DNA from: a virus
Length of the DNA: 23,414 nt
IMG/VR virus record: IMGVR_UViG_3300008999_000041
Span: 1-23,414 of that record
Reading direction: 5' to 3' (one strand)
Part shown: positions 1-23,414 of the stretch, piece by piece
Layout: every line of letters starts with the position of its first letter
Position numbering within the stretch: position 1 is the first letter of the stretch
Notes under the pieces: model-generated
The model's database searches: none
Told to the model about the DNA's origin: nothing
What the model saw: the letters and a program-made list of their open reading frames with translations, nothing else
Position numbers and translations under genes: made by a program

Positions 1-2
1 AG

Positions 3-332
3 AACAAAGGTGGTAGCACCTATGTGTTTGACTTCGACCACTCGGAAGATAGTGGTAGAGACCTCATGAAGGCGATTCGCCCTCTGATCGAGGACAGGAA
101 CGAATCATACGAGGAGTATCTTCTCGACTGGTCTGTTGTAGACCGTGACCAGACTCCGTGGGAGGAGTGGGAGACACCATTCTTCATCACTCGTAACTTC
201 TATGGCAACTTTGTTGCTGAGAGGGAGTTGCCCTTCGGCACCGAGGGTGCTAAAGAGTCGTTCATCATGTTGCCGAAAGGTGATCGTGCAGGATACCACA
301 GATACCACAGAAAACTGAAGGAGGTTGCGTAA
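3..332 (+). CDS. Unknown protein, 5'-truncated by window edge
   Basis: The reading frame is open from the first bases of the window to the TAA at 330-332, so the gene probably begins upstream. The first possible internal start is GTG at 24, but a coding-like stretch (N-K-G-G-S-T-Y) precedes it. The visible 109 residues are soluble and acidic in the first two thirds, rich in Trp, Tyr and Asp, and end in a basic H-R-Y-H-R-K tail. I do not recognise a family. The stop codon overlaps the ATG of the next small gene (TAATG), so the two are probably translated together. Confidence is in a coding region, not in any function. Confidence 0.6.
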   Translation, partial: NKGGSTYVFDFDHSEDSGRDLMKAIRPLIEDRNESYEEYLLDWSVVDRDQTPWEEWETPFFITRNFYGNFVAERELPFGTEGAKESFIMLPKGDRAGYHRYHRKLKEVA

Positions 333-472
333 TGTCAGAACTGACAGAGTTTCTAGTTGTGTTTTTTGGATTGTTCTTTTGTTTTGCTGGAGCGATACGT
401 TTCTTGGCTGCAGTGGACGAGTTCAAAAAAAGACGTAAAGATTATAGTAACAAACTAAATAAAGGAGAGTAA
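332..472 (+). CDS. Small predicted membrane protein (46 aa)
   Basis: A 46-codon frame starts at the ATG overlapping the upstream stop (TAATG). Residues about 6-28 form one very hydrophobic helix (V-V-F-F-G-L-F-F-C-F-A-G-A-I), followed by a basic tail (F-K-K-R-R-K). This is the pattern of a single-pass inner-membrane peptide with a cytoplasmic positive C-terminus. It ends one base before the ATG of the next gene, and its last codons carry that gene's Shine-Dalgarno (AAAGGAGAG at 461-469). Function unknown. Tight coupling on both sides supports it as a real gene. Confidence 0.6.
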   Translation: MSELTEFLVVFFGLFFCFAGAIRFLAAVDEFKKRRKDYSNKLNKGE

Positions 473-473
473 C

Positions 474-668
474 ATGATGTATGAAGTAAGACTTGCAAAT
501 CAAGGTCGTGAGTGTCTAAAGTGGTATTCTTTTGAGACCGCAAAGGAAGCAGTTAAGTTCGTATTGAAACAGTTACACGAAGTTGGATTCACTGTAGATG
601 GTAAGACCTACGAACAGAAGTTCGAAGAAATCATCTGGGTCGGAAAGGGGAGAATAGTAGATGTATGA
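474..668 (+). CDS. Small conserved-looking phage protein (64 aa), unknown
   Basis: It starts at ATG 474, five bases after a strong Shine-Dalgarno (GGAGAG); a second ATG follows directly. The 64 residues look like a small alpha/beta protein: a beta-like start (Y-E-V-R-L), a long amphipathic helix (E-T-A-K-E-A-V-K-F-V-L-K-Q-L), then beta strands. There is no membrane segment and no known catalytic motif. Its end overlaps the start of the next gene by eight bases. I do not recognise the family. It belongs to a run of small genes of the kind that surrounds T4-like core modules. Confidence 0.65.
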   Translation: MMYEVRLANQGRECLKWYSFETAKEAVKFVLKQLHEVGFTVDGKTYEQKFEEIIWVGKGRIVDV

Positions 669-798
669 TTATCATAGATTAATCGCCAATGCGAATGATG
701 CATTGGCACGTTCACAAACCGAGTGGGCGAAAAACTACTGGGCGGGTGTCGTCAAACAACTCGCAGAAAAAATACGTGAACAGGAAACTGTACATTAA
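661..798 (+). CDS. Small helical protein (45 aa), unknown
   Basis: A 45-codon frame starts at ATG 661 inside the end of the previous gene. The peptide is Trp/Ala-rich and mostly helical (A-N-D-A-L-A-R-S-Q-T-E-W-A-K-N-Y-W), with no membrane segment. Similar short Trp-containing helical proteins occur in marine myoviruses, but I cannot name a function. Its TAA at 796-798 lies immediately before the 799-831 hairpin. Transcripts that read through this gene would therefore carry the hairpin into the leader of the tail gene downstream. Confidence 0.55.
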   Translation: MYDYHRLIANANDALARSQTEWAKNYWAGVVKQLAEKIREQETVH

Positions 799-831
799 AT
801 CTCTTATAAATAGAAGTATATTATAAGAGGT
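799..831 (+). promoter_or_regulatory. RNA hairpin hiding the ribosome site of the tail gene
   Basis: Bases 801-809 (CTCTTATAA) and 821-829 (TTATAAGAG) are a perfect inverted repeat. An A-U and a U-G pair extend it to 11 pairs (799-809 with 821-831) around an 11-base loop. The 3' arm contains the AGAGG Shine-Dalgarno (826-830) of the gene at 836. Any mRNA that enters from upstream can fold this hairpin and block translation. Confidence 0.65.
805..812 (+). promoter_or_regulatory. T4-type late promoter (TATAAATA)
   Basis: This is an exact match to the T4 late-promoter box recognised by gp55-RNA polymerase, 24 bases before the start of a structural gene. Transcription should begin near 818, inside the loop of the 799-831 hairpin. 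Late mRNA would then lack the 5' arm and leave the ribosome site free. gp55 itself is encoded at 4769-5380. Confidence 0.75.
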
Positions 832-835
832 CATT

Positions 836-1363
836 ATGCCAGTAGACAGTAAAGTTCAGATTTCTGATGCGGAAATCACAACCAATCTAAACTACTTACA
901 ACCCACAGGGTTTAAGGTAGTCATCGACAGGGCAAGGTATCCCAACTTGGAATACTTTGTCCAGTCTGTATCACATCCAGGCGCATCTGTCAATCCTGTA
1001 GAATTACCCATTCGAAGAATCACGTCAGTACCTTTGGCGGGTGACAAGATAACCTTCACCGAAGTATCATTCTCGATCATTTTAGACGAGAGTCTATCAT
1101 CCTATAAAGAGATGTACGATTGGTTGACTCGTATTGTCAATGATGGTCAAGTATCACAATCCGAGAGAATGACCAAGATACCAACATACTCTGACATCAC
1201 ACTACACGTTCTGTCTAGTCACAACAACACAACTCAAAAGATCAAGTATAAGGATTGTATGCCTATATCACTTGGTAACATTGAGTTCACCTCAACACAG
1301 GGAGATGTAACCTACGTGACGTTTGATGCCTCATTTAGGTTCTCACAGTTCGAGATAACTTAA
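836..1363 (+). CDS. Tail tube / baseplate protein of the gp19-gp54 fold
   Basis: This 175-residue protein matches the pattern of tail-tube-fold proteins of T4-like phages: an N-terminal 'P-T-G-F-K-V-V-I-D-R' strand, a central block 'F-S-I-I-L-D-E-S-L-S-S-Y-K-E-M-Y-D-W-L' (about residues 80-99), and a C-terminal 'M-P-I-S-L-G-N-I-E-F ... V-T-Y-V-T-F-D-A-S-F-R-F' (about 141-170). T4 gp54 has the equivalent elements (D-S-E-A-C-N-Y-R-A-M-Q-D-W and I-P-I-S-V-S-A-P-E-L). At 175 residues it is close to tail-tube gp19 (163) and much shorter than gp54 (about 320), so a tube or baseplate-tube role is likely but the exact T4 counterpart is not certain. A late promoter at 805-812 fits a virion gene. ATG 836 follows AGAGG by five bases. 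Confidence 0.7.
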   Translation: MPVDSKVQISDAEITTNLNYLQPTGFKVVIDRARYPNLEYFVQSVSHPGASVNPVELPIRRITSVPLAGDKITFTEVSFSIILDESLSSYKEMYDWLTRIVNDGQVSQSERMTKIPTYSDITLHVLSSHNNTTQKIKYKDCMPISLGNIEFTSTQGDVTYVTFDASFRFSQFEIT

Positions 1364-1396
1364 CACTATATACCTTTACATTATGGAGATTATATT

Positions 1397-1846
1397 ATGA
1401 TTGATTTGGAAAGCATTCTTGCGGAGTGGAAAGAAGACTCCGAAATTGCGAAACATCAATTGGACGAAACCTCAAGGGTGACACCCGCCCTTCACGCAAA
1501 GTACCTTGAGTACCTTTCATTGACAAAACTCCGTCTCAAACAGGCGGAGTTCAAACAGAAGGTTCTACTCAAAGACAAGTACCTCTATTACGAAGGCAAG
1601 ATGTCCCAAGATGACATTGAGTCTCGTGGGTGGGCGTATGACCCATACGAGGGTCTCAGTGCAACCACCAAGAACTTCAAGGAGTACTACTATGACTCCG
1701 ACAAAGAGATTCAAGACTCTGAGATGAAGATTCAGTATCTTAAAACAATTATAGATACACTTACAGAGATAGTCAACAATCTCAATTGGAGACATCAGAC
1801 TATCGGAAATATGATTAGATGGCGTTCGTTTGAAGCGGGACAATAA
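1397..1846 (+). CDS. uvsY: UvsY recombination mediator protein
   Basis: UvsY loads the UvsX recombinase on single-stranded DNA covered by gp32, the step that starts recombination-dependent replication in T4. The 149 residues align by eye with T4 UvsY (137 aa): N-terminal 'M-I-D-L-E-S-I-L-A-E-W-K-E-D' against M-R-L-E-D-L-Q-E-E-L-K-K-D, the middle 'L-K-D-K-Y-L-Y-Y-E-G-K' against L-K-A-R-L-D-Y-Y-S-G-R, and the C-terminal 'R-W-R-S-F-E-A-G-Q' against D-M-R-A-F-E-A-G-K. It is mostly helical and charged. The start ATG 1397 follows a TATGGAGAT ribosome site. It lies three bases upstream of uvsW, the same pairing as in T4, and far from its partner uvsX at the other end of the window. Confidence 0.93.
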   Translation: MIDLESILAEWKEDSEIAKHQLDETSRVTPALHAKYLEYLSLTKLRLKQAEFKQKVLLKDKYLYYEGKMSQDDIESRGWAYDPYEGLSATTKNFKEYYYDSDKEIQDSEMKIQYLKTIIDTLTEIVNNLNWRHQTIGNMIRWRSFEAGQ

Positions 1847-1849
1847 TTT

Positions 1850-3334
1850 GTGAGTTTACCTAACACTATACGTGTCGGTCTTAAAGACCATGCGATGATG
1901 ACAATTGATGCGGAAGCACACCAGATACCAGAGTTACGTGAGTACTTCTCGTTCTATGTGCCTGGCCATAAATTTATGCCCGCATTCAAATCACGTAAGT
2001 GGGACGGTAAGATAAAATTATTTAATCAGATTACTCGTGAACTCAATGTGGGTCTCTATGCACATCTGAAGAAGTTCTGTGCAGATAGAATGTATCCTAT
2101 TGAGTTGATCGACAATGACGAGTATGGTCATCCCGAAAATAAGAACCATGTCCAACATCAAAACCTTATTAAGTTCCAGAGTGAACTAGACCTACCCTTT
2201 CCTTTACGTGATTACCAGTATGATGCGGTAACCCACGGCATCAAAGAGAAACGTGCAATCCTATTGTCACCCACAGGTTCGGGTAAGTCATTTATTATCT
2301 ACAACCTAATGCGTTGGTATATGGAAAACTTTGGTGAGAAGATTCTCATTGTTGTTCCGACAACAAGTCTGGTAGAACAGATGCACAAGGATTTCGAGGA
2401 CTATGGATTTGACCCCGATCTATGTCACAAGATATATTCGGGTAAGGAGAAGGTGACCGACAAACAGATCATAATCTCTACATGGCAGTCTATCTACAAG
2501 TTCCCGAAAGAGTGGTTCGAACAGTTTGGTTGTGTGTTCGGTGATGAGGTACATCTATTCAAGGCGAAGTCTCTGTCTGGTATTATGAACAAGTGTTCCA
2601 ATGCTGCGTACAGGTTTGGTACGACTGGTACATTAGATGGTACAGAGACAAACAAACTTGTACTCGAAGGGTTGTTCGGGCCGACTAAACGAGTTACTGC
2701 GACACGTGATCTACAGGTACAGGGAACACTTGCACAACTAGACATATCTGTCCTGTTACTGCGTTATCATAATGACGTGTGTCATATGATGCAGGGTAAG
2801 ACATACCAAGAAGAGATGGATTATATCGTTACCCACGAGAAACGCAACAAGTTGATTACCAACCTTGCGTTAGACCAGAAAGGTAACACTCTGGTACTAT
2901 TCCAGTTCGTAGAGAAACATGGTAAGATTCTCTTTGATATGATGAGAGATAAAGCAGAGGAAGGTCGGAAGATATTCTATGTGTCTGGAGAAGTGGATGC
3001 AACTGACCGTGAACAGATACGTGGTATCGTGGAGAAACAAAAGAATGCGATTATTGTTGCTAGTTTGGGGACTTTCAGTACTGGTATTAATATTAGGAAT
3101 TTACATAATATAGTATTTGCATCCCCTAGTAAGAGTCAGGTTAAGGTACTACAGTCGATAGGGCGTGGATTGAGACAGTCTGACGATGGGTCTGTGGCGA
3201 AGTTATACGATATTGCGGACGATATGCATATTAAGTCACATAAGAACTTTACACTACGTCACAGTGCAGAAAGAATCAAGATATATACTAAAGAACAATT
3301 TCCCTATAAAATACATCAGATAAATATGAAATGA
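1850..3334 (+). CDS. uvsW: UvsW RNA-DNA / recombination helicase
   Basis: UvsW is a superfamily 2 helicase that unwinds R-loops, branched DNA and stalled forks, and shifts T4 from origin-dependent to recombination-dependent replication. The 494-residue protein has the UvsW N-terminal DNA-binding domain ('Y-F-S-F ... W-D-G-K-I-K-L-F', about residues 31-58), Walker A 'S-P-T-G-S-G-K-S' (about 140-147), motif Ia 'V-V-P-T-T-S-L-V-E-Q-M', a DEVH box (about 235) and motif VI 'Q-S-I-G-R-G-L-R-Q'. Length fits T4 UvsW (about 500). The start is GTG 1850, supported because the T4 N-terminal alignment begins there. Its ATGA end overlaps the next kinase gene. Confidence 0.94.
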   Translation: MSLPNTIRVGLKDHAMMTIDAEAHQIPELREYFSFYVPGHKFMPAFKSRKWDGKIKLFNQITRELNVGLYAHLKKFCADRMYPIELIDNDEYGHPENKNHVQHQNLIKFQSELDLPFPLRDYQYDAVTHGIKEKRAILLSPTGSGKSFIIYNLMRWYMENFGEKILIVVPTTSLVEQMHKDFEDYGFDPDLCHKIYSGKEKVTDKQIIISTWQSIYKFPKEWFEQFGCVFGDEVHLFKAKSLSGIMNKCSNAAYRFGTTGTLDGTETNKLVLEGLFGPTKRVTATRDLQVQGTLAQLDISVLLLRYHNDVCHMMQGKTYQEEMDYIVTHEKRNKLITNLALDQKGNTLVLFQFVEKHGKILFDMMRDKAEEGRKIFYVSGEVDATDREQIRGIVEKQKNAIIVASLGTFSTGINIRNLHNIVFASPSKSQVKVLQSIGRGLRQSDDGSVAKLYDIADDMHIKSHKNFTLRHSAERIKIYTKEQFPYKIHQINMK

Positions 3335-3765
3335 AGATATTAGTTTTTGGATTACCAGGCTCAGGAAAGTCAACCTTCGCAAGAGAGTTGGCATATCACT
3401 TTTTAGTTCCACACTACAATGCAGATACTTTTCGTGAGTATTATGATGACTGGGATTTCAGTGAAGGTGGAAGACTGCGACAGTTTCACCGAATGAACTC
3501 TAAAGACTGGGGTATCATAGATTTCGTATGTCCCTTCAACGACTATAGAGATAAGTTAGGTGCTGACTATATAATATGGATGGACACCATTAAAGAGGGA
3601 AGGTTCGAGGATACCAACAAGGTGTTCGACACCCCCACGAAGTATGATGTAAGAATCAAGAACTGGATTGATATAGACCAACTAAGAAATTCTTTCAAGG
3701 ATTATGACTCTGGGGTAAAGGGTTTAGAAGAGTACCTAAAAGAACTGGTAAGACTCAATCCATAA
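3331..3765 (+). CDS. Small P-loop kinase, adenylylsulfate-kinase-like
   Basis: The N-terminus has a perfect Walker A loop, G-L-P-G-S-G-K-S-T at residues 7-15, followed by 'N-A-D-T-F-R', as in the adenylylsulfate kinase / gluconate kinase-like group. At 144 residues it is shorter than typical APS kinases (about 180-200). The lid region is weak, so the true substrate could be another small molecule or a nucleic acid end. The start overlaps the uvsW stop in ATGA, implying coupled translation. Proteins of this kind are often labelled adenylylsulfate kinase in marine T4-like phages. I regard the kinase fold as clear and the substrate as unproven. Confidence 0.7.
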   Translation: MKILVFGLPGSGKSTFARELAYHFLVPHYNADTFREYYDDWDFSEGGRLRQFHRMNSKDWGIIDFVCPFNDYRDKLGADYIIWMDTIKEGRFEDTNKVFDTPTKYDVRIKNWIDIDQLRNSFKDYDSGVKGLEEYLKELVRLNP

Positions 3766-3770
3766 TCTAG

Positions 3771-3778
3771 TCTAAATA
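3771..3778 (+). promoter_or_regulatory. Possible late promoter (TCTAAATA)
   Basis: One mismatch from TATAAATA, in a 46-base gap just after the kinase gene and 34 bases before ATG 3812. The position is right for late transcription of the LSm-like gene and beyond. It rests on an eight-base match only. Confidence 0.35.
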
Positions 3779-3811
3779 CTAATACAAACTAACTGTTTAA
3801 TTGGACTTACT

Positions 3812-4282
3812 ATGAATCAATCTGGAGAAATAAAACAATTTAAGCTCGCCAATGGTGAAGAGATACTTTGTGAAGTTCTGCAATGGGAAGATGCAGATGA
3901 TATCGAGATTCTCGCACGTAAGGCGATGAGACTTGTGATGATGGAAAATCAAGAGGGTGTTAAGTACTATGCATTTCGCCCTTGGATGGTATACCAAGAG
4001 AATAATGACGATCTAATTATTATCAACACCACTCATATCGTTGGTATGGGATTTCCTACTAGAAGTTTGTTGATACAATATGATGAAGCGTGTGCTGATA
4101 TGGATGAGATGCATACTCAGAGAGAATTTGAATATGATCAGAAATATGGATTGTCCACAGAACAAAGATTAAATAAGGATGCCTCAGGAGATAAGATAGA
4201 TGATTACCTCCAAAGAATGGGGTTACATGATAGTGCGAGTAATAATGTGATTAATCTTTTTGATAAATCTAAGTTACATTAA
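3812..4282 (+). CDS. LSm/Hfq-like small-barrel phage protein, tentative
   Basis: The first ~75 residues look like an Sm-like small beta barrel: 'F-K-L-A-N-G-E-E-I-L-C-E-V' (Sm1-like strand-turn-strand with a central Gly-Glu-Glu), then 'A-M-R-L-V-M-M' and 'I-I-I-N-T-T-H-I-V-G-M-G' (Sm2-like). Comparable proteins with F-K-L-x-x-G-E-E are common in marine phages. The C-terminal half is acidic and probably disordered or helical, ending in 'N-V-I-N-L-F-D'. If the fold is right it may bind RNA, but no function is shown. It sits alone between the kinase and nucleotidyltransferase genes. The ribosome site is weak (TTGGAC). Confidence 0.5.
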   Translation: MNQSGEIKQFKLANGEEILCEVLQWEDADDIEILARKAMRLVMMENQEGVKYYAFRPWMVYQENNDDLIIINTTHIVGMGFPTRSLLIQYDEACADMDEMHTQREFEYDQKYGLSTEQRLNKDASGDKIDDYLQRMGLHDSASNNVINLFDKSKLH

Positions 4283-4353
4283 TATAGTATTTACCCCTCT
4301 GGGAACGTAAAGCTTATTATACAGTGAGCAACAACTTTTGTCAAGTGAGAAAT

Positions 4354-4782
4354 ATGAAAATTTATAATACAGGATTCACCTGTTCCACCTTCGACCTGTT
4401 TCATGCGGGTCATGTCGCAATGTTAAGAGAAGCAAAGGAAGTCTGTGATTACCTTATTGTGGGACTACAGACTGACCCTTCTATAGACAGACCAGAGAAG
4501 AACAAACCTCTTCAGTCTATTGCAGAAAGACACATTCAAGTTCAGGCCTGTAAGTATGTGGATGAGGTTATTCCGTATGAGTCAGAAGAAGACTTGTTGA
4601 AACTCATGCACCTAATCAACTTTGATGTCCGTATAATTGGTGAAGAGTATGAGAAAAAAGATTTCACTGGTAAGGATTATGCTCTTGCCAATTTCATTGA
4701 ATTGTATTATAATAAGAGACATCACAACCTTTCAAGTAGTAATTTGAGATATAAAATGGAAAATAATAATGACGGAAACTAA
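4354..4782 (+). CDS. Glycerol-3-phosphate cytidylyltransferase-like nucleotidyltransferase
   Basis: This is a HIGH-superfamily nucleotidyltransferase. The start 'M-K-I-Y-N-T-G-F-T-C-S-T-F-D-L-F-H-A-G-H' carries the H-A-G-H nucleotide-binding motif (residues 17-20), and the C-terminus has 'H-N-L-S-S-S-N-L-R', the equivalent of the I-S-S-T/S-x-x-R signature. At 142 residues it matches TagD-type cytidylyltransferases, which make CDP-glycerol or related CDP-polyols or sugars. ATG 4354 is chosen over GTG 4324 because the conserved strand begins there and the ten extra residues look non-coding. It overlaps gene 55 by 14 bases. With the glycosyltransferases and UDP-sugar genes, it hints at activated-sugar or polyol chemistry. 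Substrate is inferred. Confidence 0.8.
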   Translation: MKIYNTGFTCSTFDLFHAGHVAMLREAKEVCDYLIVGLQTDPSIDRPEKNKPLQSIAERHIQVQACKYVDEVIPYESEEDLLKLMHLINFDVRIIGEEYEKKDFTGKDYALANFIELYYNKRHHNLSSSNLRYKMENNNDGN

Positions 4783-5380
4783 AGCAAAAATTAAACCGAA
4801 AGACAAACCCCACTATGTGAACAATGCACAATTCTCACAAGCGGTGGTGGATTATGTTACCGACCTTAATGGTGCGAGAGAAGCAAAGGTTCCCCAACTA
4901 CCAGTAGTACCCGACTACATTGCAACTTGTTTCCTAAAGATTTGTGAGGGGTTATCCCACAAGTCTAACTTTGTTCGTTACACCTATCGTGAAGAGATGG
5001 TGATGGATGCGGTAGAGAACTGTCTCAAGGCAATTGAGAACTACAACCTAGAGGCGGCAACTCGTACTGGTAAACCAAACGCATTTGCCTACTTCACACA
5101 GATTTCTTGGTTTGCATTCCTTCGTAGGATTGAGAAGGAGAAGAAGCAACAAGACATCAAGATGCGTTATATGGAACAGTCTGGTGTTGAGGCATTCTTA
5201 GACAATCAATTGGGTGACCATAACTCAGCCGAGGCAGCACAGGCGGTTGTTGACCAACTTCGTTTGCGTATCGATGAAGTGAAAGGAAAGGACAACGAAT
5301 GGAAAGCGATTGTTAAGAAAGAACGTAAGAGGCGCACAGTTAAAGTAGATTCCGACTTGACCAACTTTATAACGGAATAG
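4769..5380 (+). CDS. gp55: Late-promoter sigma factor gp55
   Basis: gp55 is the minimal sigma factor that directs host RNA polymerase to TATAAATA late promoters, with the gp45 clamp as mobile enhancer. The 203-residue protein aligns with T4 gp55 (185 aa): 'Y-V-N-N-A-Q-F-S-Q-A-V-V-D-Y' against Y-V-N-N-K-E-L-L-Q-A-I-I-D-W, 'I-C-E-G-L-S' against I-A-E-G-L-S, 'E-E-M-V-M-D-A-V-E-N-C-L-K-A-I' against Q-E-M-I-A-D-G-I-E-A-S-I-K-G-L, and 'P-N-A-F-A-Y-F-T-Q-I-S-W-F-A-F-L-R-R-I-K/E-K-E' against [21 protein letters not shown]. Candidate target promoters lie in this window at 805, 6452 and 14051. Confidence 0.93.
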   Translation: MTETKAKIKPKDKPHYVNNAQFSQAVVDYVTDLNGAREAKVPQLPVVPDYIATCFLKICEGLSHKSNFVRYTYREEMVMDAVENCLKAIENYNLEAATRTGKPNAFAYFTQISWFAFLRRIEKEKKQQDIKMRYMEQSGVEAFLDNQLGDHNSAEAAQAVVDQLRLRIDEVKGKDNEWKAIVKKERKRRTVKVDSDLTNFITE

Positions 5381-5384
5381 TTAC

Positions 5385-6464
5385 ATGGTTAAGTTCTATG
5401 TGTTAGTCTCCAAGGACGTGAGACTAACCAAAAAACGATTACTCAGTCATTTCGATAACTGGGATAATTTTCATGTCATCATCAACACTCAAGACAAGGA
5501 CGAGGAAGAGTCTTTGGTTGAGTTGATCGAAGGGTATGGTATCGACTACACCGTGACAGAGTCGGACGGAACACCGGCAACAGGAAAGAACTCCCTGTTG
5601 AAAGTGTTTCTAGAGTCTGACAATGAGTATGCGGTTTGTATTGATGGTGACGATATTCTTACCCAACATGGGTATGAGTTCTATAGTGGATTGCCCTTCT
5701 ATGATGATCACCCACCCCCAGACCTTCTTTGTTTATACAGACAACAACACATCTATTGGACTGATGGTGATCGACTAGGGTCGGCACAATACCTACAGGA
5801 CAAGTCTTATAAGTCTTCGATTGCGTTCATGGACGAAGACGAGATGTATGAGATGTTGATCTACAGGTATAAAAAGTATGTCGGTAACATAGAACTCACC
5901 GAAGAAGAAATTAGAAACTATAGGGATATGGCGTTCAAACGATACCGACACAATCAGATCATGAATACATATAGCGAAAGATATGAGTACATGACACGAA
6001 TGGTTTGGTTCTCTCGCAAAGCAGCAGAGTTGACTAATTATAATAATAATATTGTCATAGGAGAGGATACTATACAGTTCTTCAAACATAAGAAGATTGC
6101 ACAAGAAGGTGGTCTGAGGATGTTTATCAAGAAAGATGGGAGAGGTGTGGAACCAACTTATATAACATATATGGGTAACCATAGTATTACTCGTGAGAAG
6201 GATAAAAACTTTTGGACGTATAAACCATACGAAACTTACGACATTTCCGATAACCAAAATCTGAATGATACTTTACCTCACAGTATAGAGTTCCGACAGA
6301 AGACCGCAAATGCTGGTGTTGACATATATGGATGGGAGTGGTTACCCAGTTTTGCGGAAGCGGTAGAAGAAGTTCGAGAGGAAGGAAATTTACCTAGTCC
6401 AGATTTTTCTTTACCCCAATGGAAAATTGGGTTGGTGAGAAGAAAAGAAGTTATAAATACTTGA
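5385..6464 (+). CDS. GT-A fold glycosyltransferase-like protein
   Basis: The N-terminal 100 residues look like a Rossmann-type GT-A nucleotide-sugar domain: beta start 'V-K-F-Y-V-L-V-S', a strand 'F-H-V-I-I-N-T-Q', and the metal-binding 'C-I-D-G-D-D-I-L' (D-G-D-D at 87-90), a typical D-x-D. The remaining ~260 residues are Tyr/Asp/Glu-rich with several W-Y segments and probably form the acceptor part. There is no signal peptide or membrane helix, so it would act in the cytoplasm on DNA, phage protein or a sugar precursor. It starts four bases after gene 55. Its TGA stop lies within the -35 box of the downstream promoter. Family and D-x-D are visible; donor and acceptor are unknown. Confidence 0.7.
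   Translation: MVKFYVLVSKDVRLTKKRLLSHFDNWDNFHVIINTQDKDEEESLVELIEGYGIDYTVTESDGTPATGKNSLLKVFLESDNEYAVCIDGDDILTQHGYEFYSGLPFYDDHPPPDLLCLYRQQHIYWTDGDRLGSAQYLQDKSYKSSIAFMDEDEMYEMLIYRYKKYVGNIELTEEEIRNYRDMAFKRYRHNQIMNTYSERYEYMTRMVWFSRKAAELTNYNNNIVIGEDTIQFFKHKKIAQEGGLRMFIKKDGRGVEPTYITYMGNHSITREKDKNFWTYKPYETYDISDNQNLNDTLPHSIEFRQKTANAGVDIYGWEWLPSFAEAVEEVREEGNLPSPDFSLPQWKIGLVRRKEVINT
6452..6459 (+). promoter_or_regulatory. T4-type late promoter (TATAAATA)
   Basis: An exact late-promoter box at the 3' end of the glycosyltransferase gene. Transcription would begin near 6465, about 20 bases before the small gene at 6485/6488, which has a strong GGAGG site at 6476-6480. It lies two bases before a sigma-70-type promoter (6461-6489), so the region carries early and late start signals side by side. 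Confidence 0.6.
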
Positions 6465-6489
6465 CATTAACTGTTGGAGGTGGTATGAT
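6461..6489 (+). promoter_or_regulatory. Sigma-70-type phage promoter ahead of gene 47
   Basis: TTGACA (6461-6466), 17-bp spacer, TATGAT (6484-6489) with an extended -10 TGG. The upstream gene's TGA stop (6462-6464) is inside the -35. Predicted start is about 6496, past the ATG of the small gene at 6485/6488. This promoter would therefore serve the 6609 gene, gp47 and downstream genes rather than that small gene. Confidence 0.6.
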
Positions 6490-6634
6490 GGACAAAGTAA
6501 ATCAAAGAAAGACCGAACTAAAGAAACTTCGTAGGAAAGCGATCAAGTTGCAGAATGCAAGTGCTGGTCGTTTACCTATGACAGAAGCAATGAAGATGGT
6601 GAGAAATTATGATGGAGAACAATCCAAGTCTTGA
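6488..6634 (+). CDS. Small basic protein (48-49 aa), unknown
   Basis: The peptide begins at ATG 6485 or 6488. GGAGG at 6476-6480 is seven bases from the second ATG, so 6488 is preferred. Upstream in-frame codons (from 6419) overlap the glycosyltransferase and are not used. The product is highly basic at its start (K-K-L-R-R-K-A-I-K-L-Q) and probably one helix, then a short tail. It could bind nucleic acid, but no family is recognised. It has an exact late promoter 26-33 bases upstream, which suggests late expression, unlike the replication genes after it. It overlaps the next gene by 26 bases. Confidence 0.6.
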   Translation: MDKVNQRKTELKKLRRKAIKLQNASAGRLPMTEAMKMVRNYDGEQSKS

Positions 6635-6824
6635 TAAACCTTACATACAATTGATATGTCATCCGTATGAACACAGTTCTTCTGTGAACACACGTGTTAC
6701 TATTGATGTGATGCAGAAAGACATATCACGTGATGAAATGGTTGAGGTGTTACAGGATTTTATGAAATCAATGGGATATAATTTCGGTGAGAAAGAATCC
6801 CTTTGTATTGAGGCATATGATTAA
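6609..6824 (+). CDS. Small protein upstream of gp47 (71 aa), unknown
   Basis: It starts at a double ATG (6609/6612) inside the end of the previous gene and stops directly before the ATG of gene 47 (TAA-ATG with no gap). The sequence 'P-Y-I-Q-L-I-C-H-P-Y-E-H' then 'V-N-T-R-V-T-I-D-V-M' suggests beta strands, followed by a helix with 'D-E-M-V-E-V-L-Q-D-F-M-K-S-M-G-Y'. That looks like a compact alpha/beta fold. I do not recognise a known family. The zero-base junction with gene 47 implies co-translation and perhaps a role near the gp46/47 nuclease, but this is inference from position only. Confidence 0.65.
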   Translation: MMENNPSLDKPYIQLICHPYEHSSSVNTRVTIDVMQKDISRDEMVEVLQDFMKSMGYNFGEKESLCIEAYD

Positions 6825-7883
6825 ATGAAAATTGCAATACTAAATGACACCCATGCGGGTTGTCGAAACTCATCTGACATTTTTATGGATTATCAAGAAC
6901 GTTTCTACCGAGACGTTTTCTTTCCGTACCTGTTAGAAAATGGTATTACACAGATACTACACTTGGGTGATTATTACGATAATCGTAAGACAATCAACTT
7001 CAAGGCACTACAACACAACCGTAAGATATTCCTAGAACCTATGCGTAAGCATGGTATCACTATGGATATAATTCCTGGCAACCATGACGTGTACTATAAG
7101 AACACCAATGAGTTGAATGCACTGAAGGAACTCCAAGGTCACTACATGAATGAAGTGAACCTTATTATGGAACCAACAGTGATGGAGTATGATGGTACAG
7201 AGGTTGCATTGGTTCCTTGGATTAATCCAGAGAACGAGAAGACCACACTGGAGTTTCTGAAGAACACTAGTGCAGAGATTGTTGGTGCTCACTTAGAACT
7301 GCAAGGGTTCGAGATGGCACGTGGTCAAGTGTGTATGGATGGTATGAGTAAGAAACACTTTGATCGATTTGATATGGTGTTGACTGGTCACTTCCATGCG
7401 AAGTCTAGTATGGATAACATTCATTACTTGGGTGCTCAGATGGAGTTCTTCTGGAATGATTGTAATGACCCCAAACACTTCCACATCCTTGATACCGAAA
7501 CAAGAGAATTGACTGCGGTTCAGAATCCTCTCACTATCTTTGAGAAGATTTACTATGACCACGAGAACATGAACAAGTTCAAAGACCTCTCTTATCTTGA
7601 TAGTAAGTTCGTCAAGGTTATTGTTACCAATAAAGGTGACCCATATGAGTTTGAACGATTCATTGATCGGGTACAGGCACAGAAGATTCATGAACTAAAG
7701 ATTGCGGAAGACTTCGCAGAGTTCATCGGTTCTAATGTGGATGATGACAACATATGTGTTGACGATACAGAGACACTTGTATATGATTATATTGACAATG
7801 TTGTTACTGACCTAGATAAAGACCGAATCAAACAAGAGGTATCTCATTTAATGAAAGAAGCACAAAACATGGAGATTGCATAA
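6825..7883 (+). CDS. gp47: Recombination nuclease subunit gp47 (Mre11/SbcD-like)
   Basis: gp47 is the Mre11-type phosphoesterase that, with gp46, resects DNA ends for recombination-dependent replication and host DNA breakdown. All metallophosphoesterase motifs are present: 'N-D-T-H-A-G' (D8, H10), 'L-G-D-Y-Y-D-N-R' (about 47-54), 'P-G-N-H-D-V' (about 83-88), a 'G-A-H' site near 155, and 'T-G-H-F-H' near 189. Length 352 fits T4 gp47 (339). The C-terminal part (from about 240) is the capping and gp46-contact region. It is followed by a small gene overlapping in TAATG and then gp46, so the nuclease pair is separated by only one small gene. Confidence 0.96.
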   Translation: MKIAILNDTHAGCRNSSDIFMDYQERFYRDVFFPYLLENGITQILHLGDYYDNRKTINFKALQHNRKIFLEPMRKHGITMDIIPGNHDVYYKNTNELNALKELQGHYMNEVNLIMEPTVMEYDGTEVALVPWINPENEKTTLEFLKNTSAEIVGAHLELQGFEMARGQVCMDGMSKKHFDRFDMVLTGHFHAKSSMDNIHYLGAQMEFFWNDCNDPKHFHILDTETRELTAVQNPLTIFEKIYYDHENMNKFKDLSYLDSKFVKVIVTNKGDPYEFERFIDRVQAQKIHELKIAEDFAEFIGSNVDDDNICVDDTETLVYDYIDNVVTDLDKDRIKQEVSHLMKEAQNMEIA

Positions 7884-8122
7884 TGAGTGCAACACATGGT
7901 GGTAAAGGAAGTAAACAACGTCCAACTGGCAATCAAAAGAAGTTTGATAATAACTGGGATGCCATCTTTGGTAAGAAGAAAGACCCACCGAGTGCGGTAG
8001 ACGATTGCGCTACCGTCACCGAAGAGTCTGTAATGTGGGAACACTATTGTACCGCAGAGGCGACTAAGATGAGTATCGCTAAAGGACAAGAATGTAGTTG
8101 GTGCGGGATGACCGAAAAATAA
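7883..8122 (+). CDS. Small phage protein with GGKGSKQRP and Cys pair (79 aa)
   Basis: It starts in the TAATG overlap with gene 47. The N-terminal 'H-G-G-K-G-S-K-Q-R-P' followed by 'N-N-W-D-A-I-F-G-K-K-K' is a pattern seen in many small phage proteins of unknown role. The C-terminus has 'E-C-S-W-C-G-M', a C-x-x-C that, with the upstream 'H-Y-C', could bind a metal such as zinc. No enzyme motif is visible. It ends two bases before the -35 box of the gp46 promoter. Family resemblance is from memory of the motif; function unknown. Confidence 0.7.
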   Translation: MSATHGGKGSKQRPTGNQKKFDNNWDAIFGKKKDPPSAVDDCATVTEESVMWEHYCTAEATKMSIAKGQECSWCGMTEK

Positions 8123-8124
8123 AT

Positions 8125-8153
8125 TTGACTTTATATGATGAGTGTGGTATTAT
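8125..8153 (+). promoter_or_regulatory. Leaderless-type promoter of gene 46
   Basis: TTGACT (8125-8130), 17 bp, TATTAT (8148-8153), extended -10 TGG. With the usual seven-base step from -10 end to start, transcription begins at 8160, the A of the gp46 ATG. The 38 bases from -35 to ATG match the promoter at 20175 at 33 positions. Confidence 0.7.
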
Positions 8154-8159
8154 AACCCA

Positions 8160-9875
8160 ATGATAAATTTTAAGAAACTCCGTTTTAAGAATTTCCTCAG
8201 TACAGGAAACAATTTCACCGATATCAGTTTTGATACTACTCCGACTACCCTAGTGGTAGGACACAATGGTGCTGGTAAGTCCACTATGTTGGATGCCCTG
8301 TCGTTTGGTCTGTTCGGTAAACCTCACCGAAAGATATCTAAGAACCAACTGATCAATACTATTAATGGCAAAGGTACATTGGTAGAGGTTGAGTTCGATA
8401 TTGGTAAACAACAGTACAAGGTTATCCGTGGTATCAAACCTAATAAGTTTGAGATATGGGTCAATGGTAATATGGTGAATCAAGATTCCCATGCCAAAGA
8501 ATACCAGTCGATGCTCGAGAAGAACATCATCAAGTTGAACCACAAATCTTTCCACCAGATTGTAGTACTTGGGTCATCATCCTTTGTACCATTCATGCAG
8601 TTGGCGGGTGGGTCTAGACGTGAAGTGATCGAGGACTTACTGGATATCAATATGTTCTCTAAGATGAACTCTCTATTGAAAGAGAAAGTATCTTTACTCA
8701 AAGATCAGATTGCGGATAACACACATAAAATCAATCTAGTCGATACCAAGATCAATGCACAGAAGAAGTATCTACGTGACCTGAGTGCGATATCTAGTCA
8801 CCAGAAGAAACAGAAGTTAGATACTATCAAACAGTTGCAAGATGATATTCGTGTACTCAATGAGAAGAATGCCGAGGTGACCAAGGAGGTTACCGAATCC
8901 AAGGAAGTCACTACCGAGATCGTTAGTGTGGGGAAGGAAATACAATCCCTCAATGAGTTTGCGGCTGGGTTCAAGGCACAACAAAAGGATGTGGTCAAAC
9001 AAGCAAAGTTCTTTGAAGAGAATGATAAGTGCCCTACCTGTGATCAGGGTATTGATCGTAAGTTGAAAGAGTATCATCTAAACAAATGTAAGACTCGTGC
9101 GGGTACTATTGATGGTGCGTTGAAAATGCATGGTGTACGTAAGTCTGACTTGGATGCAAAACTCGAAGAACTCACTAGAATGCAAGACCACATCCGCAGT
9201 TGGCAGTCTAAGATTGATGCCAATACCCAAGAGATTATGAGTATCAACCGAAACATCGATACTCTTAATGGTGAGATATCTCGTATTGATGAGGGTACTG
9301 GTGACCTATCAGAAGCAAACTCTGACCTAGAGACATTGCGTACTGATAAGGAAGAGTTGCAAGACTCTAAGTATCGACTAAACGAACAGTTCTCGTACAA
9401 CCAAGTGTATTCTGAGTTGTTGAAAGATACTGGTATCAAGACCAAGATTATTAAACAGTACTTGCCTGTCATCAACCAATTGACCAACAAGTACCTACAG
9501 ATTCTAGACTTCTTCGTACACTTTGATCTGGACGAGTCTTTCCAAGAGACTATTCGTTCTAGACATCGTGATGCATTTTCGTATGACTCATTCTCTGAGG
9601 GTGAGAAACAACGTATTGATTTGTCCCTACTATTTACGTGGAGACAGATTGCGAAGATGAAGAATAGTGTGGCGACCAATCTACTAATCCTTGATGAGAC
9701 ATTTGACTCGTCTCTGGATGAAGAGGGTATCGAAAACCTCATGAAGATTATCTCTACGCTAGGTGAGGATACTAACGTATTTGTTATCTCTCACAAGAGT
9801 GAACTTGAGGATGCACAGTTCCACCGCAAAATCGAGTTCGTAAAAGAAAAGAACTTTAGTAAAATAAAGTCTTGA
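8160..9875 (+). CDS. gp46: Recombination nuclease subunit gp46 (Rad50/SbcC-like ATPase)
   Basis: gp46 is the ABC-type ATPase partner of gp47. From the N-terminus it shows Walker A 'G-H-N-G-A-G-K-S-T' (34-42), a long coiled coil broken by a zinc hook 'C-P-T-C' near residue 291, a second coil, the ABC signature 'F-S-E-G-E-K-Q-R' near 477, and Walker B 'L-L-I-L-D-E-T-F-D' near 507. Length of 571 fits T4 gp46 (560). ATG 8160 is chosen over GTG 8142 because conserved sequence (M-I-N-F-K-K-L-R-F-K-N-F) begins there and 8142 would overlap the promoter. No Shine-Dalgarno precedes ATG 8160, consistent with a leaderless message. The TGA stop is within the next promoter's -35. Confidence 0.96.
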   Translation: MINFKKLRFKNFLSTGNNFTDISFDTTPTTLVVGHNGAGKSTMLDALSFGLFGKPHRKISKNQLINTINGKGTLVEVEFDIGKQQYKVIRGIKPNKFEIWVNGNMVNQDSHAKEYQSMLEKNIIKLNHKSFHQIVVLGSSSFVPFMQLAGGSRREVIEDLLDINMFSKMNSLLKEKVSLLKDQIADNTHKINLVDTKINAQKKYLRDLSAISSHQKKQKLDTIKQLQDDIRVLNEKNAEVTKEVTESKEVTTEIVSVGKEIQSLNEFAAGFKAQQKDVVKQAKFFEENDKCPTCDQGIDRKLKEYHLNKCKTRAGTIDGALKMHGVRKSDLDAKLEELTRMQDHIRSWQSKIDANTQEIMSINRNIDTLNGEISRIDEGTGDLSEANSDLETLRTDKEELQDSKYRLNEQFSYNQVYSELLKDTGIKTKIIKQYLPVINQLTNKYLQILDFFVHFDLDESFQETIRSRHRDAFSYDSFSEGEKQRIDLSLLFTWRQIAKMKNSVATNLLILDETFDSSLDEEGIENLMKIISTLGEDTNVFVISHKSELEDAQFHRKIEFVKEKNFSKIKS

Positions 9876-9900
9876 CTTTAACTGAAACGTGTGTTATCAT
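9872..9900 (+). promoter_or_regulatory. Phage sigma-70-type promoter of gene 45
   Basis: TTGACT (9872-9877), 17 bp, TATCAT (9895-9900), with TGT extension and the shared spacer motifs (TTA after -35, TGA, TGTG). Predicted start about 9907 gives a 30-base leader with AAAGGAA before ATG 9937. The gp46 stop TGA (9873-9875) is part of the -35. Confidence 0.7.
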
Positions 9901-9936
9901 ACACTTTATAACTTATACAACTGAAAGGAATACATT

Positions 9937-10614
9937 ATGGAATTATCCGATACTACGTTGAATGTTCTGAAGAACTATTCGACAATCAACCCAAACATTG
10001 TTATCACCGAAGGTAACACTGTAAAGACCATCTCTGTTGCAAGGAATGTTCTATCTAAGGCAGAACTCCCCGAAGAGTTTCCCGCCTCATTTGGTATATA
10101 CGATCTCAATGAGTTTCTGAATGTACTGTCATTGGTTGACTCACCACGACTCAAGTTAGAGAAAGACTATGTGACTGTAGGTGATTCTACTGGACGTTCG
10201 TCCGTGAAGTACTTCTTCTCTGACCCTGAGATGTTGACATCGCCTGGCAAAGATATTAATATGCCAGAAGCAGATGTTAAATTTTCTCTAGATACCGATA
10301 CTCTAGGTAAAGTAAAACGTGCCGCTGCTGCACTTGGACACGATGAGATTTCTATCTCACCGACTACTGGTGCGGTTCGTCTATCTGTCATTGATAGTAA
10401 GGACGCTACGAGTAATGCATTCTCTATTGATGTAGAGGGTACATACCCCGAAGGAGTTGATTTCAACTTCATCATGAATGTTAGCAACCTAAAGGTTGTC
10501 AACGAAGACTTTGAAGTGGGTATTAGTTCTAAACTAATTTCTCAGTTCACTAGTAAACAATCCGCAATAGAATACTTTATTGCACTTGAAAAATCATCTA
10601 CTTACGGAGCATAA
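9937..10614 (+). CDS. gp45: Sliding clamp gp45
   Basis: gp45 is the trimeric PCNA-like ring that tethers gp43 polymerase and also activates late transcription by contacting gp55 and gp33. The 225 residues match T4 gp45 (228) in length and pattern: 'L-K-N-Y-S-T-I-N-P' against L-K-N-F-A-T-I-N-S, 'I-Y-D-L-N-E-F-L-N-V-L-S-L-V' against I-Y-D-L-N-G-F-L-G-I-L-S-L-V, 'D-F-N-F-I-M-N-V-S-N-L-K' against T-F-N-F-I-I-N-M-A-N-M-K, and the C-terminal 'Y-F-I-A-L-E-K-S-S-T' against Y-V-V-A-L-E-A-D-S-T. It has its own promoter at 9872-9900 and a good ribosome site. The clamp loader genes follow. Confidence 0.96.
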   Translation: MELSDTTLNVLKNYSTINPNIVITEGNTVKTISVARNVLSKAELPEEFPASFGIYDLNEFLNVLSLVDSPRLKLEKDYVTVGDSTGRSSVKYFFSDPEMLTSPGKDINMPEADVKFSLDTDTLGKVKRAAAALGHDEISISPTTGAVRLSVIDSKDATSNAFSIDVEGTYPEGVDFNFIMNVSNLKVVNEDFEVGISSKLISQFTSKQSAIEYFIALEKSSTYGA

Positions 10615-10619
10615 TCAAG

Positions 10620-10835
10620 ATGGCTAAAGCAAAAGAGCAAGTACAAGACCACACTGCAATTTACGAACTGGGTAATCGTGTCGCACGATCAACTGTTGCG
10701 GTAGTAGATACCGTAGTACAACGTGGTGGTTTCAAAGGAGAAGAATTGTCAACTATTGGTCAACTACGTGACCAAGCGGTTCAGATCATCCAACTCTGTG
10801 AAGAGTATCAGTCTGCACAAGGTGTTGAAGACTAA
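10620..10835 (+). CDS. Small helical protein after the clamp gene (71 aa), unknown
   Basis: The gene starts five bases after the gp45 stop and ends at the terminator hairpins. The product is mainly helical: 'I-Y-E-L-G-N-R-V-A-R-S-T-V-A-V-V-D-T-V-V' and 'L-R-D-Q-A-V-Q-I-I-Q-L-C-E-E-Y', without membrane character. It occupies a place near where T4 has rpbA (beside gene 45), but it is shorter than RpbA (129 aa) and I see no convincing resemblance. It should be co-transcribed with the clamp. Function unknown. Confidence 0.65.
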   Translation: MAKAKEQVQDHTAIYELGNRVARSTVAVVDTVVQRGGFKGEELSTIGQLRDQAVQIIQLCEEYQSAQGVED

Positions 10836-10900
10836 ACGGTACTAATCAGTATCGTGGGGGTGGGTGAGTCCTCCTTTCCTCCCCATCCCCGAACTTTTTC
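10836..10900 (+). terminator. Tandem hairpins and T-run ending the gene 45 transcript
   Basis: Immediately after the 10620 gene, 10836-10843 pairs with 10848-10855 (8 bp, loop AATC). A second GC-rich stem, 10856-10864 with 10882-10890 (9 bp, one G-U), is followed by CTTTTT at 10894-10899. This is an intrinsic terminator layout. The T-run abuts the gene 44 promoter. Confidence 0.65.
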
Positions 10901-10929
10901 TTGACTTTTTGTTTCATATAATGTACAAT
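10901..10929 (+). promoter_or_regulatory. Sigma-70-type promoter of gene 44
   Basis: TTGACT (10901-10906), 17 bp, TACAAT (10924-10929). Predicted start about 10936 leaves a 38-base leader with GGAG at 10962 before ATG 10974. It lacks the TGTG spacer motif of the 8125 type. Confidence 0.6.
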
Positions 10930-10973
10930 GTACAACATAAGAAACATTTTATTACTTTTATTATGGAGACACA

Positions 10974-11912
10974 ATGTCTAAAGAATTTCTATGGGTTGAG
11001 AAGTATCGTCCCCGACTAATCGGTACTACTGTTCTACCCCAAGACCTGAAAGATACATTCCAAAAGATTGTAGACTCAGGCGAAGTCCCCAACATGATGT
11101 TCACTGGTACTGCTGGTACTGGTAAAACTACAATCGCACGTGCGATCTGTGACGAACTTGGTCTTGATTATATCATCATCAATGGTTCGGAAGAAGGGAA
11201 CATCGATACCCTACGTGGTAAGATCAAACAGTTCGCTTCATCGGTTTCTCTTTCTGGTGGTTACAAGGTTGTAATCCTAGATGAGGCAGACTACCTAAAC
11301 GCACAATCCACCCAACCCGCACTTCGTGGTTTCATCGAAGAGTTCAGTCAGAACTGTCGATTCATCCTGACCTGTAACTTCAAGAACAAGGTCATCGAAC
11401 CTCTACACTCCCGATGTGGTGTGTACGAGTTCAACACATCCAAGAAGTCTATGGCACAACTATGTGGTGAGTTTATGACTCGACTACAAATCATCCTAGA
11501 TGGTGAGGGTGTCAAGTATAATAACGATGTGATTGCGGGGTTGATTGGTAAACACGCACCAGACTGGAGACGTGTACTCAACGAGGCACAACGTCACTCT
11601 ATCTCTGGTAAGTTGGAAACCACAGTACTCATTAATGATAGTAATGGTAACTATAGTGGTCTTTTCCAATCACTAAAGAACAAAGACTTCAAGAAGATGC
11701 GTAGTTGGGTTGTCAACAATATGGACACTGAACCTGCCGCAATCTTCCGTGGTATCTATGACTCTATGGAGGGAAAGGTACAACCCCAATCCATTCCTCA
11801 ACTGGTTCTAATCCTTGCGGACTACCAGTACAAGAATGCATTTGTTGCAGATCACGAATTGAATCTGGTCGCCTGTTTGACGGAGTGTATGGCAAATGTG
11901 GAATTCATCTAA
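10974..11912 (+). CDS. gp44: Clamp loader large subunit gp44 (AAA+ ATPase)
   Basis: gp44 forms the 4:1 complex with gp62 that opens and loads the gp45 ring with ATP. The 312-residue AAA+ protein has 'L-W-V-E-K-Y-R-P' at the N-terminus, Walker A 'G-T-A-G-T-G-K-T-T' (about 45-53), Walker B 'V-I-L-D-E-A-D' (about 100-106), sensor 1 'R-F-I-L-T-C-N-F' and an arginine-finger-type 'S-R-C' (about 146-148). T4 gp44 is 319 aa. It has its own promoter after a terminator. Its 3' end overlaps the next gene, which is not gene 62 as in T4. The partner lies about 1.95 kb downstream. Confidence 0.96.
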   Translation: MSKEFLWVEKYRPRLIGTTVLPQDLKDTFQKIVDSGEVPNMMFTGTAGTGKTTIARAICDELGLDYIIINGSEEGNIDTLRGKIKQFASSVSLSGGYKVVILDEADYLNAQSTQPALRGFIEEFSQNCRFILTCNFKNKVIEPLHSRCGVYEFNTSKKSMAQLCGEFMTRLQIILDGEGVKYNNDVIAGLIGKHAPDWRRVLNEAQRHSISGKLETTVLINDSNGNYSGLFQSLKNKDFKKMRSWVVNNMDTEPAAIFRGIYDSMEGKVQPQSIPQLVLILADYQYKNAFVADHELNLVACLTECMANVEFI

Positions 11913-12423
11913 TATCAGTGTGTCCCCCAAAGCGGGACAACGACAAATCGCAGATGTGATTGAAGCGAACCTCGCAGACTACTATGTTGAACAGGGTGGT
12001 AAACTACCTGACTCTGTTCGGACTATCGAGGATGTGTCGCTGGGTGACACACTTATTGATATTAAAACAAGAGATGTCAATCGTAAGTTCTCTATGCCGA
12101 ATCTCATTTCGGTTGCGAGACTACGTAAAAATAAAGACACCAAGATCGTCTATCACTTTGTTGATTATGAGGTAAGTGATAATGAGGTTGTTGTTCTGAA
12201 TCAAACCATTGTCCCAATATGGGAGATTGATTGGTCTGTGCTGAAGATACAGAATCTCGGAAAGGGACAGTTACAACTCTGTGGTGTAAAGGACTATAAT
12301 AAACTCCCTAAATACGAGGGGACACAAGAAGAATGGTTTGTCCGTTTGGAATTGGAGATGGTTAATTTCTACAAAAAACAGATAACCAAGTTTGAGTCCT
12401 TACTTGAGGATTTAGAAGTATGA
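11896..12423 (+). CDS. PD-(D/E)XK nuclease-like protein
   Basis: The N-terminal half has the order expected of this nuclease fold: helix 'I-A-D-V-I-E-A-N-L-A-D-Y-Y' with a conserved Glu, then 'S-L-G-D-T-L-I-D-I-K-T-R' supplying the metal-site Asp and a D-x-K (D-I-K), then a helix 'M-P-N-L-I-S-V-A-R-L-R-K'. That resembles restriction-endonuclease-like domains. The C-terminal part is a beta region ending in a helix. It begins at ATG 11896 inside gene 44 (a GTG at 11920 is an alternative) and ends overlapping the next gene (ATGA). It could cut host or competing DNA, or act in repair. Fold call is by motif only. Confidence 0.55.
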   Translation: MWNSSNISVSPKAGQRQIADVIEANLADYYVEQGGKLPDSVRTIEDVSLGDTLIDIKTRDVNRKFSMPNLISVARLRKNKDTKIVYHFVDYEVSDNEVVVLNQTIVPIWEIDWSVLKIQNLGKGQLQLCGVKDYNKLPKYEGTQEEWFVRLELEMVNFYKKQITKFESLLEDLEV

Positions 12424-12665
12424 GCAAAGATAATTTAGACAGATTCGACCTTGAACAAAACATCATGAACTCTTGGTTGATAACCCATGACATAGACTTG
12501 TTATTGGAACAAATTCATGATGACACTAGGTTTGTGGGATTGAGTAACAAGGATGCCGACCTATTATCCGCAAAGTTGATGGGTATTAGAGAACTGGGTG
12601 ATATGCGGTTCGAGAAGTTATGGTCGGTGTTCGAAACTCTGGTAGAGGAACGTCAAATCGTATGA
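12420..12665 (+). CDS. Small conserved-type phage protein (81 aa), unknown
   Basis: It starts at an ATGA overlap with the previous gene. The product is helical and acidic: 'F-D-L-E-Q-N-I-M-N-S-W-L-I-T-H-D-I-D-L-L-L-E-Q', then 'D-A-D-L-L-S-A-K-L-M-G-I-R-E-L-G-D-M-R-F-E-K-L-W-S-V-F'. Proteins with this L-E-Q ... W ... D-I-D ... F-E-K-L-W pattern are widespread in T4-like and other phages without a known role. No catalytic motif is visible. It is the second of five short coupled genes between the nuclease-like gene and dCMP deaminase. Confidence 0.7.
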   Translation: MSKDNLDRFDLEQNIMNSWLITHDIDLLLEQIHDDTRFVGLSNKDADLLSAKLMGIRELGDMRFEKLWSVFETLVEERQIV

Positions 12666-12838
12666 GTAAAAAGAATCCAAAAATACCCATGAAGGGTGGT
12701 GCAGAGTATGGTGCATTCACCGATTGGAAAAAATACTATTGTTATCTTTCACGAAGTGGGGTTGCCAAAAGTATTAAAAGAGGGTATAATAAGAGATTCA
12801 GAAAGGATGGTAAGAACCAGAGTACGGAAACAGAATGA
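12662..12838 (+). CDS. Small basic protein (58 aa), unknown
   Basis: ATG 12662 overlaps the stop of the previous gene (ATGA), which favours it over the upstream start at 12620. The product is strongly basic (N-terminal M-S-K-K-N-P-K, C-terminal 'S-I-K-R-G-Y-N-K-R-F-R-K-D-G-K'), with aromatic residues in the middle (Y-Y-C-Y-L). This suggests nucleic-acid or ribosome contact, but no family is recognised. Its TGA overlaps the ATG of the next membrane protein gene. Confidence 0.6.
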   Translation: MSKKNPKIPMKGGAEYGAFTDWKKYYCYLSRSGVAKSIKRGYNKRFRKDGKNQSTETE

Positions 12839-13014
12839 AAAAGTGGTGGAGAATCTGGGCCAAGAGTCTGGGTGAGAAAGTTGGAGAGACTGACAAACAA
12901 GCAAACACTGTTGCAGTCATTCGTACAGTGTGGTGGTTAACACACATGGCAACGTGTTGGTTTATTATATTGAATGCAACCGCTAACCACGGTTGGAACC
13001 TAATAGGATTATAG
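12835..13014 (+). CDS. Small membrane protein (59 aa)
   Basis: The ATGA overlap at 12835 starts a 59-residue frame. The N-terminus is basic and Trp-rich (M-K-K-W-W-R-I-W-A-K-S-L-G-E-K), and residues about 26-48 form one hydrophobic helix (V-A-V-I-R-T-V-W-W-L-T-H-M-A-T-C-W-F-I-I-L). It ends 'N-H-G-W-N-L-I-G-L'. Similar small proteins beginning K-K-W-W-R-x-W-A-K-S-L-G-E-K occur in marine T4-like phages. Membrane location is predicted; the role is unknown. It ends one base before the next gene. Confidence 0.65.
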   Translation: MKKWWRIWAKSLGEKVGETDKQANTVAVIRTVWWLTHMATCWFIILNATANHGWNLIGL

Positions 13015-13015
13015 T

Positions 13016-13381
13016 ATGGATTATCAAACAGATGTAGAAAATTTTATGTTGGCGGGAGAACAAGACTTCCCTGACTTTATGGGACTGGAGAGTGGACAGG
13101 CAAACCTGTACATGAATCTAATCACCGAAGAGTACAATGAGACTCTAGAGGCATTCCGAGACCGAGACCTCGTAGAAGTTGCGGACGGACTCGCAGATAT
13201 GGTATGGGTCATCATGGGTATGGCATCCACCTTGGACATCCCTTTCGATGATGTCTGGAATGAAGTTAAGGCATCCAATATGTCTAAGTTCGTTGATGGT
13301 AAAGTGATCAAGAATGCAGATGGTAAGATTATGAAACCTGATACGTTCTTTGAACCAGACCTCGCAAAAGTATTGTCCTAA
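13016..13381 (+). CDS. MazG-like nucleotide pyrophosphohydrolase
   Basis: This 121-residue protein has the all-alpha NTP pyrophosphatase (MazG/HisE) metal motifs: 'T-E-E-Y-N-E' (E38, E39, E42) in one helix and 'V-E-V-A-D-G-L-A-D-M-V-W-V' (E54, D57, D61) in the next. The C-terminal 'S-N-M-S-K' loop is also typical of this fold. Such enzymes hydrolyse (d)NTPs to monophosphates and pyrophosphate and may lower unwanted nucleotides or alarmones. It is followed by dCMP deaminase in a TAATG overlap, so both probably act in nucleotide supply for replication. Exact substrate is not visible. Confidence 0.8.
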   Translation: MDYQTDVENFMLAGEQDFPDFMGLESGQANLYMNLITEEYNETLEAFRDRDLVEVADGLADMVWVIMGMASTLDIPFDDVWNEVKASNMSKFVDGKVIKNADGKIMKPDTFFEPDLAKVLS

Positions 13382-13860
13382 TGGATAAGTGGGATACCGC
13401 CCATCTAGAGGTCGCAACGATCTATGCAAATCTATCGTCTGCACGTAGGATGAAGGTTGGTGCGGTTATTGTAAAGGATAATCGTATCATCTCCATTGGG
13501 TACAATGGTATGCCTAGTGGATGGGACAATAACTGCGAAGACGAAGTGGTATCTGGTAATACTGGATACGGTAGAAAACTAAAAACTAAAAAGGAAGTAC
13601 TTCATGCGGAATCGAATGCAATTACAAAGGTTGCAAGGTCAAATGAATCGGCGGAGGGTGCAACACTCTATACAACGTGTGCCCCCTGTATCGATTGCGC
13701 CAAACTCATCCACCAATCAGGAATCGAAAGAGTTGTCTACGGACATAGATATAAGTCCGAAGAAGGATTGACCTTTCTTGAGAAGTGTGGTATAGTACTC
13801 GAAACAACCGAAGATTCTGACCCCTTTGACCTACCTTGGAAACGGAGTGTATTTCCCTGA
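13381..13860 (+). CDS. cd: dCMP deaminase
   Basis: This enzyme converts dCMP to dUMP, feeding dTMP synthesis and balancing the phage dNTP pool. The zinc site of the cytidine deaminase family is complete: 'H-A-E-S-N-A' (H75, E77) and 'C-A-P-C-I-D-C' (C100, C103). Other family blocks include 'S-x-A-R-R-M-K-V-G-A-V-I-V' and 'G-Y-N-G-M-P-S-G'. Length 159 fits (T4 Cd is 193; bacterial-type enzymes are about 150-160). It starts at TAATG with the MazG-like gene. Its 3' end carries a predicted promoter (13768-13796) for gene 62, and its TGA overlaps the gp62 ATG. Confidence 0.94.
   Translation: MDKWDTAHLEVATIYANLSSARRMKVGAVIVKDNRIISIGYNGMPSGWDNNCEDEVVSGNTGYGRKLKTKKEVLHAESNAITKVARSNESAEGATLYTTCAPCIDCAKLIHQSGIERVVYGHRYKSEEGLTFLEKCGIVLETTEDSDPFDLPWKRSVFP
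13768..13796 (+). promoter_or_regulatory. Intragenic phage promoter ahead of gene 62
   Basis: TTGACC (13768-13773), 17 bp, TATAGT (13791-13796), with TGA at 13779 and TGTGG just before the -10 in the same register as the promoters at 8125, 9872, 20175 and 22933. It lies inside dCMP deaminase. Predicted start about 13803, 57 bases before ATG 13860. Confidence 0.5.
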
Positions 13861-14237
13861 TGAACCCTTTTGATTATGTAAATGCGATTAACTATTCTAA
13901 GAAAGATATTATGGTAACTCGTGATGACGAGAAAGCATATGCACCTTTTATGGTAAACCGATCATTATCATACTTTCCCGACACGGTAGTTATTGTTAAT
14001 GAGATGAACAAATTTCACCACCTAGACTCACGTCTACAATTCTCGTTTCTTATAAATATCATTAGGAAACGGAAACGTTTCTCTAAATGGGTAAAACCTG
14101 AATTAGAACATGACCTTGAGTCGGTGAAAGAATATTATGGATATAGTAATGAAAAGGCACGTCAAATACTATCCCTCTTATCACCTTCTCAAATTAAACA
14201 AATAAAAGAAAAGGTGAACAAAGGTGGAAGAAAGTAA
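13860..14237 (+). CDS. gp62: Clamp loader small subunit gp62
   Basis: gp62 is the single non-ATPase subunit of the gp44/62 clamp loader. The marine T4-like form is recognised by 'M-N-P-F-D-Y-V-N-A-I-N', 'M-V-N-R-S-L-S-Y-F-P-D-T-V', 'H-H-L-D-S-R-L-Q-F-S-F-L-I-N-I-I-R-K-R-K-R-F-S-K-W' (in two parts) and the C-terminal 'Y-Y-G-Y-S-N-E-K-A-R-Q-I-L-S-L-L'. At 125 residues it is shorter than T4 gp62 (187), as in marine relatives. ATG 13860 overlaps the dCMP deaminase stop, so the upstream start at 13836 is rejected. The order 62-regA-43 is as in T4, but gene 44 is separated by about 1.95 kb. Confidence 0.88.
   Translation: MNPFDYVNAINYSKKDIMVTRDDEKAYAPFMVNRSLSYFPDTVVIVNEMNKFHHLDSRLQFSFLINIIRKRKRFSKWVKPELEHDLESVKEYYGYSNEKARQILSLLSPSQIKQIKEKVNKGGRK
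14051..14058 (+). promoter_or_regulatory. Possible late promoter inside gene 62 (TATAAATA)
   Basis: An exact late box within the gp62 coding sequence. It could be chance in AT-rich DNA. No other late box is seen before the virion gene gp4 (15092), so it may supply late mRNA for regA through gp4. Confidence 0.35.
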
Positions 14238-14262
14238 CTTAGTCTCATGGAGTCCCTTGAGT

Positions 14263-14634
14263 ATGCTAGAGATAACTCTGGCAGAACCTGACGATTTCCT
14301 CAAAGTGCGTGAAACTCTAACAAGAATTGGAGTCGCATCACGCAAAGAAAACAAACTGTTTCAGTCCTGTCATATCCTCCATAAACAGGGACGATACTAT
14401 GTCGTTCATTTTAAGGAGTTGTTTATACTTGACGGCAAGAAAGCGAACCTAGAACAATCAGATATAGAAAGACGTAATACCATTGCGACACTTCTTTCTG
14501 ACTGGGGTCTAGTAGAGATTCAAAATAAGGAAGTCGCAGTAGACTGTGCTCCACTACGACAAATTAAGATTATCGGATTCAAAGAGAAAGATGAGTGGGA
14601 GTTATGTCCCAAATATAATATCGGAAATAAGTAG
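14263..14634 (+). CDS. regA: RegA translational repressor
   Basis: RegA binds ribosome sites of many early phage mRNAs, including clamp and clamp-loader messages and its own, and blocks translation. From ATG 14263 the 123-residue protein matches T4 RegA (122) almost line by line: 'M-L-E-I-T-L-A-E-P-D-D-F-L-K-V-R-E-T-L-T-R' (M-I-E-I-T-L-K-K-P-E-D-F-L-K-V-K-E-T-L-T-R in T4), 'F-Q-S-C-H-I-L', 'Y-Y-V-V-H-F-K-E-L-F' and 'K-D-E-W-E-L-C-P-K-Y-N-I-G-N'. The longer GTG start at 14224 overlaps gp62 and adds 13 residues with no counterpart, so it is rejected. Only a weak TTGAG precedes the ATG, which suits an autoregulated start. Confidence 0.95.
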   Translation: MLEITLAEPDDFLKVRETLTRIGVASRKENKLFQSCHILHKQGRYYVVHFKELFILDGKKANLEQSDIERRNTIATLLSDWGLVEIQNKEVAVDCAPLRQIKIIGFKEKDEWELCPKYNIGNK

Positions 14635-14643
14635 GAATAAATT

Positions 14644-15090
14644 ATGAGTATAGTGATTGGTGGTGAGTATCGAGTGTTCGCTTCAAATAAGAAATCTTTT
14701 TTTGAAGAGTGTACATGGGCAAAGGGTAGTTTCGAGAATAACGATTATCGTTCTGTAACGCAAGTAGAAACCTATCGAAATGGTTCATACCTAATTCGAC
14801 CAGAGAGTGAGGATGAGGTAGAAGACTTGATGAGTTCGGAGTACTTGGAAGATGATGAGATTTTCGAGTTTGAAGCTTTCGAAGATGTTGAGTTCGAAGA
14901 GTCCTATGATGGATGCGGTATTGATTATGAGTTCGAAGGGTTTAGTGCCGAAGAGGAAGAAAAGTTCCTTGATGACCTTTACGAGTGGGATAACTTTCCC
15001 GATGACTTCTTTCGAGAAAGAGGTTACGATGATGTTGACTATCGCACCTACATAATTGGTTCAGTTGATATAGAATCTGTGGGAAGTTAG
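14644..15090 (+). CDS. Very acidic protein (148 aa), possible DNA mimic
   Basis: About 44 Asp/Glu against about 11 Lys/Arg gives a net charge near -33. The acidic residues cluster from residue 53 on, interspersed with Phe and Tyr (for example 'F-E-F-E-A-F-E-D-V-E-F-E-E'). There is no membrane segment or enzyme motif. Proteins with such charge in phages include DNA mimics that block host nucleases or DNA-binding proteins, but acidic composition alone does not prove this. ATG 14644 follows TAGGAATAAATT. It sits between regA and the head-completion gene, with the GTG of the latter two bases after its stop. I do not recognise a family. Confidence 0.65.
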   Translation: MSIVIGGEYRVFASNKKSFFEECTWAKGSFENNDYRSVTQVETYRNGSYLIRPESEDEVEDLMSSEYLEDDEIFEFEAFEDVEFEESYDGCGIDYEFEGFSAEEEEKFLDDLYEWDNFPDDFFRERGYDDVDYRTYIIGSVDIESVGS

Positions 15091-15091
15091 A

Positions 15092-15469
15092 GTGTACAAT
15101 ACATTCAAGGGCAAGTTCACGCCCAAGAACCCCTACAAGTATTCTGGTAATGTCAAACAGATAATATACCGTAGCAGTTGGGAACGGCTGTTTATGGTAT
15201 ACTGTGACAAGAAACCTGAGATATTACAATGGTCAAGTGAAGAGTACAAAATTCCCTATGTCTTTGAGGGTAAGAATCGCACCTACTATCCCGACTTCTG
15301 GGTTGAGATACTCGACCACAATGGTGAGATGCAAAGAAAGATCATTGAGATAAAACCTCATTACCAAAAGAAGTGGAAGATAAACAAGGTTAAGTGGAAG
15401 GAGGCAAAGAAGTTTGCCGAAGAGAACTACATGGACTTTGAAGTATTCACCGAGAAGGAGTTGTTCTAA
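15092..15469 (+). CDS. gp4: Head completion protein gp4 (TnsA-like nuclease fold)
   Basis: gp4 (also gp50/65) completes the T4 head after DNA packaging and has a TnsA/PD-(D/E)XK endonuclease-like fold. The 125 residues show the family blocks: 'G-K-F-T-P-K-N-P-Y-K-Y-S-G', 'I-Y-R-S-S-W-E-R', 'I-L-Q-W-S-S-E-E-Y-K-I-P-Y', 'Y-Y-P-D-F-W-V', 'I-I-E-I-K-P' and 'F-T-E-K-E-L-F' at the end. The conserved E (S-S-W-E), D (Y-P-D-F) and E-x-K (E-I-K) form the expected active site. The start is GTG 15092, two bases after the upstream stop, supported by similarity running to the N-terminus. It is a virion gene in a replication neighbourhood. The next gene overlaps (TAATG). Confidence 0.82.
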   Translation: MYNTFKGKFTPKNPYKYSGNVKQIIYRSSWERLFMVYCDKKPEILQWSSEEYKIPYVFEGKNRTYYPDFWVEILDHNGEMQRKIIEIKPHYQKKWKINKVKWKEAKKFAEENYMDFEVFTEKELF

Positions 15470-15660
15470 TGAGAACAGTATATCGTTTCAAAGGTAAATT
15501 GTTTCGTAAGTTGGTCAACATTGCAGACCGAGTAGACATCTGGTTTCGCAACACTTTCAACCGCAGTCCCAAACAAAAGGCACTTGAGTTGTCTCAGGAT
15601 GCTATTTCTATGAAGAAGTTGGATAAGACTATCGGAAAGAAACTGGGTATAATTGAATGA
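15469..15660 (+). CDS. Small basic helical protein (63 aa), unknown
   Basis: It starts at the TAATG overlap with gp4 and ends overlapping the oxygenase-like gene by four bases (ATGA). The peptide is basic, with a helical N-terminal part 'Y-R-F-K-G-K-L-F-R-K-L-V-N-I-A-D-R-V-D-I-W-F' and Lys-rich C-terminus 'M-K-K-L-D-K-T-I-G-K-K-L-G'. No transmembrane segment or known motif. Tight coupling to both neighbours supports a real gene; function unknown. Confidence 0.6.
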   Translation: MRTVYRFKGKLFRKLVNIADRVDIWFRNTFNRSPKQKALELSQDAISMKKLDKTIGKKLGIIE

Positions 15661-16229
15661 ACCTGATTGGATTTGACAAACACATCGAAGAGATTCGTGC
15701 GAAGAAACATTGGTGGGGGCCTAAACAGAAGATTGACTGGACTTGGGGTGAGTGTATGCCTGTAATCGATACCCACCCTTTGAACCACTATGACTGGAAT
15801 AGGGAAAAAAACCGATTAGGTATGAACTCATTCCATCAGAGACCTTCTGCACCTCAGATCGCAAAGGACGTTTTTAAGGAGATGCACGAGTTCTTTGTGC
15901 CTCCTGCTCCAAAGAAATTCGACTACTCCAAAGGGCCGCCCCATATCTCAAACATTGCGTTTTGTGGATTTGGTCAGAACTCTGGTTCGTACCCAAGACA
16001 TAAAGACAGTATGGATGTGTTCCTACTTCAGATGCTCGGTGAGTGTAAAATCACTATCGGGTATAATGCAGAACCAAGGAATGCAGACGAAACTGTTGTT
16101 ATGAAACCAGGCGATTGCGTGTTTATCCCAAGGGGAACATGGCATAAACTGGAACCCACAGTATCACGAGTCACATTCTCATTTGGTTTTGAGAGTGACC
16201 CTGACTGTGACCCATCTACATTTATATAA
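15657..16229 (+). CDS. Cupin/JmjC-like 2-oxoglutarate oxygenase
   Basis: The C-terminal half is a double-stranded beta-helix: 'S-Y-P-R-H-K-D-S-M-D-V-F-L-L-Q-M-L-G-E' carries the H-x-D iron motif (H115, D117), then 'V-M-K-P-G-D-C-V-F-I-P-R-G-T-W-H-K-L-E' supplies the distal His (H163) and the typical P-G-D ... P-x-G-x-W-H block of JmjC/ribosomal-oxygenase proteins. This predicts an Fe(II)/2OG hydroxylase acting on protein or nucleic acid. The N-terminal 100 residues contain many Trp and His and may recognise the substrate. At 190 residues it is short for bacterial ribosomal oxygenases (about 370). It ends just before the hsp20 promoter. Fold is well supported; substrate unknown. Confidence 0.72.
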   Translation: MNLIGFDKHIEEIRAKKHWWGPKQKIDWTWGECMPVIDTHPLNHYDWNREKNRLGMNSFHQRPSAPQIAKDVFKEMHEFFVPPAPKKFDYSKGPPHISNIAFCGFGQNSGSYPRHKDSMDVFLLQMLGECKITIGYNAEPRNADETVVMKPGDCVFIPRGTWHKLEPTVSRVTFSFGFESDPDCDPSTFI

Positions 16230-16235
16230 AAAAAC

Positions 16236-16264
16236 TTGACTTTATAAGTTAAAAATGTTATATA
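16236..16264 (+). promoter_or_regulatory. Sigma-70-type promoter of hsp20
   Basis: TTGACT (16236-16241), 17 bp, TATATA (16259-16264), extended -10 TGT. The predicted start at 16271 is the first base of hairpin I of the hsp20 leader. The leader is about 84 bases, the longest of the promoter-linked leaders I could place directly before a gene in this window, except that of the intragenic promoter at 17015. Confidence 0.65.
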
Positions 16265-16270
16265 TAGTAG

Positions 16271-16354
16271 TGTCACAATAATGTGACAACCGTAGGAATG
16301 CCGATAATCGGGTTCCTATTCATCTTGCTAAATTAATATAGGAGATAAAGCGAC
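16271..16354 (+). promoter_or_regulatory. Three-hairpin hsp20 leader, ROSE-like RNA thermometer candidate
   Basis: Hairpin I: TGTCACA 16271-16277 with TGTGACA 16282-16288. Hairpin II: TAGGAA 16293-16298 with TTCCTA 16313-16318, plus an inner CCGA/TCGG stem. Hairpin III: AUCUUGCUA 16322-16330 pairs with UAGGAGAU 16339-16346. It uses all eight 3' bases, one U-G pair and a single bulged G (16327), and hides the Shine-Dalgarno AGGAG (16340-16344). UUGCU opposite the ribosome site with a bulged G is the hallmark of ROSE thermometers of small heat-shock genes. Confidence 0.6.
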
Positions 16355-16771
16355 ATGACAAATCTAAAAGTAGGTAAAAATCTATTCCCACGTTCCGCAT
16401 TTATTGGTTTCGACCATTTGTTCAATGAACTGGAATACGCAACCAAACACGCCAATGACCATTATCCGCCTCACAACATAGTGAAGTTAACGGAGGATGA
16501 GTTCTTAATTGAGGTCGCAGTTGCGGGATTCAAAGAAGATGAACTAAATGTAGAACAGAAAGAACGCTCATTGACCATTAGTGGTTCACATGAGTCTAGA
16601 GACCGAGAAGTAATACATCGTGGTATATCCACTAAGGCCTTTAGGAGACAATTCAGACTTTCTGAGTATGTCCTAGTATCTGGTGCTTCACTCAAAGACG
16701 GTATCCTTGCAGTTACGTTGAAGTTAGAAATCCCACAAGAGAAGCAGCCTCGTAAAATTAAAATTTCATAA
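16355..16771 (+). CDS. hsp20: Small heat-shock protein Hsp20 (IbpA-like)
   Basis: This 138-residue alpha-crystallin-type chaperone holds unfolding proteins in solution. The central domain runs from about residue 40: 'D-E-F-L-I-E-V-A-V-A-G-F-K-E-D-E-L-N-V', 'L-T-I-S-G', 'F-R-R-Q-F-R-L-S-E-Y-V' and 'A-S-L-K-D-G-I-L-A-V-T-L' (the G-x-L signature). The C-terminus ends 'K-I-K-I-S', an I-x-I oligomer motif. IbpA-like Hsp20 genes are common in marine T4-like phages and are thought to support capsid or tail protein folding. It has its own promoter and a structured leader that looks thermosensitive. ATG 16355 is ten bases after AGGAG. Confidence 0.93.
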   Translation: MTNLKVGKNLFPRSAFIGFDHLFNELEYATKHANDHYPPHNIVKLTEDEFLIEVAVAGFKEDELNVEQKERSLTISGSHESRDREVIHRGISTKAFRRQFRLSEYVLVSGASLKDGILAVTLKLEIPQEKQPRKIKIS

Positions 16772-16791
16772 AATTTTTCGAGGAAACATAC

Positions 16792-16875
16792 ATGAAAACC
16801 GACTCCAAGATGGAGTTCGGGTTGGCAGTTATTAGCATTGCGTTGATGATAACTGCGTTACATCCCTTACTCTAG
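16792..16875 (+). CDS. Possible 27-aa membrane micropeptide
   Basis: A short frame begins at ATG 16792, six bases after GAGGAAA (16780-16786). The peptide has a charged start (M-K-T-D-S-K-M-E) followed by one hydrophobic helix (F-G-L-A-V-I-S-I-A-L-M-I-T-A-L) and a short tail, as in single-pass membrane peptides. It fills the gap after hsp20 and ends five bases before the 16880-16916 hairpin. Very short frames arise by chance, but the good ribosome site and the clean membrane pattern favour translation. Confidence 0.5.
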   Translation: MKTDSKMEFGLAVISIALMITALHPLL

Positions 16876-16879
16876 TAAA

Positions 16880-16916
16880 CTCAGATGGGGGAGGGAAACT
16901 TCCCCCATCACTTGAG
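16880..16916 (+). other. Strong GC-rich hairpin before the GT25-like gene
   Basis: GATGGGGGA (16884-16892) pairs perfectly with TCCCCCATC (16901-16909) around an eight-base loop. An outer CTCA (16880-16883) pairs with TGAG (16913-16916) across a three-base bulge. No T-run follows, so it is not a standard terminator. The outer arm covers the GAG just upstream of ATG 16924 and may limit its translation or protect the mRNA end. Confidence 0.55.
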
Positions 16917-16923
16917 ACTCTAT

Positions 16924-17661
16924 ATGAAAGCATACATGATAGCAGACCTAAACAATCCTGTCTCCGTGAAGTATACAGAGATTGCATTGGAATCGTGGTC
17001 AAAACAATCTCTTCTTGACATTGAAGTCATTCAGTGTTATACTCCCGATACCATTTCAGAGTTAGAACCCCTCTACAACTTTCAGACCTTACTCCAGAAA
17101 TTTCAGAAAGGTGTAGAGAGTACTAAGTCAGAACGTGCGTGTGACATAAGTCATTGGCAACTTGTTAAGAAACGTGCAGAGAGTGAAGAACGATTCTTTG
17201 TTATGGAACACGATTCATATCTTGAAGATGTCGATGAGTTCAAACGTCAGTTTGATTTCACTATGGAACATGGACTGGATTGGGCGAATCTTGGGTTATA
17301 TATGTCGTGTTATTCATTCTCTCGTAGGTGTGCGATCTTTATGAACAACTTATTATTGAACCAAGGATTCCCTCTGAATGGAGGAACCTATGGTTGTGCT
17401 GAGAGACTGGTAAAGACTTACTTGTCTAATAATGAAACCAACAAACGATACACGTGGATGACCCATCACCCCAACACCGAGTGTGTGTCTGTGGGTAGGA
17501 CTGCGAAGGAACTGTTCGAGGCTTACAACTTTGCGGGTACTAACTGCGATTTCAAGAGATCATCTAACCAAGTTGTTTCTAAGTCTCAGGGTATCACTCT
17601 ACAACACAATGTTGTGAAAAAAAGTATTTGGGACAGAAAGGGTTTCAAAGTTATTGCTTGA
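16924..17661 (+). CDS. GT25-like glycosyltransferase
   Basis: The layout resembles family 25 (LPS-type) glycosyltransferases: a Rossmann-like start 'K-A-Y-M-I-A-D-L', the block 'R-A-C-D-I-S-H-W-Q-L-V' (about 71-81, as in A-C-x-x-S-H), and 'F-F-V-M-E-H-D-S-Y-L' (E-H-D at 95-97) where typical enzymes have E-D-D. A later 'G-T-Y-G-C-A-E-R' block fits acceptor-side sequence. ATG 16924 is preferred to ATG 16885, which lies within a hairpin and adds 13 unlike residues. At 245 residues it is a complete single domain. The changed metal motif leaves activity uncertain. Its TGA (17659-17661) is inside the -35 of the gp43 promoter. Confidence 0.62.
   Translation: MKAYMIADLNNPVSVKYTEIALESWSKQSLLDIEVIQCYTPDTISELEPLYNFQTLLQKFQKGVESTKSERACDISHWQLVKKRAESEERFFVMEHDSYLEDVDEFKRQFDFTMEHGLDWANLGLYMSCYSFSRRCAIFMNNLLLNQGFPLNGGTYGCAERLVKTYLSNNETNKRYTWMTHHPNTECVSVGRTAKELFEAYNFAGTNCDFKRSSNQVVSKSQGITLQHNVVKKSIWDRKGFKVIA
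17015..17043 (+). promoter_or_regulatory. Possible intragenic promoter in the GT25-like gene
   Basis: TTGACA (17015-17020), 17 bp, TATACT (17038-17043) with TGT extension, a strong sigma-70 match inside coding sequence. No gene starts nearby, so it could be a chance match or an additional start for gp43 mRNA. Confidence 0.3.
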
Positions 17662-17686
17662 CATTTAGTCTTCCATCCTGTATAAT
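17658..17686 (+). promoter_or_regulatory. Consensus sigma-70 promoter of DNA polymerase gene 43
   Basis: A perfect TTGACA (17658-17663), 17 bp, TATAAT (17681-17686). Predicted start about 17693 gives a 20-base leader with CGGAGA before ATG 17713. The stop of the upstream gene lies in the -35 box. It lacks the TGA/TGTG spacer motif of the 8125-type promoters, so it may be in a different expression class. Confidence 0.8.
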
Positions 17687-17712
17687 GTGTAACATATGAC
17701 TACGGAGACCTT

Positions 17713-20178
17713 ATGGATTTTTATACATCAATTGACCGATATGGTTCAACCCTCTTATATCGAGGATACTCGGGCGGACAACGAGTAAAGAAACGCATCT
17801 CATTCAAACCCACTATGTACGTGAATGCACGTAATAAGAATAGTGAGTGGAAGACACTGGAAGGTCGATCAGTCGAACCTTTACAGTTTGAGACTATGCG
17901 TGAAGCGACAGAGTTCAGTAAAAGATATCAACACGTAGACAACTTCAAAGTCTATGGACAAAACAATTTCATCTCACAATTTATTGCAGAGAAGTTTCCG
18001 AGAGACATTAAGTTTGATCGTGAACTGCCTGTAATCACCACCATCGATATTGAGGTTGCCTCCGATGAAGGATTCCCCGAACCAGACAAAGCAGACTATC
18101 CAGTTATCTCAATATGTACCAAATCCAGTAAAGAAGACTTCTTTCGTGTGTGGGGTCTGGGTGACTATGACCCACCTGAGAACGCAATCTACAAGAAGTG
18201 CGATACTGAACTCCAATTACTAGATCAGTTCCTAGACTACTGGCAGAATCATGGGTCACCTGATATCGTCACTGGTTGGAACACCAAGGGATTCGACATC
18301 CCCTATCTTGTTAACAGAACAAGAAAGGTAATCGGAGAAGAGTCTACCAAGAGATACTCGCCATGGGGTGTTGTGTCCGCACGTACTGTACGTGGTAAGA
18401 TGGGACAGAAAGACGTAGAGACCTATGATATCATGGGTATTGCACAGTTGGACTACTATGACCTGTTTCAGAAGTTTACTTACAATACTCTTGGTCAACA
18501 AGAATCATATCGACTAGACCATATCGCCCACGTAGTTCTGGGTGAACGCAAACTGTCTTATGAAGAACATGGTTCTCTTCACACACTGTACAAGGAAGAC
18601 CACCAGAAGTTTATTGACTATAACATTCGTGATGTTGAACTGGTTGACCTACTGGAAGAGAAACTCGGACTGATTACTCTTGCGATGACTATGGCGTATC
18701 GTGGTGGTGTGAACTATGAAGAAGTGTTTGGTACGACTACTATCTGGGATACCATCATCTATCGTATTCTAAACCTCCAGAAGATTGCAGTACCATCCAA
18801 GACCGAGAAACCTAAAGGCGACTTTGCGGGTGGTTACGTAAAAGAACCCCAAGTCGGTTCCCATGACTGGGTAACATCCTTTGACTTGAACTCCCTGTAT
18901 CCTATGATTATTGTTCAATACAATATGTCACCTGAGACAGTAGTCGATGGTCTGGTAGATACTGATGTGGAACGGATGCTTGCGGGTGTGACCAATACCG
19001 CTGGTAATTACTCGGTTGCACCATCTGGTGTTCGATTTACCAAAGAGAAAGAGGGTATCATTCCAGAGGTTATTCGTAAGTACTATGCGGAACGTAAGAT
19101 GATAAAACGTGAGATGTTGGATGCACAACAAGAGTTTGAACAGACTCCGACCAAGGCACTGTCCAACAAGATTGCGACCCTAGACAACCAACAGATGTCG
19201 ATCAAGATTCTTATGAACAGTCTCTATGGTGCATTGGGTAATCGATGGTTCCGATACTTCGATCAACGAGTGGCAGAGTCTATCACTCTGGCGGGTCAGT
19301 TGTCTATCAAGTGGGCAGAACGTGCGGTTAACCAAGAGATGAACAAACTTCTCAATACTGACGAGGACTATGTGATTGCGATTGATACTGACTCGGTCTA
19401 TATGCGTATGGGTAAGTTGGTTGATCAGTTCAAACCCAAAGACCCTGTTAAGTTCCTTGACAAGATTTGTTCTGAACACTTCGAACCTGTACTGACCAAT
19501 GCATATAAAGACCTTGCAGACTATACCAATGCATATGTGAATCGTATGGAGATGGGTCGTGAGGTGATTGCAGATCGTGGTATCTGGGTTGCCAAGAAAC
19601 GTTACATTCTAAACGTACATAACAACGAGGGTGTCCAGTACGCAGAACCCAAACTCAAGATGATGGGTATCGAGGCGGTTAAGTCTAGTACTCCACAGGT
19701 TGTGCGTAAGAAGTTCAAAGAAATCTTTGGTGTTATCATCAATGGAACCGAGGATGAGACTCAAGGGTATATTCGTGACTTCCGCAATGAGTTTACCAGT
19801 CTGCCCGCAGAGGATGTATCATTCCCTCGTGGGGTGAGTGACATCAAGAAGTGGGGTGACCGCAAGACCATCTACAAGAAGGCGTGTCCTATTCATGTTC
19901 GGGGTGCGTTACTGTACAACAAATACACCAAGGGTATGCGACACGAGTCAATCAAGAATGGTGAGAAGATCAAGTTTGTCTATCTCAAGACACCTAATCC
20001 TATCAAGGAGAATGTGATCTCATATCCACAGAACTTGCCTCGTGAGTTGCAACTGGAGAAGTATGTAGATTATGACAAGATGTTCTTTAAGACATTCCTT
20101 AGCCCACTAGAACCCATACTGGATGCGGTGGGGTGGACTGCGGAACCAACTTCGTCATTAGATGATTTTTTCTCTTGA
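17713..20178 (+). CDS. gp43: Family B DNA polymerase gp43
   Basis: gp43 is the replicative polymerase with 3'-5' proofreading. Exonuclease motifs: 'T-I-D-I-E-V' (Exo I, about 110-115), '[10 protein letters not shown]' (Exo II) and 'Y-N-I-R-D-V-E-L' (Exo III). Polymerase motifs: 'D-L-N-S-L-Y-P-M-I' (motif A, near 390), '[13 protein letters not shown]' (motif B, near 498) and 'I-D-T-D-S-V-Y' (motif C, near 557). The C-terminus ends 'L-D-D-F-F-S', a clamp-binding peptide like that of T4 gp43. At 821 residues it is shorter than T4 (898), as in marine relatives. No intein or split is seen. Its stop codon is part of the promoter for the next gene. Confidence 0.97.
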
Positions 20179-20203
20179 CTTTAGTTGATGACTGTGGTAT
20201 TAT
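20175..20203 (+). promoter_or_regulatory. Leaderless-type promoter of the gene at 20210
   Basis: TTGACT (20175-20180), 17 bp, TATTAT (20198-20203), extended -10 TGG. Predicted transcription start is 20210, the A of the ATG. It is almost a copy of the gene 46 promoter at 8125. The gp43 TGA (20176-20178) is within the -35. Confidence 0.7.
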
Positions 20204-20209
20204 AACACC

Positions 20210-21166
20210 ATGAGATATTCACTTACAATATTCAAAAACACGTTTGACAACCAGACCCATCGGGGAATGGAGGTTGAATCGTGGGAGAAGTTTGAAGAAC
20301 TATTATATCATATGTTTGATAAGGAGGGTAGAAAAGGTGGTCGAGATTCTTCTGTGCTTATTAGTCCTGCTCGTTATTTTCCCGATACTACGAGGTCTAA
20401 TAAGAATGTTGATTTATGGGGCGGTTGGGCTGCTCTTGATGTGGATGATTATGTACTACGTCCTGATTCCAACCTCAATCCTAGTGACAGCTTAAAGGAA
20501 CAACTTGCGGAGAAGTATGGTCGATTTCATTATGTATGTTATAATACTGCATCATCGACCCATGAGAAACCCAAGTTCAGACTGGTCTTTCCACTGACCC
20601 GACAGGTAAAGAGTAAAGACCTTCCGCACTTCTGGTTCTCTATGAACAAACAGTTTGATGGACTGGGTGACAAACAGACCAAGGATATTTCGAGAATGTA
20701 CTACGTTCCCGCACAATATCCTGATGCATATAGTTTCGTCTTTGTCAACAAGGGTGTACATCTTGACCCTGATATGTTGATGAACAAACATTCATATGTC
20801 GAACCTACTGGTAAAACATTTATAGAGAGGTTACCGCCTGAGATGCAACAAGCCGTAATACAGTATCGCAAAGATGCGCTGGAGATGACCGATGTGTCTT
20901 GGACATCCTATCGTGATTGTCCATTCTTCCCTAAACGAATGGCGGTGGAATATCAGACTATCAGTGAGACTGGTTGGTACAGTAAGATGTATTCCATAAT
21001 GATTGCGACTGCGGGTAATGCGTACAAGAGAGGTTATCCTATCTCTGCCATTCAGATTGCACAGATGTGTTCGGAGTTGGATATTGAGACTGGTAACTGG
21101 TACAAGAATCGTCCCTTGGATAAGGAAGCAGACCGTGCATTAGAGTATATCTATCGCAATGGTTAA
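20210..21166 (+). CDS. Possible primase-polymerase (AEP)-like protein
   Basis: This 318-residue protein has the arrangement of archaeo-eukaryotic primase / VirE-N-like domains: 'W-A-A-L-D-V-D-D-Y' (D-V-D-D at 77-80, motif I acidic pair), 'T-A-S-S-T-H-E-K-P-K-F-R-L-V-F-P-L' (113-129, the S-x-H and R region of motif II), and 'K-D-I-S-R-M-Y-Y-V-P' (158-167, the third acidic residue with an Arg). The C-terminal part from about 220 is helical, like the domains that follow such cores. T4 phages use a DnaG-type primase (gp61), so an AEP-like protein beside gp43 would be unusual. No ribosome site precedes ATG 20210, in line with the leaderless promoter. Motif match only. Confidence 0.5.
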   Translation: MRYSLTIFKNTFDNQTHRGMEVESWEKFEELLYHMFDKEGRKGGRDSSVLISPARYFPDTTRSNKNVDLWGGWAALDVDDYVLRPDSNLNPSDSLKEQLAEKYGRFHYVCYNTASSTHEKPKFRLVFPLTRQVKSKDLPHFWFSMNKQFDGLGDKQTKDISRMYYVPAQYPDAYSFVFVNKGVHLDPDMLMNKHSYVEPTGKTFIERLPPEMQQAVIQYRKDALEMTDVSWTSYRDCPFFPKRMAVEYQTISETGWYSKMYSIMIATAGNAYKRGYPISAIQIAQMCSELDIETGNWYKNRPLDKEADRALEYIYRNG

Positions 21167-21176
21167 TCAAAGTCTA

Positions 21177-21182
21177 TATAAT
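21177..21182 (+). promoter_or_regulatory. Possible -10 box before the epimerase gene
   Basis: A perfect TATAAT lies 24 bases before ATG 21206 in the only gap of this region, with ACGGAG as ribosome site. No convincing -35 is found 17 bp upstream, so it would need an activator or be weak. Confidence 0.35.
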
Positions 21183-21205
21183 ACAGGACTAATTACGGAG
21201 TAAGT

Positions 21206-22144
21206 ATGAAAATATTGATAACTGGTGCCGCAGGGTTTATTGGTAGTCACGTTGCGGACAATTTGTTGGAGGATGGTTTTGATGTTGTTGGTGTTGACAA
21301 CTACAATAACTATTATGACCCAACAATAAAACATGATAGAGTTGAATACTTTGGTCATAGGGTTATTCCTTGTGATCTAAAAGACTTTGATGACTTGGAT
21401 GAGGTGTTTAACAAGGAATTACCTGATATCGTCATCCACCTTGCTGCACGTGCGGGTGTGCGTGATTCGGTTGGTAATGAACAACTGTATCACCAAGACA
21501 ATATTATTGCAACACAGAATCTTATTCAAGTATGTAAGATGTATAAGGTTGCAAAGGTTGTCTATGCATCTACCAGTTCGGTCTATGGTGGTACACCTAT
21601 CCCCAAGACTGGTTGGACAGAAGATGAGGTTACTGGTCACCAGTTGAACCCATATGCATATACCAAGTACTGTAACGAATGTCAGTTCAAAATCTCTGGT
21701 CTAAACAATGTGGGACTGAGATTCTTTACTGTCTATGGGCCATGGGGAAGACCTGACATGGCACTATATCAATTCACCGATAAACTAAAACGTGGCGCTC
21801 CAATCGAGGCGTTTAACTATGGTAATATGAAACGAGACTTTACCTATATCGGTGATATTGTGGAAGGTATCAAACTCGCACTGTTCTCTGATATTGAACC
21901 AAATGAGATATTCAATATCGGTAGAGGTAAACAGGTAGAGTTGATGCACTTTATCGATTGTATAAGTAGTGAACTAAATGTGGAACCACAGATACTTCTT
22001 GCACCTAGACATCCAGCGGATACTCTAGAGACTTGGAGTGACACATCTAAGTTGAAAAAGTTGGGTTATGAACCCATAGTTAATATCGAACAGGGGGTAT
22101 CTGCCTTTGTGAGATGGTTCAAAGAATATTACGGAGTAAAATGA
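21206..22144 (+). CDS. UDP-glucuronate 4-epimerase-like enzyme
   Basis: An extended short-chain dehydrogenase that should interconvert UDP-glucuronate and UDP-galacturonate. NAD motif 'G-A-A-G-F-I-G' (7-13), 'D-N-Y-N-N-Y-Y-D-P' (31-39), 'A-A-R-A-G-V-R-D-S' (80-88), catalytic 'S-T-S-S-V-Y-G' and Y150-x-x-x-K154, and the glucuronate-epimerase hallmark 'Y-G-P-W-G-R-P-D-M-A' (177-186) followed by 'M-K-R-D-F-T-Y-I'. Length 312 is typical (about 320-340). It overlaps the dehydrogenase gene (ATGA), which would supply UDP-glucuronate from UDP-glucose. Together they give UDP-galacturonate, a donor for the glycosyltransferases in this window. Fold and subfamily are well supported; use by the phage is inferred. 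Confidence 0.86.
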   Translation: MKILITGAAGFIGSHVADNLLEDGFDVVGVDNYNNYYDPTIKHDRVEYFGHRVIPCDLKDFDDLDEVFNKELPDIVIHLAARAGVRDSVGNEQLYHQDNIIATQNLIQVCKMYKVAKVVYASTSSVYGGTPIPKTGWTEDEVTGHQLNPYAYTKYCNECQFKISGLNNVGLRFFTVYGPWGRPDMALYQFTDKLKRGAPIEAFNYGNMKRDFTYIGDIVEGIKLALFSDIEPNEIFNIGRGKQVELMHFIDCISSELNVEPQILLAPRHPADTLETWSDTSKLKKLGYEPIVNIEQGVSAFVRWFKEYYGVK

Positions 22145-23085
22145 TGAGTGATGTAGAAGAAGTTGGGGGAGAATTGGAACAACCAAGAGCTCCAGAAAAG
22201 ATGCGAATTGGTATTGTGGGACATGGATTTGTTGGGGGTGCGGTAGACTATGCGTTTACTCATCCAGACATTGAGAAGTTTTATGTAGACCCCAAACATG
22301 GTACTACTATTGATGAACTGGTGGAGTGGCAACCTCATGTGTCGTTTATTTGTGCCCCAACACCTATGTCTGATGAGGGGTTTGTTGATGCTTCCATCGT
22401 AGAAGATGCAGTTCTGAAACTGTTGGAACATACCAAAGGTGGTGTTGTTGTCAAATCAACAATTACACCAGATGTTGTTGATCGTTTATTCTCTTCTGTG
22501 TTTGAAGAAGATGTTAAACGTTTGACTATCAATCCTGAGTTCCTGACCGAGTCGAATGCGAAAGAACAGTTTGTGAATGCACCTTATCATGTAATTGGTG
22601 GTCATCCTGATTCGTGTCGTGGTCTTGCCGAACTTTATGACATATACAGTCTATGTGTCGCAGATGACTTCTTGTTCTGTAGTGGGACAGAGGCCGCATT
22701 TATCAAGTATGGTGTGAACTCATATCTTGCAACTAAGGTGACCTTCTTTAATCAGTTATATGATGCGGTTGACAAGTTTGGTTGTAACTTCCCTACGGTT
22801 GCAAATGCAATTGGTAGAGATAAGAGAATCGGTGTAGGTCATACACGAGTGCCTGGCTATGATGGTAAACGTGGATTTGGTGGTGCGTGTTTCCCTAAAG
22901 ACACAAAAGCATTTACTTTGTTTGATACAGACTTGACTTTAATTGAGAAGTGTGTTAATATAAACAATGATTACAGAAAACAATATGAACTAGATGAACG
23001 TGAGGAATCAAATAATGTCAAGTATAATGGACAAACTGAAGAAGAACAGCAAGATCAAGACAACGGAAGTGTTGTCGGAGAGTAA
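22141..23085 (+). CDS. UDP-glucose 6-dehydrogenase-like enzyme, short form
   Basis: The NAD domain starts at 'M-R-I-G-I-V-G-H-G-F-V-G' (21-32). It continues with 'F-I-C-A-P-T-P' (69-75), 'K-S-T-I-T-P' (105-110), 'N-P-E-F-L-T-E' (131-137) and the catalytic 'G-F-G-G-A-C-F-P-K-D' with Cys250, all features of UDP-glucose/GDP-mannose dehydrogenases. These oxidise UDP-glucose to UDP-glucuronate. The 314-residue protein ends about 60 residues after Cys250 and lacks most of the usual C-terminal UDP-binding domain (normal length about 390-440). Its last 23 codons overlap uvsX in another frame and read as an acidic, low-complexity tail. ATG 22141 overlaps the epimerase stop; M21 is an alternative start. 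Confidence 0.8.
   Translation: MMSDVEEVGGELEQPRAPEKMRIGIVGHGFVGGAVDYAFTHPDIEKFYVDPKHGTTIDELVEWQPHVSFICAPTPMSDEGFVDASIVEDAVLKLLEHTKGGVVVKSTITPDVVDRLFSSVFEEDVKRLTINPEFLTESNAKEQFVNAPYHVIGGHPDSCRGLAELYDIYSLCVADDFLFCSGTEAAFIKYGVNSYLATKVTFFNQLYDAVDKFGCNFPTVANAIGRDKRIGVGHTRVPGYDGKRGFGGACFPKDTKAFTLFDTDLTLIEKCVNINNDYRKQYELDEREESNNVKYNGQTEEEQQDQDNGSVVGE
22933..22961 (+). promoter_or_regulatory. Intragenic phage promoter of uvsX
   Basis: TTGACT (22933-22938) with TTA after it, TGA, TGTG and TGT extension in the same register as the gene 45 and 46 promoters, then TAATAT (22956-22961, four of six). It lies inside the dehydrogenase gene, and the predicted start near 22968 gives a leader of about 47 bases. 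Confidence 0.55.
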
Positions 23086-23414
23086 GTTCTTCACAGAGAA
23101 AGATATGGTGCCGACCGATGTTCCAATGGTGAACGTTGCGTTAGCAGGAAGTATTGACGGTGGTGTCACGCCAGGATTAACAGTCCTTGCTGGCCCTTCA
23201 AAGCACTTCAAGACCTCGTTCGCACTGCTTATGGCGGGTGCGTACCTGAAGTCGAAGAAGGACGCTGTACTGCTCTTTTATGATAGTGAGTTTGGTAGTC
23301 CCCAATCTTACTTTGAGCAGTTCGGGGTAGATACCGCTCGGGTGTTACACACACCCATCGCCAATGTCGAGGAACTCAAATTTGACTTAATCGGTCAACT
23401 TGAGAATATCGACA
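23015..23414 (+). CDS. uvsX: UvsX recombinase, 3'-truncated by window edge
   Basis: UvsX is the RecA-like strand-exchange protein that works with UvsY and the helicase UvsW. The 133 visible codons match T4 UvsX: 'E-S-K-F-F-T-E-K-D-M-V' against A-S-K-F-F-N-E-K-D-V-V, 'L-A-G-P-S-K-H-F-K-T' (Walker A type G-P-S-K-x-x-K-T/S), 'L-F-Y-D-S-E-F-G' and 'G-V-D-T-A-R-V-L-H-T-P'. The true start is ATG 23015, shown by the N-terminal alignment and a TGAGGA site at 23001-23006. It overlaps the dehydrogenase gene by 71 bases in another frame. A promoter is predicted at 22933-22961. The Walker B region and C-terminus lie beyond the window. Confidence 0.95.
   Translation, partial: MSSIMDKLKKNSKIKTTEVLSESKFFTEKDMVPTDVPMVNVALAGSIDGGVTPGLTVLAGPSKHFKTSFALLMAGAYLKSKKDAVLLFYDSEFGSPQSYFEQFGVDTARVLHTPIANVEELKFDLIGQLENID

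Follow-up and report, generated by a model that had tools for sequence, protein, structure and literature searches.

ROSE elements block the Shine-Dalgarno (SD) sequence through imperfect pairing with a U(U/C)GCU motif that leaves a conserved G bulged, and warming melts this hairpin but leaves the upstream one folded (PMC3669281, PMC9450479). The characterised elements that carry the U(U/C)GCU motif give a 3-8 fold induction from 25 to 42 C (PMC3669281). Among viruses, hsp20 is a core gene of the T4-like cyanophages, being present in 16 of 16 genomes in one survey; its product, whose role is unsettled, has been proposed as a contributor to capsid scaffolding (PMC3037559). The literature that we searched on phage small heat-shock proteins (sHsps) mentions neither an RNA thermometer nor the leader, and our search of open-access papers turned up no previous description of ROSE elements in phages. 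Here we analysed a fragment of 23,414 bases from a T4-like marine phage (the window) and propose that the leader of its hsp20 gene is probably a ROSE-type RNA thermometer that controls the translation of phage Hsp20. Structure, conservation, covariation and specificity for hsp20 can be read directly in the sequences, and from these we infer the opening by heat and its effect on translation.

The replication genes of the window are T4-like, and its nearest isolate is phage C48C1 (Kyanoviridae), with a DNA polymerase 65% identical and an Hsp20 58% identical to those of the window. A gap of 125 nt separates hsp20 from the preceding cupin/JmjC-like ORF, and the features of this region are collected in Table 1. 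An earlier note on this DNA had described three consecutive hairpins between positions 16271 and 16355, the last of them pairing a UUGCU-containing arm with the whole SD arm except for one bulged G and one U-G pair, and had recognised in this the geometry of a ROSE element. All three hairpins are present, every coordinate given for them is correct, and hairpin III pairs as described, in the order A-U, U-A, C-G, U-A, U-G, bulged G16327, C-G, U-A and A-U; UUGCU occupies positions 16325-16329 opposite AGGAG, with the U-G pair beside the bulged G. The U(U/C)GCU motif, the bulged G, the occlusion of the SD and the sHsp context are thus all found in this leader and support the ROSE reading. The number of hairpins, three in the window and two in most relatives with an HSP20 gene downstream, falls within the two to four expected of ROSE elements, and the leader folds more stably than its dinucleotide shuffles (z = -3.1), only 1 of 200 shuffles being equally stable. 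In Rfam, the best match of the leader was ROSE_3 (RF02523), which scored 29.3 bits (E = 1.7e-4 in a scan of 221 bases, E = 4.4e-6 over the whole window with that family alone) at positions 16292-16360, but neither this score nor that of the top phage leader scanned (39.9 bits) reached the gathering cut-off of 43 bits for RF02523, and we therefore file the leader as ROSE-like and not as a member of that family. Matches over the leader to S774, mir-944 and snoR126 were discarded, being AT-rich and far under their own cut-offs.

Table 1. Positions of the hsp20 leader, its hairpins and the neighbouring features in the window
Feature	Position	Strand	Description
regA (RegA)	14224-14634		Pfam E 3e-44; near hsp20
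Promoter-like block	16235-16266	+	CTTGAC 16235-16240, 18 nt, TATATATA 16259-16266; resembles a T4-type late box
Hairpin I	16271-16288	+	UGUCACA/UGUGACA; optional; probably at the 5' end of the transcript
Hairpin II	16292-16319	+	AU(G)CCGA..UCGGGU apex, G16300 bulged; four covarying pairs
Hairpin III, anti-SD arm	16322-16330	+	AUCUUGCUA; ROSE motif UUGCU, bulged G16327
Hairpin III, SD arm	16339-16346	+	UAGGAGAU
Spacer and start codon	16347-16357	+	AAAGCGACAUG; AGCGA able to replace the SD as partner of UUGCU
hsp20	16355-16771	+	138 aa small heat-shock protein; Pfam HSP20 E 3.4e-17

Relatives of the locus were gathered by their Hsp20 protein and not by their leader, in five IMG/VR scans that used Hsp20 queries from divergent phages (a cyanophage, a pelagiphage and a methylophage, all T4-like, and the 55-kb pelagiphage HTVC115P) and yielded 352 loci. 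Among the distinct phage hsp20 leaders, numbering 207, 202 have YGCU just 5' of the SD; 636 other genes at these loci served as controls, and 42 of them show the pattern (p ~5e-144, a value uncorrected for relatedness, so that it overstates independence). When 208 leaders were aligned on the motif, UUG was found in 117 and UCG in 91, and the bulged-G layout was kept across phages; one step outside the motif, 139 leaders have a C-G pair, 53 a G-C pair and 10 a U-G pair, and further in the pair is U-A in 160 and A-U in 35 (the inner pair). The search pattern itself imposes G, C and U in YGCU and AGG in the SD, and their constancy is by itself no evidence. The element was found in pelagiphages, a methylophage, rhizobial jumbo phages and the cyanophages P-SSM2, syn9 and S-ShM2, and among 24 named phage records UYGCU lies opposite the SD in 19, including, besides these three cyanophages, C48C1, Melnitz, HTVC115P, HTVC008M, S-RSM4 and the rhizobial jumbo phages Phosso and Atu_ph07. 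Three further phages carry variants that keep the structure (UUGCC over GGGAG in S-CREM2, UUGCG in Callisto and CUGCC in SCTP-2), and the layout is weak in the leader of S-TIM61. Hairpin I, on the other hand, was ruled out as an essential part, as it is missing beyond the closest relatives: about 17 distinct close relatives have it, with compensatory changes (UGUCAC/GUGACA, GUGAGAA/UUCUCAC, GUGGGAA/UUCCCAC), and none of the rest.

Some individual records call for comment. In S-SSM4 the element and the SD point to an ATG located 5' of the annotated GTG, and in S-CAM3 the annotated hsp20 start is probably misplaced, too far downstream, the leader not being scorable. Four relatives of HTVC008M (L342, L344, L347 and L349) have no YGCU and present instead AACUGUCU 5' of GGAGG, where pairing with the SD is still possible with a mismatch at the G. 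The hsp20 genes in MG065691, MG065686, OR851202 and AFYI01000003 (labelled Campylobacter/Salmonella phage) are about as similar to the query as is the hsp20 of a Salmonella genome, and these records possibly include host or plasmid DNA.

For the analysis of covariation we anchored 137 distinct leaders, with ungapped arms, at two places, the core of hairpin II (ATGCC..GGGT) and the motif of hairpin III, and scored pairs of columns by a G-test with average-product correction against a null that keeps the tree and the substitutions (this was done with our own script, modelled on R-scape, and not with that program). A plain MAFFT alignment of the 37 window-group leaders, which gave no significant covariation and in which stem columns were visibly misaligned, was replaced by this anchoring. 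Exactly five pairs had E < 0.05 in the 137 leaders, all of them within the structure, four in hairpin II and one in hairpin III, and a null built on the Hsp20 protein tree returned the same five pairs as that built on the leader tree. Each covarying pair of hairpin II has undergone 17-28 changes of state on the leader tree and 26-42 on the protein tree, and three of these pairs remained at E = 0.0025 in a thinned set of 56 leaders. The pair in hairpin III, which alternates between C-G, G-C and U-G, had E values of 0.0025 to 0.005 in the full set but only about three changes, and E = 0.135 in the thinned set; little covariation is to be expected in this hairpin, since the SD arm is itself constrained. 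Alignment cells were paired in 89.8% of cases against 33-54% in slid registers (alignment A2 having been fitted to the structure and A1 not). The earlier note had held that a lack of covariation, or the absence of the hairpin III pairing in close relatives, would speak against a thermometer. Close and distant relatives alike have retained the pairing, and covariation is strong in hairpin II and amounts in hairpin III to one significant pair with few independent events.

We trained a covariance model on 34 leaders of the window's group and applied it to loci outside its training set, where it gave 84 matches (E up to 10) in 285 kb of held-out sequence, nearly all directly 5' of hsp20. Cyanophage leaders scored lower, with 23 of 25 matches at hsp20, and in whole phage genomes the strong match was single in each genome where one was detected, and located at hsp20. 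At the strong-match threshold the model gave no match in HTVC115P, HTVC008M, S-RSM4 and four further genomes, in whose leaders the layout is visible by eye or, for some, appears in the anchored set. This specificity bears on the possibility that the hairpin is the site of a phage translational repressor such as RegA, setting the timing of hsp20 in infection rather than sensing heat. Although regA lies nearby in the window and precedes hsp20 in several cyanophages, the model finds the element at no other gene, either of the window or of other phage genomes, and the leader matches bacterial sHsp leaders in detail, which makes a RegA site highly improbable. The new points in these comparisons, as far as sequences can tell, are the occurrence of the element in viruses, its specificity for hsp20 and its presence before nearly every phage hsp20 gene sampled.

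Hairpin III is not the minimum-energy fold of the window leader as calculated with ViennaRNA. In that minimum-energy fold UCAU and UUGCU pair with AGCGA and AUGA, leaving the AUG occluded and the SD in a loop, and its energy is about 2.3 kcal/mol better than that of hairpin III at every temperature tried. The repressed state in the clade of the window might then be this AUG-hiding fold (UUGCU/AGCGA), with pairing of the SD being secondary, and the leader would still be a thermometer but with a geometry other than that of ROSE. Of the 37 window-group leaders, 22 could adopt the AUG-hiding fold, but none of the 53 cyanophage and 55 pelagiphage-group leaders could, and in these pairing of the SD is kept; the energy model that favours the AUG-hiding fold does not account for the special contacts that G makes in ROSE helices. 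We consider such a geometry improbable and read the AUG-hiding fold as a side feature of one clade, since cyanophage and pelagiphage leaders cannot form it. The probability of an open SD (ViennaRNA) did not differ between hsp20 and control leaders from 10 to 42 C (p 0.09-0.16), with p = 0.048 at 50 C, and SD-opening probabilities (10-50 C) are used here neither for nor against the thermometer.

The main rival to the thermometer is autorepression by Hsp20. In E. coli, IbpA binds and represses its own ROSE-bearing mRNA, an activity that depends on Arg93 together with an aromatic amino acid at position 34, Lys being no substitute for Arg93 (PMC10474464). By analogy, the phage leader may be mainly an operator to which surplus Hsp20 binds in its own 5' UTR, repressing translation until unfolded proteins titrate Hsp20 away, so that temperature would act only indirectly. 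Consistent with this, most phage Hsp20s retain Arg at the site equivalent to Arg93 and Tyr or Phe at the second site, and the sequence of hairpin II is conserved beyond the needs of a mere scaffold. The Hsp20 of the window, however, has Lys at that site (GISTKAF) and so lacks the Arg required of an IbpA-type autorepressed sHsp, and the same Lys is found in 26 further distinct Hsp20s from its group; in E. coli this substitution puts an end to repression. Whether the protein has Lys or Arg, the RNA element is preserved intact, which favours a role independent of that residue. We judge autorepression unlikely to be the main role of the leader, and it may coexist with a thermometer.

Just 5' of the ROSE-like element, most phage hsp20 leaders have a TATA(A/T)ATA box. 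With up to one mismatch allowed, this box occurs at -110 to -45 in 36 of 37 window-group, 44 of 56 methylophage-group and 30 of 54 cyanophage leaders, and in 18 of 219 control genes. The hsp20 gene probably has, then, a phage promoter of its own, and we infer that its transcription starts after the TATATATA box. Most close relatives also carry CTTGA 17-18 nt 5' of the TATATATA box, and it is missing from some relatives (L020, L026, L027 and L046); CTTGA and TATATATA together could alternatively be a sigma-70 or an alphaproteobacterial heat-shock promoter.

The nearest bacterial sHsps found, setting aside four probably viral MAG contigs (L360-L363), are alphaproteobacterial, and in many of their leaders, too, UYGCU precedes AGGA. 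ROSE_3 scored above its cut-off in 7 of 349 sampled Pseudomonadota genomes, and the leaders read among these share the hairpin II apex and CUUGCU..AGGAGA; our covariance model gave two matches in 240 alphaproteobacterial genomes, in a tight search where absence carries little weight. The joint acquisition of gene and leader is the simplest account, and hsp20 and its leader were probably taken over together from proteobacterial sHsp genes. The sHsp leader of an uncultured PS1-clade bacterium (L436, upstream of 996), GGATGCCATTAAGGGTCC .. AACTTGCTTTAAAAGGAG, closely resembles phage leaders and may point to a bacterial source or to a transfer. The MAG Rhodobacteraceae Water_Bin34 (G016; L454, L455, L456) has eight model matches on separate contigs, several of them before a divergent phage-like hsp20, and the bin probably holds many phage contigs.

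Taking the leader as a thermometer, the SD would be held at normal temperature in the imperfect helix of hairpin III, with its U-G pair and bulged G, and little Hsp20 would be made. On warming, hairpin III would loosen and the ribosome would bind, with hairpin II acting as a stable scaffold and hairpin I as an optional extra in the clade of the window. The element would move with hsp20 among unrelated phages and, as no host protein would be needed, could function in proteobacterial and cyanobacterial hosts alike. We lean, by a small measure, towards a wider view in which heat-gated translation is near-universal for phage sHsps, a proteobacterial cassette of hsp20 plus ROSE having spread through unrelated phages, including those of cyanobacteria, such that ocean phages would generally sense temperature in infection and make the chaperone mainly when the host cell is under heat stress. 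A ROSE element before hsp20 would imply a need for the protein that scales with heat stress, as for bacterial IbpA, and the role of hsp20 in ocean phages becomes directly testable in cultured phages. If true, a family-wide RNA temperature sensor would be present in very abundant marine viruses, with a bearing on infection under warming.

Placing the leader among known systems, the window and bacterial ROSE_3 have in common a hairpin with an AUGCCGA..UCGGGU apex and a bulged G, followed by a CUUGCU/AGGAGA hairpin and then by an sHsp gene, whereas the window is viral and A+T-rich and all phage leaders scanned fall under the curated cut-off. The two-hairpin ROSE-like thermometers of Pseudomonas ibpA (PMC3669281) resemble it in their leader of about 60 nt, their stable first hairpin, their second hairpin, where U(U/C)GCU covers the SD, and their unpaired AUG; they differ in that they lie on a bacterial chromosome and their heat response has been measured, and the window has an extra third hairpin at the 5' side. 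The E. coli ibpA leader, ROSE_2 (RF01832), has UCGCU over AGGAG and an sHsp gene next, as in the phages, but its upstream hairpins are different and phage leaders give no match to RF01832. Temperature-responsive 5' regions of phage mRNAs are known from lambda cIII and from the fourU thermometers of SPbeta blyA (PMC4166951, PMC10586365), although these have other structures and genes, are not ROSE-like and have no tie to hsp20, and cIII opens at low temperature. Finally, the hsp17 thermometer of cyanobacteria (PMC4477652), the phylum of the cyanophage hosts, likewise masks the SD in an sHsp leader, but it does so with one hairpin interrupted by a 1x3 bulge, and its start codon, too, lies in a stem, whereas cyanophage leaders present the layout of UYGCU and hairpin II.
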